From NCBI RefSeq assembly GCF_020164495.1, contig NZ_JAIQYZ010000001.1, positions 806,001 through 870,000 of the forward strand: a DNA stretch of 64,000 bases, read 5' to 3'. A program made the translations under genes and the position numbers. Positions 1 to 64,000 of this stretch are shown piece after piece (position 1 is the first letter of the stretch; each line of letters starts with the position of its first letter). The notes under the pieces are model-generated. The model was not told the origin of the DNA, did not search any database, and was given only the letters and a program-made list of their open reading frames with translations. Source of the stretch: Psychroflexus lacisalsi. GTDB taxonomy: Bacteria > Bacteroidota > Bacteroidia > Flavobacteriales > Flavobacteriaceae.

Positions 1-1
1 T

Positions 2-1066
2 GCTATCAAAGAAATGGCGTCAAAAATTCCCATACACAAGCGCGTAGATACTTTGGAAATCAAGAAATTGATTGAGGAGCAAATGGATAAGCGAAATCTG
101 AAATCTGATTACGACTTTGGAATTTACAGTAATGCTTTATCTACAAAGGTGAGAACATCAAGCTTTGAACTGAATTCACCCTCAACATATGGTATTCCTG
201 TTTATAGTTATAATGATGAATTTTCAGATTATCAACTATTCATTAATTTCAAAGATAAGAATCAACAGATTTTATCATCAATTGCATTGATGGGTGGGCT
301 TTCAGTATTGTTTACTCTAGTTATAGTTTTAGCGTTTTCTTCAGCAATTGGTCAATTGATAAGACAAAGACAGATATCTCAGATCAAAACTGATTTTATA
401 AATAATATGACGCACGAATTTAAAACGCCAATAGCAACAATAAATCTTGCACTAGATTCAGTGAAAAATCCAATGATTTCAAAAAATCCTGAAGCTGTTG
501 ATAGATATATGAATATGATTCGCGAAGAAAATAAGAGGATGCATGCTCAGGTTGAAAATGTGTTGAGAATTTCTAAGCTTGAAAAAAATGAATTGGACAT
601 TGATAAAGAAAAATTAAATCTTCACGAAATTATTGAAGATGCTATAAGTCATATTAATTTAATTGTAGAAGACAGGGGAGGTGCTATTAATACAGATCTC
701 AAAGCTAAAAGGGATACTATACTGGCAAATGACTCACATTTTTCCAATGTGATAGTGAATATTTTGGATAACGCTGTAAAATATTCAACAGATGCCCCTG
801 TTATAAACGTAGAAACTGAGAACGTAAACAATTATGTTGTTCTGATTGTTACGGACCATGGAAATGGAATGTCAAAACAAGTTCAGAAAAAAGTATTTGA
901 TAAATTTTACAGAGAACATACAGGTGATGTTCATAATGTAAAGGGTCATGGATTAGGTCTTTCTTACGTAAAAAGAATAGTAGATGACCATCACGGTGAA
1001 ATCTCTGTGAAAAGCGAAAAAGGAAAAGGAAGTTCATTTATAATTAAATTACCATTAATATCATAA
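2..1066 (+). CDS. rprX: Sensor histidine kinase, RprX-like (5' end outside window)
   Basis: Membrane sensor kinase that autophosphorylates and passes phosphate to the regulator encoded 4 bases downstream. The frame is open to the left edge of the window, so the true start lies upstream and the ATG at 14 is probably internal. Counting from that ATG there is an extracytoplasmic piece, one membrane helix at about 88-112, then the HisKA H-box NNMTHEFKTPI with His134, an N-box (NILDNAVKYS), G1 box DHGNGMS, F-box FDKFYRE and G2 box GHGLGLS. All catalytic boxes are intact. The pairing with an OmpR-type regulator and the overall sequence resemble the Bacteroidetes RprX/RprY pair; the name is by resemblance, and the signal sensed is not known from the sequence. 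Confidence 0.85.
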   Translation, partial: AIKEMASKIPIHKRVDTLEIKKLIEEQMDKRNLKSDYDFGIYSNALSTKVRTSSFELNSPSTYGIPVYSYNDEFSDYQLFINFKDKNQQILSSIALMGGLSVLFTLVIVLAFSSAIGQLIRQRQISQIKTDFINNMTHEFKTPIATINLALDSVKNPMISKNPEAVDRYMNMIREENKRMHAQVENVLRISKLEKNELDIDKEKLNLHEIIEDAISHINLIVEDRGGAINTDLKAKRDTILANDSHFSNVIVNILDNAVKYSTDAPVINVETENVNNYVVLIVTDHGNGMSKQVQKKVFDKFYREHTGDVHNVKGHGLGLSYVKRIVDDHHGEISVKSEKGKGSSFIIKLPLIS

Positions 1067-1070
1067 ATAT

Positions 1071-1793
1071 ATGGAAACTGAAAACAAAAAGATTTTATTA
1101 GTAGAAGACGATCCAAATTTTGGAATCGTACTTAAGGACTATTTGTCCATGAATGAATACGACGTTACCCATGCTAAAAACGGTATGGAAGGCTTCGAAA
1201 AATTCAAAAAAGGAAATTACGACTTGTGTATTCTAGACGTCATGATGCCTTACAAAGATGGCTTTACTTTAGCGAAGGAGATCAGAGCTAAAAATGAGGA
1301 TATTCCAATTATATTCCTTACAGCCAAAGCAATGAAGGATGATGTGTTGAAAGGATATAAAGTTGGAGCTGATGATTACCTTAATAAGCCATTTGATAGT
1401 GAAGTGCTATTGATGAAGATAAAGGCCATTATGCAACGTAAAAACTCTGATACGCTTGCAGATAGCAAGCAATTTGAATTTACTGTGGGTAATTTCCATC
1501 TTAATTCTAAGTTGAGGTTTTTAACATTCAAAGACGAAGAGCCTATAAAACTATCTCCTAAAGAGAATGAGTTATTACGTTTACTAGCTCTTTACGAGAA
1601 TGATTTAATGCCTAGAGAATTGGCATTGACCAAAATTTGGAGGGACGACAATTACTTTACCTCAAGAAGTATGGACGTTTACATCGCCAAATTGAGAAAA
1701 TATCTGAAAAAAGATGATTCTGTGGAAATTTTAAATATTCACGGTGAAGGTTTCCGTCTAGTCGTAAAAGGCTCTGATGGAAAAGGTGCTTAA
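1071..1793 (+). CDS. rprY: OmpR/PhoB-type response regulator, RprY-like
   Basis: DNA-binding response regulator of 240 residues. The receiver domain (about 7-125) has the acidic pair Asp13/Asp14, the phosphoacceptor Asp56 in CILDVMMP, Thr at FLTAKA and Lys in NKPFD. The C-terminal winged-helix (about 140-235) ends with the usual recognition region (SRSMDVYIAKLRKYL) and wing (IHGEGFRLV). It starts 4 bases after the kinase stop, so the two are co-transcribed, and a strong hairpin terminator follows 40 bases after the stop. Function as a two-component partner of the upstream kinase is secure; target genes cannot be inferred here. Confidence 0.9.
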   Translation: METENKKILLVEDDPNFGIVLKDYLSMNEYDVTHAKNGMEGFEKFKKGNYDLCILDVMMPYKDGFTLAKEIRAKNEDIPIIFLTAKAMKDDVLKGYKVGADDYLNKPFDSEVLLMKIKAIMQRKNSDTLADSKQFEFTVGNFHLNSKLRFLTFKDEEPIKLSPKENELLRLLALYENDLMPRELALTKIWRDDNYFTSRSMDVYIAKLRKYLKKDDSVEILNIHGEGFRLVVKGSDGKGA

Positions 1794-1832
1794 TTCAAAA
1801 TAAGCTAACTTTTTTCAGTTCCAAAATTTCAT

Positions 1833-1867
1833 AAAAAGACTATTCGTATTTCGCGAATAGTCTTTTT
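1833..1867. terminator. Bidirectional rho-independent terminator
   Basis: A 14-bp perfect inverted repeat (arms AAAAAGACTATTCG and CGAATAGTCTTTTT) flanks a 7-base loop, with A-run on the left and T-run on the right. It lies between the convergent rprY-like gene and miaA and overlaps the miaA stop codon, so it can serve both. Confidence 0.85.
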
Positions 1868-2771
1868 ATGTTTTAATGTGAGCTAAGAGTTCTTCCAAGG
1901 AAGTTTCATAGTGTAACCAGTGAATATCTTTATCTTTTTTGAACCAGGTGAGTTGTCTTTTGGCAAATCTTCTGGTATTCTTTTTAATTTCAGATATAGC
2001 CTGATCTAGGCTTACCTCTCCATCAAAATGAGCAAAAAGTTCCTTATAACCTACTGTTTGTAAAGCATTGTGTTGCTTGAATGGATGAAGCTGTTTAGCT
2101 TCCTCTACCAAACCTTGCTCAATCATAAGGTCTACTCGCTGTTCTATTCTATCATAAATCACTTTCCGTGGAGCTTCCAGACCAATCTTAACAACATCAA
2201 ATTCTCGCTTTTTTTTCTTTTGATTTTGAAAATAAGAAAATGATTTGCCGGAAACATCAACTACTTCCAGAGCTCTTGTTAAGCGTCTAGGGTTCGAGAT
2301 TTCTATTGAATTATAACTCTCAGGATCTTTTTCCTTTAGTAGATTCTGAAGTCCTTTAATACCGTTATTGTTTAAAATCGTATTGTATTTCTCTCTTATA
2401 GTTGAAGGAATATCAGGGAATGAATCTAGGCCTTCCGTTACTGCTTTTTGATATAATCCACTGCCACCAACTAAAATCGCTTTGGAATGTGTTTTAAAAA
2501 TCTCAGTTAAAAGGTTGATTGTTTCTTTTTCAAACTTTCCTACATTATAGTCATCAGTAACAGAAATATGCTGAATAAAATAATGTTTTGCTTGATTAAG
2601 TTCGTCTGATGTTGGAACCGCTGTTCCGATATTCATTTCTTTGTAAAATTGTCTGGAATCTGCAGAAACAATTTCAGTAGAAAAATAATTAGCAAGCTTG
2701 AGGCTGAGTGAAGTTTTACCGATGGCAGTTGGCCCGAGAATACAAATCAATGTAGGATAGTCAGTCTTCAT
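1866..2771 (-). CDS. miaA: tRNA dimethylallyltransferase
   Basis: Transfers a dimethylallyl group to N6 of A37 in tRNAs that read UNN codons, the first step towards ms2i6A. 301 residues, the usual MiaA length. The P-loop GPTAIGKT is at 13-20, followed by SADSRQFYKEMNIGTA (substrate/Asp motif), the GGSGLY motif near 100, and the C-terminal RRFAKRQLTWF region that contacts tRNA. The start overlaps the end of the upstream ion-channel gene by 11 bases, so the exonuclease fusion, channel and miaA form one minus-strand operon ending at the shared terminator. Confidence 0.96.
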   Translation of the reverse strand: MKTDYPTLICILGPTAIGKTSLSLKLANYFSTEIVSADSRQFYKEMNIGTAVPTSDELNQAKHYFIQHISVTDDYNVGKFEKETINLLTEIFKTHSKAILVGGSGLYQKAVTEGLDSFPDIPSTIREKYNTILNNNGIKGLQNLLKEKDPESYNSIEISNPRRLTRALEVVDVSGKSFSYFQNQKKKKREFDVVKIGLEAPRKVIYDRIEQRVDLMIEQGLVEEAKQLHPFKQHNALQTVGYKELFAHFDGEVSLDQAISEIKKNTRRFAKRQLTWFKKDKDIHWLHYETSLEELLAHIKT

Positions 2772-3603
2772 TTTCGGCGGATTTCATCATCTTTTTATCC
2801 TTAGTGCTATTAATATCATAGCCGCAGTTATGACAAAATTCTGCACTATCCCTGTGATCATCTTCACCGCAGTTGTAACAAACTTGAGTGTTTTTTCTTG
2901 AGTTTTCCTTAGTCATTTCTGCTGTGACTATTCCTGTAGGTACCGCTATGATCCCATATCCTAAAAGCATAATGATGGTAGCAATAAATTGGCCTAAAGG
3001 TGTTATTGGGTGAATGTCTCCAAATCCAACAGTGGTGAGGGTAACAATAGCCCAATAAATTCCTCTGGGTATAGAGGTGAAACCATGTTCTGGCCCTTCC
3101 ACTATATACATAATTGTACCTGCTATAAATGAAATGATGACTACACTGTATATGAAAATCAATATTTTGGGAACACTATTTCTTAAGGCGACTGCCACTC
3201 TGGAGCCGGCGCCAGAATATCTTACTAATTTGAAAACTCTAAAGACTCTTAAAAGTCGCAAAGCTCTAAGAGATAACAATGCTCCAGAACCTGCAAATAC
3301 TAAAGAAATATAGAGAGGAACAGTGGAAAGAAAATCTACGATACCATAAAAGCTAAAGATATAATTCTTGGCTTTTTTAATGCTTATGACTCTAAGTATA
3401 TACTCAATTGTAAAAAAGATAGTAATAACCCATTCTAAAGCCACGAATAAAGAATGATACTTAAGGCTTATCTGTTCCACCGAATCAAGTACCACAAGTA
3501 TTAAACTGACGAGGATAACAATAAGCAAAGCCACGTCAAAAACTTTTCCTGCTTTGGTGTCGGCCTCATAGATAACTTCGTGAACTTTTTCTTTCCAGGA
3601 CAT
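2761..3603 (-). CDS. Voltage-gated-type potassium channel with C-terminal zinc ribbon
   Basis: Six-helix ion channel of 280 residues. Helices S1-S4 span about 23-130, with a charged S4 (RALRLLRVFRVFKLVRYS, 113-130) typical of voltage sensors. The pore loop carries the K+ selectivity filter TVGFGD at 191-196, then S6 at about 205-227. After S6 there is a short cytosolic tail with two CxxC pairs (Cys242/245 and Cys257/260) that looks like a zinc ribbon, then a charged end. The fold and K+ selectivity follow from the filter; a regulatory role of the ribbon is inference. It sits 2 bases after the exonuclease fusion and overlaps miaA by 11 bases, so it is translated from the same operon. Confidence 0.88.
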   Translation of the reverse strand: MSWKEKVHEVIYEADTKAGKVFDVALLIVILVSLILVVLDSVEQISLKYHSLFVALEWVITIFFTIEYILRVISIKKAKNYIFSFYGIVDFLSTVPLYISLVFAGSGALLSLRALRLLRVFRVFKLVRYSGAGSRVAVALRNSVPKILIFIYSVVIISFIAGTIMYIVEGPEHGFTSIPRGIYWAIVTLTTVGFGDIHPITPLGQFIATIIMLLGYGIIAVPTGIVTAEMTKENSRKNTQVCYNCGEDDHRDSAEFCHNCGYDINSTKDKKMMKSAENED

Positions 3604-3605
3604 GT

Positions 3606-4991
3606 TTAGTAATTTATAATTTTCAAATTCTTGTTGGACTTTCTGAGATAGCTCTGGATAATATGCTGTGCATCCCTGTCGTTTTGCATGGGATTGATGA
3701 TGTTTCTCAGTATTGATATATTTTCAATTTGAAAATTAAGTTCAGTATAACCAGCTCCAGAAAGTTCACCATTTTCTATTAAGACTACACTTTTTTCGCC
3801 AGGATGCCGTCCACGATCCTGTATAATCATGTTTTTATTATGATAATCATAAAAATCGACCAGCTGTTTGACGCGTTCGTTATAGCTTTCGGGAGTTTCT
3901 TCCTTTACACAAGCCCCATGGCATTGCTTAATGGTATAATTGAAACAGGCTCCTTTAGTTTTGTGAAGTCCGGTCAGCTTTTGGCAAAGCTCGAAGTTTT
4001 CTACAGCACGTTCCAAAAAGGCTTTGCCCTGCTGGTAATTTGTAAAACTTGTAATATAATTTCCTTCCTCCTTTAATTTTGAAATGGTTAAATTTAAATA
4101 TCCACTTTGATCTTTGTACACATAAAGACCATGAGTGAACAAATCTTTTTTGAGGGCAGAATTAAATTTAGGCTTCAGTTTTTTGATGGATTGATTTTCT
4201 TTCAATAAAGCCAAAAGCTCATTGCCTGTTTTTTCAAAATCGACAGAAACTACATGCTCTTGTATTTCCCTGGATTTTGGAGCATCACTGGTAAAATGTT
4301 GATTAGCTCGTTTCTTTATGTCTTTACTTTTGCCAACGTATATAATTTGACCATCTCCATCGGAGAAATAATAAACCCCAACGGAGTTGGGTAAATTATC
4401 TATCAGTCTGATTAATTTCTGGTCAACACTGCTTATAGTATTAAGCTTTAAGTTGGAACTGATGATTTCTTTATCTGCATCTTTTTCCAGTAAGAGTTTG
4501 AAAAGCTTAACCGTTGCCAGCGCATCTCCACTAGCTCTATGCCGATCTGTGATCGGAATTCCTAATTTTCTAACTAATTTTCCCAGGCTGTAAGACTCAA
4601 ATCCAGGCAGCAATTTTTTAGATAATTTGACCGTGCATAAAGTTTTACGATCAAAATCATAGCCTAATCTGTCAAATTCCAGCCGTAGCATTCTATAATC
4701 AAATTTAGCGTTGTGAGCTACTACTATACAACCTTCTGTGACTTCAATAATTCGTTTGGCGACTTCATAGAATTTCGGAGCATGATGAAGCATTTCATTG
4801 TTGATTCCTGTTAACCCTACTACAAAAGACTGGATCTTCCGCTCTGGATTTACCAAAGAAATAAATTGATCTACAATTTCGTGACCATCAAATTTATAAA
4901 TAGCAATTTCCGTGATGCCTTCTTCGTTATATTTTCCTCCGGTGGATTCTATGTCTAGTATAGCGTACAATCTGTGCTTACAAATTTTCAA
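3606..4991 (-). CDS. DnaQ-like 3'-5' exonuclease fused to GIY-YIG nuclease with UvrC-type Cys motif
   Basis: Probable DNA repair nuclease of 461 residues. The N-terminal DEDD exonuclease domain (about 8-170) has Asp13-Ile-Glu15 in ILDIEST, AHNAKFDYRML, and the HRASGDA motif. A linker leads to a GIY-YIG domain (about 200-285; VGVYYF and IIYVGKS), then a C-terminal part with four cysteines spaced C-x12/13-C-x7-C-x3-C (CQKLTGLHKTKGACFNYTIK followed by QCHGAC), the arrangement found in UvrC. Comparable fusions of PolIII-epsilon-like and Cho/UvrC-like modules are known. The first codon at 4991 is TTG; a second TTG at 4970 gives MYAILDIEST, which fits the exonuclease domain better and leaves about 25 bases of leader after the promoter at 5002-5029. 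Confidence 0.88.
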   Translation of the reverse strand: MKICKHRLYAILDIESTGGKYNEEGITEIAIYKFDGHEIVDQFISLVNPERKIQSFVVGLTGINNEMLHHAPKFYEVAKRIIEVTEGCIVVAHNAKFDYRMLRLEFDRLGYDFDRKTLCTVKLSKKLLPGFESYSLGKLVRKLGIPITDRHRASGDALATVKLFKLLLEKDADKEIISSNLKLNTISSVDQKLIRLIDNLPNSVGVYYFSDGDGQIIYVGKSKDIKKRANQHFTSDAPKSREIQEHVVSVDFEKTGNELLALLKENQSIKKLKPKFNSALKKDLFTHGLYVYKDQSGYLNLTISKLKEEGNYITSFTNYQQGKAFLERAVENFELCQKLTGLHKTKGACFNYTIKQCHGACVKEETPESYNERVKQLVDFYDYHNKNMIIQDRGRHPGEKSVVLIENGELSGAGYTELNFQIENISILRNIINPMQNDRDAQHIIQSYLRKSNKNLKIINY

Positions 4992-5001
4992 AAGTGAACC
5001 A

Positions 5002-5029
5002 CAAAAATAAAGATATAATTCTGTTTCAA
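5002..5029 (-). promoter_or_regulatory. Bacteroidetes-type promoter for the exonuclease-channel-miaA operon
   Basis: On the minus strand TTG (5029-5027), 17 bases, then TATTTTTG (5009-5002), matching TTG-N17-23-TAnnTTTG. The expected transcript start is near 4995. The rest of the 307-base gap (4992-5298) holds only this and the divergent heat-shock promoter. Confidence 0.5.
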
Positions 5030-5226
5030 AGCCTTATAGGAGAAAGTTTAAGCATTTCCTCAACCTGGCTTTTTCTTAGTTGTTCTGAATTTGAAACTAT
5101 TCTCTTTTTAAAGCAAGACAAAAAGGCATAAAAAATTATTAATTACTGTCAATATGGCATTTTACAGACAAAATTTTCTGAATACTCATTTTTAAACTTA
5201 GCATTTATTTGAAATTCTTCTGTTTT

Positions 5227-5256
5227 TTGACAAAAATCAATTTGGTACCACTTTTG
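5227..5256 (+). promoter_or_regulatory. Promoter of the small heat-shock gene
   Basis: TTG (5227-5229), 19 bases, then CACTTTTG (5249-5256), a 7 of 8 match to TAnnTTTG. The transcript would start near 5263 and leave a 36-base leader before the ATG at 5299. Confidence 0.45.
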
Positions 5257-5298
5257 AAAATAGATTTAAGAAAATAATTAATTCTAAAAAATATAAAG

Positions 5299-5724
5299 AT
5301 GATACCAACACGATTTGAAAATCAAGAAGTTAATCTATTAGATAGACTCTTGAGTAAGGATTTGATCAGCAGGGATTTTTCTAAGGCTAACACGGCTTCA
5401 CCTTCCATTAATATCAAAGAAGATGAGGACAAATTTAGCATTGAAATGGAAGTACCAGGATTTAATAAAGACGATTTTACTATCGAATTAAATCACAAAG
5501 AGCTTACGATCTCTTCAGAATACAAAAAAGATAGCGAGGTTGAAGTTGGGAGATATACTAGAAAAGAGTTTAGCCGTGAGGCGTTCCAAAGATCGTTTAC
5601 ACTTCCCAATACCGTGGACGGTGAGAAGGTTTCTGCCCAGTATAAAAATGGAGTGTTACAAGTGGATATTCCGAAACGCGAGGAAGCCAAACCTAAACCT
5701 CCAAAGCAGATTACTATTAACTAA
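5299..5724 (+). CDS. Small heat-shock protein, Hsp20/alpha-crystallin family
   Basis: ATP-independent holdase chaperone of the cytoplasm, 141 residues. The alpha-crystallin domain spans about 33-130, with the conserved start INIKEDEDKFSIEMEVPGF, the A-x-x-x-N-G-V-L motif (AQYKNGVLQVDIPK) and the C-terminal KQITIN, which resembles the I-x-I tail that docks between subunits. The short N-terminal arm is typical of bacterial members. It is a single-gene unit: promoter upstream, strong terminator 29 bases after the stop. Confidence 0.95.
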   Translation: MIPTRFENQEVNLLDRLLSKDLISRDFSKANTASPSINIKEDEDKFSIEMEVPGFNKDDFTIELNHKELTISSEYKKDSEVEVGRYTRKEFSREAFQRSFTLPNTVDGEKVSAQYKNGVLQVDIPKREEAKPKPPKQITIN

Positions 5725-5752
5725 TAAGTTTTGAATTAGCCTAAGTTTGTTT

Positions 5753-5789
5753 AAAAACCCTTTTCCAAGGTATCGGAAAAGGGTTTTTT
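5753..5789 (+). terminator. Rho-independent terminator of hsp20
   Basis: Arms AAAAACCCTTTTCC and GGAAAAGGGTTTTT around an 8-base loop, ending in six T. It follows the heat-shock gene by 29 bases. Confidence 0.85.
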
Positions 5790-5928
5790 GATATCTTATT
5801 TAAAACTCATAGGCCATCTTTTAGGAAATTACTGTTTTCACTGATTAGGCATTTATATCATTAATACAACAATGACTTTAGTTTAAATTCTCAAAGTTTT
5901 AAATGATTAGAAGTTAAGAATATAAATT

Positions 5929-6588
5929 TTAATGCCTAGCTCCAAATATTGAACTCCCAATTCTTACCATAGTTGTTTCGTGTTCCATTGCGATTTTATA
6001 GTCGCCGCTCATGCCCATAGATAGAATGCTAAAATCAGGTTGAGTTTTTGATGTTTCCTTGTAGAGATCTTCCAGCACTTTAAACTCTCTATGGATTTGA
6101 TTTTCATCGTCGGTGAAAGTAGCCATGGCCATCAAGCCTTTGAGTTTTACATTTTTTAATTCTGGAAGTTTTTCATCTGCTAAGAAGGCTTTCAACTCAT
6201 CTGGAGACATGCCGTATTTAGAATCCTCTTCAGCAATTTTGACTTGCAATAAACAGTTGATAACGCGATCGCTTTCTTTTGCTCGTTTGTTGATCTCTTT
6301 AAGCAATTTCATTTTATGAACTGCATGAATAAGATCCACGTAAGGTGCCATATACTTAACCTTGTTGGTTTGGACATGTCCCACCATATGCCATTGAATG
6401 TCTTTCGGAAGTGCTTCCCATTTATCTGTCATTTCCTGAACCTTGTTTTCTCCAAAAATGCGCTGCCCAGCTTCATAAGCTTCCATCAAATCTTCATTGG
6501 GTTTGGTTTTTGAAACCGCTACCAAGTCAATACTTTCTCCTAATTCTTTAGTGAATGTTTTGATGTGTTCTTTTATAGTTCCTTCCAT
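5929..6588 (-). CDS. yggS: YggS/PLPBP family pyridoxal-phosphate homeostasis protein
   Basis: PLP-binding alanine-racemase-fold protein that helps keep free pyridoxal phosphate and amino-acid pools balanced; it has no proven catalytic activity. 219 residues, the family length. PLP-binding Lys27 lies in LVAVSKTKP; FGENKVQE, WHMVGHVQTNK and the C-terminal SMGMSGDYKIAMEHETTMVRIGSSIFG (phosphate-binding loop) are all present. It is the last gene of a minus-strand operon after DUF1015, with a 10-base gap. No clear terminator follows. Confidence 0.94.
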   Translation of the reverse strand: MEGTIKEHIKTFTKELGESIDLVAVSKTKPNEDLMEAYEAGQRIFGENKVQEMTDKWEALPKDIQWHMVGHVQTNKVKYMAPYVDLIHAVHKMKLLKEINKRAKESDRVINCLLQVKIAEEDSKYGMSPDELKAFLADEKLPELKNVKLKGLMAMATFTDDENQIHREFKVLEDLYKETSKTQPDFSILSMGMSGDYKIAMEHETTMVRIGSSIFGARH

Positions 6589-6598
6589 AAGTTACCTT

Positions 6599-7837
6599 TT
6601 AAAATTCGTAAATTGTAATCCCGCTTCTCAATTTTGGTTCGATAAAAGTCGTTTTTGGCGGCATTTTCATGCCCTCATCGGCTATGGTTTTCATCTCTTC
6701 AATTTTGGCTGGGTACATCCCGAAACCAACTTTAAACTCATTGCTATCTATTAAGCCTTTAACGTAGGCCATGTCTTTTTGCCCCTGGCTGTACATCAAC
6801 CTGGAATTATTTCTCAAATCGTCAATACCAAGAATAGGTTTTAATATGGTGCTATATAAAATTTGAGCATCTAGTTTTGACAAAGCATCATGAAAGTCAT
6901 AATTTCTGAATCTCAAATTCAATTCGTAAAAATCACCATCCAGATACATGCTAAAGTGATGAGGTTTTGATGGTTTGTAGTAATTCTGTTTTAAATTTTC
7001 AATTTTGAATTGTTCGTCTAGTTTAATCAAAAATTCATCCTTGCTTAAGCCGTTTAAATCCTTCACAAGCCTATTAAATTCATGAATTCTCAGATGGCTT
7101 TCAGGAATAAAAAAGCCCATAAAAAAATTGTAAGCTTCAGTTCCTGTATGCATTTCGTTTTCAGCCTGCAGTTTATTCTTCAGATCTATGGAGGACAGAC
7201 TTCTATGATGACCATCTGCAATATAAATATGCTGCATGGCTTTGAACTCAGCTTCAATTTGCTTCTGAAGCTGTTCTTCATCAATCACCCAAAAGTGATG
7301 TGTCTCTCTTGAGGTTGTCGTAAACTCGTATTCTGGTCGTTCCAGCATCAGTTGCTGCGAAATTCCTTCCAAGACTTCATTATCTGGATAGGTGAGAAGC
7401 ACAGGGTCTGCATTAAACCGAACCGTTTTTAAATATTCAGTAAAGACATCTACCTTTTCTTTTAGAGTGTCTTCATGTTTCCTAATGATATTGCATTCGT
7501 AATCTTCTGTGCTCGCCGCCCCAACAAATCCAACAAATTGAATTTCATTCCGGTAGATGATTTTGTGTAAATAGTAGCAAGGTTTTTCTTCCTGAAAAAA
7601 ACTACCGTCTTCTTTAAATTCTTCAAATCTATTCTTGACAAGACCAAAACGTTCTTTGCCGGAAATTTCTTTGTTGTATTTGTAACCTGGATTTACAATG
7701 TGTAAAAACGAAAACGGATTGTTATCTAGTCTTGCTTCTATCTGAGCTTTTGTATAGGTATCATAGGGTTTTGAAGCTATTAGACCTACTTTATCGCGTG
7801 TAGGTCTAGTAGCTTGAAAGGGTTTTACAACGGGCAT
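6599..7837 (-). CDS. DUF1015 family protein
   Basis: 412-residue cytoplasmic protein of the DUF1015 family. The N-terminus (MPVVKPFQATRPTRDKVGLI) and the internal IADGHHR motif near residue 210 are the family hallmarks. The biochemical role is not established; in other Bacteroidetes such genes sit beside serine-biosynthesis or redox enzymes, which does not define an activity. Here it starts 2 bases after a 3-hydroxyacyl-CoA dehydrogenase and is followed 10 bases later by yggS, so it is part of a four-gene operon with a PLP-related protein and two NAD(P)-dependent enzymes. Confidence 0.88.
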   Translation of the reverse strand: MPVVKPFQATRPTRDKVGLIASKPYDTYTKAQIEARLDNNPFSFLHIVNPGYKYNKEISGKERFGLVKNRFEEFKEDGSFFQEEKPCYYLHKIIYRNEIQFVGFVGAASTEDYECNIIRKHEDTLKEKVDVFTEYLKTVRFNADPVLLTYPDNEVLEGISQQLMLERPEYEFTTTSRETHHFWVIDEEQLQKQIEAEFKAMQHIYIADGHHRSLSSIDLKNKLQAENEMHTGTEAYNFFMGFFIPESHLRIHEFNRLVKDLNGLSKDEFLIKLDEQFKIENLKQNYYKPSKPHHFSMYLDGDFYELNLRFRNYDFHDALSKLDAQILYSTILKPILGIDDLRNNSRLMYSQGQKDMAYVKGLIDSNEFKVGFGMYPAKIEEMKTIADEGMKMPPKTTFIEPKLRSGITIYEF

Positions 7838-7839
7838 GA

Positions 7840-8730
7840 TTAAGAGGCAAATTGTGAAGATACTTTTTCTGCTTTTTTACTCTCGCTGTAATCATAGAAG
7901 CCTTCACCAGATTTCACACCTAATTTTCCAGCTCTCACCATATTTACAAGTAATGGGCAAGGAGCATATTTTGGGTTTTTGAATCCATCGTACATTACTT
8001 CAAGTATAGAAAGACATATGTCCAATCCTATAAAATCTGCAAGTTGAAGTGGTCCCATAGGATGGGCCATACCAAGCTTCATAACCGTATCAATTTCTTC
8101 TACACCAGCTACATTATTATAAAGAGTTTCAACTGCTTCGTTGATCATCGGCATCAATATACGATTGGCAACAAAACCAGGGTAATCATTAACTTCAGTA
8201 GGCACTTTACCAAGATTTTTGGCCAATTTTACTACAGTGTTGGTGATTTCATCACTGGTATTGTAACCCCTTATGATTTCTACCAATTTCATAATTGGTA
8301 CAGGATTCATAAAATGCATCCCAATTACCTGTTTAGGTCTTCCTGTTACTGCAGCAATCTTAGTAATTGGAATAGAGCTGGTATTGGTCGCTAAGATTGC
8401 TTTAGGTGGACAGATCTTGTCTAATTCTCTAAAGATATCTAATTTAATTTTTTCGTTTTCAGTAGCGGCTTCTACTACTAGATCAGCATTTTTTGCGCCG
8501 TCGGCTAGACTGGTATGGGTAGTGAGGTTGGCAAGGGTACGCTTCTTATCCTCTTCACTAATTTTTTCCTTGCTCACCATACGATCTAGATTTCTAGTGA
8601 TGGTGGCTATTCCTTTATCTAAACTGTCCTTAGAAACATCGATTAAGTTGACTTGGTAGTCAAATTGAGCAAAGGTGTGAGCTATGCCATTACCCATGGT
8701 TCCTGCGCCTATAATTGAAATATTTTTCAT
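7840..8730 (-). CDS. hbd: 3-hydroxybutyryl-CoA dehydrogenase family
   Basis: NAD(P)-dependent oxidation of (S)-3-hydroxyacyl-CoA to 3-ketoacyl-CoA, or the reverse. 296 residues with an N-terminal Rossmann motif GAGTMGNGIAHTFAQ (8-22), TNTSSIPITKIA, the catalytic His in GMHFMNPVPIMKLVEII, and the C-terminal helical domain with GFVANRILMPMINEA and GMAHPMGPLQLADFIGLD. Complete and typical. It lies 21 bases after the Gfo/Idh/MocA oxidoreductase in the same operon. A role in fatty-acid or polyhydroxybutyrate metabolism is possible, but no other pathway gene is adjacent. Confidence 0.93.
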   Translation of the reverse strand: MKNISIIGAGTMGNGIAHTFAQFDYQVNLIDVSKDSLDKGIATITRNLDRMVSKEKISEEDKKRTLANLTTHTSLADGAKNADLVVEAATENEKIKLDIFRELDKICPPKAILATNTSSIPITKIAAVTGRPKQVIGMHFMNPVPIMKLVEIIRGYNTSDEITNTVVKLAKNLGKVPTEVNDYPGFVANRILMPMINEAVETLYNNVAGVEEIDTVMKLGMAHPMGPLQLADFIGLDICLSILEVMYDGFKNPKYAPCPLLVNMVRAGKLGVKSGEGFYDYSESKKAEKVSSQFAS

Positions 8731-8751
8731 GAAATATATATTTTGAAATGT

Positions 8752-9717
8752 TTAGTTATCAAATGCTTTTATAATTTGCATAGCCACCCTCAAAGCTTCT
8801 GTTCCCTGCTCCAATGTGACTATAGGGGTCGTTTTGTTTTCGATAGCTTCTGCAAATGTCTCTAGTTCGTCTAAAATAGCGTTGTTGGTTTCGATTTCAG
8901 GATTATCAAAATAGATTTGCTTTTTCACACCTTCCGCATTCTGAAGTATCATAGCAAAATCATCTGGATTTTCTGGTGCATCCTTCATTTTTACCACCTC
9001 GGTTACTTTTTCTAAAAAGTCTACCGACACATAAGCATCTCTTTGGAAAAATCGAGATTTACGCATGTTTTTTAAAGAAATCCTGCTGGCAGTTAAATTG
9101 GCAACACAGCCATTTTCAAACTGAATTCTAGCATTGGCAATATCAGGTGTTTCAGAAATAACCGAGACGCCACTAGCGTTGATATTTTTAACTTTTGAAT
9201 TTACTACGCTTAAGATGGCGTCAATATCGTGAATCATCAAATCTAAAACTACAGGGACGTCTGTCCCACGAGGATTAAACTCGGCCAAACGATGGGCTTC
9301 AATAAACATCGGCTTATCAATTTTACTAATCGCAGCTCTAAAGGCTGGATTAAAACGTTCTACATGGCCTACCTGTCCTTTGACGTTATGATTTTTAGCT
9401 AACTCAATCAATTCTTCTGCTTGTTCAACAGTGGAAGTGATTGGTTTTTCAACAAACAAATGAACTCCCGCCTTGATAGCTTGCTTTGCAGTTTTAAAGT
9501 GGTAGGTTGTAGGGGTGACAATGTCTATAACATCTACCTCTTTTAATAAATCTTCGTAGTTTTCATAATAGGTATATCCAAACTCCTTTTCAATTTTTAA
9601 AGCATGATCTTTATCTGTATCATAAAATCCAACAAATGAATACTTCTTGGATTCGTTGAGCAGTCTAAGGTGAATTTTACCTAGATGTCCAGCTCCCAAA
9701 ACACCGACTTTTAACAT
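8752..9717 (-). CDS. Gfo/Idh/MocA family oxidoreductase
   Basis: NAD(P)-dependent dehydrogenase of the sugar/cyclitol oxidoreductase family; the substrate is unknown. Rossmann motif GVLGAGHLGKIHLRLL at the N-terminus, VFVEKPITSTVEQAEEL motif with the conserved EKP, and a C-terminal alpha/beta domain (HVERFNPAF, MIHDIDAI). The open frame extends to 9747, but the TACTTTTG promoter element lies inside that extension (9743-9736), so I take the ATG at 9717 (MLKVGVLGAGHLG), giving 321 residues. It heads the operon with the hydroxyacyl-CoA dehydrogenase, DUF1015 and yggS. Confidence 0.9.
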   Translation of the reverse strand: MLKVGVLGAGHLGKIHLRLLNESKKYSFVGFYDTDKDHALKIEKEFGYTYYENYEDLLKEVDVIDIVTPTTYHFKTAKQAIKAGVHLFVEKPITSTVEQAEELIELAKNHNVKGQVGHVERFNPAFRAAISKIDKPMFIEAHRLAEFNPRGTDVPVVLDLMIHDIDAILSVVNSKVKNINASGVSVISETPDIANARIQFENGCVANLTASRISLKNMRKSRFFQRDAYVSVDFLEKVTEVVKMKDAPENPDDFAMILQNAEGVKKQIYFDNPEIETNNAILDELETFAEAIENKTTPIVTLEQGTEALRVAMQIIKAFDN

Positions 9718-9735
9718 AAATAGTATCGTTTTACA

Positions 9736-9743
9736 CAAAAGTA
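9736..9743 (-). promoter_or_regulatory. -7 element of the oxidoreductase-hbd-DUF1015-yggS operon
   Basis: TACTTTTG on the minus strand is an exact TAnnTTTG match ending 18 bases before the ATG at 9717. The -33 element is weak (TTC, 21 bases upstream). The element decides the start codon of the downstream gene. Confidence 0.5.
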
Positions 9744-9747
9744 ACAT

Positions 9748-10059
9748 TTCTTTTTTAGTAAACTGAACTCACCGAAGTCTTATAGGATTTCTTTTAGAAT
9801 TTACACAGAAGAATGGTCTGATAAGAACACTATAATTGACAGTTTTATGATTAACTCATTTCTAGATTTAATTCTAAGACCCTTTGAAGAGTTTGGAAGC
9901 CCATAATTTATTTAAATCCAGATAAATATTTATATTCCTATTTATTTTCCTAAACTTTAAATACCTCTGCTCAATTTTATAAATAAATCAGACTCATTTT
10001 TTAAATGAAAGAGTAAATTGGAGTACAAATTATTTTACACCAAATATGGAATATTACTT
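9748..10059. other. Intergenic region between divergent units
   Basis: This AT-rich stretch separates the divergent oxidoreductase operon and the alkB-like gene. Apart from the promoter of the minus operon at its left edge I see no open frame longer than about 20 codons, no RNA-like hairpin and no repeat. Confidence 0.6.
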
Positions 10060-10668
10060 ATGAAGCTATTTGATGAACCCTACGATAGTTCAAAAAACCT
10101 CTTACCTCAGGATGGGTCGATTTACTATTATGGTAAGCTACTTGGCCCTGATCAGGCAGAGTTCTACTTTAAAAAGTTATTACATCATATCGACTGGCAA
10201 AATGATCAGGCCCAGATATTTGGAAAAGTAATTTCGACCAAACGAAAAGTGGCTTGGTATGGAGAAAAGCCTTTTGAATACACTTACTCTAAGCTCACTA
10301 AACAAGCTTTACCCTGGACCACAGAGTTAATTGCTCTCAAAAATTCAGTAGAATTGGAAACAGGGGAGCAGTTCAATTCTTGCCTGCTCAATCTCTATCA
10401 CAACGGGGAAGAGGGAATGGGCTGGCACAGCGATGGAGAAAAAGACTTGAAGAAAAATGGGGCGATAGGATCATTAAGTCTAGGTGCAGAACGCAAGTTT
10501 ATGTTTAAACATAAGAAGAATGGTCAAAAAGTTGAATTGCGGTTGGAGCAGGGGAGTTTACTCGTTATGAAAGACGAAACTCAAGAGTTTTGGTTACATC
10601 GTCTTCCACCTACTAAGCGAGTTCTTGGTCCTAGAATTAATTTGACTTTTAGAACGATCGTTAAATAG
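10060..10668 (+). CDS. alkB: AlkB-like 2-oxoglutarate/Fe(II) dioxygenase
   Basis: Oxidative demethylase that removes alkyl groups from bases in DNA or RNA. Counting from the ATG at 10060 (202 residues): His123 and Asp125 in GWHSDGE and His180 in WLHRLPP make the Fe(II) triad, and Arg192/Arg198 in PRINLTFR bind 2-oxoglutarate. NLYHNGEEGMGWHSDGE is the standard AlkB-family lead-in. The frame can be extended upstream to a TTG at 10018, but the family usually begins near the MKLFDE segment, so the ATG is preferred. It stands alone, with no neighbour in the same repair pathway. DNA rather than RNA as substrate is assumed from the family. Confidence 0.93.
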   Translation: MKLFDEPYDSSKNLLPQDGSIYYYGKLLGPDQAEFYFKKLLHHIDWQNDQAQIFGKVISTKRKVAWYGEKPFEYTYSKLTKQALPWTTELIALKNSVELETGEQFNSCLLNLYHNGEEGMGWHSDGEKDLKKNGAIGSLSLGAERKFMFKHKKNGQKVELRLEQGSLLVMKDETQEFWLHRLPPTKRVLGPRINLTFRTIVK

Positions 10669-10874
10669 AGGATAAAGCCATATTGGTAGTTTCACTTTAA
10701 GATTGGCTTTTCTTTTTCCATATACTGGTCCAATTGAATCATTATACGTTTTAGTTTCAGCTTGTATTTCAAAGTCGTTTAAAAGATTCACAAATTAAGT
10801 CTTTCAGGAGCTGCAGATGATTTTGTATGCTTAAATTGAAGCCATTAATATAGATATAAATCAAAAAAATAAAA

Positions 10875-11168
10875 ATGAAAAATTTAGGATTACTAGCTAC
10901 AGTAAAAGCTAAGAAAGGAAAAGAAAATGATGTTAAGAATTTTCTATCGAATGCCGTTGAACACGCTAAAAAGGAAAATGAAACCTTAACCTGGTATTCA
11001 TTTCAAATAGATGAATCTACCTTTGGTATATTCGATACATTCGAGAATGAGCACGGAAGAGAAGCTCACCTGAGTGGCGAAATAGCTAAAGCCTTAATGG
11101 CAAATGCTTCAGAATTACTTGTTGAAGATCCAAACATCAGAAAAATTGAGATTATCAGTACTAAGTAA
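10875..11168 (+). CDS. Antibiotic-biosynthesis-monooxygenase (ABM) domain protein
   Basis: 97-residue single-domain protein with the dimeric ferredoxin-like ABM fold: LGLLATVKAKKGKENDVKNF at the N-terminus, ENETLTWYSFQID, FGIFDTFENEHGREAHLSG and the C-terminal IRKIEIIS. Members include small monooxygenases and heme-degrading enzymes, but many have no known reaction, and the name does not imply antibiotic synthesis here. The gene is alone, with an A-rich upstream region and a strong terminator 22 bases after the stop. Confidence 0.85.
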   Translation: MKNLGLLATVKAKKGKENDVKNFLSNAVEHAKKENETLTWYSFQIDESTFGIFDTFENEHGREAHLSGEIAKALMANASELLVEDPNIRKIEIISTK

Positions 11169-11190
11169 GCACTGATCAAAATAAGCTTTC

Positions 11191-11222
11191 AAAACGACTA
11201 GTATTTATACTAGTCGTTTTTG
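11191..11222 (+). terminator. Rho-independent terminator after the ABM gene
   Basis: Perfect 13-bp arms AAAACGACTAGTA and TACTAGTCGTTTT around a TTTA loop, followed by T. Confidence 0.85.
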
Positions 11223-11404
11223 TTTAAATTGACGTCATCTTACTCTTGATTTTTAATTAAAAATACTTCCTCAAACCTATTCCCATTAAGACTGCAAAGT
11301 ATCGAAATCTATAATTGGTATTTTTATATTTTGAGTGTAGAAGGTCTGAGATATACTCATATTTTTTTCTACTTTTACTTTATCATTAGTGAAAATATAA
11401 AGGC

Positions 11405-12046
11405 TTGGAAGACAGTTACAGACAGCAGGGCAAACGCAAATTACTAGTAGAATTGATTCGTGAAAAAGGCATTAAAGACGAGAAAGTCTTGAGCGCCATC
11501 AATGCGATTCCAAGACACCTGTTTATGGACAGTAGTTTCGAAGATCATGCTTACCAAGACAAAGCTTTTCCTATCGCTGCAGGACAAACGATTTCTCAAC
11601 CTTATACGGTGGCATTTCAGACAGAACTTCTTCAGCTAAAACCAGGAGAACTGGTGCTTGAGGTAGGAACAGGAAGTGGTTATCAGGCTGCTGTGCTTTG
11701 TGAACTCGGAGCAAAAGTCTATACCATAGAGCGACAACAAAAGCTTTATAAAAAAACAAAAAAATTTCTAGAACAATTGGGCTACAGGCCTAAGTATATG
11801 AGTTTTGGTGATGGCTATAAAGGCTTGCCAGAGTATGCGCCATTCGATAAAATCATTGTTACTGCTGGTGCACCGTTTATTCCCAAACCTTTACTTTCTC
11901 AACTCAAAGTTGGTGGAAGGCTTGTGATTCCTGTTGGTGAAGATCCACAAATTATGACATTGCTGAAAAGGACTTCCTCTACAAAATTTCAGAAGGAAAC
12001 CTTTGGAGAATTTCGATTTGTACCGCTGCTAGAGGATAAGAATTAA
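11405..12046 (+). CDS. pcm: Protein-L-isoaspartate O-methyltransferase
   Basis: Methylates L-isoaspartyl residues in aged proteins using S-adenosylmethionine, allowing their repair. 213 residues, family length. The sequence has IPRHLFMDSSF, AIAAGQTISQPY-type substrate motif (PIAAGQTISQPYTVAFQTEL), the SAM-binding VLEVGTGSGYQAAVL and the post-motif VTAGAPFIPKPLLSQLKVGGRLVIPVG. The start is TTG at 11405: an in-frame TGA lies 15 bases upstream and the next ATG would remove conserved sequence, so TTG is the only reasonable start. The gene converges on the DUF5686 gene with 8 bases between; a small palindrome centred at about 12051 lies in that gap. Confidence 0.95.
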   Translation: MEDSYRQQGKRKLLVELIREKGIKDEKVLSAINAIPRHLFMDSSFEDHAYQDKAFPIAAGQTISQPYTVAFQTELLQLKPGELVLEVGTGSGYQAAVLCELGAKVYTIERQQKLYKKTKKFLEQLGYRPKYMSFGDGYKGLPEYAPFDKIIVTAGAPFIPKPLLSQLKVGGRLVIPVGEDPQIMTLLKRTSSTKFQKETFGEFRFVPLLEDKN

Positions 12047-12054
12047 AGCTTGCT

Positions 12055-14529
12055 TTAAAATTGATCCAGTAATTTAATTCCGAAAATTATTGCTCCATTT
12101 TGCCAGCCATCTTGATAAGGCTTCACGTAATCTATTCTAAAAAAACGAAATTGACCAAAACCAATATTATCAAGACCTACAGAAAATTCAGAATAAGGTT
12201 TGTTGGAATCTGTAAATAAACTTTTCGCACCTATCACCATATTGAAATTCAATTGGTTGAGGAGTGGAACTTTGTTCAATAGGTAACCTTTAAAGTTGTG
12301 TTCCAAATGGACATCGGCATAATCAGAATTGGTGGAAAGCTCGTAATACGGTAATAGATTGAATTGGTTCAGATAATCGCTTGAGGTTCCAACTCGAGTT
12401 TGATTCCCATTAAAATGTTTAAAGTCTAAAAACGAAATATTTTCAGCATTAAAAAATAAGCCACCGTTTAAGCTATAACCCAATTCACCAAATCGAGAAA
12501 TCGTTTTGGTTTGGGTAAGTCTGGCTTTTATCAAATCATAATTAAAATCGCTGATATCTGAGGCGAAGCCTTTTTCGTAGCTGAAACTCAGGACAGGAAA
12601 CCTATCGCTATAGGTATCATATTTTCCGTTGGGTGTCAGTACATAGTCCTGGTCAAAATTAATTCGACCACCTATGGTAGCTCTACCTATATTATGAGAA
12701 GGAAAAAGCAAAGAACCAAAAGCTTCTGGAGCCAGAGGATTGTTGGATGTAAATCCTCCATTTTTATTACTGATAAGTGGAGAATTAGTAGAGTTCGTTA
12801 AAGCACGTCTTCTTTCAAATTCTAATGTTGCACTCATCCTAAACCCATTAAAGATCTCCTGACTGTAAGTTGCTTTACCAAATATTTTTTCGTAAAGCTT
12901 TAAGTAATTTCTCTCAAAAAATATTGAAGTAATTGAGGACAAGCGTTCATTAATAGGATTGGTAGAATTAACTTCTTCTAGCTTAGCCCCTCCCGAAAAG
13001 CTTAAAAAAGGCTTTGAGAAATTATTGAATTTTTTTACAAAACTTCCGTACACTCTCAGTTTTTCTTCTGAGAAACCGTAGTCCAGATAGGAGCGAAGTT
13101 CCCAATAGTTTCTATAGGTGCCAGTGGTATCTTTTTGAGTAAAGTAAACATCAGACTTGATGTTGAAACCCTGGACTGTATTATAATTGACATCGGTAAG
13201 TCCAGTAAATCCAGCCACTTGATTGGTGGTAGAATTTTGCCATGAATAACCGAAAATAGGATCGGTTAAGCTGAATTTGTTACGGGCGGTGTCTACCGAG
13301 TCTTTGTAAGGTTTAGAATTTTTCAAGATTTGAATACTGTCTTTGAAGGTATAGTCTTCAAGTTCCATGCTCGTTAAAGGAACGGGTCTGTTGTTTTCCC
13401 AAAACAAACTGTCTTTGGTATTGGCTTGTTGATCAAATACAATTACCGCATTGCTAAAATCCTTTTTGCTGAGCTCCGAATTGAAATCATAATTTTTGTA
13501 AGAAGCTACAAAATCGCCTCCTCCAGAAATTCCAAAAATGCCCCAGCTAAAAGAAATATCTTGAGATATTAAGACCCAAAACTCATTTTCTTCACTATAG
13601 CTAAACGTTTGGTTGAGGTTGATTTCTTTTACGACTTCAATCTGAAGTGACTTCCCTGTTGTTTTTAACTCTACTCCAAAAACTTCCCACGTATCTTCTA
13701 TGATATAAATAAATCCACTGAATACCGCGTCGTTTGGTCGCTTAGGAATCACTTTGATTTTATTGACAAGAAACCTGTCCTGGTCATAAAAGGTACCTAC
13801 CAGTTCGTAATCGTAATAATTCATTGCAAAATTAGCGATGGGTGAAACCAAATTATTACCCAGATCAATGGTGTTTTCATATATCGAAAAATTAAAGTCT
13901 TCGGCAGAATTAAAACTGAAGCCTCTATCATTACCACTTACTTTGGAGGCTATAATTCGTTCCTTGAATAGATTGGGAGCCTTATAAGCTATTTGGGAAA
14001 CTGTTTCACTCAGATAGACTACACCACTTCTTGTAGAATCCAAACCACCTCCCAGATCACCAACTTCCTGACCTAAAATTTTCTCAGGAGCATTTTGGAT
14101 TTCCCAAATGCCTTTGGAATAAAATTTAGCTTTGAATTCTTTTATTTTTGCGAGGTTTAGTTTTCTTTGAGCAATCGCATTTTTGATGATAGTATAAGCT
14201 GGATCTTCGTTATTTGATATTACGACATCATCCAGACTTGTGACCTTTTCTGTAAGTTGAACTTCTAAATAAGATTTATCTAGACCAGCAGTTTTTTTTT
14301 CAGTTTCAAATCCAAGGAATTTAAAAACTAAAATCTGTTCTTTTGAAGTGTCAATTATTATTTTGAATTCGCCGTTGGCATTGGTTGTTGTTCCGTTGAA
14401 AGTGCCTTCCACGTATACGTTTACATTTTGCAGAGGCAGATTCTCAGTATCGGTTACCTTTCCAGTGATTTGCGACTGACTTAAAAATGAGCATAACAGG
14501 AAAAGTAGGAACAGAAGGTGTTGTTTCAT
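12055..14529 (-). CDS. DUF5686 outer-membrane protein with carboxypeptidase-regulatory-like domain
   Basis: About 824 residues. Signal peptide MKQHLLFLLFLLCSFLSQSQ, then a carboxypeptidase-regulatory-like beta-sandwich (ITGKVTDTENLPLQNVNVYV) up to about residue 95, and a long DUF5686 region predicted from its alternating Tyr/Phe-rich strands to form an outer-membrane beta-barrel; the last residues GIKLLDQF end in Phe as barrel proteins often do. The open frame starts at 14541 (MPVF-M), but the second Met at 14529 begins the signal peptide directly and is preferred. The family is widespread in Bacteroidetes with no established function. It follows smpB by about 20 bases and probably shares its transcript. 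Confidence 0.9.
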   Translation of the reverse strand: MKQHLLFLLFLLCSFLSQSQITGKVTDTENLPLQNVNVYVEGTFNGTTTNANGEFKIIIDTSKEQILVFKFLGFETEKKTAGLDKSYLEVQLTEKVTSLDDVVISNNEDPAYTIIKNAIAQRKLNLAKIKEFKAKFYSKGIWEIQNAPEKILGQEVGDLGGGLDSTRSGVVYLSETVSQIAYKAPNLFKERIIASKVSGNDRGFSFNSAEDFNFSIYENTIDLGNNLVSPIANFAMNYYDYELVGTFYDQDRFLVNKIKVIPKRPNDAVFSGFIYIIEDTWEVFGVELKTTGKSLQIEVVKEINLNQTFSYSEENEFWVLISQDISFSWGIFGISGGGDFVASYKNYDFNSELSKKDFSNAVIVFDQQANTKDSLFWENNRPVPLTSMELEDYTFKDSIQILKNSKPYKDSVDTARNKFSLTDPIFGYSWQNSTTNQVAGFTGLTDVNYNTVQGFNIKSDVYFTQKDTTGTYRNYWELRSYLDYGFSEEKLRVYGSFVKKFNNFSKPFLSFSGGAKLEEVNSTNPINERLSSITSIFFERNYLKLYEKIFGKATYSQEIFNGFRMSATLEFERRRALTNSTNSPLISNKNGGFTSNNPLAPEAFGSLLFPSHNIGRATIGGRINFDQDYVLTPNGKYDTYSDRFPVLSFSYEKGFASDISDFNYDLIKARLTQTKTISRFGELGYSLNGGLFFNAENISFLDFKHFNGNQTRVGTSSDYLNQFNLLPYYELSTNSDYADVHLEHNFKGYLLNKVPLLNQLNFNMVIGAKSLFTDSNKPYSEFSVGLDNIGFGQFRFFRIDYVKPYQDGWQNGAIIFGIKLLDQF

Positions 14530-14549
14530 AAAGACAGGCAAAGAACAAA

Positions 14550-15014
14550 TTAGGTATTGTAGGTTTTATTAATTCTATTCAGCTTTCTTTTAGTATCACG
14601 GTCTTTTATAGTTTCCCGCTTATCGTGTAACTTTTTACCTTTACACAAGGCGATTTGAAGTTTGGCAAACCCCCTATCGTTTAGGAACATTGTAAGTGGA
14701 ATGATCGTAAGCCCAGTGTTTTTAACTTCTTTGTAAAGCTTTTTTAGCTCTTGCTTATTTAGTAAAAGCTTTCTGGCGTTTTTGGGCTTATGGTTGAAAT
14801 GGGTGGCGTGAGAATATTCCTGAACGTCCATATTGATTACAAATAGCTCGCCTTTATCATTGAATTCGCAAAAGCTTTCAGCAATTGTAGCCTTTCCTTC
14901 ACGAATTGATTTGATTTCGGTGCCTGCCAAAACAATTCCAGCAGTATATTTGTCCAAAATTTCATATTGAAATCTTGCTTTCTTATTTTTTATGTTGATT
15001 TTATTTTTTACCAT
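14550..15014 (-). CDS. smpB: SsrA-binding protein SmpB
   Basis: Binds tmRNA and delivers it to stalled ribosomes for trans-translation. 154 residues. The core starts NKKARFQYEILDKYTAGIVL, has GTEIKSIREGKATIAESF and the KLYKEVKNTGLTIIPL segment, and ends with the basic C-terminal tail KGKKLHDKRETIKDRDTKRK that enters the decoding centre. The tmRNA gene itself is not in this window. It is probably transcribed from the TATTTTTG element at 15042-15035 and runs into the DUF5686 gene. Confidence 0.97.
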   Translation of the reverse strand: MVKNKINIKNKKARFQYEILDKYTAGIVLAGTEIKSIREGKATIAESFCEFNDKGELFVINMDVQEYSHATHFNHKPKNARKLLLNKQELKKLYKEVKNTGLTIIPLTMFLNDRGFAKLQIALCKGKKLHDKRETIKDRDTKRKLNRINKTYNT

Positions 15015-15034
15015 AAGAATTAAACTAATTGTTT

Positions 15035-15042
15035 CAAAAATA
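15035..15042 (-). promoter_or_regulatory. -7 element upstream of smpB
   Basis: TATTTTTG on the minus strand, an exact TAnnTTTG match ending 20 bases before the smpB ATG. No good TTG is found at the usual distance. Confidence 0.4.
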
Positions 15043-15102
15043 AGACTTTTGAAAGGATAGAAAGAAGCAAGGGCTAATGTTTATCTATAAATTATAAAAT
15101 TC

Positions 15103-15849
15103 ATGAATTATATTTCCGTTTTTTTTATTTTACTTATTTTAAGTTGTCAATCACCTGAATCTTCTCTAACTCCAGAAGAAATAGTTGATAAAGCCATTAC
15201 CTACTCTGGAAAATCAAAATTGAATACCAACGAGCTAGAATTTGCTTTTAGAGATTATAACTATAAAGCCACGCCAACCTGCGAAGGAATGAGGCTAGAG
15301 CGTATGTCTAAAGATGAGCCTATTAAAGATGTATTATTTGATGGGGAACTGAAGAGATATTATAAAGATTCACTTGTAAAACTTGCAGATACTACGACCT
15401 TTAATTATTTTGAATCTGTCAATTCTGTACACTATTTCACTCAACTTCCGGTAAGATTAAAAGATGACGCTGTTCAACTTTCAGATCTTGGAAAAGAGGT
15501 AATTAAAGATAAAACTTACCATAAGCTAGAAGTGAAATTTTCTGAAAATGGAGGAGGTGTAGATTTTGAAGATATTTATATCTATTGGATAGATGCCGAG
15601 GATTATTCTTTGGATTATCTGGCTTATAGCTTTTTGGTAAACGGAGGAGGATTACGTTTTAGGAAAGCAATTAATAGACGAACTATTGACGGCGTTGTGT
15701 TTCAAGATTATGAGAACTATAAACCTAAAGTTAAGTCCAAAAAGTTAAATGAAATTGGAAAAATGTATGAGAATGAAGAACTAGAACTCTTATCTCTCAT
15801 AGAAAATAAGGCAATCAAGTTAACTTCTATAACTCTTGATTGTAATTAA
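15103..15849 (+). CDS. DUF6503-like lipoprotein
   Basis: 248-residue predicted lipoprotein. The N-terminus is hydrophobic and ends in the lipobox LILSC (Cys at about 15). The rest resembles the Bacteroidetes DUF6503 family of periplasmic/outer-membrane lipoproteins: an early segment LTPEEIVDKAITYSGK, a YKAT core, and beta-rich repeats such as IYIYWIDAEDYSLDYLAYSF. LolA-like folds have similar layout, but no function is established. The 3' end overlaps the convergent histidine-phosphatase gene by 23 bases. Confidence 0.65.
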   Translation: MNYISVFFILLILSCQSPESSLTPEEIVDKAITYSGKSKLNTNELEFAFRDYNYKATPTCEGMRLERMSKDEPIKDVLFDGELKRYYKDSLVKLADTTTFNYFESVNSVHYFTQLPVRLKDDAVQLSDLGKEVIKDKTYHKLEVKFSENGGGVDFEDIYIYWIDAEDYSLDYLAYSFLVNGGGLRFRKAINRRTIDGVVFQDYENYKPKVKSKKLNEIGKMYENEELELLSLIENKAIKLTSITLDCN

Positions 15850-16414
15850 AATTAGCGGGTACTTTTTTGGTGATTAGTGAATCCATTACGTTGAGGTTTT
15901 TATCAATTTTAATTTGAAAAAATACATCGTAAGTATTTTCATCAAGATGTTCATATTTGGTTTCAGATATAATTTCGTTCACAAACTTAGGACTAGTATT
16001 ACTATGGCCGACTACTAAAACATTTTTACCATAAGTAGTTTTCCAAAAGTCGTGAGTAAATAGCGAATCTTTCCTTGGGTCATAACTCAAAATATCTCCT
16101 TTATAGTGATGAATGGTAGGGATTAAGGTTTGTATGGTTCTACTATAGTCTGTAGAATAAAATAAATCCAATTCTTTATCTGCAAAATAGGTGGCTAGAT
16201 AATTGGCTCTTCGGATGCCCTCCTCGGTAAGTTGTGGATCTTTGTTTTGAGAATCTGTGGTGTCTTTTCCTGCATGCCTTACAAAATAGTAAGTTGTCGC
16301 CATAGGGGCTTTTCCTTCAGGGATATCAAATTGGAAAGTGTTTTCTTCTGAATTTTGACAAGAAAATAATAAGGTAATAAAGCTTAGGCTGAGAAGTAAA
16401 TGTTTTGTTTTCAT
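15827..16414 (-). CDS. Histidine phosphatase family lipoprotein (SixA/PGM-like)
   Basis: 195-residue lipoprotein (lipobox LLFSC) with a histidine-phosphatase domain. The catalytic motif appears as YYFVRHAGK, in which the canonical RHG/RHA histidine is present; the second catalytic His is in VVGHSNTSP, and LTEEGIRRANYLA and STDYSRTIQT are the family's other conserved segments. It would act in the periplasm or at the outer membrane on a phospho-substrate that cannot be named. The start overlaps the stop of the upstream phytase-like gene in an ATGA arrangement, so the two are translationally coupled. Confidence 0.88.
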   Translation of the reverse strand: MKTKHLLLSLSFITLLFSCQNSEENTFQFDIPEGKAPMATTYYFVRHAGKDTTDSQNKDPQLTEEGIRRANYLATYFADKELDLFYSTDYSRTIQTLIPTIHHYKGDILSYDPRKDSLFTHDFWKTTYGKNVLVVGHSNTSPKFVNEIISETKYEHLDENTYDVFFQIKIDKNLNVMDSLITKKVPANFNYNQEL

Positions 16415-17526
16415 TGGTTTTCTATTAATTCTAAAACAATAAATTGATTAATTTGTGGCCCAAAGCTACTAAAATTATCGTCTGAAGCTATAATCAAAGT
16501 TTTATTCCCATTAGGTAAAGTTGGTCCAAAGCACAAGCCTTCCAGATTATCGATGATCTTGTCGGTTAGTTTAGATTTGATGCTCTTAAAATCAAGAAGT
16601 AAACTTTTTTCAGCATAAATAATGTCTTCTGAAGTGTTTCTAAGTTGGTCAATAGCTTTGATGTCTGAAGCCTCAGTTACGTCTACAAGAAAGAGCTTAA
16701 CTTTATTGCCCTGGGTTTTATGCCCCGCTGAATAGGACCTTTCCAGAATTAAAAACTTGTTATTATCTAGTTGTAAGATTTCGGTTAATCCGTTGATGGC
16801 AAAGGGAAGTAATGGGATTTTTGTGATCCTGTCCAGATCCATAGCGTATTGACGGGTGATTTGATTCTGCTCTCTGTCAAAATAACTCAACCGAATGGGA
16901 GAATTGGTATTGTAAAGTTTAGGAGCTTTACCGTCTTCTACTAAAGGTAATTCGTTGGCAAACCAAAATCCATCTGAATTTAGATCCTTGGAAAGTCCTT
17001 CGAACACGCCGTTGTGCCGAGGTTGATTTTTACCTCTTGGAAGGAAGTAGTGTGGCAACGGATATTCATTCAAAAACTCTCCACCGGGACCGATTTTGAA
17101 TAGCTTTGGTTGCAATTCTTTATCAATATTGCCTTCAGTAGAAATTAAGTAATCTTCACCATCAAAGCGAATAGACTCCATGTCCAATGCATTTTCTTCA
17201 AAGAAAACATCTGCTTCTAATTTTGTAACAGAGGTAAAAGCCAATGTGTCAAGCTTTAAGTCAACGAGATTAAATTCAGCAGAAAAAATGAGTGGATTGG
17301 AAGGAGAATCGTTGACCATGATGATTTGTCCGTCTTTGTAATCTATGCCTGAGATTCCTCCATAGATTTCATTGCCATAAATAAATCCAGTTGGTATTGT
17401 GTATTCATCGATGAATTTTACTCGATAGTTTTGATCTTTTAATGTTTTAGTTGTACTACAACTCATTAAAAATACTGAAAGAAAACAAAAACTCAAAAAT
17501 TGAGTTAAATAAGATTTTGTTAGCAT
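16411..17526 (-). CDS. Phytase-like esterase domain lipoprotein
   Basis: 371-residue lipoprotein (lipobox FLMSC at the end of a long hydrophobic N-terminus). The remainder fits the 'esterase-like activity of phytase' beta-propeller family: GISGIDYKDGQIIMVNDS, ALDMESIRFDGEDYLISTEG, and GLTEILQLDNNKFLILERS, then NLEGLCFG near the end. Enzymatic activity on phosphate esters is a family-level inference only. It is the first gene of a two-gene unit with the histidine phosphatase, suggesting a shared extracytoplasmic phosphate-ester job. Confidence 0.82.
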   Translation of the reverse strand: MLTKSYLTQFLSFCFLSVFLMSCSTTKTLKDQNYRVKFIDEYTIPTGFIYGNEIYGGISGIDYKDGQIIMVNDSPSNPLIFSAEFNLVDLKLDTLAFTSVTKLEADVFFEENALDMESIRFDGEDYLISTEGNIDKELQPKLFKIGPGGEFLNEYPLPHYFLPRGKNQPRHNGVFEGLSKDLNSDGFWFANELPLVEDGKAPKLYNTNSPIRLSYFDREQNQITRQYAMDLDRITKIPLLPFAINGLTEILQLDNNKFLILERSYSAGHKTQGNKVKLFLVDVTEASDIKAIDQLRNTSEDIIYAEKSLLLDFKSIKSKLTDKIIDNLEGLCFGPTLPNGNKTLIIASDDNFSSFGPQINQFIVLELIENQ

Positions 17527-17580
17527 AAAATAAAGAATTGTTGAGTAGATTGTTTTTATAATAATTTAAAATCAAATATT

Positions 17581-17766
17581 ATGAACTTAGATCAATTAGA
17601 AGGAAAATTCAATGAAGCTAAAGGTAAATTGAAGCAAAAATATGCAAAACTTACAGATGACGATTTAAAATATTCTGAAGGTAAATTTGATGAAATGCTT
17701 GGTAAGCTTCAAGAAAAAACTGGTCAAACTAAAGAACAATTAAAGGAAGAAATCGATAAGTTATAA
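17581..17766 (+). CDS. CsbD-like stress protein
   Basis: 61-residue hydrophilic helical protein of the CsbD family: LEGKFNEAKGKLKQKYAKLT followed by a second similar segment (SEGKFDEMLGKLQEKTGQTK). CsbD-like proteins are often induced by general or osmotic stress; the molecular role is unknown. Single gene, with a very strong terminator 18 bases after the stop, consistent with high expression. Confidence 0.9.
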   Translation: MNLDQLEGKFNEAKGKLKQKYAKLTDDDLKYSEGKFDEMLGKLQEKTGQTKEQLKEEIDKL

Positions 17767-17783
17767 CCGATATTCAATAAATT

Positions 17784-17819
17784 AAAAAGCCCCAGTTTCA
17801 TTTGAAACTGGGGCTTTTT
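17784..17819. terminator. Bidirectional terminator between csbD-like gene and PPIase cluster
   Basis: Nearly perfect 17-bp inverted repeat (core GCCCCAGTTTCA / TGAAACTGGGGC) with flanking A-run and T-run and a two-base centre. It serves the csbD-like gene and the convergent PPIase gene that ends at 17823. Confidence 0.88.
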
Positions 17820-17822
17820 AAT

Positions 17823-18905
17823 TTATTGTTTTTTAAAGTCCAGGAGTTCCACATCAAATATTAAAATTGAATAGGGTGGAACAGGTCCTGCCGCTCTCTC
17901 ATTATATGATAAATACGGGGGTATTATAAATTTTGCTTTTTCTCCTTTTTTTAAAAGCTGAAGTCCTTCATCCCAACCTGGAATAACTTTCCCTACCCCA
18001 AGTTCAAACTCTATAGGCTGACCACGATCCAAGGATGAATCGAATTTTGTGCTATCGGTTAAAAACCCTTCGTAGTGAACTTTAAGTATATCACCAGGTT
18101 TTGGAGATATACCATTGTTATTCTTTTTGGTGATTTTATATCTTAATCCGCTTTCGGTCTCTTGATAGCCTTCAGAAAATTCTTCAATCCATAGTTTTCT
18201 TTCTTCAGCTTCTTTTCTTAAATTTTCTTCATAAGCAGCTACACCGCTTTCAAAAGCCTCTATGGCATCAAAATTTTCTGCATCGCTTCCTTTCCTAACG
18301 ATAGTAACTTTCTTAATAAAAATTTTGTCTACAGGTCTATTAGCACCGCCTGTTTCTACTTCACCAATAGAATCTACAACATCATAATTGAAGACAACTT
18401 CTCCAAAAACAGTGTGTAAACCGTCAAGATGTGGGGTTGGACGCAATGTGATAAAAAATTGACTTCCATTGGTTTGCCCAGTGTTGGCAAAAGGATCCTT
18501 CGTGTCCTGAGCATCGCTATTAGCCATTGATAAGACACCTTTTGAGTCGTGTGTATAATCGCCATTAGTTTCATCGGGAAACTTAAATCCAGGCCCACCT
18601 CTCCCTGTACCTCTAGGATCACCACCTTGGATAATAAAATCTTTAATCACTCTATGAAAAATCAAACTATCATACAATGGCTCATCGCTATAGCGCTTTT
18701 CGGTAAGTGGATGCACTCCTTCTGCCAATGCCACAAAATTTCCGACAGTCATAGGAACATTTTTATGGTGTAATTTTGCAACAAAATTTCCTTTTGATGT
18801 TTCGAATTCTGCATAAAGTCCGTTCTCCAATTCTGAGTATTTTGAAGAGCAACCCTGAATGAGAATTACTAATACTGAAACAAGTGACAACCGTAAATAT
18901 TTCAT
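17823..18905 (-). CDS. Cyclophilin-FKBP fusion peptidyl-prolyl isomerase lipoprotein (copy 1)
   Basis: 360-residue lipoprotein (lipobox IQGC) that joins two unrelated prolyl-isomerase folds. The cyclophilin domain (about 28-205) has the catalytic FHRVIKDFIIQGGDP and TNGSQFFITL motifs. A charged helical linker (about 210-255) leads to an FKBP domain (about 258-357; GDILKVHYEGFLTDSTKFDS, VIPGWDEGLQLLKKGEKAKF). The FKBP part reads SYNERAAGPVPPYS where copy 2 has AYGARQTGPIPPNS, losing the usual Gly. It lies 148 bases downstream of copy 2 beyond a weak terminator and may have its own promoter. It would fold exported proteins on the outer face of a membrane. Confidence 0.92.
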   Translation of the reverse strand: MKYLRLSLVSVLVILIQGCSSKYSELENGLYAEFETSKGNFVAKLHHKNVPMTVGNFVALAEGVHPLTEKRYSDEPLYDSLIFHRVIKDFIIQGGDPRGTGRGGPGFKFPDETNGDYTHDSKGVLSMANSDAQDTKDPFANTGQTNGSQFFITLRPTPHLDGLHTVFGEVVFNYDVVDSIGEVETGGANRPVDKIFIKKVTIVRKGSDAENFDAIEAFESGVAAYEENLRKEAEERKLWIEEFSEGYQETESGLRYKITKKNNNGISPKPGDILKVHYEGFLTDSTKFDSSLDRGQPIEFELGVGKVIPGWDEGLQLLKKGEKAKFIIPPYLSYNERAAGPVPPYSILIFDVELLDFKKQ

Positions 18906-18985
18906 TTTATATGAATTTAAACATCCTTTGAAAGGATTTTATATAGAGATCAACCGACTTCAAATTAAATCAATAATGTCTTTTA

Positions 18986-19028
18986 AAAATTAATTTCCAA
19001 TTGAATGCTTGAGATCCAATTGGAAATT
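18986..19028 (-). terminator. Hairpin between the two PPIase fusion genes
   Basis: 12-bp arms (CAATTGGAAATT-type, 19028-19017 and 19003-18992) with a 13-base loop, followed on the minus strand by a short T-rich run. Likely ends the DHH-gldI-PPIase transcript, at least partly. Confidence 0.5.
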
Positions 19029-19053
19029 TTAAAAAATTAATCTTTTATTGAGT

Positions 19054-20103
19054 CTAATTGTTTGATTCCACTTCCAACAACTCGACTTCAAATTTCAAAA
19101 TTGAGTTTGGCGGAATTGGTCCAGTTTGTCTTGCACCATAAGCCAATTCAGAAGGAATAACGAGTTCTGCTTTTTCTCCTGTTTTCAACAACATAATACC
19201 TTCATCCCAACCTGGGATAACTCTTCCTGTCCCCACAGGAAATTCAATGGGTTGGTCTCTGTCTACAGAAGAATCAAACTTGGTTCCATCCAGAAGATAA
19301 CCTGTATAATGAACTTTTACTAAGTCACCAGCTTTTGGAGTAGTACCATTTGAATTTTCTTCTGTCATTTTATAACGGAGTCCACTTTCTGTCACCTCAA
19401 AGCCTTCACTAGCTTCTTGTAACTTGATCTTTCTTGCTTCTTCAGCTTCAGCCATTACTTCTTCTGCTTTTTGGACTCCTTCTTTGAAAGCTTCAACAGC
19501 ATCAAATGCTTTAGCATCACTTCCTTTTCTAAAAATGTTGACTTTCTCTATCACTACATCATCTACAGGTTTATCTCTTGCACCTGTCTCTACTTTTCCG
19601 ATACTATCAACAACTTCTTCACCAACCACTGTTTTTCCAAAAACACTATGTTTTCCATCCAGGTGAGCTGTTGGAGCCAGTGTTATAAAAAACTGACTTC
19701 CATTTGTATTTGGTCCAGCGTTAGCCATAGAAAGAACTCCTTTTTCATGACCCAATTTTGGAGTTAATTCGTCTGGAAATTTGTAACCAGGACCTCCCTG
19801 ACCAGTTCCGCTAGGATCCCCGCCTTGAATCATAAATCCGTCAATTATTCTATGAAAAATTATGCTGTCGTAGAATTTTTTACCTTCATACTTTTCATCA
19901 ACATTTGGATGATTTCCTTCAGCGAGTGCTACAAAATTTCCAACCGTCATAGGTACTTGCTGGTAATGTAATTCGGTTACGAATTCTCCTTCAGAAGTTT
20001 TAAATTCTGCATACAAACCATCCTCAAGATCTGGATATTTGGAAGAACAGCTATAAATAAGCAATCCTAGTAGGGCAACTAATGATAATTTCAGTGTTTT
20101 CAT
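19054..20103 (-). CDS. Cyclophilin-FKBP fusion peptidyl-prolyl isomerase lipoprotein (copy 2)
   Basis: 349-residue paralogue of the neighbouring downstream gene with the same layout: lipobox IYSCSSKYPDLEDGLYAEF, cyclophilin domain with FHRIIDGFMIQGGDP and NTNGSQFFITLAPTAHLDG, a charged helical linker rich in Glu/Ala, and an FKBP domain with GDLVKVHYTGYLLDGTKFDS, VIPGWDEGIMLLKTGEKAEL and AYGARQTGPIPPNS. Both active sites look intact. The shared N-terminal CSSKY and domain order show a tandem duplication. It begins 12 bases after gldI, so it is in the DHH-gldI operon, and probably helps fold secreted or surface proteins. Confidence 0.93.
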   Translation of the reverse strand: MKTLKLSLVALLGLLIYSCSSKYPDLEDGLYAEFKTSEGEFVTELHYQQVPMTVGNFVALAEGNHPNVDEKYEGKKFYDSIIFHRIIDGFMIQGGDPSGTGQGGPGYKFPDELTPKLGHEKGVLSMANAGPNTNGSQFFITLAPTAHLDGKHSVFGKTVVGEEVVDSIGKVETGARDKPVDDVVIEKVNIFRKGSDAKAFDAVEAFKEGVQKAEEVMAEAEEARKIKLQEASEGFEVTESGLRYKMTEENSNGTTPKAGDLVKVHYTGYLLDGTKFDSSVDRDQPIEFPVGTGRVIPGWDEGIMLLKTGEKAELVIPSELAYGARQTGPIPPNSILKFEVELLEVESNN

Positions 20104-20115
20104 TTTACTTTAGTT

Positions 20116-20658
20116 TTAATCTTTATTAATTTTTATTTCATTCAATGTTACAGTAGACTTGAGAGCAACATGAGTCCCTATTTTGTCGTTGTCTCCATAG
20201 TAGCCATAGGCCTGGTGGGAAGGAAAAAGAAAAGTAACAGTTTCTCCTTCTTTCATTAGTTTGAGACCCTGACGTAAGCCTGTAAAAATTTCTTCTTTAT
20301 CGATAACATAAGCTCTCTCCCCGAGCTCTTTTCTCGAATAGATGGTATCTCCTTGCAAAGTGAGGATATTATAATTAAACTCTACTTCGTCACCAAAATT
20401 TGGAGTGATAGAATCCTTTTTATTTTCTGAATTGTAATAATACCAGAATCCATCTGCCGATGTAATGTAGGTGTTTGTAGAATCTTTTTCTATTATATCT
20501 TGAATATAAGCTTCTTCCTTTTCTACGATCGCTTTATTCATCACTAAAGACTTGCTTGTAAAACTTTTTGAAGCTCTACTCACAGGTTTTCTCGGTTCAG
20601 GAGATTTACATGCCTGTACCGAAACGATTAAGAAAACTAAATAAATAATTGATTTCAT
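20116..20658 (-). CDS. gldI: Gliding motility lipoprotein GldI, FKBP-type prolyl isomerase
   Basis: 180-residue lipoprotein (lipobox SVQAC) with a single FKBP domain in the C-terminal half (GDEVEFNYNILTLQGDTIYS, GLRQGLKLMKEGETVTFLFP, HQAYGYYGD). GldI is required for gliding and for stability of the type IX secretion/gliding apparatus in Flavobacterium. The start overlaps the end of the DHH phosphoesterase gene by 4 bases, an arrangement seen in other flavobacteria, and the PPIase fusion follows. The presence of gldI implies a T9SS/gliding-type lineage but does not prove that this organism glides. Confidence 0.9.
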   Translation of the reverse strand: MKSIIYLVFLIVSVQACKSPEPRKPVSRASKSFTSKSLVMNKAIVEKEEAYIQDIIEKDSTNTYITSADGFWYYYNSENKKDSITPNFGDEVEFNYNILTLQGDTIYSRKELGERAYVIDKEEIFTGLRQGLKLMKEGETVTFLFPSHQAYGYYGDNDKIGTHVALKSTVTLNEIKINKD

Positions 20659-21668
20659 GAAAGTTCTTTCCTGTAGTTATTTAATGTCTCTTCAAATTTT
20701 TCTAAAGTTGTATTTAGATCCAAATCGCTTTTACCTCCAGCCGCATTGTTGTGACCACCTCCATTATAATGGTTTCTAGCAAAACTATTAACATCAAAAT
20801 CGCCAATCGATCTGAAAGAAATTTTAATAATATTCTCAGCCTTATTTTCAATAAAAATAACTGCGAATTTAATTCCTTTCAAGGATAATGCATAATTCAC
20901 AAAGCCCTCGGTATCTCCTTTTTTGAAGCCATATTGGTTTAAATCGTCTTGGGATAAGGAAATATAAGCAGTGCTTAAATCTTTCAGAACCTTTAAATTT
21001 TGCAAAGCTCTTCCAAGCAAATGCAATCGGCTTTCAGCATTATTGTCGAATGTATTTTGATGTATTTCAGAGTTATTTGCACCAGCATCTATCAAGTCTG
21101 CAATAATCCTATGGGTTTTGCTGGTTGTCGATGGAAACCTGAAGGAACCTGTATCCGTCATTATGCCAGTATATAGACAGCTAGCGATATCTGCTGTCAA
21201 TTTTGTTTCTGGATATTGGGTGGTTATATACTCATGCACTAGTTCGCAGGTAGACGCTATAGACGTGTCTGATAGCATATAAGGGGCATAATCTGCTGGT
21301 TGCTGATGATGATCTATCATTACAAAATTTGTGTTCAATTTTTGAAGATGATCACCAAGACTTCCTGTTCTATCTAAGTGATTAAAATCTAGTGTGAATA
21401 CAAAATCAGAGTTATCTAATTCTTCTTCACATTGAGCTTTATCATTGTCGTAGCAGAGAATAGTATCGATTGAAGGTAACCAAGCCAGAAAGTCTGGAGA
21501 GCTATTGGGCATAATCACCTGAGATGTTATCCCAAGCTCCTTCATAAATAAATGTAAGCCAAGTGTAGATCCTAAAGCATCTCCATCTGGATTTTTATGA
21601 CCAATTATACTCACTTTTGAATTTTTGTTCAATTGGCCTTTTAGCCCATCTATCGTATTTTTTCTCAT
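20655..21668 (-). CDS. nrnA: DHH-family phosphoesterase (nanoRNase/pAp phosphatase, NrnA-like)
   Basis: Cytoplasmic DHH/DHHA1 phosphoesterase, expected to degrade 2-5 nt RNAs and possibly 3'-phosphoadenosine 5'-phosphate. DHH-domain motifs are present: IIGHKNPDGDALGSTL, LDFNHLDRTG, MIDHHQQPADY (the DHH), and MTDTGSFRFPST; DHHA1 has the GGGHNNAAGG glycine motif near the C-terminus. The longest frame begins with TTG at 21677, but that codon overlaps the TACATTTG promoter element, so the ATG at 21668 is chosen (337 residues). First gene of the operon with gldI and the PPIase fusion. Confidence 0.9.
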   Translation of the reverse strand: MRKNTIDGLKGQLNKNSKVSIIGHKNPDGDALGSTLGLHLFMKELGITSQVIMPNSSPDFLAWLPSIDTILCYDNDKAQCEEELDNSDFVFTLDFNHLDRTGSLGDHLQKLNTNFVMIDHHQQPADYAPYMLSDTSIASTCELVHEYITTQYPETKLTADIASCLYTGIMTDTGSFRFPSTTSKTHRIIADLIDAGANNSEIHQNTFDNNAESRLHLLGRALQNLKVLKDLSTAYISLSQDDLNQYGFKKGDTEGFVNYALSLKGIKFAVIFIENKAENIIKISFRSIGDFDVNSFARNHYNGGGHNNAAGGKSDLDLNTTLEKFEETLNNYRKELS

Positions 21669-21674
21669 AGAAAT

Positions 21675-21701
21675 CAAATGTACAAATTCTTAATAATGCA
21701 A
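21675..21701 (-). promoter_or_regulatory. Promoter of the DHH-gldI-PPIase operon
   Basis: TTG (21701-21699), 16 bases, then TACATTTG (21682-21675), an exact -7 match, on the minus strand. The -7 element ends only 6 bases before the ATG at 21668, so the transcript may be leaderless. Confidence 0.45.
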
Positions 21702-21716
21702 TAACATTTGATTTTC

Positions 21717-21724
21717 TAGATTTG
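21717..21724 (+). promoter_or_regulatory. -7 element of the PhoD-like gene
   Basis: TAGATTTG, an exact TAnnTTTG match 16 bases before the ATG at 21741. No clear -33 TTG is present. Confidence 0.4.
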
Positions 21725-21740
21725 TGAAAAATTATTTATC

Positions 21741-22796
21741 ATGAAAAACATATTCATACTTTTAGTTTTTGCCTCTCTTTCGCTTTTATCCTGTAAATCT
21801 AAAACAGAAAATAAAAATTCAGAGACAACAGCTAATACTTTAGAAAAAACAAGCTTCAGAATAGCTATAGGAAGTTGTAATCGACAAAATATGTCCCAAG
21901 AATTTTGGTCCACTATAGAAAAAGATTCAGCTGATATTTTTGTTTGGGGTGGAGACAATATCTATGCTGATACTCCAGACATGGAATTGATGGAAGCGAA
22001 GTACGATACGCTTAAAAGTAATACATATTACCAATCCTTCGTTTCCAATCTGCCGAATGCGCCAATTGGCGTTTGGGACGACCACGATTATGGAAAAAAT
22101 GATGCGGGTAAAGAATGGGAGTATAAAGAACAAGCAAAATCTTTGTACATGGATTTTTTCGAGTTGGATTCAACTCATGCGATGGCGTCCAGAGGAGGGA
22201 CTTATTATTCCAAAGTCATCAGTGCCGGCGATAAAAGTATCAAGTTCTACTTGTTAGACACACGGTATTTCAGAGATGGAATGCTAGATGCTGAAAATCC
22301 AAATCATAGATATAAGCCTCACTCATTAAAAGATTCAACTTTGCTTGGACAAGAGCAATGGAATTGGCTGGAGGAAGAAGTTGAAAACTCGCAAGCAGAT
22401 TTTAATATTATTGTCAGTAGTATTCAGTTTTTATCTAGCGAACATGGTTTTGAAACCTGGGGCAATTTTCCGTATGAAGTTGATAAAATGGAAGCCTTGC
22501 TTCAATCAAACTCTTTAAAAAACATACTTTTATTGAGTGGAGACCGACATATTTCAGAATTTTCCCAAAAGAAAATTGAAGATCTAAGTTACCCATTGAC
22601 TGATTTCACCTCTAGTGGATTAACGCATTCTTATGCTTCTTATGATGGAGAACCAAATCGATATAGAGTAGGAGAGGTGACTGCTGAAAACAGCTATGGA
22701 ATAGTGGATTTAAATTTGACAGAAGAAAATGCTGATTTGAAAATTAAATCAACAAAAGATGGACGTGTCCTACAAAGTTTGACTCTCAAATTCTAA
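21741..22796 (+). CDS. PhoD-like alkaline phosphatase/phosphodiesterase lipoprotein
   Basis: 351-residue lipoprotein (lipobox LLSC at about residue 18) with a calcineurin-like PhoD metallophosphatase domain. Metal and active-site motifs: IGSCNRQ, FVWGGDNIYADTP, GVWDDHDYGKNDAGKEW, and LLSGDRHISEFS near the C-terminus. PhoD enzymes hydrolyse phosphomono- and diesters outside the cytoplasm. It is alone between divergent and downstream units, with its own promoter element. No PHO-box-like regulatory repeat was recognised. Confidence 0.9.
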   Translation: MKNIFILLVFASLSLLSCKSKTENKNSETTANTLEKTSFRIAIGSCNRQNMSQEFWSTIEKDSADIFVWGGDNIYADTPDMELMEAKYDTLKSNTYYQSFVSNLPNAPIGVWDDHDYGKNDAGKEWEYKEQAKSLYMDFFELDSTHAMASRGGTYYSKVISAGDKSIKFYLLDTRYFRDGMLDAENPNHRYKPHSLKDSTLLGQEQWNWLEEEVENSQADFNIIVSSIQFLSSEHGFETWGNFPYEVDKMEALLQSNSLKNILLLSGDRHISEFSQKKIEDLSYPLTDFTSSGLTHSYASYDGEPNRYRVGEVTAENSYGIVDLNLTEENADLKIKSTKDGRVLQSLTLKF

Positions 22797-22832
22797 AGTT
22801 AAGGCTTAATATTTAAGTCTAAAGAAATTGTT

Positions 22833-22840
22833 TACTTTTG
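22833..22840 (+). promoter_or_regulatory. -7 element of ndk
   Basis: TACTTTTG, exact match to TAnnTTTG, 22 bases before the ndk ATG. The -33 position reads TTT with 18-base spacing. Confidence 0.5.
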
Positions 22841-22862
22841 CAATCAAAATAAAAAAATTATA

Positions 22863-23282
22863 ATGGCAGTAACTAAAACATTTACTATGCTTAAGCCAGA
22901 TGCAGTTTCTAAAGGCTACATCGGTGATATCTTAAAACAAATTACGGGTTCAGGTTTCAGAATTGTGGCGCTTAAAATGACGCACATGACAGAAAATGAT
23001 GCCAAGGCTTTTTACGAAGTTCATAAAGAGCGTCCATTTTACGGAGAGCTTGTAGACTATATGACAAGCGGCCCTATCGTTGCAGCTGTTCTTGAAAAGG
23101 AAAATGCAGTAGATGATTTCAGAACTTTAATTGGTGCAACCAATCCAGAAGAAGCTGCGGAGGGTACTATCCGTAAGACCTATGCTGCTTCCATTAGTGA
23201 GAATGCTATTCATGGTAGTGATAGTGATGAAAATGCTACTATTGAAAGCAACTTTCATTTCTCTGGAAGAGAGCAGTTTTAA
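22863..23282 (+). CDS. ndk: Nucleoside diphosphate kinase
   Basis: Transfers the gamma phosphate of ATP to NDPs through a phosphohistidine. 139 residues, typical. Begins [20 protein letters not shown] (ATP-binding KPD), has [15 protein letters not shown], and the active-site His117 in ENAIHGSDS; ends FFSGREQF-like (HFSGREQF). Single gene between its own promoter element and a strong terminator. Confidence 0.97.
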
Positions 23283-23300
23283 ACTAAAACATTACTCAAA

Positions 23301-23336
23301 CAAAAAGGGCTGTTTCAATTGAAACAGCCCTTTTTG
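23301..23336. terminator. Bidirectional terminator between ndk and rny
   Basis: A perfect 36-base palindrome: 18-base arms with core AGGGCTGTTTCAATTGAAAC and flanking A5 and T5 runs. It ends ndk on the plus strand and the ribonuclease Y gene on the minus strand. Confidence 0.9.
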
Positions 23337-23355
23337 TTTTTGGTTGTAAATAATC

Positions 23356-24918
23356 CTATTTAGCAATATTAATCGCTCTAGTCTCTCGTATGACAGTCAC
23401 TTTTACCTGTCCCGGATAGGTCATATCCGTCTGTATTTTTTGTGAAATTTCAAATGATAAAGCTGAAGCTTTTTCGTCGCTCACGCGTTCACTTTCCACG
23501 ATCACCCTCAATTCTCTACCTGCCTGGATAGCGTAGGCTTTTTTAACACCTCCAAAACCAAAGGCAATTTCTTCAAGATCTTTAAGACGTTTTACATAAG
23601 AATCTAAAACTTGTCTTCTTGCACCTGGCCTTGCGCCACTTATCGCATCACAAACCTGCACTAAAGGAGAAAGTAGCGAAGTCATCTCTACTTCGTCGTG
23701 GTGAGCTCCAATGGCATTGCAAATTTCTGGTTTTTCACCATATTTTTCTGCCCACTGCATACCTAGTATAGCGTGAGGTAATTCTGTTTCATTTTCAGGA
23801 ACTTTACCAATATCATGAAGTAATCCAGCACGCTTGGCGAGTTTTGGATTTAGGCCAAGTTCCGAAGCCATAATTCCACAAAGGTTGGCGACTTCTCTGG
23901 AGTGTTGTAATAAATTCTGTCCATAAGAAGATCTGTATTTCATTCTACCCACCATTTTCACTAGCTCTGGATGTAAGCCGTGAATTCCAAGATCAATGAT
24001 AGTTCGTTTACCAATGTCCGCAATTTCTTCATCAATTGCTTTTCTTGTTTTCTTAACGACTTCCTCAATTCTCGCAGGGTGAATTCTGCCGTCGGTTACC
24101 AATTTATGTAAGGATAATCTAGCGACTTCCCGACGGATGGAATCGAAGCAAGATAAAATGATAGCCTCTGGCGTATCATCTACTATGATTTCAACTCCGG
24201 TTGCAGCCTCAATTGCTCGTATATTACGACCTTCTCGACCTATTATTCTACCTTTCACATCATCACTTTCCAGGTTGAATACCGATACGCAATTATCAAT
24301 AGCTTCTTCAGTTCCAACTCGCTGTATAGTATTGATGACAATTTTTCTTGCTTCCTGCTGTGCAGTAAGCTTTGCCTCTTCAACCGTATCCTGAATCATT
24401 TGCATAGCTTCAGCCTTGGCAGTTTCACGAAGAGATTCCATAAGCTGTTTCTTGGCATCTTCTGCGCTTAGACCACTTAAAACTTCAAGTTGATTGATTT
24501 TACGCTGAAGAATTTTATCGATTTCTTCTTGTCTCTTTTCAAGATACTCCGTTCTGTAGGCATAATCTTTCAATTTCTCTTCTAGATCCGTGTTAAGTTT
24601 CTTTTGTTTAGAAAGTTCATTGGAAACCTGAGACTCCTTATCTTTAGTTCTCTTTTCAGCTTCACTAATTTTCTGGTCTCTGGTAAGGATAACCTTTTCA
24701 TGCTCAGATTTGAGCTCGATAAATTTCTCCTTAGCCTGAAGTATTTTGTCCTTTTTGAGGCTTTCGCCTTCTTTTTCAGCTTCCTTAAGTATTTTCTGGG
24801 CTTCTTTTTCTGCAGTTTTTAAAGTGCCTGTTGCATTTTTACTATCAATAGTTTTCGAAATGATGAATCCAATGATAAGTCCAGCTATCGCTGCTATTAT
24901 AATAAATGTAATCTCCAT
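23356..24918 (-). CDS. rny: Ribonuclease Y
   Basis: Membrane-anchored endoribonuclease that starts mRNA decay. The open frame begins at 24945, but the ATG at 24918 ([20 protein letters not shown]) starts directly with the membrane anchor and is preferred, giving 520 residues. Order: TM helix (4-24), long coiled coil (about 30-200, rich in Lys/Glu), KH domain with [20 protein letters not shown], and HD domain with [13 protein letters not shown] and [12 protein letters not shown]. Last gene of the minus-strand unit that contains the ZapB-like protein, zapA and the 6S RNA-like sequence. Confidence 0.96.
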
Positions 24919-24931
24919 AATTGTATATATA

Positions 24932-25107
24932 AAAAAAGCCTGCATTAGCCTAGTTTTGTATAAAACTCCGTGTAAACAGGTTTAGGGATACTCAATTGAT
25001 CAAGGATCCGCTGCACCGAAGTGGCGGCTTGCTTTAGCAACTGAAACTCACCCTTTTTAAATAGTAAATGTTGAGTTTATCAAAAAGGTACGACTAATAC
25101 AGGCAGT
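24932..25107 (-). ncRNA. ssrS: Probable 6S RNA
   Basis: Non-coding stretch between zapA and rny with a 6S-like design. The ends pair: GCCTGTATTAG (25104-25094) with CTAATGCAGGC (24948-24938), 11 bp with one G-U, and the 3' arm runs into seven T, a terminator. Inside are CCTTTTT/AAAAAGG and AAACTCA/TGAGTTT pairings and a UUCG-capped hairpin (25027-25008, CCGC..CACUUCGGUG..GCGG). Length about 175 nt. In Gammaproteobacteria the 6S gene also lies just after zapA, and flavobacterial 6S RNAs are known. 6S RNA binds the housekeeping RNA polymerase by mimicking an open promoter. No separate promoter was recognised, so it may be processed from the zapA transcript. Exact ends are estimates. Confidence 0.65.
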
Positions 25108-25127
25108 ATCGATTTATGTAATGAACG

Positions 25128-25421
25128 TTAGTTTAATTGTTTTTTGAGCATTTCATCTAATTCTTCAAGCTTTAGCTCAGCATTTTTTAATTCTGAAGAA
25201 GAAGATAATTGATTTTGCTCAAGTTCTGCAGCAAATTGTAAAGCACTCATGGCTAATACATCTTGCTTATCCCTTACAGCATAATCTTGCTCGTATTTTT
25301 TGATAACTCCGTTTATTCTTTTAGCGGCTTTCCTTAATCCTTCTTCCTGTTCCGGTCTAATGGTTAATGGATAAACCCTGTCTGCAATCGATAATTTAAT
25401 TTTTAGTTTATCTAAAGCCAT
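25128..25421 (-). CDS. zapA: Cell division protein ZapA
   Basis: 97-residue Z-ring-associated protein that bundles FtsZ filaments. N-terminal globular part has KLKIKLSIADRVYPLTIRPE and GLRKAAKRINGVIKKYEQ; the C-terminal half (about 45-97) is a heptad-rich helix for dimer/tetramer formation with DVLAMSALQFAAELEQNQ. It follows a ZapB-like coiled-coil protein by one base and precedes the 6S RNA-like gene. Confidence 0.92.
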   Translation of the reverse strand: MALDKLKIKLSIADRVYPLTIRPEQEEGLRKAAKRINGVIKKYEQDYAVRDKQDVLAMSALQFAAELEQNQLSSSSELKNAELKLEELDEMLKKQLN

Positions 25422-25422
25422 T

Positions 25423-25713
25423 TCATTCTGCTAATTGAATAATACAAGTATCTATTTCCTTAATTAAGCTATTTATTTTAAGTTTTGTCTCTCTTTTATG
25501 CTCGGTACTGCCTAGCATTGCGTTGGCTGTTCTAAGTGTTTTGTTTTCTTGTTGTAATCTTTCTATTTCTGAATTTAATCCCGAAACAGATTCTGATGTT
25601 GAATGAAACTGGCTTTTTAAACGGTTATGCTCAACCTTCAGACTTTCATAATCTGAAATCAATTTTTTCAAATTGACTTCTAAAGATTCAACGCTTGATA
25701 CCAATTTACTCAT
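25423..25713 (-). CDS. Small coiled-coil protein upstream of zapA
   Basis: About 96 residues, almost entirely heptad-repeat helix (SLEVNLKKLISDYESLKVEH, then a second block rich in Leu/Glu/Asn). It is conserved next to zapA in flavobacteria and by its size, coiled coil and place may act with ZapA at the division ring, as ZapB does elsewhere; sequence homology to ZapB is not claimed. The frame also has an ATG at 25728, five codons earlier; the promoter at 25739-25769 would leave it only a 4-base leader, so the ATG at 25713 is preferred. Confidence 0.75.
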   Translation of the reverse strand: MSKLVSSVESLEVNLKKLISDYESLKVEHNRLKSQFHSTSESVSGLNSEIERLQQENKTLRTANAMLGSTEHKRETKLKINSLIKEIDTCIIQLAE

Positions 25714-25738
25714 TTCCAACTTTCGCATTGCTTTAAAG

Positions 25739-25769
25739 CAAATTTAGCATCTATTAATGAATATGACAA
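25739..25769 (-). promoter_or_regulatory. Consensus promoter of the zapA-6S-rny unit
   Basis: TTG (25769-25767), 20 bases, TAAATTTG (25746-25739) on the minus strand, a full match to the flavobacterial consensus and identical in layout to the prfB promoter. Confidence 0.65.
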
Positions 25770-25835
25770 CCTACTTAGCATAAAATTCAAAATCAATTGT
25801 ATTGTCGTTTCACAATCAAATTCCAAAACATGATT

Positions 25836-25843
25836 TAAATTTG
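25836..25843 (+). promoter_or_regulatory. -7 element of the M48 protease-rel-fur-purA unit
   Basis: TAAATTTG, exact match, 15 bases before the ATG at 25859. No suitable TTG upstream. It lies inside the longer open frame that begins with TTG at 25802, arguing against that start. Confidence 0.4.
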
Positions 25844-25858
25844 CTCAAAAATCAAAAA

Positions 25859-27097
25859 ATGTCTCCGGAAATTATTTATTATCTCATTATTGGTATTATT
25901 ACTTTCAATTTCCTGCTTGACAGTTTTTTGGACTATCTAAATTATACAAGATTCGACGCAAAACCACCAGAAAGCCTTGAATATCTTTATGATACTTCAG
26001 AATATGTGAAATCTCAGAATTACAAAAAGGATAAATTCAAATTTGGCGTTGTTCAATCCACTTTTTCTTTGATGTTGATTCTTATATTTTTAAGTCTGGA
26101 AGGATTCCAAATTGTCAATTCTATTGCCAATCAATACGCTGATTATTCTATTCTTGTTTCACTACTTTTCTTTGGTATTTTATTCTTGGCGAGTGAACTT
26201 CTTAGCTTACCTTTTGATTACTACTTTACATTTACTATTGAAGAACGTTATGGTTTTAATACAACTTCTAAAGGTTTATTTTGGAAGGATAAACTAAAGT
26301 CATTTTTACTTACCATTGTCTTAGGGGGTGTTATTCTTGGATTAATTTTAGTTTTTTACAACTACGTTGGAACTGATTTCTGGTGGTACACTTGGATTTT
26401 TGTGGCGATTATTTCAGTATTGCTCAATATGTTTTACGCCAAACTTCTTGTTCCACTATTCAATAAACAAGCTCCTTTGGAAGATGGAAATTTGAGATCT
26501 AAAATCGAAAAATATGCTTCCAGAATGAATTTCAATTTAGAAAATGTTTTCGTGATCGATGGCTCTAAAAGAAGCAAAAAAGCTAATGCGTATTTCTCAG
26601 GCTTTGGTAAAGAAAAGAGAGTTACGCTTTTTGACACATTGATCAATGACTTAAATGATGAAGAAATTGTTGCCGTTTTAGCACATGAAGTCGGGCATTA
26701 TAAAAAGAAACATATCATTGTAAATCTTTTTATTTCTATAGTTAATGTGGGTTTCACTTTATGGCTGCTTTCTTTGTTTGTAAGTGAACCTTTACTTGCA
26801 CAGGCTCTAGGGGTTAATGAAACAAGTTTTCATGTTGGGTTGGTAGCATTTAGTTTCCTGTATGCACCAATTTCTTTGATAACTGGGATTTTCACAAATA
26901 TTTTGTCACGCAAATTTGAATACCAGGCAGATAATTTTGCTAAATCTACTTTTTCTGGAGAATATCTAAGTTCAGCTTTAAAAAAATTATCAAAAAATAG
27001 CCTAAGTAATTTGACACCTCATCCAGCCTATGTATATTTTCATTTTTCTCATCCACCATTGATAGAAAGGTTGAGAAATCTGAAAAATAATTTGTAA
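25859..27097 (+). CDS. M48 family metallopeptidase (Ste24/CAAX prenyl protease 1 type)
   Basis: Integral-membrane zinc protease of 412 residues counted from the ATG at 25859. Several membrane helices (from MSPEIIYYLIIGIITFNFLL onwards), zinc ligands HEVGH at 276-280 (LAHEVGHYKKKH), and the third ligand Glu in RKFEYQADNFA. The C-terminus PHPAYVYFHFSHPPLIERL is typical of the Ste24 subfamily. Eukaryotic members process prenylated proteins; the bacterial substrate is unknown, possibly misfolded membrane proteins. The longer frame from TTG 25802 includes the promoter element and is rejected. Followed 25 bases later by rel. Confidence 0.92.
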   Translation: MSPEIIYYLIIGIITFNFLLDSFLDYLNYTRFDAKPPESLEYLYDTSEYVKSQNYKKDKFKFGVVQSTFSLMLILIFLSLEGFQIVNSIANQYADYSILVSLLFFGILFLASELLSLPFDYYFTFTIEERYGFNTTSKGLFWKDKLKSFLLTIVLGGVILGLILVFYNYVGTDFWWYTWIFVAIISVLLNMFYAKLLVPLFNKQAPLEDGNLRSKIEKYASRMNFNLENVFVIDGSKRSKKANAYFSGFGKEKRVTLFDTLINDLNDEEIVAVLAHEVGHYKKKHIIVNLFISIVNVGFTLWLLSLFVSEPLLAQALGVNETSFHVGLVAFSFLYAPISLITGIFTNILSRKFEYQADNFAKSTFSGEYLSSALKKLSKNSLSNLTPHPAYVYFHFSHPPLIERLRNLKNNL

Positions 27098-27122
27098 TTT
27101 CATTTAAATAAGAGATAAGATT

Positions 27123-29342
27123 ATGGAGATCACCGATGCCTATCTAGAGCAGGAGAGCAAAGAAATTACAAAAGAATATAAAGAGCTTTTGCGCATCAGT
27201 TACAGAACCTTGACCAACAAGGACAAAAAGCTGATTCGTAAGGCTTTTGAAACTGCTGTAGAAGCGCATAAAGACCAGAGAAGAAAGTCCGGTGAAGCTT
27301 ACATTTTCCATCCTATTGCAGTGGCCAAAATTGTGGCTTACGAGATTGGTTTGGATGCTACTTCGATTGCCTCGGCCTTACTTCATGATGTTGTGGAGGA
27401 TACACGCTATACACTTTCAGATATTGAACAAATGTTTGGTGAAGTGGTTGCTAGAATTGTTGATGGACTCACTAAAATCTCAAGCCTTAAAAAAGACGGT
27501 GATATATCATTGCAAGCGGAGAATTTCAGGAAAATGCTGTTGACACTCAATGATGATATACGTGTAATCATCATCAAAATAGCAGATAGATTGCATAACA
27601 TGCAAACGATGGATTCTATGCGTCCAGACAAACAGGTGAAAATCGCAAGCGAGACTTTATACATCTACGCACCACTGGCTCACCGTATAGGTCTTTACAA
27701 CATCAAAACAGAGTTGGAAGATTTAAGTTTGAAATATACAGAGCCTGAAGTCTACAATGATATACTTGGAAAAATAAAAGAGAGCAAAGAAGAGCAGGAT
27801 CAATACATTAAGGATTTTTCAAAGATTTTATCAACAGCCTTAGAAAAAGAGGATATTGATTTTGAAATAAAAGGTAGACCAAAATCAATTTATTCTATAA
27901 AAAAGAAAATTGTAAATCAAAATATATCATTTGATGAAATCTACGATAAGTTTGCCTTAAGAATTATTTACAAATCCAACCCTGAAAACGAGAAATTTTT
28001 AGCTTGGAAGATCTATTCAATTGTTACAGATTACTTTAGACCTAATCCTACGCGACTTCGGGACTGGATTTCTTCACCAAAGTCAACCGGGTATGAAGCC
28101 CTTCATATCACTGTGATGGGGCCAAAAGGAAAATGGGTTGAGGTGCAGATTCGTAGCGAACGAATGAATGAGATTGCAGAAAAAGGGTACGCTGCGCATT
28201 ACAAATACAAGCACAAGAATGAGGCTCAAGACGACCAAGGCCTGGATTTATGGCTTAATAGACTGCAAGAGGCTTTAGAGAATAACGAGATGAATGCTGT
28301 TGACTTTGTAGAGCAGTTTAAACTGAATTTATATTCAAAAGAAATCTTTGTTTTTACTCCTCAGGGAGATTTAAAATCTTTACCCAAAGGAGCTACCGTT
28401 TTGGATTTTGCATTTTCTATTCATACAGACATTGGTTATCAAACGCGTGGAGCAAAAGTCAATGGTAAAATCGTAGCATTGAGCAGAGTGTTGAAGAGTG
28501 GTGACCAAGTTGAAATTATTACATCTTCTACTGCCAAACCTACCAAAAACTGGCTGGATTATGCCACAACAGCTAGAGCCAGGACCAAAATAAAATCAGC
28601 GCTTAGAGAGAAACGTAAACTTGTTGCTGCAGAAGGAAAAGAGATTTTAAGACGTAAACTGAAATCACAGCGAATAACTCTTAATGAAAGAACTGTGAAT
28701 GAAATGGTGGTGTTTTTTAAACTGAAAACAAGCCTTGACTTATTTTACAGAGTTGGGATTGGTTCTATCGATAATAAACAAATTAAAGACTATGCATCAT
28801 CAAGAAGTAATGCACTAGTTTCATTCTTCAAAAATAAAATTAGGCGTTCTCCTGCAAAAGACGCTGCTCAAGAAGACGAGGACGTAACGAGTAACTATGA
28901 TCAACTTGTGTTTGGGGATGACGAACAAAAACTAGATTACAAATTGGCTGTATGTTGCAATCCAATTCCAGGTGATGAAGTTTTCGGATTTACTACCATA
29001 AAAGAAGGTATTAAAGTACACAAGAAAAATTGTCCTAATGCGATTCAACTTCAAAGTAATTATGCTTATCGAATTTTAAAAGCTAAATGGGTTGACTCTT
29101 CTCAGGAAGAATTTAGCGCAACTATAAGACTTACTGGTATAGATGATCTTGGTTTAGTAAGCATAATTACCAATGAAATTTCAAAAAACCTTCATGTTAA
29201 TATATTGAGTATAGCCTTTTCTAGCAACGACGGTATTTTTGAAGGTAAACTGGTTGTTAAAGTTAAAAATAATTCAATATTGACAACACTTATAGAAAGA
29301 TTGAAAAAAATCGATGGAATCGATAAGGTTAAGCGTGAATAA
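27123..29342 (+). CDS. rel: Bifunctional (p)ppGpp synthetase/hydrolase, RelA/SpoT family
   Basis: Stringent-response enzyme of 739 residues. HD hydrolase domain (about 40-195) with LLHDVVEDT (His88-Asp89); synthetase domain (about 235-360) with RLRDWISSPKSTGYEALHIT and the EVQIRSERM motif; TGS domain (about 390-450; FVFTPQGDLKSLPKGATVLD); helical region and the CCNPIPGDEVFGF zinc-finger segment; ACT domain at the end (about 660-739). The HD and synthetase motifs are both intact, so it should make and degrade the alarmone. It is in a plus-strand run M48-rel-fur-purA. Confidence 0.95.
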   Translation: MEITDAYLEQESKEITKEYKELLRISYRTLTNKDKKLIRKAFETAVEAHKDQRRKSGEAYIFHPIAVAKIVAYEIGLDATSIASALLHDVVEDTRYTLSDIEQMFGEVVARIVDGLTKISSLKKDGDISLQAENFRKMLLTLNDDIRVIIIKIADRLHNMQTMDSMRPDKQVKIASETLYIYAPLAHRIGLYNIKTELEDLSLKYTEPEVYNDILGKIKESKEEQDQYIKDFSKILSTALEKEDIDFEIKGRPKSIYSIKKKIVNQNISFDEIYDKFALRIIYKSNPENEKFLAWKIYSIVTDYFRPNPTRLRDWISSPKSTGYEALHITVMGPKGKWVEVQIRSERMNEIAEKGYAAHYKYKHKNEAQDDQGLDLWLNRLQEALENNEMNAVDFVEQFKLNLYSKEIFVFTPQGDLKSLPKGATVLDFAFSIHTDIGYQTRGAKVNGKIVALSRVLKSGDQVEIITSSTAKPTKNWLDYATTARARTKIKSALREKRKLVAAEGKEILRRKLKSQRITLNERTVNEMVVFFKLKTSLDLFYRVGIGSIDNKQIKDYASSRSNALVSFFKNKIRRSPAKDAAQEDEDVTSNYDQLVFGDDEQKLDYKLAVCCNPIPGDEVFGFTTIKEGIKVHKKNCPNAIQLQSNYAYRILKAKWVDSSQEEFSATIRLTGIDDLGLVSIITNEISKNLHVNILSIAFSSNDGIFEGKLVVKVKNNSILTTLIERLKKIDGIDKVKRE

Positions 29343-29347
29343 AAGTA

Positions 29348-29355
29348 TATTTTTG
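29348..29355 (+). promoter_or_regulatory. Possible internal -7 element before fur
   Basis: TATTTTTG, exact TAnnTTTG match, ending 5 bases before the fur ATG. If used, the fur transcript would be leaderless or nearly so. Confidence 0.3.
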
Positions 29356-29360
29356 TAACT

Positions 29361-29822
29361 ATGGTAAATAAAAACAATTTAAAAAACGATTTAGCTGTTG
29401 TAAAAAATGTGTTTACAAAATTTTTAGAAAACAACGGACATCGTAAGACTCCAGAAAGATACGCTATACTCCAGGAAATTTACGAAAGTGATGATCACTT
29501 TGATATTGAGTCTCTTTATATCAAAATGAAGACGAAAAATTATCGGGTAAGTAGAGCTACATTATATAATACCATAGACTTACTCTTAGACTGTGGTTTG
29601 GTGAGAAAACATCAGTTTGGAAAAAATCAAGCTCAATATGAGAAATCCTATTTTGATAAACAACATGATCATGTCATCCTTACGGATACAGGTGAAGTCA
29701 TTGAGTTTTGTGATCCAAGAATTGAGTCCATCAAAAAAACAATTGAAGAGGTGTTTGACATATCTATAGATCGACACTCATTATATTTTTACGGAACTAA
29801 AAACGAATCAAAGACAGACTAA
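29361..29822 (+). CDS. fur: Fur family transcriptional regulator
   Basis: 153-residue metal-responsive repressor. N-terminal winged helix (about 15-90): [20 protein letters not shown], then [21 protein letters not shown] as recognition helix. The C-terminal dimer/metal domain has [20 protein letters not shown] and a HSLYFYG tail. The usual CxxC structural-zinc pair is not seen: only one Cys follows (EFCDP), so it may lack the second zinc site, as some Fur/Zur/PerR-like proteins do. Which metal it senses cannot be told. It lies 18 bases after rel and 3 bases before purA. Confidence 0.9.
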
Positions 29823-29825
29823 AAC

Positions 29826-31097
29826 ATGGCAGTAGACTTACTACTTGGACTCCAGTGGGGAGATGAAGGCAAAGGAAAAATTGTTGATTATCTTACCAAA
29901 AATTATAACATTATAGCAAGATTTCAAGGCGGACCAAATGCAGGTCATACTTTGGAATTTGACGGCATAAAGCATGTTTTACATACCATTCCATCTGGTA
30001 TTTTTCATAAAGAAGCAGTAAATGTGGTCGGAAATGGAGTGGTGATCGATCCGGTTATTTTTCAAAAAGAACTTAACGCATTGGCAAAGTTTAATCTTGA
30101 TTTTAAAGAAACTTTACTGATTTCAAGAAAAGCTCATATTATTTTACCTACGCATAGACTCTTGGATGCCGCTTCAGAAACGTCTAAAGGCAAGGCAAAA
30201 ATTGGTTCGACTTTAAAAGGTATTGGACCTACGTATATGGACAAAACAGGGCGTAACGGCATACGAATTGGTGATCTTGAATTTGATAATTGGAAAGAAA
30301 AATACCGTCAATTAGCCAATAAACATCAAGCGCTGATAGAATTTTATAACGTGGATGTTCAGTATAATTTAAAAGAGCTTGAACACGAATTTTTTGAGGC
30401 TATCGAATCTATAAAATCATTACAGTTTATTGATTCTGAAGAATACCTTCACCAGGCTCAAATAGATAATAAAACAATCTTAGCTGAAGGTGCTCAGGGA
30501 TCTTTGCTCGACATTGATTTTGGAACTTATCCATTTGTCACTTCTTCAAACACAACAGCCGCGGGCGCTTGTACGGGTTTAGGGATTGCGCCTAACAAAA
30601 TTAAAAATGTCTTCGGAATTTTCAAAGCATATACCACTCGAGTGGGAAGCGGGCCTTTTCCTACAGAGCTTTTTGATGAAGATGGTGCAAGAATGGCTAA
30701 AGTTGGTAATGAATTTGGAGCGACAACTGGTCGACCTAGACGTTGTGGCTGGTTGGATTTAGTAGCACTCAAATATGCCGTCCAAGTTAATGGAGTCACC
30801 GAATTGATGATGATGAAAGGCGATGTATTAAGCGGATTTAAAACTTTGAAAGTCTGCGTAGCTTACAAGTATAAGGGAGAGGAAATTCAACATTTACCTT
30901 ATAACATTGAGGCTGAAAATCTGGAGCCTGTTTACAAAGAATTTAAAGGTTGGAAAGAAGATATATCAAAACATTCAGATTTTGATTCTTTACCACAAAC
31001 CCTTAAAGACTACATCAAATTCATTGAAGACGAACTTCATGTACCGATAAAAATTGTTTCAGTTGGACCTGACAGAAAAGAAACGATTTTAAGATAA
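29826..31097 (+). CDS. purA: Adenylosuccinate synthetase
   Basis: GTP-dependent ligation of IMP and aspartate, the first step from IMP to AMP. 423 residues. GLQWGDEGKGKIVDYL at the N-terminus (P-loop with catalytic Asp), FQGGPNAGHTLEF, the catalytic His in HTIPSGIF, GPTYMDKTGRNGIRIGDL, TTGRPRRCGWLDLVAL and SVGPDRKETI at the C-terminus. Complete. It is the last gene of the M48-rel-fur-purA run; a terminator follows 24 bases later. Confidence 0.97.
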   Translation: MAVDLLLGLQWGDEGKGKIVDYLTKNYNIIARFQGGPNAGHTLEFDGIKHVLHTIPSGIFHKEAVNVVGNGVVIDPVIFQKELNALAKFNLDFKETLLISRKAHIILPTHRLLDAASETSKGKAKIGSTLKGIGPTYMDKTGRNGIRIGDLEFDNWKEKYRQLANKHQALIEFYNVDVQYNLKELEHEFFEAIESIKSLQFIDSEEYLHQAQIDNKTILAEGAQGSLLDIDFGTYPFVTSSNTTAAGACTGLGIAPNKIKNVFGIFKAYTTRVGSGPFPTELFDEDGARMAKVGNEFGATTGRPRRCGWLDLVALKYAVQVNGVTELMMMKGDVLSGFKTLKVCVAYKYKGEEIQHLPYNIEAENLEPVYKEFKGWKEDISKHSDFDSLPQTLKDYIKFIEDELHVPIKIVSVGPDRKETILR

Positions 31098-31121
31098 AGC
31101 TTACCATAAATTCATTTATTT

Positions 31122-31151
31122 AAAAGCCTCTAGACTCTAGAGGCTTTTTTT
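31122..31151 (+). terminator. Rho-independent terminator after purA
   Basis: 13-bp arms AAAAGCCTCTAGA and TCTAGAGGCTTTT with a one-base centre, followed by T's. Confidence 0.85.
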
Positions 31152-31261
31152 GTGTCTAATAATTTGATTCTAAAGCTTAACAATTTATTTGGGTTAGTTA
31201 TGATACAAGCATAGGTTTCTTTAATTAAATTGTAATTTTTTAATATAAATCATAAATAATT

Positions 31262-32839
31262 ATGACTAATTCAAATTTTTCAAAGATAGATTCTTTATTA
31301 CATCAAACCACTTATCTGGATAATGGCAAGCTGGTGAAATGGGAAGGAAAAATGGATGAGGTACATTCTACCATCTCATCAACCGATGAATACAAGCCAA
31401 CTTTGCTTGGTACAGTTCCTCATATGGATGAAAAGACAGCCTTAGATGTTCTAGATTCTGCCTTAAATGCATATGAATATGGAAAAGGTGAATGGCCTAC
31501 AATGAAAGTGAAAGACAGAATTAAGTGCATGAGGAATTTTGTTGAATTGATGGAAACGAAAAGAGAAGAAGTTGTGAAACTTTTGATGTGGGAAATAGGT
31601 AAAACTTTACCAGACTCAGAAAAAGAATTTGACAGAACTGTAGATTATATATATGATACTATTGAAGATTACAAACAGCTTGATAGAGATAGCGATACCT
31701 TCCAAAAAGTTGGAGGTATTAACGCCCACATCAGAAGAGGACCTCTTGGAGTTGTTTTGTGTTTAGGACCTTACAACTATCCACTCAACGAAACTTTTGC
31801 TTTGCTTATCCCCGCTTTGATTATGGGAAATACAGCTGTATTTAAGCCTGCAAAACATGGAGTTCTGTTGCTGTCTCCCTTACTAGACGCCTTTCAGAAA
31901 AGTTTTCCTGCAGGAGTTATCAATGTGATTTATGGTAGAGGAAGAGAAGTGGCCGCTCCCATTATGAAAACTGGCAGAATAGATGTACTTGCTCTTATAG
32001 GAAATTCCAAATCTGCTATTGCTTTGCAGGATCAACATCCTTATAAAAACAGATTGCGATTAATCCTTGGTCTGGAAGCCAAAAATCCAGCGATTATTTT
32101 ACCAAGTGCTGATTTAGACCTAGCTATTGATGAGTGTATCAATGGAACCTTATCCTATAATGGTCAGCGTTGTACAGCTCTAAAAATAGTATACGTACAT
32201 GAAGATATTAGAGAAGAATTCAATAAACGATTTGCTAAACGTGTTGATGGATTGAAATTCGGTCAGCCATGGGAAGAGGGAGTGAAATTGACTCCATTAC
32301 CAGAACCCGGAAAACCTGCTTATATAAAAGAATTAATAGATGATGCCAAAGAAAAAGGTGCAGAAATTCTTAATGCTAAAGGAGGAGAGACCTCTGAAAA
32401 TTATATCTATCCTGCGGTTCTTTATCCAGTAACTGAGTCAATGCGTGTTTATCAGGAGGAACAATTTGGACCAGTAATTCCTGTAAAATCATTTAGTGAT
32501 ATACAAGACCTTTTAGGAGAAATGGCAAAATCGAATTATGGTCAGCAGGTCAGTTTATTTGGTGATAATGTAGATGCACTTGCTCCTCTGATTGACGTGT
32601 TAGTTAATTTGGTATGTCGAGTTAATTTAAATAGTTCATGCCAGCGAGGTCCTGATGTATTGCCTTTCACAGGACGTAAGGATTCTGCTGTAGGGACTTT
32701 AAGCGTACACGATGCTTTAAGATCCTTTTCCATACGGACCTTCGTAGCTTCCAAAGACAATCCTAAAAACAACGAGATTTTAAAGAAATTACTGAAAAGT
32801 AAAAAATCGAATTTTGTGAATACGGATTATTTGTTATAG
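31262..32839 (+). CDS. gapN: NADP-dependent non-phosphorylating glyceraldehyde-3-phosphate dehydrogenase
   Basis: Aldehyde dehydrogenase that oxidises glyceraldehyde-3-phosphate directly to 3-phosphoglycerate and makes NADPH without ATP. 525 residues. Motifs: [23 protein letters not shown], the catalytic Cys in [28 protein letters not shown] (the Glu-Leu-Gly-Gly region, altered here), [15 protein letters not shown] and the C-terminal [20 protein letters not shown], which is characteristic of the GapN branch. Single gene with terminators on both sides. The GLEAKN variant of the usual ELGGKN occurs in this branch, so activity is expected. Confidence 0.9.
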
Positions 32840-32856
32840 AATAAAATATTGTACTA

Positions 32857-32911
32857 GCGAATTTTCGAAAGTTAAATGCTTCAATATTTTACTTTCGAAA
32901 ATTTGCTTTTT
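32857..32911 (+). terminator. Terminator hairpin after gapN
   Basis: 16-bp arms GCGAATTTTCGAAAGT (32857-32872) and ACTTTCGAAAATTTGC (32891-32906) with one G-U pair, loop of 18 bases, followed by TTTTT. It may also serve the minus-strand operon ending at 32919. Confidence 0.75.
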
Positions 32912-32918
32912 ATAACCA

Positions 32919-33497
32919 TTAATGAGTTTTTTTATCACCGCTTACTATTTTTGAAATAATTCCTTTATGGCTTGTAAATTCAGCTATTATTACACCAGAT
33001 AGATGTAAGACAATATATACCAGTAAATAATATATTGAAAGTTCATGAATTTCTTCTAAGGAGTTTTTCCAATCTTTAAAACCGAATTTAATGAGCAATC
33101 CAGTAGTTAAGGAAATAACAACTCCACAATAAAAAACAATATACACCCATCGTTGAAACTTTTGTTTTGCGTTTAGTCCTTTACTAAATGGATTTTGAAT
33201 TTGCATTTCACCCCAAAACGGAAGTGCAAACCGAACTGCAAATAAACCAACCAATACGTAGCCCAAATAAACATGCCATTGCCACATGGGTTCTCTTATT
33301 TGTTTGGCTAAAACAATCAATTGGTCTTGAGGTAACTGTTGTCCATTTTCATTTAAAAAGGCACCAATTATTCCAGCAACATGCTCTTTTTCCATCCAGG
33401 TAGTTCTTAAAAAGATGGTGATCAGCAAGAGTATAAAGGATATGGCAATTGCCCAGTGTAGTATTCTGTAGGTGGTCGAGTACGTGTTATTTTTCAT
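32919..33497 (-). CDS. Cytochrome b-type membrane protein (di-heme, 4 helices)
   Basis: 192-residue membrane protein like the cytochrome b subunit of Ni/Fe-hydrogenases and other b561 proteins. Four helices at about 12-28, 74-92, 121-141 and 150-172. Possible heme ligands are His at 14 (YRILHWAIAIS), about 75 (WQWHVYLGYVLV) and about 148/161 (EIHELS and IVLHLSG). Would move electrons between the quinone pool and a periplasmic partner. It is the last gene of the nine-gene operon, overlapping the ArnT-like gene by 4 bases, so a redox role with the ApbE/thioredoxin genes at the operon's head is plausible. Confidence 0.82.
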   Translation of the reverse strand: MKNNTYSTTYRILHWAIAISFILLLITIFLRTTWMEKEHVAGIIGAFLNENGQQLPQDQLIVLAKQIREPMWQWHVYLGYVLVGLFAVRFALPFWGEMQIQNPFSKGLNAKQKFQRWVYIVFYCGVVISLTTGLLIKFGFKDWKNSLEEIHELSIYYLLVYIVLHLSGVIIAEFTSHKGIISKIVSGDKKTH

Positions 33498-35089
33498 TTT
33501 CTTTCGTTTAAAACTTTGATTAAATCAACTTGAAGGCGACTTTTGTAACTCTTATCATCTTTAGAATTGAAAAAATTCAGATCAATATGTTCAATAGACT
33601 GTTTATCAATATGTTCTGGCAGATCATTTTTAAAACTTGAAAGTACAGAGCCTGGAACCAAAATCAGTGATTCAGATTTGAGAACTACATCAAAGTTAAT
33701 GGGTTGAGATATTTTTCCAGATGCAAAAATTAATTCCGGAGACAATTCTTCATAATAATAGATAGGTAGGTTTTTTGCCTTCTGAGAAATTGTTTTTGAG
33801 TAAGATTTGTTTTTTTGTAAATAAACCACTCCATTCATCCCTATGCTAGTAATCAATATGATTATAAAGAAATAGTTCCATACTAAAGTCTTTAAATAAC
33901 TTTTTGAAAATTGAAGTGTAGTATTGAAGCCAATAATCAAAGCAAAGGAGGCCATTGAGGTGTACCAAAGCCAAAATTGAAAAGAATGATTTATCACAAA
34001 TGGTGGAGCCACAATTATCGCCAAGCAAACAATAAGGAGAATAGTTGCTAGTGTTTTATTGAATTTTAAGTTTTTTTCTTTAATGAAATAAAAAATGATT
34101 TGAACTGTATTTAAGGCCAGTGGAATCAAAACTGGCATCAAGTATCTGGATTTTTTTTCAGGAATGATTGACAGTAAAACCACTGCAGCTAAAGTCCAAA
34201 TAATGGAAAACAGATAGAGTTTGTTGTTTTCTACTTTGTTTTTGAAGTAGGGATAAGCCAAACTTATGAGCGCTGGAATGGTCCAGATTCCCGTTTGAAT
34301 AAAAAAGCTCCAATAGTAATAAAACGGTCTTACGTTATAGGAGGACCAATTGCTGGTTTCGGTTTCGGCTATTTCTAAAAAAGCAACGGGGTCTAATAGC
34401 CTAACATAAACATACCAACTCGCACCAAGTAAAAGTCCCAAACCAATATAGATAAAGTAATATCCTATTTTCTTTTTGAATTCAAATTTAAAAGTTACAG
34501 CATAAGCTATAATAAATGGCAACCAAAGCACATATAGACTCACTGGTCCTTTGCTTAAAATAGATGCTGCAAGCCACAAACCGCCAATTACTGCAGAATA
34601 GATTATTTTTTTTTCTTGAGTTACACGAACCAAATAATACAGTGAAAAAATCATAGCAACATGCGTAAACATATCAGATGGAGCTTCAAAACGTATCACT
34701 ACATAATAAAACGAGGTTCCTAAAATTAAAGCAGCATATAAACTTTGGGTTTTCAAGTTGGATAAAGCGAAGCTGAGTTTATACACGCCAATTAATCCCA
34801 TAGTTGAAAAAACAGATACAGGCAATCGATAAACCCATGTGCTTTGATTATCAAAAAGAGATACAAAAAAACTTGTTATCCAAGAGGGTAGAGGTGGTTT
34901 TTCATACCGTGCTATGCCATTCATAGTAGTAAGAAACCAGTTATTTTCTGTCAGCATTTCTCGTGCGACTATAAAATTTCTCGCTTCCATGATGGAAACA
35001 GGCAACACATCAAGATTGATATAAAACAATAAAATACTAGACAAGATCAAAGTTAGGTAGGGTCGATCTTCAATATAACTAATGAGCAT
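33494..35089 (-). CDS. ArnT-like lipid-linked glycosyltransferase (PMT/GT83 family)
   Basis: 531-residue polytopic membrane protein of the PMT/ArnT superfamily, which transfers sugars from undecaprenyl-phosphate to lipid A or other envelope acceptors. N-terminal catalytic loop contains VSIMEARNFIVAREMLTENN and TTMNGIARYEKPPLPSW, the usual motifs of the family; about 11-12 helices follow, and a short C-terminal periplasmic domain. Sugar and acceptor cannot be assigned. It overlaps the LAB_N gene by 11 bases and the cytochrome b gene by 4 bases. Confidence 0.88.
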   Translation of the reverse strand: MLISYIEDRPYLTLILSSILLFYINLDVLPVSIMEARNFIVAREMLTENNWFLTTMNGIARYEKPPLPSWITSFFVSLFDNQSTWVYRLPVSVFSTMGLIGVYKLSFALSNLKTQSLYAALILGTSFYYVVIRFEAPSDMFTHVAMIFSLYYLVRVTQEKKIIYSAVIGGLWLAASILSKGPVSLYVLWLPFIIAYAVTFKFEFKKKIGYYFIYIGLGLLLGASWYVYVRLLDPVAFLEIAETETSNWSSYNVRPFYYYWSFFIQTGIWTIPALISLAYPYFKNKVENNKLYLFSIIWTLAAVVLLSIIPEKKSRYLMPVLIPLALNTVQIIFYFIKEKNLKFNKTLATILLIVCLAIIVAPPFVINHSFQFWLWYTSMASFALIIGFNTTLQFSKSYLKTLVWNYFFIIILITSIGMNGVVYLQKNKSYSKTISQKAKNLPIYYYEELSPELIFASGKISQPINFDVVLKSESLILVPGSVLSSFKNDLPEHIDKQSIEHIDLNFFNSKDDKSYKSRLQVDLIKVLNERK

Positions 35090-35699
35090 GTCTTAAAATT
35101 TTTAAGTTTCTAATGTAAACGACAATTCCAAAAACGTGACCTGCAATAAGTACAGGGTCCGATCTTATTATGCCGTAGGTGAATATAAGGCTGGATCCTA
35201 AAAGACTAATTAGCCAAAATCCTTTAGGTAAGGATGAAAATTTTCTCTTTTCAGAATAGATCCATTGGTATATAAATCGAAAGGTGAAAAGCAGTTGTCC
35301 GGCGATTCCAAGAATTAATAACGGCTTTGAAATGGCTTGATTATTTAGGAGATTTGCTATATCCATTTGATGGTTATTGTAGTAATACCATACAATAAGA
35401 AATGGAAAAATGTAAAGAAATAAGCGACTTGGTTTTGGGAATTTATGCCACAAGCCTTCCAATTGAATATTCCTTATGTAGATAAAATAGGTAATGGATT
35501 GACCAAGCATAATGGAAAAGTCATTTCTAAAATAGCCGTACACAAATAACAAGAAAGAAGCGAAAAGACTCACCTGCCAGAAAAACTTGGGGGCAATAAC
35601 TTTTTTGGCTTTCTCTGAGGATAACCATTGGTAAATGGTTCTACCAGAAAATAGCAACTGAGCCAGAAATCCTATGCTATAGATCATCCAATCGCTCAT
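35079..35699 (-). CDS. Lipid A biosynthesis N-terminal domain protein, duplicated LAB_N
   Basis: 206-residue membrane protein with two copies of the LAB_N domain. Repeat 1 (about 8-85) and repeat 2 (about 125-203) share QLLF..R.IYQW..SEK, a P-x-x-FW-x-x-SL core, and YG..R.D...G.....YIRN. Single-domain LAB_N proteins are found beside lipid A and glycosyltransferase genes; the role is not established, though topology (about six helices) suggests transport or lipid binding. It overlaps the GT2 gene by 4 bases and the ArnT-like gene by 11 bases. Confidence 0.85.
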   Translation of the reverse strand: MSDWMIYSIGFLAQLLFSGRTIYQWLSSEKAKKVIAPKFFWQVSLFASFLLFVYGYFRNDFSIMLGQSITYFIYIRNIQLEGLWHKFPKPSRLFLYIFPFLIVWYYYNNHQMDIANLLNNQAISKPLLILGIAGQLLFTFRFIYQWIYSEKRKFSSLPKGFWLISLLGSSLIFTYGIIRSDPVLIAGHVFGIVVYIRNLKILRHAH

Positions 35700-36409
35700 A
35701 GAGAAGTGTCTTGTACTTTGTAATTGATGTATTTTTTCTTCATCCAGAGATAAGCAAAACAGTCTGTGAGTGGACCGATAATTCTGTTGAACACCCCAAA
35801 TTTTGCTGTTCCTGCAATTCTTGGATAATGTTTCACTGGAATTTGTTTTATGGTCCCACCTTGTAATAAAATCATAGCTGGTAAGAAACGATGCAAACCT
35901 TTAAACATGGGAATTTGCTTTGCCTTATCTGCTTTCATAATTTTTAGCGGACATCCTGTATCGTCCATTCCATCGTGAGTAAAAGCACGACGAATACCGT
36001 TAGCTATGCTAGAGCTCATATTTTTTATAAAAGAATCTTTACGATTCGCTCTCACTCCAGTGACTAAATCATAATCTTTTATTTCTTTCAGTAACAGATT
36101 GAAATCGTCGGGATCCGTCTGCAAATCAGAATCGATATAACCAATCAATTCTGTTTGAGTATGATCGATACCAGCTTTTATGGCAGCACTTAAGCCGTAG
36201 TTACGATCAAAATTAATGTGCTTAAAGTTGGAGTTGTTTCCGCATATCTCTTTTATGATTCTTAAACTACCATCTGTAGAGCCATCGTTTACAAATAAAA
36301 CCTCAGTAGGAACAGATGCTATACGCATGAAGTTCTCCATCTCTTGTTTTACTCGTTCTAGGTTGTCCTCCTCATTATATACGGGAATGATGATGCAGAG
36401 ATTTTTCAT
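35696..36409 (-). CDS. Family 2 glycosyltransferase (DPM1/ArnC-like)
   Basis: 237-residue GT-A glycosyltransferase that probably makes a polyprenyl-phosphate sugar for the downstream ArnT-like enzyme. CIIIPVYNEEDNLERVKQEM at the start, VNDGSTDGS nucleotide-sugar motif, DRNYGLSAAIKAGIDHT, and GYIDSDLQTDP carrying the DXD metal site. No C-terminal membrane helices, unlike ArnC, so it resembles the soluble DPM1-like group. It overlaps the epimerase gene by 35 bases. Confidence 0.9.
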   Translation of the reverse strand: MKNLCIIIPVYNEEDNLERVKQEMENFMRIASVPTEVLFVNDGSTDGSLRIIKEICGNNSNFKHINFDRNYGLSAAIKAGIDHTQTELIGYIDSDLQTDPDDFNLLLKEIKDYDLVTGVRANRKDSFIKNMSSSIANGIRRAFTHDGMDDTGCPLKIMKADKAKQIPMFKGLHRFLPAMILLQGGTIKQIPVKHYPRIAGTAKFGVFNRIIGPLTDCFAYLWMKKKYINYKVQDTSL

Positions 36410-37352
36410 GCTTAATCTGTGTATTTATATACCATTGTATTTGTTTTGCGATTCCTTTTTCGAGAGATGTATCAGCTCTATAGTTAAATAACAACCTTGC
36501 TTTTTTTACCAAAGCTTGAGTAGATAACTGGTCACCTTCTCTTGGAGATAAAATTTTGAGATCAATATGTGTTTTGAGTTGATTTTCAACAGCTAGGATG
36601 CCATCTTTTGTAGTACGTTGTTCATGATTTCCAAGATTTACAATTTCTGTGTTGATGAGTTTGTAAGTTTTGGAAGCCTGGTAAATACCTTTTACAATAT
36701 CTTCTACATAAGTAAAACTTCTTAAGTGTTCTTCACTACCCTCATAAAGTGGAAATTTTTTATTATGAATAGCACACTCTATCAACTTAGTAAATAACTT
36801 TTCGGGGCGTTCTCTGGGTCCAAAAACAGAATAAAGCCTAAGTGAACAGGCTTTTAATTTATCTTTTCTAGCCTCAGCAAGAACCAATTGCTCTGCAGCA
36901 AGTTTGGTGACCCCGTAGTATGATGTGGGCATCGGCGTTTGTTCTTCTGTACACGTAGCAAAACTTCCATAAACTGATGAGGTTCCAATATTGATGAACA
37001 TCTTAAGTTCTTTCAGTTGGAGCGAAAAATCAACAAGTCGTTTGGTCGCCAGAAGGTTGTTTTTTAGATAAGAATCAAAACTTGAATTGGGATCTATACC
37101 TGGTTGTGCAGCAAGATGAATCACAAAATCAAAGTCTTTATCCAAAAGCTCGTAAGTGCTCTCTTCAGTAAGATCGGCTTCAATAATTTTAGCGCCTGCT
37201 TCATCTATGCTTTTTTGATTCTGTCTCTTTAGGGAGATCGGATAATAATCGCAAAAATTGTCTATGACGACGACCTCATGATTATTCTGAAGCAAAAATT
37301 CTGTTAAGTGAGAACCAATAAATCCAGCGCCTCCTGTTACTAAGTATTTCAT
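36375..37352 (-). CDS. NAD-dependent epimerase/dehydratase (UDP-sugar 4-epimerase-like)
   Basis: 325-residue short-chain (extended SDR) enzyme on nucleotide sugars. N-terminal TGGAGFIGSHL NAD-binding motif, HLAAQPGI, the TSSVYG Ser and the catalytic YYGVTK (Tyr-x-x-x-Lys), and LRLYSVFGPRERP. Closest in style to UDP-glucuronate 4-epimerases and GalE-like enzymes; the exact sugar is not determinable. It probably supplies the donor for the GT2/ArnT-like pair. Overlaps the DUF3570 gene by 4 bases and the GT2 gene by 35 bases. Confidence 0.9.
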   Translation of the reverse strand: MKYLVTGGAGFIGSHLTEFLLQNNHEVVVIDNFCDYYPISLKRQNQKSIDEAGAKIIEADLTEESTYELLDKDFDFVIHLAAQPGIDPNSSFDSYLKNNLLATKRLVDFSLQLKELKMFINIGTSSVYGSFATCTEEQTPMPTSYYGVTKLAAEQLVLAEARKDKLKACSLRLYSVFGPRERPEKLFTKLIECAIHNKKFPLYEGSEEHLRSFTYVEDIVKGIYQASKTYKLINTEIVNLGNHEQRTTKDGILAVENQLKTHIDLKILSPREGDQLSTQALVKKARLLFNYRADTSLEKGIAKQIQWYINTQIKHEKSLHHHSRI

Positions 37353-38674
37353 TTGTCTAGTGTAAAATTAAATCCAAGTGAAAATATATTTGCAGTAAAA
37401 TTCAGGTTTGTTCTTTCATATGCATTGAATTCAAAATCAATACTTTTCAGTCTGAGATAGCTTAAATTGAATTGGCCTAAAGGATCGTAATACTTAAAAC
37501 CTAATCCATACTGATGAGCATCGTATGCGGCTAAATCATAGTCAGAAGTGTAAAATTCTGAAGTCGATAAGGCCTCATTATATAAGTAGAAGTCATCTGC
37601 TTTGGTTTGGGTATAAAATCGATACATAGGATAGAAAGTGAAGTTCGTTCCTATTTTAATAGGTACTTCTAGTTTTGCAGTATGCGAATTGATCCCCCAG
37701 TCATCTGTATAATATCTATAATAGCTTCGGATGATAAAATTTTCATTGATGTAAAAACTAGATCTATTGCCAATGGCAATTTTTGTTCGGGTGTCTGGTA
37801 ATCTCTCCACATCGTTCGCCAGTTGAAAATTCTCTATAAAACTATCTTCAATATCTCCAAAATAAATACGTTGGTGAGGAGTAGATAACAAACCTTCCTG
37901 ATAGACCACATCTGCTAAAAAAACAGTCTGAAGACGTTGTGATAAAATTTGAGATACATTGAAACCTAAACTATACGAATTTCGATTTAAGGTTTCAAAA
38001 TTTGAAAAGGAGGTGTTGTAGGTCTGATTACCTACGATGGTATAATTATCTAAATTAAAATCTTTACTATCATCTTTGGCCAAGCTAGATTTCCCTATTC
38101 CATTGCGCAATTCAATAGGATACTGCGGGGACCATTGGTCCAGGTAAACATTGGCTTTTAGACCAATCTCCGTATTTTTTTCGTTGAATAATTTTGTAAG
38201 GCTTCCCCCAAATCCAATGGAGGAATAATCGTATTCATTGGCAAAAGACACATTTCCAGCCCAGATGAAATTTCTATCGTCTGAAGAATGGGTGTAAGAA
38301 ACATTCGCATTGGTCCAGACGTCTTGTCTTGATGCACCCGAGGAAGCAACAAATGGATCGGCTGGCTGGTTGCCATCAAAAGGATCGATATTACTAGACG
38401 ATGCCGAGGTGTAGGCAGATACATTGGCATCTATGGTCAAAACATCATCCTCATTCAAAGGAATCGAAACCACTATCGCCGAGGCAATATCTGTCAATTC
38501 CTCACTTCCCAACCCACCACTGACGGAGGCGTTATCACCATCCTGAGAATAATAGCTGGTCAGCAGTTTGACTTCGGTTTGATCGAGTACTTTCTTTTTG
38601 TAAACATTATCATCTTCCTGAGCCTGTAGGCTAGCAGCAAAGACGAATAAAAAGATAAATTTTATTGTTTTCAT
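37349..38674 (-). CDS. DUF3570 outer-membrane beta-barrel-like protein
   Basis: 441 residues from the ATG at 38674, which starts a clean signal peptide MKTIKFIFLFVFAASLQAQ; the open frame continues to 38725 but with a non-signal-like extension. The body is rich in alternating Tyr/Phe beta strands and ends FSLGFNFTLDK, like an outer-membrane barrel. Conserved early region: TSYYSQDGDNASVSGGLGSE and YTSASSSNIDPFDG. A short SSGAS segment sits at 111-115. DUF3570 genes occur beside DUF4266, ApbE and thioredoxin genes in many bacteria; function unknown. Seven bases separate it from DUF4266. Confidence 0.9.
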   Translation of the reverse strand: MKTIKFIFLFVFAASLQAQEDDNVYKKKVLDQTEVKLLTSYYSQDGDNASVSGGLGSEELTDIASAIVVSIPLNEDDVLTIDANVSAYTSASSSNIDPFDGNQPADPFVASSGASRQDVWTNANVSYTHSSDDRNFIWAGNVSFANEYDYSSIGFGGSLTKLFNEKNTEIGLKANVYLDQWSPQYPIELRNGIGKSSLAKDDSKDFNLDNYTIVGNQTYNTSFSNFETLNRNSYSLGFNVSQILSQRLQTVFLADVVYQEGLLSTPHQRIYFGDIEDSFIENFQLANDVERLPDTRTKIAIGNRSSFYINENFIIRSYYRYYTDDWGINSHTAKLEVPIKIGTNFTFYPMYRFYTQTKADDFYLYNEALSTSEFYTSDYDLAAYDAHQYGLGFKYYDPLGQFNLSYLRLKSIDFEFNAYERTNLNFTANIFSLGFNFTLDK

Positions 38675-38681
38675 AAGTTGT

Positions 38682-38894
38682 TTAATTACAGCCACAGCCA
38701 CCTCCAGATTTGCCTCCATTTGCACCTGCAGCTGCTTCTCTGTAAGATTGAAAAGCAGATTTATAACGATCCAGGTCTCTTTCTGATAATGACATGTCCG
38801 GATCGTTAAGCTGTATTTTTTCGTATTCTTTTACACTCTTGCAGGACGCAAGCAATAGCAAAAGCACACCTATTTTTAAAATATTAATTTTCAT
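38682..38894 (-). CDS. DUF4266 small lipoprotein
   Basis: 70-residue lipoprotein: lipobox LLASC at about 14-18, a helical middle (LNDPDMSLSERDLDRYKSAF) and a Gly/Cys-rich tail ending GGGCGCN. It matches the DUF4266 family, which accompanies DUF3570 and ApbE. After lipidation only about 50 residues would be exposed, with two tail cysteines (in CGC) that could bind metal, heme or be redox-active with the operon's thioredoxin; that is inference. The gene overlaps apbE by 11 bases. Confidence 0.85.
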   Translation of the reverse strand: MKINILKIGVLLLLLASCKSVKEYEKIQLNDPDMSLSERDLDRYKSAFQSYREAAAGANGGKSGGGCGCN

Positions 38895-39873
38895 ACGTAT
38901 TTATTTTGATTCCTTTTGAATTTATGACGTTTCCTCCTTGGGTGATGATGATGCATTCCACATCTGGGAGTTGATTAATGAGGTATACTCCAGCATCAGC
39001 TCCCATCACCGAAATACTTGTGGCAAGGGCATCAGCCAGTTCGGCTTTGGGTGCAAACACACTTACGCTTAGTGTCCCTTTCGTAGGTTTACCCGTTCTT
39101 GGATCTATGATGTGTGAATACACTTCATCATCAATTTTGATGAATTTTTCGTAGTTGCCCGAAGTCACTACCGCTTTATCTCTTAGTTCGAACAACCCAT
39201 AATTTTTGGTTTGATCTAAAGGGTTAGTGATTGCCACTTTCCAGGCTTTGCCGCCAGGCTGTGTTCCCCAAGCAGACATATCTCCCGAAGCATTGATGAT
39301 GCCGCCGGTAACTCCTTTACCTTGAAGCAGTGCTTTGACTTTATCTGCTGCATAACCTTTACCAATAGCACCAAAACCTATTTTCATTTCCTTTTGGCTT
39401 AGAAAAATCTGCGAAGTCTCCTCATTGATTTTTATGTTCTCAAAGCCAACATTCCTCACCGAATTTTCTAAGGTCTGTTGATCAGGCCAAGTGTGATTTT
39501 TTTTATCAAAATTCCAAATGCGATCTACCGCTGCATAGCTTATGTCGAAAGCGCCATCTGTAAGCCTGGAAATAGCGATACTGCGCTGAATGAGGCTAAA
39601 TAGTTCTGCATCAACTTTTATGAACTTAATCCCTGCATTCTTATTGATTTCTGAAGTTTGTGAGGTACTTTTCCAAGAAGAAATGAGATTCTCAATACGA
39701 TCTATTTCATCAATAGCTAAGTCTATAAACTCATCAGCTTCATTCTGAGAGTTAGCAACGACTGTGATGTCAAATTTGCTGCCCATTTTACTAAAGTCCC
39801 GTTTGTAAATGGACTGACTTTGGGCATCAATAAACGCCATCAGGAAAATGATAAAATAAAAACTAGTCTTCAT
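38884..39873 (-). CDS. apbE: FAD:protein FMN transferase ApbE
   Basis: 329-residue exported enzyme that attaches FMN covalently to Thr/Ser of extracytoplasmic redox proteins. Signal peptide FYFIIFLMAFIDAQSQ, then ApbE domain: KMGSKFDITVVA, the EIDRIENLISSWKSTSQ segment, IGFGAIGKGYAADKV, GGIINASGDMSAWG, SHIIDPRTGKPTKG and the metal-binding DALATSISVMGADAG. No recognised FMN-binding-domain substrate is adjacent. It overlaps the thioredoxin gene by 11 bases and the DUF4266 gene by 11 bases. Confidence 0.95.
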   Translation of the reverse strand: MKTSFYFIIFLMAFIDAQSQSIYKRDFSKMGSKFDITVVANSQNEADEFIDLAIDEIDRIENLISSWKSTSQTSEINKNAGIKFIKVDAELFSLIQRSIAISRLTDGAFDISYAAVDRIWNFDKKNHTWPDQQTLENSVRNVGFENIKINEETSQIFLSQKEMKIGFGAIGKGYAADKVKALLQGKGVTGGIINASGDMSAWGTQPGGKAWKVAITNPLDQTKNYGLFELRDKAVVTSGNYEKFIKIDDEVYSHIIDPRTGKPTKGTLSVSVFAPKAELADALATSISVMGADAGVYLINQLPDVECIIITQGGNVINSKGIKINTYEN

Positions 39874-40291
39874 AAATAGCAGTTATATACTCTTCTGGAG
39901 ATAGGTTTTTATAACCAAGTTTATGGATGACTTTACCATTAGCATTCATCAAAACCACCAAAGGGAAATACCCTTCAGTATTATACTGCTCTGCGAGTTT
40001 TGTGTTTTTTAATTCCTGTTCTTTAGGAAGTCTATTGTTTTTCCGTTTGGGGAAATCTGCTCTTAGAAGGACTAAGTTGTCGTTGGCATGGTTTTGAAAT
40101 GCTTCAGTTTGCCAAATTTGCTGATCCAATTTGATGCAAGGGGCGCACCAATCCGATCCTGAAAACACAAGTAAAATTTGTTTTTGTTCTTCTTTTGCTT
40201 GCTTTTTTGCGTGTTCAAAATCCAGTTCCCAGTTTTGAGAAAAGCTCAAACTCGATATTAAGCAAAAGACAATAATCCAAAGGCGTTTCAT
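39863..40291 (-). CDS. Periplasmic thioredoxin-fold protein
   Basis: 142 residues from the ATG at 40291, with signal peptide MKRLWIIVFCLISSLSFSQ; the frame extends to a GTG at 40324 that is rejected because it adds a non-signal sequence and crosses a promoter-like element. Thioredoxin fold with active site SGSDWCAPCIKL (Cys-Ala-Pro-Cys), YFPLVVLMNANGKV with cis-Pro-like Pro, and KLGYKNLSPEEYITAI at the end. Exported disulfide or electron carrier. First gene of the nine-gene operon; the paired CTTAAG motif is 64 bases upstream of the start. Confidence 0.88.
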   Translation of the reverse strand: MKRLWIIVFCLISSLSFSQNWELDFEHAKKQAKEEQKQILLVFSGSDWCAPCIKLDQQIWQTEAFQNHANDNLVLLRADFPKRKNNRLPKEQELKNTKLAEQYNTEGYFPLVVLMNANGKVIHKLGYKNLSPEEYITAIYED

Positions 40292-40354
40292 AAGTGATGT
40301 TATTTCTTTACAAAATAACGCCACTTAAAGCCTCGTAATTTATTTCTTGCTGTT

Positions 40355-40373
40355 TCTTAAGCCAAACTTAAGT
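40355..40373 (-). promoter_or_regulatory. Paired CTTAAG motif before the thioredoxin-apbE operon
   Basis: Two CTTAAG blocks separated by 5 bases (11-base period): TCTTAAGCCAAACTTAAGT on the plus strand. It lies just after the kinase gene and upstream of the thioredoxin gene, and matches the element at 48384-48402 at 15 of 19 positions. Candidate operator for the OmpR-type regulator encoded at 41743-42420. Confidence 0.5.
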
Positions 40374-41746
40374 TACTGCTGTTTAGGGATGTGGAGTGTA
40401 AAAGTCGTTTGTTGATCTACGGCTACCGTAATGCTATAGCCCATTAATTTTGCAGCTTTGGATGCCAAAGCCAAACCTATACCGTGGCCTTTTTCTGTCG
40501 TGTTTTTAGACCTGTAGAAAACTTCAAAAATCGAATGGAGTTCCTCCTCTTTCAAATCACCTCCCGTATTTGAAATAGAGAGAAGAATTTCTGTATTCTT
40601 TTCAAATACATCTATACTTATGATTTGGTTGGGTAATGAATATTTAACGGCGTTAGACACAAGATTGTCTAATATGATTTTGAAAAAATGAAGATTAGAT
40701 TCAATTACTAATGATTTTAATTGATTATTGACCCTTACCTTTAGTTTCTTCTCTTTAATGGATATTTTGTAAAGCTTAATTTTAAAATTGATGAGGTCGA
40801 TCAGGTCAAATTCTTCTTTATTCAAATGTTTAGCATCTTCGTCAAATCTGGCAAGTATCAGTAAATTATCAAGAGCCACATTCATCCGGTCTATTCTCTC
40901 AATAGATTCCTCAATGGTTTCTTCATACTCTTCAGGAGTTCTTTTTTTTCTGATCAAAACTTCCAAATTCCCTTTAATAGCTGTGAGCGGGGTTCTTAAT
41001 TGATGTGAAGCGTTGGATGTAAATTGCTTTTCTTTTTCAATAGATTCATGAATTCTATCCAAAAATTTATTGATACTTCTGGAAAGCACGCTTAGTTCAT
41101 CATTACCTTTAATTTCTTTCACCCTTAAATTCAAATTTTTGGCTGAAATAATCCCGACTGTATCTGCAACTTTAGTCAGCGGTCGAATAGTGATTTTGGA
41201 AATGAATCGAGATCCAAAAAAGGTAATGAGTAACAAGATAGGATAAATTGCTATCAGATTTTGTTTCAGATTTTGTAAAACCGCTTGAGTATCCTCTATG
41301 GAAACGGCAATAGCAAGTTGGCCATAGTCTTTATCATTTTTTATAAGTTCTACTTGTATTTGGCGCAAAGGTTTATCTGAAGCAGAAGTATTGAATATCT
41401 TTTCTGGATCTTTAAAAGTTTGGTTTACAATACTTTCACTCTTCAAGTTATCAGACTTTACAAGCAGTTTCCCTTCTGTATTCACCAATTCAATGTAAAT
41501 AGGATATACTTCAATTTCCAAGTGTTCTCTTTCTAGAAGCTCTTCCGGATACGCAAAATAAACCGTATCTTTTTCAAAAAGAAGTTCGTTGTAGTGTTTG
41601 GTAGCTTCAAATTCCAGCTTTTCATCGATTTCGCTGTAAGATAAAATCTTAAGACTTTGGTAGATAGCAATAAAAACAAGCAGCGACAGCACAGCCACCG
41701 AAAGGGTAGATATAAATGCGATTCTATTTTTGATGGATAAATTCAT
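40373..41746 (-). CDS. Sensor histidine kinase of the metal-efflux operon
   Basis: 457-residue membrane kinase. Two helices (about 10-30 and 158-178) enclose a periplasmic sensor of about 125 residues; a HAMP domain (about 180-235) follows, then HisKA with SNASHQLRTPLTAIKGNLEV, N-box LDNLVSNAVKYS, and ATP-lid motifs SNTGG, FEVFYRS and GHGIGLALA. Intact. Located at the end of the czc-type operon, it overlaps the regulator gene by 4 bases, as in CusRS/CzcRS systems, so periplasmic metal is the likely signal. Confidence 0.92.
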   Translation of the reverse strand: MNLSIKNRIAFISTLSVAVLSLLVFIAIYQSLKILSYSEIDEKLEFEATKHYNELLFEKDTVYFAYPEELLEREHLEIEVYPIYIELVNTEGKLLVKSDNLKSESIVNQTFKDPEKIFNTSASDKPLRQIQVELIKNDKDYGQLAIAVSIEDTQAVLQNLKQNLIAIYPILLLITFFGSRFISKITIRPLTKVADTVGIISAKNLNLRVKEIKGNDELSVLSRSINKFLDRIHESIEKEKQFTSNASHQLRTPLTAIKGNLEVLIRKKRTPEEYEETIEESIERIDRMNVALDNLLILARFDEDAKHLNKEEFDLIDLINFKIKLYKISIKEKKLKVRVNNQLKSLVIESNLHFFKIILDNLVSNAVKYSLPNQIISIDVFEKNTEILLSISNTGGDLKEEELHSIFEVFYRSKNTTEKGHGIGLALASKAAKLMGYSITVAVDQQTTFTLHIPKQQ

Positions 41747-42420
41747 TCCTCTGCTATAAAACCTGCTCCTCGAATGGTTTTAATCAATTGATTTTTGTCG
41801 AGATTTAACTTCTTTCGCAACGCATTCATGTGTACATCCAGGACACTTGTATCGTATTCAAAATGAATATCCCAAACGTCTTCGATGATTTTTTGTCGGC
41901 TACAGACTTGTCCTTTATTCCTGATGAGATAACACAGCATTTGGTATTCTTTGTCAGTTAAATTTACCTCTACATCATCCCGATACACCAAATGTTTGGC
42001 AGTATCTAATTTCAAAAAACCCAATTCCAGAACTTCTCCAATTTTATAATGTGCTTTTAAGTGGATTTCAATACGAGCCAACAACTCAGAAAAGTGAAAC
42101 GGCTTTTTGATGTAGTCATTCGCTCCCGATTTCAAGCCTTCAATAGTATTTTCTACACTATCCTTGGCCGTCAAAAAGATGATGGGAAACCTAAAACTCT
42201 TAGACCTCAGTATTTTGCAAGCTTCCAGGCCATTTACCTCTGGCATCATCCAATCTAAAAGCGCTAAATCTACGTGATGTTTTTCTACATAATCCACAGC
42301 TTCTTGTCCATTCTTCACAGCCTTCACTTGAAAGCCTTCCTCAAATAAACCTTGTTTTATAAATTTTGCAATTTCTGTCTCGTCCTCAGCTATAAGTATC
42401 GTAAAGTCTGCGTTATTCAT
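41743..42420 (-). CDS. OmpR-type response regulator of the metal-efflux operon
   Basis: 225 residues. Receiver domain with Glu12-Asp13, phosphoacceptor Asp56 in LALLDWMMP, FLTAKDS and KKPFHFSELLARI; winged-helix domain at about 130-222 (LTDKEYQMLCYLIRNKGQVC; DVHMNALRKKL; IRGAGFIAEE). CusR/CzcR-type by context. It lies 15 bases after the membrane-fusion gene and overlaps the kinase start by 4 bases. Predicted binding sites are the paired CTTAAG motifs at 48384-48402 and 40355-40373. Confidence 0.92.
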   Translation of the reverse strand: MNNADFTILIAEDETEIAKFIKQGLFEEGFQVKAVKNGQEAVDYVEKHHVDLALLDWMMPEVNGLEACKILRSKSFRFPIIFLTAKDSVENTIEGLKSGANDYIKKPFHFSELLARIEIHLKAHYKIGEVLELGFLKLDTAKHLVYRDDVEVNLTDKEYQMLCYLIRNKGQVCSRQKIIEDVWDIHFEYDTSVLDVHMNALRKKLNLDKNQLIKTIRGAGFIAEE

Positions 42421-42435
42421 TATTTTTCGCTTTTT

Positions 42436-43590
42436 TTAATGATCATGACCACCGCTTGCCCCATCGAAGATATCAAAACCACCTTTGATTAAAAATTGAT
42501 CATCTGTTGCTATTTCATCTTCATTTAAAATCGGCTGAAATCCATTCTGTGGATCTGAGGTCTTCACCAAAACAGGCTCAAAAGTGTAATCTCCGTTGGC
42601 GTCTTCAATTAATTTTAAAACATACTGCTTATTATTTTTTTCAACAAAGGCGGTTTGAGGTAAAGCTAAGTGTTTTCTAGGATTGTCATTAAAGAATGCT
42701 TCCACATACATCCCTACCGCAAAATTCTGGTTATCATCATCGGGGTGAGCATGAACTTTTACCGTCCTGTTCGAGCTTATCTCTGCACCAACCAACTTCA
42801 CGTGCGCCATAAATTCCTCATCGGTTTGTTCCGGCAGCTTAAAGGTAAGTGGCTGTTCTTCTTTAACTTTCATAATATCTTTTTCAAACACATCGAGTTC
42901 CAAATGTACGTGGTCAGTGTCCAGAATTTCCATCATCCTCATGGACTTATTCACAAACGTACCCTGAGAAATATTTAGCTTAGAAATCTTTCCAGATAAA
43001 GGCGCATAGATATGAATTTCAGAATTCAAATTTCCCTTTCTGACTTTGTCCAAAGGCACATTCATCAATTGCAAGGTTTTCTCCAGTCCAGAAACACTCG
43101 CCTTGGTCGTCAAATAATCACTTTTCGCTTTTTGAAATACCTTTTCAGAAATTACCAGATCCTCCAGTAAATTCTTTTTTCTGTTAAATTCAGATTCCAA
43201 ATATTCCAGTTGAGAAAGATTTTCCAGATAAGTTTGCTGAAGCTTAATAAACTCTGGATTTTCCAAAGTCACTAGCAAATCTCCTTTTTTTACTCTATCC
43301 CCAATCAATAAAGTGGTTTTGCTCACATAACCTTCAAAAAACGAACTTACAGAAGCTCTGTTTTCCGGGGGAACATCTATCATTCCCGTTACACGAAAGC
43401 GATTTGAAAATTCGATTGTATCCACAGTGCCGAGTTCAAAATCTCCGTTTTCAAATTGAGTTTTGGTCAGAATGATTTGATTTTCATTGACTTTAGTCTC
43501 TTTTTTTTCTTCTGAATTTGATTCGTTGGAATTACAGCTTAGAACAAATAAGCTTAAACTGAGCAGGAAATATATATAAGGCGTCTTCAT
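42436..43590 (-). CDS. czcB: RND efflux periplasmic adaptor (CzcB/CusB-like) lipoprotein
   Basis: 384-residue membrane-fusion protein that links the RND pump to the outer-membrane channel. Lipobox FVLSCNSN at about 18-19; beta-barrel and lipoyl-like halves (SSFFEGYVSKTTLLIGDRVK; IYAPLSGKISKLNISQGTFV), coiled hairpin around 110-165 with Leu/Glu heptads, and C-terminal His tail (SGGHDH) that may bind metal. It lies 5 bases after the pump gene. Short for CzcB and close to the CusB-like heavy-metal group. Confidence 0.92.
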   Translation of the reverse strand: MKTPYIYFLLSLSLFVLSCNSNESNSEEKKETKVNENQIILTKTQFENGDFELGTVDTIEFSNRFRVTGMIDVPPENRASVSSFFEGYVSKTTLLIGDRVKKGDLLVTLENPEFIKLQQTYLENLSQLEYLESEFNRKKNLLEDLVISEKVFQKAKSDYLTTKASVSGLEKTLQLMNVPLDKVRKGNLNSEIHIYAPLSGKISKLNISQGTFVNKSMRMMEILDTDHVHLELDVFEKDIMKVKEEQPLTFKLPEQTDEEFMAHVKLVGAEISSNRTVKVHAHPDDDNQNFAVGMYVEAFFNDNPRKHLALPQTAFVEKNNKQYVLKLIEDANGDYTFEPVLVKTSDPQNGFQPILNEDEIATDDQFLIKGGFDIFDGASGGHDH

Positions 43591-43595
43591 TTTAG

Positions 43596-46500
43596 TTAAT
43601 TTAGAGTGAGATAATTCAGTGAGATAATGGTAACATTAAAGTCTATAAGTTGCTGTAAATACTCCAGCTTGATCTGTTGAGCTGTTTCCAGACTTTGTAC
43701 AAATCTGAAGAAATCAATTTCCCCATTCTTAAAAGATAAATTGGCTGTTTTGAAAATTTCATCGGCCACCTTAAGTTGACCGTTTTCGTAAGTGGCTAAA
43801 GTTTGATCTTGGCTGGAAAGTGAATTGATAAGCGTTCTTTGTTTTTGCTCCAGTTGGATTTTGGTTTCTTGCTGAGCTACAGCCATCATTTCATTTTCTA
43901 ATTGTCGAGCTTTAATTTTAGATCGATTTCCAAAAAATAACAAGGGAATATTCAGTCCTATTTGATAGCCTTCAAAGTTTTTGTCGATGCTGGAATTGCT
44001 TCGTATAAAGTAACTAGCACTTATTCCAGGTAACAATTCATTTTTAGCGAGTTGTTCACTTCGTTTTGCCTGTTGAGTCTGCAATTCACTTAATATGAAA
44101 TCGGGTAAATTTTCAATACTGTTCAGATTGTTTAAAGTAAGCCGGTGCGGAGTTTCCCCTTCAATAGTAAGTTCCACGTCAGACTGAACAATGGTTCTTA
44201 TTTGATTGGAGGCATTCACAAGCTCATTCCTGATTTTTACAAGCTGTGCTTCAATTTGCTTTTGTTTGGACTGGGCAGTTATTTTTTCCAGATAGGAAGA
44301 TTCCCCTTCTTCAAATTTTCGCCTGGCCATTCTGGAAAAATCTTTATAAATGCTATCCAGATAGCTGTAAATCTGAAGTCGCTCTTTAATAATCGAATAT
44401 TCCATATAACTGATTTCGAGATTTTTCAGCTTCATTCTCTCATCAATTGAATAATTGGTTGCAGCAAGTTCTGTAGTCACTTTATTCAATTTCAACCGGC
44501 TGTTATAAACCGTGGGAAAATCAAAATTTTGAATAATTCCCCACTGATATAAGGGGCGACTAGCAATCGGGTCAGCTTCAGATTCATCATAATTTTGATA
44601 AATCTGCGCTTTATCAAAGGTAAAGGCTTGTCCTTCGGCTGCTTCAGATCTATCTATATTGATTTTGGAAGCATTTAAGCCTTTGTTGTTGGCCAGCATT
44701 TCAGCTTTAAGCTTATCCAATTCAGGATTTTGTGCCTGACTTGAAAATAGGCCGCCAAGTCCAAAAAGTAGAACTAAAATTGTGGTTTTTGGCATTTTTA
44801 TTTTTTTAGATTTTCCTTCAAATATGTAATACAACACAGGCAGGATAATTAGCGTCAGTAGAGTAGAAGTGATAAGTCCGCCAATAACTACAGTAGCTAG
44901 CGGTCGCTGTACCTCGGCACCGGCACCTGTAGAAATCGCCATAGGTAGAAATCCAAGGGCTGTAGAACTAGCCGTAAGCAAGACAGCTCTCAATCGGTCA
45001 AGTGTGGCTTCTATGATGTTATCTTTATTGAGCTCCCTGTTGTCATTTTGCAGGTCTTTAAAATATTCAACTAAAATGATCCCGTTCAAAACTGCAATCC
45101 CAAACAAAGCAATAAACCCAACTCCTGCCGAAATACTAAATGGCATATCTCTTATCCATAGTAAAAAGACACCTCCAACGGCCGAAAAGGGAATGGCTGT
45201 AAAAATGAGTAAGGCATCTTTATAATCTCTCAAAGCAAAATAAAGCATGACAAAAATAAGGATAAGCACAATTGGTACAGTGATTTGCAAACGTCTGGTA
45301 GCGCTTTGTAGATTTTCAAACTGACCACCGTAAGTCATTGTATAACCCACAGGCAAAGACAAATTGTCTTCCAAGATCAGTTGAATATCTTCAACTACTG
45401 AAGCCAAATCGCGATTTCTTACGTTTACACCAACGACGATTCGTCGTTTGGTTTCATCTCTGGAAATCTTGGCAGGCCCTTTTGCGTAGATGATATCGGC
45501 GACTTCGCTTAACGGTATTTTGCCAGCGTTTGGCGTATCGATCACCAGGTTTTGAAGATCGGAGATGTCCTCGCGTTTATCTTCCTGAAGTCGAACCACC
45601 ATATCAAACCGCTTTTCGCCTTCAAACACAACACCTGTTTTTTTACCAGCAAATCCAGCGGCTATAATGTTGTTCAAGTCTTCAATATTCAGTCCGTAGC
45701 GTGCAATTTTAGACCTATTAAAATTCACTGCCATTTGTGGTAAGCCAACTATTTTCTCGACAGAAATATCAGCAGCACCTTCTACATCACGAATGAGATT
45801 TTGAACTTCATTTCCTTTGTCAGCTAGAATATCTAAGTCTTCTCCAAAGATTTTGATAGCAATATCCGACCGAACTCCTGTGATCAGTTCGTTGAATCTC
45901 ATTTCGATAGGCTGTGTAAATTCGATTTCCATCCCTGGGATCACGGTTAGCGCTTCTTTGAATTTGTTTGCGAGTTCTTCTTTAGTCTCGGCACTGGTCC
46001 ATTCATCTTTGGGCTTGAGGCGAATGATGACGTCAGAATCCTGCATAGACATGGGATCGGTTGGCACTTCTGCAGCACCAATTCTACTCACGACCTGTGT
46101 CACTTCAGGAAAATTATCCAGAAGTATTTTTTCTATTTCGCTGGTACGTTCAATAGTGCTCGAAAGGGATTTACCAGTTTTAAGAATAGGCTGGATCACA
46201 AAATCTCCCTCATCTAGTGTAGGTACAAATTCACCACCCATTTTAGTAAATGTAAACACAGCTAATGCCACAATGATCAAGGCAGAAATTACAACAGCTT
46301 TTGTATGATTTAAAGCCCAGCTAACTGAGGGGATATAAGCTTTTTTAACCTTATCTAAAATTTTAGTTGAGATATTTTTAGCTTTCAACTTTTTAGGGTT
46401 TAAGAATAGGCTACAAGCTACGGGAATCCAGGTTAGACATAAAAACATAGCTCCAATAAGCGCAAAGCCAAAGGTTAACGCCATTGGCCTAAACATTTTT

Positions 46501-47924
46501 CCTTCAACCCCTGAAAGAGAGACAATAGGAATAAAAACTATCAAAATAATAAGTTGTCCAAAAATGGCAGAATTCATCATTTTAGAAGCGCCTTTTGCGG
46601 CGATTACATTTTTTTCTGAAGTATAATCAGTTCCTGTTAAAGCTTTAAATCTCTCCGATTTCTGTAACATTTTGAAGGCAACAAACTCCACGATAATTAC
46701 CGCTCCATCTATAATAATTCCAAAGTCAAGCGCGCCAAGACTCATCAGGTTGGCATCGATGTTGAAAATATACATCAAGCTTATAGCAATAAGAAAACTA
46801 AGTGGGATAACAGAGGAAATGATCAGTCCAGATCTTATGTCTCCAATGAGTAAAGTCACAATAAAAGCAACGACCAGAAATCCTAAAATTAAATTTTCAG
46901 CTATTGTGGAGGTGGTTTTACCTATCAATTCACTTCTATCTAGAAACCCATTGATATAAACACCTTCAGGTAAACTTTCTTCAATTTGTTGGAGTCGTTC
47001 TTTTACAGCCGTAATCACAGCTTTGGAATCAGCATCCTTGAGCATCATGATTTGTCCAAGTACTTTTTCGCCTTCACCATTTCCAGTGATAGCTCCAAAA
47101 CGTCTGGCGAATCCGAATCCTACTTCTGCCACATCTCCAATGAGGATGGGAATACCATTTCTATTTTCAACGCTTATATTTCGGATGTCTTCCAGGCTTT
47201 TTACAAGTCCGTTACCACGGATGAAATAGGCTTGTTCTTCTTTTTCAATGTAGCTTCCTCCGGCAATACTATTATTTTTTTCTAAAGCTGTAAATACCTG
47301 TTGAATACTGATGTTGCTGGCTTGTAGTTTTTCAGAAGAAATAGCAACTTCGTATTCTTTAAGGAATCCACCCCAGGTATTGATTTCAACAATACCAGGA
47401 ATGCCAGAAAGTTGGCGTTTTACAATCCAGTCCTGGATACTTCTGAGCTCCATGACGCTAAACTCATCTTCATAGCCGGGTTTGGTTTCCAGTGTATATT
47501 GATAAATTTCTCCTAAACCTGTGGTAATAGGTCCCATAGTTGGAGTGCCAAAATTTTTAGGAATGGTTTCTTCAATATTTTTTAGTTTTTCCGCTAAAAC
47601 TTGGCGGGGAAGATAGGTGCCCATATCATCTTCAAAAATGACAGTGACTACTGACAGACCAAATTTAGACACCGACCGGATTTCTTTTACTCCAGGCAAA
47701 TTGGACATTTCCAATTCAACGGGATATGTGATAAATTGTTCCACATCTATGGTCGATAGGCTTCTGGAGGTAGTAATGACTTGAACTTGGTTGTTGGTAA
47801 TATCTGGAACAGCACCGACGGATATGTTGGTCAAACTGTAAATGCCAAAGCCTACAATAAAGCTTAGCATTAGTATGATGAAGAATTTAGACTTTAAACT
47901 AAATTCAATGACTTTAGTTAACAT
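43596..47924 (-). CDS. czcA: CzcA-type RND heavy-metal pump fused to outer-membrane factor
   Basis: 1442 residues. The first about 1040 are an RND transporter with 12 helices; its TM4 motif DFGIIIDGAVIIVE (Asp400, Asp406, Glu413) is the divalent-cation type (Czc/Cnr-like) rather than the Cu/Ag type. Directly after the last helix comes a signal-peptide-like segment (KMPKTTILVLLFGLGGLFSS, from Met1044), then about 380 residues of a TolC-like outer-membrane factor with long helices and QYGLN-type strands (GYQIGLNIPLLFFGNRSK). Such fusions are known in Bacteroidetes. With the adaptor it makes a full tripartite efflux complex from two genes. Confidence 0.93.
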   Translation of the reverse strand: MLTKVIEFSLKSKFFIILMLSFIVGFGIYSLTNISVGAVPDITNNQVQVITTSRSLSTIDVEQFITYPVELEMSNLPGVKEIRSVSKFGLSVVTVIFEDDMGTYLPRQVLAEKLKNIEETIPKNFGTPTMGPITTGLGEIYQYTLETKPGYEDEFSVMELRSIQDWIVKRQLSGIPGIVEINTWGGFLKEYEVAISSEKLQASNISIQQVFTALEKNNSIAGGSYIEKEEQAYFIRGNGLVKSLEDIRNISVENRNGIPILIGDVAEVGFGFARRFGAITGNGEGEKVLGQIMMLKDADSKAVITAVKERLQQIEESLPEGVYINGFLDRSELIGKTTSTIAENLILGFLVVAFIVTLLIGDIRSGLIISSVIPLSFLIAISLMYIFNIDANLMSLGALDFGIIIDGAVIIVEFVAFKMLQKSERFKALTGTDYTSEKNVIAAKGASKMMNSAIFGQLIILIVFIPIVSLSGVEGKMFRPMALTFGFALIGAMFLCLTWIPVACSLFLNPKKLKAKNISTKILDKVKKAYIPSVSWALNHTKAVVISALIIVALAVFTFTKMGGEFVPTLDEGDFVIQPILKTGKSLSSTIERTSEIEKILLDNFPEVTQVVSRIGAAEVPTDPMSMQDSDVIIRLKPKDEWTSAETKEELANKFKEALTVIPGMEIEFTQPIEMRFNELITGVRSDIAIKIFGEDLDILADKGNEVQNLIRDVEGAADISVEKIVGLPQMAVNFNRSKIARYGLNIEDLNNIIAAGFAGKKTGVVFEGEKRFDMVVRLQEDKREDISDLQNLVIDTPNAGKIPLSEVADIIYAKGPAKISRDETKRRIVVGVNVRNRDLASVVEDIQLILEDNLSLPVGYTMTYGGQFENLQSATRRLQITVPIVLILIFVMLYFALRDYKDALLIFTAIPFSAVGGVFLLWIRDMPFSISAGVGFIALFGIAVLNGIILVEYFKDLQNDNRELNKDNIIEATLDRLRAVLLTASSTALGFLPMAISTGAGAEVQRPLATVVIGGLITSTLLTLIILPVLYYIFEGKSKKIKMPKTTILVLLFGLGGLFSSQAQNPELDKLKAEMLANNKGLNASKINIDRSEAAEGQAFTFDKAQIYQNYDESEADPIASRPLYQWGIIQNFDFPTVYNSRLKLNKVTTELAATNYSIDERMKLKNLEISYMEYSIIKERLQIYSYLDSIYKDFSRMARRKFEEGESSYLEKITAQSKQKQIEAQLVKIRNELVNASNQIRTIVQSDVELTIEGETPHRLTLNNLNSIENLPDFILSELQTQQAKRSEQLAKNELLPGISASYFIRSNSSIDKNFEGYQIGLNIPLLFFGNRSKIKARQLENEMMAVAQQETKIQLEQKQRTLINSLSSQDQTLATYENGQLKVADEIFKTANLSFKNGEIDFFRFVQSLETAQQIKLEYLQQLIDFNVTIISLNYLTLN

Positions 47925-47957
47925 GTATATTGAATTTGAATGATGATAAAAAGGAAA

Positions 47958-48350
47958 TTAAATCGTCATTAAAGCCTTTGGTGGCTTAAGAATATCAGTA
48001 GAATGTAAGGTTGAAAAGCAATCTTTATAATTGAAATTTCTAGTTGATAAAATTTCAATATGAATTGGGAGAAAATGAACTAATTCTGGTGTGGTAAAAT
48101 AAATCGTGCTCGCAAATGAAATTAAATCCTGGAAAGGTAAATTTTCATGTTCTTTATGCTCATCAGAATGGGCTTCTTTCTGGCTGCCATAATGCAAATC
48201 TAAAAATTCATTGAATGAATTTTTGTAGTCTGTTTTATGGAATTGATAATGGTCTATTAAATTATAAAAACTGGATATATTACTGGTATTCATACCAAAG
48301 GACTGAATAGTAAACAAAAGAATAAATAGGTATGAAAAGATTTTACTCAT
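47958..48350 (-). CDS. Small exported His-rich protein heading the metal-efflux operon
   Basis: 130 residues with an N-terminal signal-like helix (KIFSYLFILLFTIQSFGM). The mature part has LIDHYQFHKTDYKNSFNEFL, then HYGSQKEAHSDEHKEHENLP with His at 53, 61, 65 and 68. Similar His-rich proteins precede CzcA genes in other flavobacteria; they have no name. A periplasmic metal-binding or sensing role is inferred from the histidines and position. It is 33 bases upstream of the pump gene and directly behind the -7 element and paired CTTAAG motif. Confidence 0.78.
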   Translation of the reverse strand: MSKIFSYLFILLFTIQSFGMNTSNISSFYNLIDHYQFHKTDYKNSFNEFLDLHYGSQKEAHSDEHKEHENLPFQDLISFASTIYFTTPELVHFLPIHIEILSTRNFNYKDCFSTLHSTDILKPPKALMTI

Positions 48351-48355
48351 AATGA

Positions 48356-48363
48356 CAAATGTA
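48356..48363 (-). promoter_or_regulatory. -7 element of the metal-efflux operon
   Basis: TACATTTG on the minus strand, an exact match, ending 5 bases before the ATG at 48350. The -33 TTG is absent and the paired CTTAAG motif occupies that place, as expected for an activated promoter. Confidence 0.45.
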
Positions 48364-48383
48364 GCTAATTTTTAAAAGGTCTG

Positions 48384-48402
48384 TCTTAATTTAAGCTTAA
48401 GT
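48384..48402 (-). promoter_or_regulatory. Paired CTTAAG motif before the metal-efflux operon
   Basis: TCTTAATTTAAGCTTAAGT on the plus strand: CTTAAT and CTTAAG blocks 5 bases apart (11-base period), 20 bases upstream of the -7 element. It matches the motif at 40355-40373 at 15 of 19 positions. Confidence 0.5.
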
Positions 48403-48616
48403 ATAAAATTGATACCAATCTATTCAAATTCAGATCAGTTTTCAATAAGTGAATGAACACTGGCTTTTTTTTGATAAACCCAACTTATGCTCTTCAATTT
48501 CATTAATAATCACGTTTCATACATTTAATATCTATCCAGAAGTACTTATCCTTAAAGTCATGCTAAAGTTATTTGTAAATTTTTATTTAAAAAAATAAGA
48601 CATGGTTGGAATTGCT

Positions 48617-48624
48617 TAATTTTG
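48617..48624 (+). promoter_or_regulatory. -7 element of the OstA-like gene
   Basis: TAATTTTG, exact TAnnTTTG match, 17 bases before the TTG codon at 48642. It lies inside the longer frame starting at 48606. Confidence 0.4.
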
Positions 48625-48641
48625 TATCTAAATTTTATAAT

Positions 48642-50345
48642 TTGAAATACTTTTTCTTAATATTCTCTTTTCTCATAGTAACTAATTTAATGTTTTCCCA
48701 GGAAGGAAAAAAAATTGACTTCACTAGCGATAGGAGTCGTGTAGATCAGGAAAATTATCCAGATGCTTTTGTTTTATCAAAAGTAAAAAATCAAGTATAT
48801 TTTATTCATGAAGGTATTGAAGTGTGGTGTGATAGGGCGATCTTTTACCAGATGGATTCTTTTTTCAGAGCTTTTGGAAATGTAAGAATGAAGCAGGGCG
48901 ATACCATCAATATGACAAGTAAGTACGCTGAATATAATGGTAATACCCAGTTCGCATTTGCTAGTGAAGACGTGGTTTTAACCACACCAAGTAATAAGCT
49001 AACCACAGATTCTTTGTTTTTTAACAGGGTTAAGCAAGAAGCCTTTTACCGCAGCGGTGGGAAAGTTCAGGATTCTGCATCGACCATTACCAGCATAAGG
49101 GGAAGATATTTTATGAATCAAGAAAAATTTTCTTTTAAACAGAATGTAAAAGTCAGAAATCCAGAATATGATATTGATTCTGAAAATTTAGATTTTTATT
49201 CTGAAGAAGGTCATGCTTATTTATACGGACCTTCCACAATTACCAGCGAAACAAGTGTTGTTTATTGTGAGCGTGGTTTTTATGATACAAGAAATGACAA
49301 CGGGTTTTTTGTAAAAAATTCCAAAGTTGATTATGAAAATCGAAAACTAGAAGGCGACAGTATATTTTTTGACAGACCTAGTGGATTTGCTTCAGCTACC
49401 AATAATATAAAGATTACAGATACTATAAACCAGTCGCTTATTACTGGTCATTATGCAGAGGTGTTCAGAAAAAAGGATTCTTTATTTATAACTAAAAATC
49501 CAATAGTAGCTATCAAACAGGAGAAAGATTCTGTTTACCTGGCTAGTGATACATTGCTCGTGACCGGCGAAGTAGATAATAGAGATATAAGAGCTTATTA
49601 TGACGCGAGAATATTCAAATTTGATCTGAGCGGCAAAGCTGACTCCATTCACAGTAGTGAAAAAACCGGATTGACCAAACTGATAAGAAATCCAGTTTTA
49701 TGGTCTGGAGAGAGTCAAATCACTGGAGATACTATACATCTAATTAGCAATACTGAAACTGAAAAACTAGATTCTCTTAGAGTTTTTGAAAATTCCTTTA
49801 TGATTCAAAAAGATTCTATCGAAGGTTATAATCAAATCAAGGGAAAGGAACTTTACGGACTTTTTGAAAACAATGAGATCTATGAGGTGGATATCATTAA
49901 AAACACAGAATCTTTGTTTTATGTAAGAGATGATAGTTCCGATCTTGTAGGAATTGATAAATCCCTATCGGCAAAAATCAAAATTCTCCTGGAAGAGCAA
50001 GAGATTCTTGATGTGACTTATTACAATAATGTGGATTCAAAGACTTTTCCAAGTTCTCAATTTCCAGAAAACTCCAAAGAATTGAAAGGCTTCAGTTGGC
50101 GAGGAGAAGAAAGGCTTACAAGCAAAGCTGATTTATTAAAAGGTAGGGAGCGACCAGTTTTACCTAAAATAAAGGGAATAAAAGATCCAGAAATTTATGA
50201 GGATTTTTTTGAAGGTATGGATGAATTAAATTCAAATTCTAATTTGAAAAATTCCACTCTGAAAAATATTAAAGAAAATACTCCACCAAAAGCACTTGAG
50301 AAATCACCAAAGCCTAAAACTATAAAACCAATTGATGAAGAGTGA
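48642..50345 (+). CDS. OstA-like protein (LptA/LPS-transport beta-jellyroll)
   Basis: 567 residues from the TTG at 48642, which gives the signal peptide MKYFFLIFSFLIVTNLMFSQ; the longest frame starts at TTG 48606 but includes the promoter element. The body has OstA/LptA-type beta-jellyroll repeats of the V-Y-F-I-x-E-G and A-x-Y kind (NQVYFIHEGIEVWCDRAIFY; NMTSKYAEYNGNTQFAFASE; SENLDFYSEEGHAYLYGPST) and a Pro/Lys-rich tail after about residue 530. OstA-like proteins take part in lipopolysaccharide transport to the outer membrane. The 3' end overlaps the aminotransferase start by 11 bases. Confidence 0.85.
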   Translation: MKYFFLIFSFLIVTNLMFSQEGKKIDFTSDRSRVDQENYPDAFVLSKVKNQVYFIHEGIEVWCDRAIFYQMDSFFRAFGNVRMKQGDTINMTSKYAEYNGNTQFAFASEDVVLTTPSNKLTTDSLFFNRVKQEAFYRSGGKVQDSASTITSIRGRYFMNQEKFSFKQNVKVRNPEYDIDSENLDFYSEEGHAYLYGPSTITSETSVVYCERGFYDTRNDNGFFVKNSKVDYENRKLEGDSIFFDRPSGFASATNNIKITDTINQSLITGHYAEVFRKKDSLFITKNPIVAIKQEKDSVYLASDTLLVTGEVDNRDIRAYYDARIFKFDLSGKADSIHSSEKTGLTKLIRNPVLWSGESQITGDTIHLISNTETEKLDSLRVFENSFMIQKDSIEGYNQIKGKELYGLFENNEIYEVDIIKNTESLFYVRDDSSDLVGIDKSLSAKIKILLEEQEILDVTYYNNVDSKTFPSSQFPENSKELKGFSWRGEERLTSKADLLKGRERPVLPKIKGIKDPEIYEDFFEGMDELNSNSNLKNSTLKNIKENTPPKALEKSPKPKTIKPIDEE

Positions 50346-51531
50346 TTTTTTAGAATATCAGGCTCAAACGACTCCTCATCCTCTTGGTATGGAAGTGAGT
50401 CATGCTGAGGGATCTTTTATATATACAACCGACGGTAAACAATACTTAGATTTTGTTGCTGGAGTATCAGCCTGCGGTCTTGGTCATAGGCATCCATTAG
50501 TTATTAAAGCGATCAAAGATCAACTCGACAAATACATGCATGTAATGGTGTATGGTGAATATATCCAATCTCCTGCAGTTGATTTTACAAAACTGTTGGC
50601 AGAGCATTTGCCAGAACCTTTATCACAGACTTATCTCGTTAATAGTGGAACTGAAGCTATTGATGGAGCAATGAAGTTAGCCAGAAGAGCTACAGGAAGA
50701 AGTCAAATTATTGCGGCCAGAAATTGCTATCATGGTAATTCTTATGGAGCTTTAAGTTTAATGGATTATGAAGAACGTATCGCTCCATTTCGACCTTTAG
50801 TTGGAGACATCACTCACATTCAGTTTAATACAGAAACCTGCCTAGATGTCATTACAAAAAACACGGCAGCTGTCATCTTGGAAACCATTCAGGGAGGTGC
50901 AGGTTTTATTGTACCAAAAACCGATTACCTGAAAAAGATAAAACAACGGTGTGAAAACGTTGGTGCTTTATTAATTCTGGATGAAATTCAGCCAGGATTT
51001 GGAAGAACCGGTAAGCTTTTCGGTTTTGAGCATTTTGACATTGTTCCAGATATTTTAGTGATAGGAAAAGCTATGGCCTCTGGTTTGCCTGTTGGAGCTT
51101 TTACAGCCTCTAAAACTTTGATGAGTTTACTAAGCGACAAACCAAAACTCGGCCATATTACTACCTTCGGTGGAAACCCTGTAATTGCTTCTGCATGTAA
51201 GGCCACTCTGGAAGTTTTGACAACAACGAGCATCATTCAAGATATTGAAAAGAAGGAAAAGTTATTCAGAAAACTACTTTCACATCAGTTGATTACTGAA
51301 ATAAGAGGGATGGGATTAATGTTAGCTCCAATATTCAAAACCTCGGATATTGCTAATCATTTGGTTTTGGAAGCTAAAGAAAGAGGCCTTATTTTGTTTT
51401 GGTTACTTTACGAAAATAAAGCGGTGAGAATATCCCCACCTTTAACTATATCTGAAGAAGAAATAGCCCAAGGCTGTGGCATTATAATTGATATATTGGA
51501 TTCATATTCAAAATCCAAAATAAGTGAATAA
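50335..51531 (+). CDS. Class III PLP-dependent aminotransferase
   Basis: 398-residue fold-type I aminotransferase of the acetylornithine/4-aminobutyrate group. DFVAGVSACGLGHRHP (cofactor/substrate region), NSGTEAIDGAMKLARRATGR, AILETIQGGAGFIVPK, LLILDEIQPGFGRTGK carrying the conserved Asp-Glu, and the PLP Lys in DILVIGKAMASGLPVGAF. Substrate cannot be named. The frame could begin with TTG at 50332; the adjoining ATG at 50335 is preferred. It overlaps the OstA-like gene by 11 bases, implying coupled translation. Confidence 0.9.
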   Translation: MKSDFLEYQAQTTPHPLGMEVSHAEGSFIYTTDGKQYLDFVAGVSACGLGHRHPLVIKAIKDQLDKYMHVMVYGEYIQSPAVDFTKLLAEHLPEPLSQTYLVNSGTEAIDGAMKLARRATGRSQIIAARNCYHGNSYGALSLMDYEERIAPFRPLVGDITHIQFNTETCLDVITKNTAAVILETIQGGAGFIVPKTDYLKKIKQRCENVGALLILDEIQPGFGRTGKLFGFEHFDIVPDILVIGKAMASGLPVGAFTASKTLMSLLSDKPKLGHITTFGGNPVIASACKATLEVLTTTSIIQDIEKKEKLFRKLLSHQLITEIRGMGLMLAPIFKTSDIANHLVLEAKERGLILFWLLYENKAVRISPPLTISEEEIAQGCGIIIDILDSYSKSKISE

Positions 51532-51610
51532 CTTGTGGATAACATTTTTAAAAATTCTATTCTTTATTGAGTAAAGACGTTTACCTTAACCTAAAATTAA
51601 ATCATTTTAT

Positions 51611-52972
51611 ATGCAACTAGGATCCTCTCACAACGAAGACTTCGATTTTCCTATAGAGAAATTTGAAATGATGCTAAAAACCAATGAGGTCTTATTTTTT
51701 GACGCTGCAGAATTTGAGAATATTATAGGTCATTATATCGATAGTGGAAGGTTAGCATTGGCCAAAAAAGCTATCAAACTTGCATTGGATCAGCACCCAA
51801 AATCCGTCAATTTACTTTTGATGAAAGCTGAGCTTTTTACATTTGAAGATAAGTTTGAGAAGGCTATGGAGTTACTAGAGCGCCTTAAAGCTTTAGAGCC
51901 CAATAATGAAGAAATTTATATCTTGATTGCGAATATATATTCAAAACAAGATCTTTATTTTGATGCTATTGAAATTTTAAAAGAGGCTCTGGATTTTGCA
52001 GACGATCTTATTGAAATACATAGCATAATGGGTATGGAGTATCTATTTCTTGAAGATTTTGAAAATGCCAAAGAAAGTTACATACAATGTCTGGAGAATG
52101 ATGAAAATGACTATACAGCCCTCTACAATATTATTTATTGTTTCGATTTTTTAGATCAAAATGAAGAAGCTATAGTTTTTCTAAAAGATTTTTTAGATCG
52201 CCAACCTTACTGTGAAGTCGCTTGGCATCAATTAGGTAAAATATATTTTGAAAATAAACAATATGAAAAAGCTCTTGAGGCTTTTGATTTTGCGATTATT
52301 TCAGATGATTATTTTATTGGAGCTTATCTCGAAAAAGGTAAAGTCTTAGAAAGATTAAGTCGTTACAAAGAAGCAATAGAGTGTTACACATTGACCCTTC
52401 AGATAGATGACCCGACTGCTTTTGCTTACTTGAGAATAGGTAAGTGTTTTTTGAAGCTCAATGATCCAGAAAAAGCTCTAAAACATTACAAAAAAGCATT
52501 ACATGAAGATCCGCTCCTAGATAAAGTATGGTTAGCCCTATCAGACTATCATGTGAAAATCAAGGATTATAAAAAAGCGCTTTACTACATTAATAAGGCT
52601 ATCAACATAGATGAAGAAAATGTTTTGTACTGGAAGCATTTTGCTATCATCAATTTGGAGTTGGACAATATCAAAGACTCTGCTTTTGGTTTCAAAAAAA
52701 GCTTAGAGCTGGGTAATTACGAACTAGAAACTTGGATTACACGTTTGGATATTCTTATCGATCTAAAGCATTTTGAGGATGCACTGCAAACTCTTAAACA
52801 TGCTGAAGACTTTTTCCCTCACTTTGCAGAATTAGAATACAGATATGCAGGAATTTATTTTGAACTTGGTGAATTAGAAGATTCCAAAGACCACTATGAA
52901 AAGGCATTTTTCCTAGATCCTAACTACAGTTATATAATGAAGGATTTGTTTCCAAAGTTTAATTTGGACTGA
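51611..52972 (+). CDS. Tetratricopeptide-repeat protein
   Basis: 453-residue cytoplasmic TPR protein, no signal peptide. At least ten TPR units can be followed from about residue 55 to the end, with consensus W/L-x-x-L/G-Y/A/S pattern (for example AWHQLGKIYFENKQYEKALE; KVWLALSDYHVKIKDYKKAL; LEYRYAGIYFELGELEDSKD). TPRs scaffold protein complexes; the partners are unknown. The gene begins 79 bases after the aminotransferase and ends 5 bases before the convergent methyltransferase. Confidence 0.9.
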   Translation: MQLGSSHNEDFDFPIEKFEMMLKTNEVLFFDAAEFENIIGHYIDSGRLALAKKAIKLALDQHPKSVNLLLMKAELFTFEDKFEKAMELLERLKALEPNNEEIYILIANIYSKQDLYFDAIEILKEALDFADDLIEIHSIMGMEYLFLEDFENAKESYIQCLENDENDYTALYNIIYCFDFLDQNEEAIVFLKDFLDRQPYCEVAWHQLGKIYFENKQYEKALEAFDFAIISDDYFIGAYLEKGKVLERLSRYKEAIECYTLTLQIDDPTAFAYLRIGKCFLKLNDPEKALKHYKKALHEDPLLDKVWLALSDYHVKIKDYKKALYYINKAINIDEENVLYWKHFAIINLELDNIKDSAFGFKKSLELGNYELETWITRLDILIDLKHFEDALQTLKHAEDFFPHFAELEYRYAGIYFELGELEDSKDHYEKAFFLDPNYSYIMKDLFPKFNLD

Positions 52973-52977
52973 TATAC

Positions 52978-53646
52978 TTAACCAAAGGTGATTAACTTCG
53001 GTTCTATCTCAACGTTTTTAAAATTAAATTTTTGAGATATATATTTCAAAGTTTTTGGAGTATAAAAAAAGACATGGGTTGGATCATTGTTGTACCACCA
53101 ATCTTTAAAGTGATTTTCATCACTATCATCTTTCAAAATACTTGTTTTGCAAAATAGCTTGCCACTAGGCTTAAGTAAATTTCGTAAAAGAGTGAACTCT
53201 TTTTTAGGGTTATAAAAATGTTCCATTACTTCGCAACAAATGATAAAATCATAAGTCTTGGATAGATTATCTTCAATGGGCTGAAAAAAAGGATCGTATA
53301 AAGCTATTTCTTTAAAACCATCTTCTTCCAGAACTACCGAGGCTACAGGTCCTGTACCACAACCATAATCTATTCCATCTGCAGTTTTTGGAAATTGAGC
53401 CTGGATGGCTTTTGTAATTGGACTCACAAAGTTTTGATATCTGGTGTCTTCAACATCGTTGTTATGCTCTTCATATCTGGATTTTTCTGAAGAATAATCG
53501 ATATATTTTTTTGGATGAAGAAAAACAGAATGACACGTTACACACTTGTAATAGTCTCTTCCTTTTTTACCGATGGAGCAAAAATAATCCGCTATACTGT
53601 TGCATAGCGGACATTTATAATTTGATTCTGGTTTGCTTTTACTCAT
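52978..53646 (-). CDS. Class I SAM-dependent methyltransferase with zinc ribbon
   Basis: 222 residues from the ATG at 53646 (MSKSKPESNYKCPLC); the longer frame to 53682 overlaps the DUF349 gene too far and lacks support. The N-terminal zinc ribbon has CPLC (11 and 14 region) and CVTC, followed by a Rossmann methyltransferase domain with DYGCGTGPVASVV and the CCEVMEHFYNPKKEF motif typical of the Methyltransf_23 type. The substrate is unknown. The start shares its first base with the last base of the DUF349 stop codon (TAATG), so it is translationally coupled. Confidence 0.88.
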   Translation of the reverse strand: MSKSKPESNYKCPLCNSIADYFCSIGKKGRDYYKCVTCHSVFLHPKKYIDYSSEKSRYEEHNNDVEDTRYQNFVSPITKAIQAQFPKTADGIDYGCGTGPVASVVLEEDGFKEIALYDPFFQPIEDNLSKTYDFIICCEVMEHFYNPKKEFTLLRNLLKPSGKLFCKTSILKDDSDENHFKDWWYNNDPTHVFFYTPKTLKYISQKFNFKNVEIEPKLITFG

Positions 53647-55745
53647 TAAAGCTCTTTGATTTTCTTCAATTTCGTTTTCCACATTTCGAGATCATCTTTT
53701 AGCTTGTCTATATTACTATACACTTCTTTTACGAGTGGATTATTTCTATCAGCATCGACTGAGAAAAATTGAAGGTTGTTTTCAAGCTGTTGAAGTTCAG
53801 ACTTAGTGTCATCAATTTTCTTCCTAAGAAAAGTTTGCTCCTTATAAATTCGTTGAGAATCATCTGACTCTTCGAGATTTTGAAGCCTGTTCTGATATTT
53901 CATCAACTCTGCATCCGTCTTACTAATGTCAATTCTCTTGAAAATTTGGTCCAGTGCTCTGTTAAATTTATTTTCAACGTAGCGCTTGTTGGTTGGTACC
54001 ATTCCAACTTCATTCCACTTAGAAATATAAGATTTTACAAGTGCAATTGTTTTGTCTTCATCATCACTGATCTTTTCATCTTTGAGTTTTTGGATGAGCT
54101 CTCTTTTCTGGTTGAAAGCTTTCATTTCCTCATTATCTTCATTGTTCTTATTGGCATGGAACCTGTCAAAATAATGATTGCACGCTGATTTGAATTGCTT
54201 CCAGATTTTATCAGAATCCTTTCTAGGGACATGACCAATTTTTTTCCAGTCGTTTTGGATCTTCTTCATCAATGGAGTAGTGGTCTTGAAATCATCACTA
54301 TCCTTATGTTCTTCTGCAATTTTTATAAGTTCTTTTTTCTTTTCAAGATTTTCGTATTGCTCAGTTTTTAGATCCTTATAAAAATCATTTTTATTTTTAT
54401 TGAATTCTCGAGTCGCTTTTCTGAAGGCATCCCAGGTTGCGTCTTGTTTTTGTCTTGGAACACTTCCAGCTTTGAAAAACAGATCTCTTAATTTGTTTAC
54501 ATTTTTAATACGTTCTTGAGCATCTTTATGCTGAGTGATTTTGCTTTCAGTTAGTTTCTGAATTTGCTCAATAATTTCCAACTTAACTTTCAGATTTTCT
54601 TCACGCTTTTCATCTAGCTTTTCAAAATGTGCTTGGCGCTTATCATGAATGAGTCTTGTAGCTTCGCTAAATTTCTCCCAAATCTCATCTCTGAACTCTC
54701 TAGCTACAGGCCCTAGTTCCTCCTTCCACATTTTGTGGAGTAACTGCAACTCACGGAAAGCTCTATTGACATCGTTTTCCTGAGTCAATTCTTCAGCACG
54801 ATTGATGATCTTGATTTTTTGATCCAAGTTATGTTTGAAATCCATATCCCGGAACTCTCGATCCAAATGTAAGAAGTCATAAAAGCGCTCAATGTGGTGG
54901 TGGTAATTGTTCCATACTGAACTGTAATCGTTTCTTGGAACAGGTCCTGCATTTTTCCAACGCTCTTGAAGCTCTTTAAACTGCTTGAAACTTGAGTTCA
55001 TACTTTCTCCAGAGCCTATCATATTCTTCAACTCTTCTATGATACCAAGTCGGGTTTTTAGATTTGAACTTAGGTTTTTCTTAAGTTGAGAGTAATGTTG
55101 ATCTCTTTTTTCTCGGTAGTCAAAATAAATGCTATTGAAGTTTTTCTTGACAGTTGAGGAGTAGTGAAAATCTATAATATTTCCGCCTTCAGCTATAAAC
55201 TCCTCTTTCTTTTCCTCAACTATGTCATTAAACTTTTTGTCAAACTCAATTTTAATATTATTAACGTGATCTTTGATGGATTGAACCTTCTCTCTTTTCA
55301 CAAGGCTTTCAAGTTCAAGTACAAGTTCATCCAGAGACATGGCATGATAATCCTTCATTTCTATCTCATGTCTTCTGGCCACATCCTTGTCTTCGCTGTC
55401 CTCAGCATTAGCCTCGTCAATATCCTGATCTTTCACCTCTGGATTGTCTTCAGAATTTTCCTCATCTTGACCAGAAGATGGTACTTCTTTTTCCTCTCCC
55501 TTAGAAACTTCTTTAGTTTCATCTGTTGACTCTTCATCTAAAGAAGTTTCAGCAGATTTTTTTTCAGAATTTTCTATAGTTTCTGAAGCACTTCTCACTT
55601 TTTTCCCCTTTTCTGAATTTGCTTCAGTAACAGAAGATGTTTTTTCTTGTTTTGGAGTTTCTGTAGAGCTCTCTTCTGAAATGTCTTCAACTGGTTTTGA
55701 GACGTTTTCTTCGTTTATATCCCTAGGATCTTTCTGTTCTGACAT
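53646..55745 (-). CDS. DUF349 repeat protein
   Basis: About 699 residues. The first 130 are acidic, Glu/Ser/Lys-rich low-complexity sequence (EESSTETPKQEKTS and similar), then about seven DUF349 helical repeats to about 600 (core of each: KKELIKIAE... LMKKIQNDWKKIGHVPRKDS), ending with a coiled coil. The repeats recur as W-K-x-x-G-x-V-P-R (FKELQERWKNAGPVPRNDYS; WNEVGMVPTNKRYVE). DUF349 proteins are of unknown function, with RNA or nucleic acid binding suggested by basic helices. The first ATG at 55754 is 3 codons upstream; either is possible. Followed by the methyltransferase. Confidence 0.88.
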   Translation of the reverse strand: MSEQKDPRDINEENVSKPVEDISEESSTETPKQEKTSSVTEANSEKGKKVRSASETIENSEKKSAETSLDEESTDETKEVSKGEEKEVPSSGQDEENSEDNPEVKDQDIDEANAEDSEDKDVARRHEIEMKDYHAMSLDELVLELESLVKREKVQSIKDHVNNIKIEFDKKFNDIVEEKKEEFIAEGGNIIDFHYSSTVKKNFNSIYFDYREKRDQHYSQLKKNLSSNLKTRLGIIEELKNMIGSGESMNSSFKQFKELQERWKNAGPVPRNDYSSVWNNYHHHIERFYDFLHLDREFRDMDFKHNLDQKIKIINRAEELTQENDVNRAFRELQLLHKMWKEELGPVAREFRDEIWEKFSEATRLIHDKRQAHFEKLDEKREENLKVKLEIIEQIQKLTESKITQHKDAQERIKNVNKLRDLFFKAGSVPRQKQDATWDAFRKATREFNKNKNDFYKDLKTEQYENLEKKKELIKIAEEHKDSDDFKTTTPLMKKIQNDWKKIGHVPRKDSDKIWKQFKSACNHYFDRFHANKNNEDNEEMKAFNQKRELIQKLKDEKISDDEDKTIALVKSYISKWNEVGMVPTNKRYVENKFNRALDQIFKRIDISKTDAELMKYQNRLQNLEESDDSQRIYKEQTFLRKKIDDTKSELQQLENNLQFFSVDADRNNPLVKEVYSNIDKLKDDLEMWKTKLKKIKEL

Positions 55746-55925
55746 GTCTTTCAATGTTAAGGTTCTTAAATTCGTTGAAATATAACAACAACCTGGCTAC
55801 CTCACAAAAAATTGAATGAAATTCGTCTATAAATCAGCTTTAAAAGCCTTAACTCAACTTTAACGGCATCGGATTAAACTGAGCAGGAAACTTCAAGTCT
55901 TAAAAGAGAACTAAAACTAAAATAA

Positions 55926-58406
55926 GTGTATAAAAAGATAATGATCATACTTGCTTTCCTTCCTATAGTTGGATTTGCTCAGAAGTATGAATTAACGGGA
56001 AAAGTTATAGATGATTCAATGGATTTTCCACTGGAATACGCATCAATTTCAGCCAAAAGTATCGAGGATGGCAGTGTTGTGAACGGTGGAGTAACTAATA
56101 GAGATGGGGTTTTCTCAATCAAACTAGAGAAGGGAACCTATAATCTTGAAATTGAATATATATCTTTTGAAGTGAAAAGGATGAATAATTTTACCATCGA
56201 TAAAGACACTAATCTTGGAACTATAAGGCTAGGTGCTAAAGCTGGGGAGCTTGATGAGGTCACAGTTGTAGCTGAAACTACACAAGTAGAAGTAAGACTC
56301 GATAAGAAAATTTATAACGTTGGTAAAGATCTAACAACTTCCGGAGGGACCGTTAGTGATGCTTTGGGTAATGTACCATCAGTAACAGTAGATATCGATG
56401 GAGCAATAAGCTTACGTGGTAATGAAAATGTAAGAATTTTGATTAATGGAAAACCATCTTCAGTGGCAGGTTTCGGGGATCAGGACGTGTTCCAACAGCT
56501 GCCAGCAGATGCAATTGAATCGGTTGAGGTCATCACTAGCCCATCAGCCAGATACGATGCGGAAGGTTCAGCAGGAATTATCAATATTATTCTCAAAAGA
56601 GAAAAGACACTAGGTTTCAACGGTTCATTGAGAGGAACTTTAGGCGATCCTAAAAATACAGGTGCTTTTGCAGATTTAAATTTAAGAACAGACAAGTTCA
56701 ATATATTTACCAGTTTAGGATACACGGATCGAACAAGACCTGGTAATGCTTTTTCCGATACTCAGTACTTAGATCCTGATGATGATGATTTTAGCAGAGT
56801 TATTGAAGATCGGGAGTATGATAGAAATGGTCAAAATTATAATATTAATGCTGGGGTGGAATACTTTATAGATGATATGTCCTCCATTACCGCTAGTTTC
56901 TTTGGACGATTAGGTGATGATCGTGACGTAACTACCAATTTGAATGATAGATTTGTTTTAGACTCAACAAATACTGAAATTTTCGATAGTAATACAATAA
57001 GAATAGAGGATGAGCTAGAAGAGGACGAGCGTTTTCAATATGCAATAAATTATGAAAAGCGATTTGATAAAGAAAACAGAGATCATAAACTAACTGCAGA
57101 TTTGCAGTATTCAAATAGCGATGAAACTAAAACAGCTATAATTAATGAAGACCAATTGTCACCAGTGGACTCAGTAGTCGCTTTTCAAGATGTGTTAGAA
57201 ACTGAATTTAGGGAAAGTTTTCTAGTTCAAGCGGATTATGTTTTACCTTTTGGCGATGCTCAATTTGAAGCCGGCTTTAGAGGAGATTATTCAGATCAAA
57301 ATCAAAGATTTTTGGTAGATAGACTCGTAGAAGGCGAAGTAACACCAAATGCTGATATTTCTAGTGATTTTGATTTTCAACAAAATATTACGGCAGTCTA
57401 TACTCAATATGGCGATAAAGTCGGTAAATTTTCATATTTGCTAGGATTGCGCTATGAGCAAACTCAATTGATTGGTACTACCACACCCTTATTTCCAGAT
57501 GATGTTTCATCTCCAGACCTCTTAGATGATTTAGATTTTGATAAAAATTTTGGCGGTTTTTTTCCCACAGTAAATCTAGTTTATGAATTAGGAGATGATG
57601 AGAATGTAACTTTAGGTTACAATAGGCGAATTAATCGACCAAGAAGCTGGTTTTTAAATCCTTTTCCTTCTCAGTCGAGTCGGGTGAATGTATTTCAAGG
57701 AAACCCAAATCTAAATCCTTCTTTCGCCAGTGCATTTGACTTGGGCTATTTAAAACGATGGGAAAAATTAACTCTTACAAGTTCTGTTTATTTTCAGAGA
57801 GAAACAGATGCTTTTGAAAGAATACGAAGAGATTCTGGAAGAAGGACTGAAGGCGATAATATACAAATTATCGAAAATATACCTATTAATTTAGCTACAG
57901 AAGAACGCTATGGAGCTGAAGTTGGTGTGCTTTATAACCCTACCAAATGGTTGAGAACTAATTTGAGTTTTAATTATTTTAGATTTGAAAGTGAAGGTGA
58001 TTTTGAAGGTACGCCGTTTGGAGCCACTAATGAAAGTTATTTTGGACGCTTCAGTTCTAATATCATTTTGCCATGGAAAATACAATGGCAAACCAATGCC
58101 TTCTACAGAGGGCCAAGAGAGAATGCTCAAACAAAAACCGACCCTATTGCATCTGTGGATATGGGCTTAAGTAAAGATTTTTTGAAAGATGATAACTTGA
58201 CGGTGTCTTTAAATGTCAGAGATTTATTTAATTCGAGAAGAAGAGATCAATTTACTGTAGCACCCACATTTATAGATGACAGTTCATTCCAGTGGAGGGT
58301 GAGACAGGTCACGGCAACAGTGGTCTATAGATTTAATCAACAGAAAAGAGATCAGAGACGCGGAGGAGATGAAGATTATGGGGATGGTGAATTTGGTGCT
58401 CAGTAA
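55926..58406 (+). CDS. TonB-dependent receptor with carboxypeptidase-regulatory-like domain
   Basis: 826-residue outer-membrane receptor. The start is GTG at 55926, giving signal peptide MYKKIMIILAFLPIVGFAQ; an ATG at 55941 would remove the charged n-region. N-terminal carboxypeptidase-regulatory-like domain (about 20-100; LTGKVIDDSMDFPLEYASIS), then a plug domain (about 125-215; VSDALGNVPSVTVDIDGAIS; RILINGKPS; SVEVITSPSARYDAEGSAGI) and a large beta-barrel (TonB-dependent, outer-membrane beta-barrel type 2) ending in VYRFNQQKRDQRRGGDED with an acidic/basic tail. No partner SusD or regulator lies beside it, so the ligand is unknown. Confidence 0.9.
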   Translation: MYKKIMIILAFLPIVGFAQKYELTGKVIDDSMDFPLEYASISAKSIEDGSVVNGGVTNRDGVFSIKLEKGTYNLEIEYISFEVKRMNNFTIDKDTNLGTIRLGAKAGELDEVTVVAETTQVEVRLDKKIYNVGKDLTTSGGTVSDALGNVPSVTVDIDGAISLRGNENVRILINGKPSSVAGFGDQDVFQQLPADAIESVEVITSPSARYDAEGSAGIINIILKREKTLGFNGSLRGTLGDPKNTGAFADLNLRTDKFNIFTSLGYTDRTRPGNAFSDTQYLDPDDDDFSRVIEDREYDRNGQNYNINAGVEYFIDDMSSITASFFGRLGDDRDVTTNLNDRFVLDSTNTEIFDSNTIRIEDELEEDERFQYAINYEKRFDKENRDHKLTADLQYSNSDETKTAIINEDQLSPVDSVVAFQDVLETEFRESFLVQADYVLPFGDAQFEAGFRGDYSDQNQRFLVDRLVEGEVTPNADISSDFDFQQNITAVYTQYGDKVGKFSYLLGLRYEQTQLIGTTTPLFPDDVSSPDLLDDLDFDKNFGGFFPTVNLVYELGDDENVTLGYNRRINRPRSWFLNPFPSQSSRVNVFQGNPNLNPSFASAFDLGYLKRWEKLTLTSSVYFQRETDAFERIRRDSGRRTEGDNIQIIENIPINLATEERYGAEVGVLYNPTKWLRTNLSFNYFRFESEGDFEGTPFGATNESYFGRFSSNIILPWKIQWQTNAFYRGPRENAQTKTDPIASVDMGLSKDFLKDDNLTVSLNVRDLFNSRRRDQFTVAPTFIDDSSFQWRVRQVTATVVYRFNQQKRDQRRGGDEDYGDGEFGAQ

Positions 58407-58426
58407 AGCATAACCACTAAATAAAT

Positions 58427-58463
58427 AAAAAAGGCAGGAAATAATTTATTTCCTGCCTTTTTT
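58427..58463. terminator. Terminator after the TonB-dependent receptor
   Basis: 17-bp arms with core GGCAGGAAATA / TATTTCCTGCC, three-base loop, A-run before and T-run after; it can also end the small minus-strand gene at 58484-58651. Confidence 0.85.
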
Positions 58464-58483
58464 GTTTAAAAACATATGTTGAT

Positions 58484-58651
58484 TTAGTCGTCTTTCTTTT
58501 TCTTACTGTCTTTGATTTCTTTTAAACGTTCAATCAACGAACCCCCAATCCAATACGGGATAATTGCCGTTAAAAAAATCAATAACCAAAAACCTATGGT
58601 TAAGATGAGTAAAAAAAGTAAAAACCCTAAATATTGATCAAATTCGAACAT
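58484..58651 (-). CDS. Small membrane protein of 55 residues
   Basis: A complete frame of 56 codons with ATG at 58651 and TAA at 58486-58484. It starts MFEFDQYLGF, then has a hydrophobic stretch of about 27 residues (from GFLLFLLILTIGFWLLIFLT into AIIPYW), and a positively and negatively charged tail (ERLKEIKDSKKKKDD). A single or hairpin membrane helix with the basic tail probably in the cytoplasm. It is too short for usual ORF cut-offs; coding potential is judged from its clean helix/tail layout and the terminator on its far side. Function unknown. Confidence 0.65.
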   Translation of the reverse strand: MFEFDQYLGFLLFLLILTIGFWLLIFLTAIIPYWIGGSLIERLKEIKDSKKKKDD

Positions 58652-58764
58652 CAGATTAAATTTTGTTTCTGCAAAGATAATTAAACAATGAAATACAAGC
58701 TCCTATTTCTTTAAAATAATTCTTCAGAAAGTTGACTTTAAAGTTTACTCAATTTAATATTTCT

Positions 58765-58772
58765 TAAATTTG
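58765..58772 (+). promoter_or_regulatory. -7 element of fumC
   Basis: TAAATTTG, exact match, 19 bases before the fumC ATG; the -33 position has TTT with 18-base spacing. Confidence 0.5.
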
Positions 58773-58791
58773 ACAAACAAAAATTCATACT

Positions 58792-60183
58792 ATGTCTTAC
58801 AGAATAGAAAAAGATACCATAGGCGATGTTCAGGTTCCTGCCGATAAATTATGGGCTGCCCAAACTGAGCGTTCGAGAAATAATTTTAAAATTGGACCAC
58901 AGGCTTCTATGCCTTTAGAAATCATCTACGGATTTGCTTATTTAAAGAAAGCTGCAGCATTTACAAATGCAGAATTAGGAGTTCTTGAAGAAGAAAAAAG
59001 AGATTTGATTGCTCAGGTTTGTGATGAAATCTTGGAAGGAAAACATGATGATCAGTTTCCATTAGTCATCTGGCAAACAGGTTCTGGAACTCAAAGCAAT
59101 ATGAATGTGAATGAAGTGATTTCAAATAGAATTCACCAATTGCAAGGCCATGAATTAGGAAAAGGCGACAAGTTCGTCTCTCCAAACGATGATGTCAACA
59201 AATCTCAATCTTCCAATGATACATTTCCTACAGGAATGCATATTGCGATTTATAAAAAAATCGTAGAAGTTACTATTCCAGGGGTTTCACAACTTAGAGA
59301 TCAACTTCAGAATAAAGCTAAAGCTTTTAAAGATGTAGTTAAAATAGGAAGAACACATTTCATGGATGCGACTCCATTGACCTTAGGTCAGGAGTTTAGC
59401 GGCTATGTTTCACAATTGAATCACGGACTAAAAGCTTTAGAAAACACTTTACCTCATTTACAAGAATTAGCTTTGGGTGGAACAGCAGTCGGAACTGGAC
59501 TCAACACTCCAGAAGGATATGCTGATAAAGTCGCACAATACATTGCAGAATTCACTAATCTTCCATTTGTCTCTGCTGAAAATAAATTTGAAGCACTTGC
59601 TGCTCATGACGCCTTGGTAGAAACTCACGGCGCATTAAAGCAACTAGCCGTATCATTGAATAAAATTGGAAACGATATCAGAATGCTGTCTTCCGGACCA
59701 CGAAGCGGGATAGGTGAAATTACCATTCCGGCCAATGAACCAGGTTCCTCGATCATGCCAGGAAAAGTGAATCCGACTCAATGTGAAGCGTTGACGATGG
59801 TTTGTGCTCAGGTTATGGGAAATGATGTAGCCATTGGAGTAGGAGGTATGCAAGGTCAATTTGAACTGAATGTCTTCAAACCTGTGATGGCTGCGAATAT
59901 TTTGCAGTCTGCAGAATTAATTGGTGATGCCTGTGTGTCTTTTGATGAAAACTGCGCTGCTGGCATTGATCCAAATCAAGAACGTATTGATGAATTGTTG
60001 AGAAATTCATTGATGTTGGTTACTGCTTTAAATACGAAAATAGGATACTACAAAGCAGCAGAAATTGCCAATACTGCTCATAAAAACGGAACAACTTTAA
60101 GACAAGAAGCCGTTAGGTTAGGTTATACTACTGAAGAAGAATTTGACAAATGGGTAAGACCAGAGGACATGACTAATTCCTAA
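58792..60183 (+). CDS. fumC: Class II fumarate hydratase
   Basis: Reversible hydration of fumarate to L-malate in the citric acid cycle; Fe-independent. 463 residues. [20 protein letters not shown] at the start, [53 protein letters not shown] with the catalytic His, and the lyase signature [15 protein letters not shown]. Single-gene unit with its own -7 element and a bidirectional terminator. Complete and typical. Confidence 0.97.
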
Positions 60184-60204
60184 TTGAGTTATCTAAATGT
60201 ATTT

Positions 60205-60245
60205 AAAAAGCTGGTTTGAAAATCTTTTTCAAACCAGCTTTTTTA
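60205..60245. terminator. Bidirectional terminator of fumC and the PCIF1-like operon
   Basis: 17-bp arms around a 4-base loop (core AGCTGGTTTGAAAA / TTTTCAAACCAGCT type) with A-run and T-run at the sides. It overlaps the stop of the minus-strand gene at 60243. Confidence 0.85.
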
Positions 60246-61223
60246 TTTGGAATAACCCTCTAGAATGGCTTCAGCAGAAAAACCATCAAGCTTGCCATAT
60301 CTGTGAATGCAAACATTAACTGGTAAAGGTTTTAAGACTCCCTCCAAACCCTCATAATAATGAATGTCTTTTTTCAAAGTCACTGTTTCATCAGGTTTGT
60401 TTTCTGGAGTATGACTTTCAGGGATGATGAGTAAAAAGCTTAAGTTTTTATAAGCTTCCAACCAGTTTTTAAGGATGGAATCTACTTTAGACATTATTTC
60501 GGTTGTGAAAGGTGGATCCAGGCACCAATCACCTGGGTTTTCTGGCTTACTTAGATTGAAAAAGCTTCCACCACTTCCAAATATACTATCGGTATCTTCA
60601 AATAAACTATAAAACTGGGCTTCTGATTTTCCTAATACCCGAGCATTGAAGGGGGATGCAAAACCTTCATTTCTTATTCCCCACTCATAAAATAAATCAT
60701 ATACCTTTTGGGGTGGGCCGATGTGTCTGGTTTCAGCATAGATGGAACCATATCTTAAAGCTGATCTCAAAATGGCATTTGTTGCTTTAGCCTCATCAGA
60801 TTTGGACTCCACATAATTGAAAGCTTTGTCGATATATTGGTTTCGTTTCAATTTGAAATTGCCGATTTCAAACAGATTGGTGTCAATTTTTGCTTCCTTA
60901 GGAGTTTCAATAGTTTCAAAGTAAGTTTTTGAAGCATCCTTAATCAATTGAAAACAGTGCTGTGTCTCAATCTCAGTCAGAATTAAATTCGCATATCCAA
61001 ATCCTGACTTTATCGAATCATAGTCAACTTTCAAAAATAAATCCTGACCATAAATTTCATGACTTGGCTGTAAATTCATCAGTGTGTTTTCTAGTCCAGC
61101 TTTTACTTCTGATTTATTTCCTTTCACTGATAAATACTGAAAAACATCTTCGAGTATTTTTTGGCTTAATGCCCAATGTTGGTATTCATCTTTAACTTCT
61201 GAATTTATTTCAACTGAATTCAT
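60243..61223 (-). CDS. PCIF1-like adenine N6-methyltransferase domain protein
   Basis: 326 residues, no signal peptide, no WW domain. The C-terminal half resembles, from memory of the human sequence, the catalytic domain of PCIF1/CAPAM: GFASPFNA (187-194; human FASPLN), DTDSIFGSGGSFFNL (210-224; human DTDGYFGSRG..), the N6-adenine methylase motif IV as DPPF (236-239; human NPPF) followed by TTEIMSKVDSILKN, and LSFLLIIPES (261-270; human LSFIVFIPEW). The N-terminal half (helical) may correspond to PCIF1's helical domain. A SAM-dependent N6-adenine methylation of RNA or DNA is inferred. It follows the ArsC-family gene by 58 bases, in the prfB operon, and ends at the shared terminator. No restriction enzyme is adjacent. 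Confidence 0.7.
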   Translation of the reverse strand: MNSVEINSEVKDEYQHWALSQKILEDVFQYLSVKGNKSEVKAGLENTLMNLQPSHEIYGQDLFLKVDYDSIKSGFGYANLILTEIETQHCFQLIKDASKTYFETIETPKEAKIDTNLFEIGNFKLKRNQYIDKAFNYVESKSDEAKATNAILRSALRYGSIYAETRHIGPPQKVYDLFYEWGIRNEGFASPFNARVLGKSEAQFYSLFEDTDSIFGSGGSFFNLSKPENPGDWCLDPPFTTEIMSKVDSILKNWLEAYKNLSFLLIIPESHTPENKPDETVTLKKDIHYYEGLEGVLKPLPVNVCIHRYGKLDGFSAEAILEGYSK

Positions 61224-61281
61224 GCTTTGTTTTTAAAGTTCAATTTACGAAGGCCTACACTTTACGTGCTTTCAATATTTA

Positions 61282-61623
61282 TTAAAGAATTCCTTTAATA
61301 TCTTCAGGCGGTCTTCCAATGGCCGCTTTGTCACCGTTGATGACAATCGGGCGTTCAATCAATTTTGGATGTTCATGCATGGCGTCAATTACTTCTGCAT
61401 CTGAAAGTGATTTTCCTTTGAAGTTTTCTTTCCAGATTTTTTCCTGAGTCCTCACTAAATTCATTGGAGAGATGTTGAGTTTGTCAAGTATAGATTTTAA
61501 ATCTTCTTTGGAAGGAATTTCTTCTAAATATTTTACGACTTCAAATTTATGTCCGGATTTCTCGAGTATGGCTAAACCTTCTCTGGACTTTTTACATCTT
61601 GGGTTATGGTATATTGTAATCAT
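61282..61623 (-). CDS. arsC: ArsC/Spx family protein (arsenate reductase-like)
   Basis: 113-residue thioredoxin-fold protein of the ArsC family, with Cys10 in NPRCKKSREGL and Arg residues in ERPIVINGDKAAIGRPPE. The single Cys at 10 with Arg in RPPE fits glutaredoxin-linked arsenate reductase, but such proteins are also seen with no arsenic link; no other ars gene is here, so true arsenate reduction is not shown. It overlaps the prfB stop by 4 bases (ATGA), so it is translated with prfB. Confidence 0.88.
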   Translation of the reverse strand: MITIYHNPRCKKSREGLAILEKSGHKFEVVKYLEEIPSKEDLKSILDKLNISPMNLVRTQEKIWKENFKGKSLSDAEVIDAMHEHPKLIERPIVINGDKAAIGRPPEDIKGIL

Positions 61624-62727
61624 AAGGTATCTGTTTCTTTTTTCTGTCCGCTGCTCATCAGGAAGGTTTTCAAAAAGGAATCAATATGACCATTCATAAT
61701 ATCGTCTACATTTCCACTTTCATGACCTGTTCTCACATCCTTCACAAGCTTGTAGGGATGCATCACATAATTACGAATCTGTGATCCCCATTCTATGCTT
61801 TTCTTTTCAGATTCAATTTCTGTTCTTGCTGCTTGTTGTTTTTTTAACTCAATTTCATAAAGTTGAGATTTCAACATTTGCATGGCTTTCTGCCTGTTTT
61901 CAAGTTGAGATCTAGTTTCAGAATTATGTATTACAATGCCGCTAGGGTGGTGAGTCAAAATGGCTTTGGTTTCAACTTTGTTGACGTTTTGTCCTCCGGC
62001 ACCACCAGATCTGGCAAAATCCCAGTTAATGTCAGATGGATTGATGTCGATTTCAATGGTGTCATCTACTAGTGGATACACATAAACTGAAGCAAATGAA
62101 GTGTGGCGTTTAGCATTACTGTCAAAGGGAGAAATCCTGACTAATCGATGTACGCCGTTTTCACCTTTCAGCCAACCAAAAGCATATTCCCCCTCAATTT
62201 CCAAGGTGACTGTCTTAATTCCAGCCACATCGCCAGATTGGTGATTGAGTTCTCTTACTTTAAATCCTTTTCGTTCAGCCCACATGATGTACATTCTCAT
62301 TAGCATTTCTGCCCAGTCACAGCTTTCGGTACCACCTGCTCCAGCTGTGATTTGAAGAATTGCTGTGAGCGGGTCACTATCTTCAGAAAGCATGTTTTTG
62401 AACTCTAAGTCTTCAATGAGGTCCAGGGCCTCGCTATATCGCTCTTGAATTTCCTCTTCTGACACATCACCTTCTTCATAAAATTCAAACAAAACGTTGA
62501 CATCTTCTACCTTAAGTTTGGCTTCATCAAAACTTTTGATCCACTGTTTTTCATCATTGATGGCTTGCATCAATTTTTGAGCCTCTTGAGGTTTATCCCA
62601 GAAATCTGGAGCAAAGGTTTTTTCTTCTTCGTTGGAAACTTTTACGCGTTTAGCATCTAAGTCAAAGATACTGGTTTAGGGAAGTGATACGCTCGTTAAT
62701 GGTCTTTATGGAGTCTGAATTGATCAT
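61620..62727 (-). CDS. prfB: Peptide chain release factor 2, with programmed +1 frameshift
   Basis: Recognises UGA and UAA stops and triggers peptide release. The 5' part starts at ATG 62727 (MINSDSIKTINERITSLNQY) and reaches an in-frame TGA at codon 22 (62664-62662) inside CTTTGAC; moving forward one base continues into the main frame (next codon GAC at 62663) for 347 further residues, total 368, normal RF2 length. Downstream: SPF tripeptide (RLVRISPFDSNAKRHTSF) and the catalytic GGQ (SGGAGGQNVNKVETKA). A strong SD-like sequence before CTTTGAC is not seen. The promoter at 62743-62773 fits this start. It leads the prfB-arsC-PCIF1-like operon. Confidence 0.95.
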
Positions 62728-62742
62728 AGTTAGAAGTTTTGT

Positions 62743-62773
62743 CAAATTTAGAAATTATCTCGGTGGTCATCAA
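62743..62773 (-). promoter_or_regulatory. Consensus promoter of prfB
   Basis: TTG (62773-62771), 20 bases, TAAATTTG (62750-62743) on the minus strand. The element ends 15 bases before the ATG at 62727, confirming that the frameshifted 5' part is in the message. Confidence 0.65.
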
Positions 62774-62808
62774 TCTAATTATGTTTATTTTCGAATAAAA
62801 GTACTTAA

Positions 62809-63843
62809 ATGAAAATTGATTTAAGAAGTGATACAGTGACACGGCCAACCAAAGAGATGTTGGATTATATGATAAATGCAGAAGTTGGCGATGATGTGTA
62901 CAAAGAAGATCCGTCCGTCAATCAGCTGGAAACGTATCTAGCCGATTTGTTTGGTATGGATGCCGCTTTGTATTTCCCAACAGGATCCATGTCCAACCAG
63001 GCTGCCATCAAGCTGCATACGCAACCTGGCGAACAATTGATTTGTGATAAATGGGCTCACGTTTATAATTATGAAGGCGGCGGCGTTTCCTTCAACAGCG
63101 GAGTATCCTGCAAACTTGTAGACGGTGATAAGGGTAAAATCACAGCCAATTTGGTTGAAGAAGCCATTAATCCGCCAGATTTTTACCACAGTCCCTTAAC
63201 CTCCTTGGTGTGTTTGGAAAACACGACCAACAAAGGTGGCGGTGCTTGTTATGACTTAGAAACCATTCGATCTATACGTACAGTCTGCGATAAGCACGGC
63301 TTAGGATTACACCTTGATGGTGCCAGACTTTATAATGCCATTGTTGCTAACAACCACGATCCAAAAGATTTCGGGAAAGAATTTGATACGATTTCATTAT
63401 GTCTATCCAAAGGTCTTGGCGCACCCATGGGCACAGTTTTGATGGGAAATGACGACCTGATGAAAAACGCCATAAGAGTAAGGAAAGTGCTTGGTGGCGG
63501 AATGCGACAGGTGGGTTATATGGCTGCTGGGGCCTATTATGCCTTACATCATCATGTCGAGAGATTGAATATTGATCACCAAAGAGCCAAAGATATCGAG
63601 AAGGTTTTGAATAAGCATCCGTTGATCAAAGCTGTGGATCACGTTGAAACTAATATTGTTATCTTCAATTTACAGCCACATATAGATGAGGTTAAGTTTA
63701 TGAGAGATCTCGAAGAAAAAGGTATCCGAATCAGTAATATGGGAAATGGCAAAATGCGATTGGTCACACATTTGGATTACACTCAAGAACAGCATGAGTA
63801 TTTTCTGGAAACTATCACAAGCATGGAAATGCAAACTGCTTAA
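62809..63843 (+). CDS. ltaE: Low-specificity L-threonine aldolase
   Basis: PLP-dependent cleavage of L-threonine/allo-threonine to glycine and acetaldehyde. 344 residues. KIDLRSDTVTRPTKEML at the start, YFPTGSMSNQAAIKLH, the Asp-containing GLGLHLDGARLYNA (PLP ring contact), and the PLP Lys201 in SLCLSKGLGAPMGTVLMG, followed by RKVLGGGMRQVGYMAAGA. Complete. It is divergent from prfB with about 80 bases between and is followed by a repeat-like stretch. Confidence 0.95.
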   Translation: MKIDLRSDTVTRPTKEMLDYMINAEVGDDVYKEDPSVNQLETYLADLFGMDAALYFPTGSMSNQAAIKLHTQPGEQLICDKWAHVYNYEGGGVSFNSGVSCKLVDGDKGKITANLVEEAINPPDFYHSPLTSLVCLENTTNKGGGACYDLETIRSIRTVCDKHGLGLHLDGARLYNAIVANNHDPKDFGKEFDTISLCLSKGLGAPMGTVLMGNDDLMKNAIRVRKVLGGGMRQVGYMAAGAYYALHHHVERLNIDHQRAKDIEKVLNKHPLIKAVDHVETNIVIFNLQPHIDEVKFMRDLEEKGIRISNMGNGKMRLVTHLDYTQEQHEYFLETITSMEMQTA

Positions 63844-63850
63844 CTTTTTT

Positions 63851-64000
63851 GGAGCTTCCCGCACCTAAAAAGGCGCGGTCGGGCTTTCCGTTTCAATGCT
63901 TCGACCCAAAAGCATAAAACTAAAAAGTCCAGCTCGGCTTCTTAGGTCGCCAGCTGGACTTTAGTTTTATAAGCTTTTAGGCTTGCAGGATTTCTACTAC
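63851..64000. repeat. GC-richer repeat-like stretch with long hairpin at the window end
   Basis: Non-coding sequence after ltaE, higher in G+C than the other intergenic regions. It begins CACCTAAAAAGGCGCGGTCG then GGGCTTTCCG, a core that from memory resembles dispersed intergenic repeats of Flavobacteriaceae. From 63908 to 63978 it holds two 27-base arms, nearly perfect (core AGTCCAGCT/AGCTGGACT, two small bulges), with a 17-base loop that could be a terminator or a mobile hairpin. The end beyond 64000 is cut. Confidence 0.5.

What the first reader, a model, noticed from the sequence alone, without database searches (positions are those of the whole stretch)
60243..61223. Bacterial homologue of the cap-m6Am methyltransferase PCIF1
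Seen: the segments GFASPFNA, DTDSIFGSGG, DPPF and LSFLLIIPES occur in the same order and spacing as FASPLN, DTDGYFGSRG, NPPF and LSFIVFIPEW in human PCIF1, as I recall that sequence. The [D/N]PP[F/Y/W] motif is the N6-adenine methylase catalytic motif. PCIF1 is known as a eukaryotic mRNA cap-adjacent adenosine methyltransferase; bacteria have no such cap. The gene lacks the WW domain, has no restriction partner, and is co-transcribed with prfB and an ArsC-like gene in what looks like a core region. It may methylate tRNA, rRNA, mRNA 5' ends or DNA, and could illuminate the origin of PCIF1.
Basis: partly seen in the sequence, partly recalled or inferred. Interest (0 to 1): 0.85.

Follow-up and report, generated by a model that had tools for sequence, protein, structure and literature searches.

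The report
Bacterial relative of human PCIF1 methylase
A salt-loving marine bacterium carries a stripped-down relative of PCIF1, the animal enzyme that methylates the first adenosine after the mRNA cap, although bacteria make no such cap, so it probably marks adenosines in some other nucleic acid, most likely RNA ends, and this can be tested directly.

Summary
Window 60243-61223 (-) is an intact 326-codon gene in a Psychroflexus genome. It matches Pfam PF12237 (8.5e-20, 71.5 bits, cut-off 31.1) and no other Pfam family; the nearest solved proteins by sequence are zebrafish and human PCIF1. Its AlphaFold model aligns with human PCIF1 over 302 of 326 residues (Z 20.5; best non-PCIF1 chain 9.6), so helical domain plus methyltransferase core are shared. 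It lacks the WW domain, has DPPF for NPPF and a much shorter helical domain. It is rare and patchy: 17 proteins found (14 of 27 genomes of its genus, Salibacter halophilus, two other MAGs), in unrelated bacterial neighbourhoods, under purifying selection within Psychroflexus. The prfB-arsC neighbourhood is not a functional clue. Best reading: a SAM-dependent adenine-N6 methyltransferase (confident) acting on RNA, perhaps at a 5'-terminal adenosine with a bacterial cap or phosphates (inferred, about 0.35). A 2022 survey reported no prokaryotic PCIF1 homologue; phage enzymes near PCIF1 were noted in 2021. Direction of transfer between bacteria and eukaryotes is unresolved.

The parts
60243..61223 (-). 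gene of the bacterial PCIF1/CAPAM-type methyltransferase, 326 aa, stop codon included
60729..61223 (-). N-terminal helical domain (residues 1-165), a shorter counterpart of the PCIF1 helical domain
   Evidence: whole-model alignment starts at residue 7; alone: zebrafish PCIF1 aligned over 150 of 165 residues but Z only 6.2, below unrelated, mostly partial matches at up to 7.5
60246..60728 (-). Rossmann-fold methyltransferase domain (residues 166-326)
   Evidence: PF12237 match residues 155-272; strands and helices of the model
60642..60662 (-). FASPFNA (residues 188-194), counterpart of PCIF1 FASPLN, probable SAM-binding loop (inferred)
   Evidence: invariant in 17 of 17 rows; aligned with PCIF1
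60507..60518 (-). DPPF (residues 236-239), catalytic motif, counterpart of PCIF1 NPPF 553-556
   Evidence: invariant in 17 of 17 rows; aligned with NPPF
60205..60243 (.). perfect 18-bp inverted repeat with 3-nt loop, probable shared transcription terminator between convergent fumC and this gene
   Evidence: -22.4 kcal/mol, z -7.2; the consensus terminator scan did not list it
61282..61623 (-). neighbour: arsC-like gene (TIGR00014 over cut-off), 58 nt upstream; context only
61620..62727 (-). neighbour: prfB (RF2) with a +1 frameshift site at 62661-62670; context only
   Evidence: start at 62727 is read from the sequence
58792..60183 (+). neighbour: fumC, convergent; context only

Best explanation
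The gene encodes a solitary SAM-dependent adenine-N6 methyltransferase of the PCIF1/CAPAM family. Shown by computation: it shares with PCIF1 the conserved catalytic region by sequence and the helical-plus-methyltransferase core by predicted fold, has an intact DPPF motif, and is under purifying selection within Psychroflexus. Inferred: the FASP.N loop holds SAM, the substrate adenine is placed on DPPF, and the groove between helical and catalytic domains holds single-stranded RNA so that an adenosine at or near its 5' end is methylated. Since bacteria have no m7G cap, the 5' group would be a triphosphate or a bacterial non-canonical cap (NpnA, NAD); a methyl on such a cap-proximal A might slow decapping and stabilise RNA under stress. 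Probability: adenine-N6 methyltransferase of this family 0.9; RNA as substrate 0.7; 5'-terminal adenosine as target about 0.35.
For: PF12237 hit well over cut-off, and a match in 17 of 17 relatives; PDB profile hits only to PCIF1 at E <= 0.001, best 4.7e-10; Foldseek's only match with E <= 0.001 is zebrafish PCIF1, 9.3e-9; VIA-align Z 20.5 over 302 of 326 residues to human PCIF1, next family 9.6. 18 of 27 columns invariant in bacteria within the aligned stretch 179-274 are identical in human PCIF1. dN/dS 0.08-0.18 in six pairs. A review reports that human PCIF1 also methylates uncapped 5'-Am RNA (the cap analogue reacts 3-4 times faster, affinity differs little) and ssDNA at half the level of the uncapped RNA (PMC11550742, passages), so a capless substrate is plausible. 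m6Ap3A exists as an RNA cap in E. coli, methylation of the caps tested (m7Gp4Gm, mAp5G, 2mAp5G) protects fully or partly from RppH, and the methyltransferases were still being sought (PMC7044304, passages).
Against: No activity data. The same review also concludes that PCIF1 activity depends on an m7G cap. The residues that hold the m7G ribose in PCIF1 are not evidently kept: the position after DPPF that fits Glu563 is T in the window protein and E in only 2 of 17, and no column before residue 127 is basic in all 17 (best 14 of 17). The window protein is acidic (pI 5.1; the set ranges from 4.9 to 8.4), unlike the positive groove described for PCIF1. E. coli has m6Ap3A caps, yet the 14-genome control set showed no PF12237 match (the set is named, with E. 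coli), so this family is not needed for that mark there; m6Ap3A itself was not among the caps reported, in the passages seen, as tested for resistance. The helical domain alone does not stand out from unrelated folds (Z 6.2; no Foldseek hit at E <= 0.001).
Confidence: 0.4

Rival explanations
1. Same enzyme chemistry, but the target is an internal adenosine of rRNA, tRNA or another structured RNA; the helical domain was re-purposed where no m7G cap is available.
For: The cap-ribose residues reported for PCIF1 are not clearly conserved, and single-copy solitary genes with no fixed partner are typical of rRNA/tRNA methyltransferases (general knowledge).
Against: About half of the genus does without it (14 of 27 have it), unusual for rRNA/tRNA modification enzymes though not unknown; PCIF1 itself is reported to prefer the 5'-terminal A.
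Confidence: 0.3
2. An orphan DNA adenine methyltransferase, perhaps for regulation or against restriction, with a PCIF1-like fold because both descend from a small Dam-like ancestor.
For: Small phage Dams were called nearest to the PCIF1 clade by others (PMC7824862, passage), though that paper suggests they act on RNA; human PCIF1 acts on ssDNA; the profile alignment to nine phage Dams is collinear over 97 columns and puts DPPF on NPPY.
Against: That profile match is not significant (probability 0.47 percent, E 0.12); no PF05869 match at E <= 1; no PADLOC model (3 of 17 proteins); no restriction gene among the immediate neighbours scanned at the six kinds of locus (one side only for L028, whose contig ends there); no relative in phage or plasmid records.
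Confidence: 0.15
3. A protein glutamine methyltransferase acting on RF2, whose gene prfB lies two genes upstream.
For: prfB and arsC directly upstream in 12 of the 14 genomes of the genus that have the gene; [ND]PP[FY] is shared with PrmC (recalled).
Against: The genome has its own PrmC, TIGR03534 241.6 bits over the cut-off of 199.1; no NCBIfam model hits this protein at E <= 1; the five loci with other neighbourhoods are not beside prfB as far as their contigs show; prfB and arsC persist without the gene in six of six negative genomes examined.
Confidence: 0.03
4. A recent gift from a marine eukaryote that has no settled function and drifts.
For: Rare and patchy distribution; CAPAM-like enzymes occur in haptophytes and choanoflagellates (PMC7641849, passages).
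Against: Purifying selection, DPPF and FASPFN kept in 17 of 17, deep divergence (37-54 percent identity to the window protein for the seven most distant members) and bacterial genes around the loci examined speak for a long functional life in bacteria, whatever the origin.
Confidence: 0.05

Closest known systems
PCIF1 / CAPAM (cap-specific adenosine-N6 methyltransferase; Pfam PF12237, misnamed PCIF1_WW; PDB 6irv-6is0)
   Same: Sequence profile; order and spacing of FASP.N, D.D..FGS.G, [ND]PPF and the following strand; helical domain plus methyltransferase core aligned over 302 of 326 residues
   Different: Bacterial; no WW domain; 326 against 704 residues; DPPF for NPPF; helical domain of about 160 residues against the 287-residue range 200-486 of zebrafish; loop after FASPFNA five residues longer; cap-ribose residues not evidently kept; no m7G caps in the host (established knowledge)
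Small phage Dam (PF05869), e.g. AMM43637.1 of Pectobacterium phage CBB, placed by others nearest to the PCIF1 clade (PMC7824862)
   Same: Adenine-N6 methyltransferase class, [ND]PP[YF], collinear motif order in a non-significant profile alignment
   Different: 140-215 aa in the nine rows aligned, so no room for the helical domain; different Pfam family
CAPAM-like domains fused to DCD or eTudor domains in haptophytes and choanoflagellates (PMC7641849, passages)
   Same: CAPAM-type methyltransferase domain (paper's statement)
   Different: There the DCD domain takes the place of the helical domain; the bacterial protein has a helical domain.
PrmC/HemK (TIGR03534)
   Same: [ND]PP[FY] catalytic motif (recalled), prfB nearby
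   Different: Not hit by the model; a separate PrmC is in the genome

Membership tests
PCIF1/CAPAM family | Match to PF12237 over the curated cut-off | tested here: met
   71.5 bits against 31.1; the 16 relatives also over the cut-off in genome searches
PCIF1/CAPAM family | [N/D]PPF catalytic motif at the right place | tested here: met
   DPPF in 17 of 17, aligned with NPPF of human and zebrafish PCIF1; Asn to Asp change
PCIF1/CAPAM family | Helical domain joined to a Rossmann methyltransferase domain in the PCIF1 arrangement | tested here: met
   Z 20.5, rmsd 4.3, 302 residues, 7..325 on 196..668 of 6irv; caveat: helical part alone Z 6.2 over 150 residues, not above unrelated folds
PCIF1/CAPAM family | WW domain that binds phosphorylated Pol II CTD | tested here: not met
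   no WW family hit at E <= 1; PCIF1 proper has it outside the catalytic core, so this is a core-family member, not a PCIF1 orthologue in the full sense
PCIF1/CAPAM family | m7G-cap ribose residues (Arg239, Arg269, Glu563 of the review) | tested here: inconclusive
   Glu position is T here, E in 2 of 17; no column before residue 127 basic in all 17; residue-level superposition was not available, and the review does not name the species of its numbering; I take it as zebrafish from the alignments
PCIF1/CAPAM family | SAM-dependent N6 methylation of the first transcribed A | not testable with these tools
   needs an enzyme assay
Phage Dam PF05869 | Match to PF05869 | tested here: not met
   no hit at E <= 1, none in 17 members at E <= 0.1; profile-profile probability 0.47 percent
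PrmC/HemK | Match to TIGR03534 | tested here: not met
   no NCBIfam hit at E <= 1; genuine PrmC elsewhere in the genome
Restriction-modification or defence methylase | Defence model hit or nuclease partner | tested here: not met
   PADLOC no hit for 3 of 3 proteins given; immediate neighbours scanned are not restriction genes; one MAG has an Endonuclease I gene with a secretion tail beside it (L029), not an R-M nuclease

The most novel reading that the evidence does not exclude
Some bacteria write a cap-adjacent N6-methyl mark: this enzyme methylates the first transcribed adenosine of RNAs that begin with NpnA or NAD (or pppA), a bacterial counterpart of m6Am, and the minimal bacterial form shows what the PCIF1 core did before, or without, the m7G cap and the Pol II tether.
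Probability: 0.25. Interest if true: 0.85.

Novelty: new variant of a known kind. Interest (0 to 1): 0.6.

Why it matters
A published survey of 88 organisms (17 of them bacteria) states that PCIF1 has no prokaryotic homologue and left it out of its tree (PMC8868631, passages). Here are 17 bacterial proteins with the catalytic core and a helical domain, several from named species with strain numbers (Psychroflexus, Salibacter), in cells without m7G caps. That gives a small enzyme with which to test what the PCIF1 core recognises besides m7G, a candidate writer for methylated non-canonical caps whose enzymes were reported as still sought (PMC7044304), and a possible outgroup for the origin of PCIF1.

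Tried and rejected
Rejected: generic methyltransferase similarity (only PCIF1 stands out; control genomes empty). Eukaryotic contamination (own gene lies in a 1.56-Mb contig among bacterial genes; relatives sit among bacterial genes). Mobile-element cargo (no relative in phage or plasmid records or viral contigs; these searches reach distant relatives poorly). RF2 methylation. Two sub-threshold PF12237 hits, L014 and L015, were looked at and dropped: the reading frames there are, by my recognition, an M16-type peptidase and the complement of a TonB-type receptor.

Led nowhere: helical domain alone by Foldseek; HMM alignment of the helical domain with PCIF1 (about 0 bits); widening the profile from 14 to 17 rows, which gave a slightly weaker PDB hit (3.3e-9 against 4.7e-10); phage Dam profile, in register but not significant; Rfam on 58000-64000 (nothing); promoter and terminator consensus scan (no more sites than shuffles); direction of transfer, since no eukaryotic collection is on hand. 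In the gene tree the deep order is unreliable: long branches meet. VIA-align rows for other methyltransferases (KsgA, Erm, Dam, RlmJ, Z about 8-9.6) show the common fold only.

Rows left out of counts: dN/dS used 11 of the 17 sequences; the prfB tree has 18 rows, leaving out two positives with other neighbourhoods (G002, G006) and seven negatives (G007, G010, G011, G014, G015, G023, G715) with no close arsC match or with prfB off the contig; synteny was examined in 6 of the 13 negatives.

Not read: Iyer et al. 2016 and Boulias et al. 2019 (both recalled; not held), which may discuss bacterial relatives. The statement that bacterial chromosomal PCIF1 homologues were not found in print rests in an open-access library only; of the listed papers I saw passages of PMC8868631, PMC7641849, PMC7824862, PMC11550742, PMC7948815, PMC7044304 and PMC11823360, and of the rest only the listing.

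Full report
Observation. Pfam gives one family at E <= 1, PF12237 'PCIF1_WW', 8.5e-20, 71.5 bits against a cut-off of 31.1, residues 155-272. The family name misleads: others found it to be the CAPAM-like methyltransferase, not a WW domain (PMC7641849, passages). The nearest solved proteins are zebrafish and human PCIF1: 3.2e-6 with the single sequence, 4.7e-10 with the profile of 14 relatives, 3.3e-9 with 17, 1e-8 with one divergent relative. The next rows are antibody light chains and one uncharacterised chain at E of 0.02 or more. In the stretch 179-274, 18 of the 27 columns that are invariant in all 17 bacterial proteins are identical in human PCIF1.

Structure. AlphaFold on the 14-row alignment gives pLDDT 87, pTM 0.80. 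Foldseek has one PDB match with E <= 0.001, zebrafish PCIF1. VIA-align puts six PCIF1 entries on top, Z 18.3-20.5, 291-303 residues of 326, model 7..325 on human 196..668; the best other chain is a dimethyladenosine transferase with Z 9.6 over 131 residues, residues 167-311 only. So the resemblance includes the arrangement of the N-terminal domain. Taken alone, the N-terminal domain (pLDDT 93) matches PCIF1 over 150 of 165 residues but with Z of only 6.2, below unrelated chains (up to 7.5, most over about 80 residues), and Foldseek finds nothing at E <= 0.001. I read this as a shared but strongly reduced helical domain; the evidence for it comes from the whole chain and is weaker than for the catalytic domain.

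Differences from PCIF1. No WW domain; DPPF instead of NPPF; in the alignment to human PCIF1 the bacterial loop after FASPFNA is five residues longer. A review names Arg239, Arg269 and Glu563 as cap-ribose contacts and reports that N553A and F556G reduce activity (PMC11550742, passages). The position after DPPF that fits the Glu is T in the window protein, T, S or K in the 12 rows with the prfB-arsC neighbourhood, and E in 2 of 17; no column before residue 127 is basic in all 17. The m7G pocket is therefore probably not kept, although residue-level superposition could not be done.

Distribution. 14 of 27 genomes of the genus have it (12 of 23 good ones). Names there: P. longus, tropicus, aurantiacus, curvus, montanilacus, gondwanensis, sediminis, salarius, Salibacter halophilus (Salibacteraceae), and MAGs labelled Psychroflexus (two), Flavobacteriaceae, Bacteroidetes and proteobacterium: 14 loci, with seeds that reach near relatives only. 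Elsewhere: 2 of 299 family genomes over the cut-off, both in the genus (two more at E <= 0.001 were false); 3 of 395 in the phylum, all in the genus; 3 of 295 in the class, two in the genus and one whose coordinates match Salibacter; and only the centre genome itself in the phylum (1 of 329) and order (1 of 63) of the 'proteobacterium' MAG and in the family (1 of 88) of the 'Bacteroidetes' MAG. Groups were sampled, not exhausted. Nothing in phage or plasmid records or viral contigs.

Neighbourhood and history. In 12 of the 14 positive genomes of the genus prfB and arsC lie directly upstream and fumC lies convergent downstream: within the 1.5-kb flank in 11, about 0.7 kb off in the twelfth. The other two (L027, L029) and the three further loci (L025, L028, L030) have other, mutually different bacterial neighbours, e.g. 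YchF, a tRNase Z-like protein, acetyl-CoA synthetase, fatty acid hydroxylase, flagellin and a BCCT transporter. In six of six negative genomes examined (of 13) prfB and arsC persist, in one separated by about 0.6 kb, and neither the gene nor fumC is found in the 6.6-9.7 kb downstream. On the prfB tree of 18 rows presence and absence need at least 2 changes, which alone would fit two gains; negative G020 and the pair G003/G016 are grouped with positives, on forks of 91-93 bootstrap that are not starred. Because the 12 positives share one site, I prefer one gain and two losses, which costs 3 changes (inference). The 18-bp perfect inverted repeat at 60205-60243 looks like a shared terminator, though the consensus scan did not list it. 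dN/dS is 0.08-0.18 in the six of 55 pairs with dS under 1; 34 pairs were saturated.

How it most likely works. N6-adenine methylation from SAM by the DPPF site is inferred from family and fold with high confidence. The substrate is open. A review reports human PCIF1 acting on uncapped 5'-Am RNA and on ssDNA, yet also sums up that its activity depends on the m7G cap. E. coli RNA carries NpnN caps including m6Ap3A; methylated forms of Gp4G and Ap5G resisted RppH fully or partly; the authors wrote that the methyltransferases were still to be found (PMC7044304, passages). A later review mentions these caps, with no writer named in the passages I saw (PMC11823360). A cap-proximal adenosine is therefore the most economical guess, at about 0.35. 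Against it: E. coli, which has m6Ap3A, is in the control set that shows no PF12237 match (set named). Internal RNA targets are nearly as likely. DNA is less likely. RF2 is unlikely because a separate PrmC exists.

Relation to print. PMC8868631 (passages) reports, from 88 taxa including 17 bacteria and 6 archaea, that PCIF1 occurs only in eukaryotes and has no prokaryotic homologue. PMC7824862 (passage) calls a jumbo-phage Dam, AMM43637.1, nearest to the PCIF1 clade and suggests it may act on RNA; here that protein is PF05869, 180 aa, without a PF12237 match, and its family aligns collinearly but not significantly with the bacterial profile. So PCIF1-like enzymes in the prokaryotic world are not wholly unheard of, but a bacterial chromosomal protein with the full core was not found in the searches made. 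Automatic databases probably already carry PF12237 on these proteins (assumption). Verdict: a real, rare bacterial member of the PCIF1 core family, a new variant of a known kind.

Noticed in passing
window 62661-62670 (-): prfB has the RF2 programmed +1 frameshift site TATCTTTGAC (motif recalled); the real start is probably the ATG at 62727, so ORF callers begin it too late.
   Followed up: partly
Pfam PF12237: The Pfam name PCIF1_WW is wrong for its content (a methyltransferase domain), which may hide such proteins from annotators; already remarked in PMC7641849.
   Followed up: yes
L028 96-1097; L030 6312-7301: Two divergent relatives come from MAG contigs labelled Bacteroidetes and proteobacterium, the second beside a BCCT transporter and a flagellin gene; their taxonomy rests on the MAG labels, and the start of the L030 gene is uncertain.
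   Followed up: partly
residues 165-171 (TRHIGPP), window 60711-60731 (-): TRHIGPP is invariant in all 17 bacterial proteins at the domain junction; only its last P lies in the alignment to human PCIF1; its role is unknown.
   Followed up: no
L070 4220-5931: Three neighbouring genes of about 180 codons share the stretch ATQTGENTFGCLLDGE, downstream of prfB-arsC in a genome of the genus that lacks the methyltransferase: apparent tandem duplicates.
   Followed up: no
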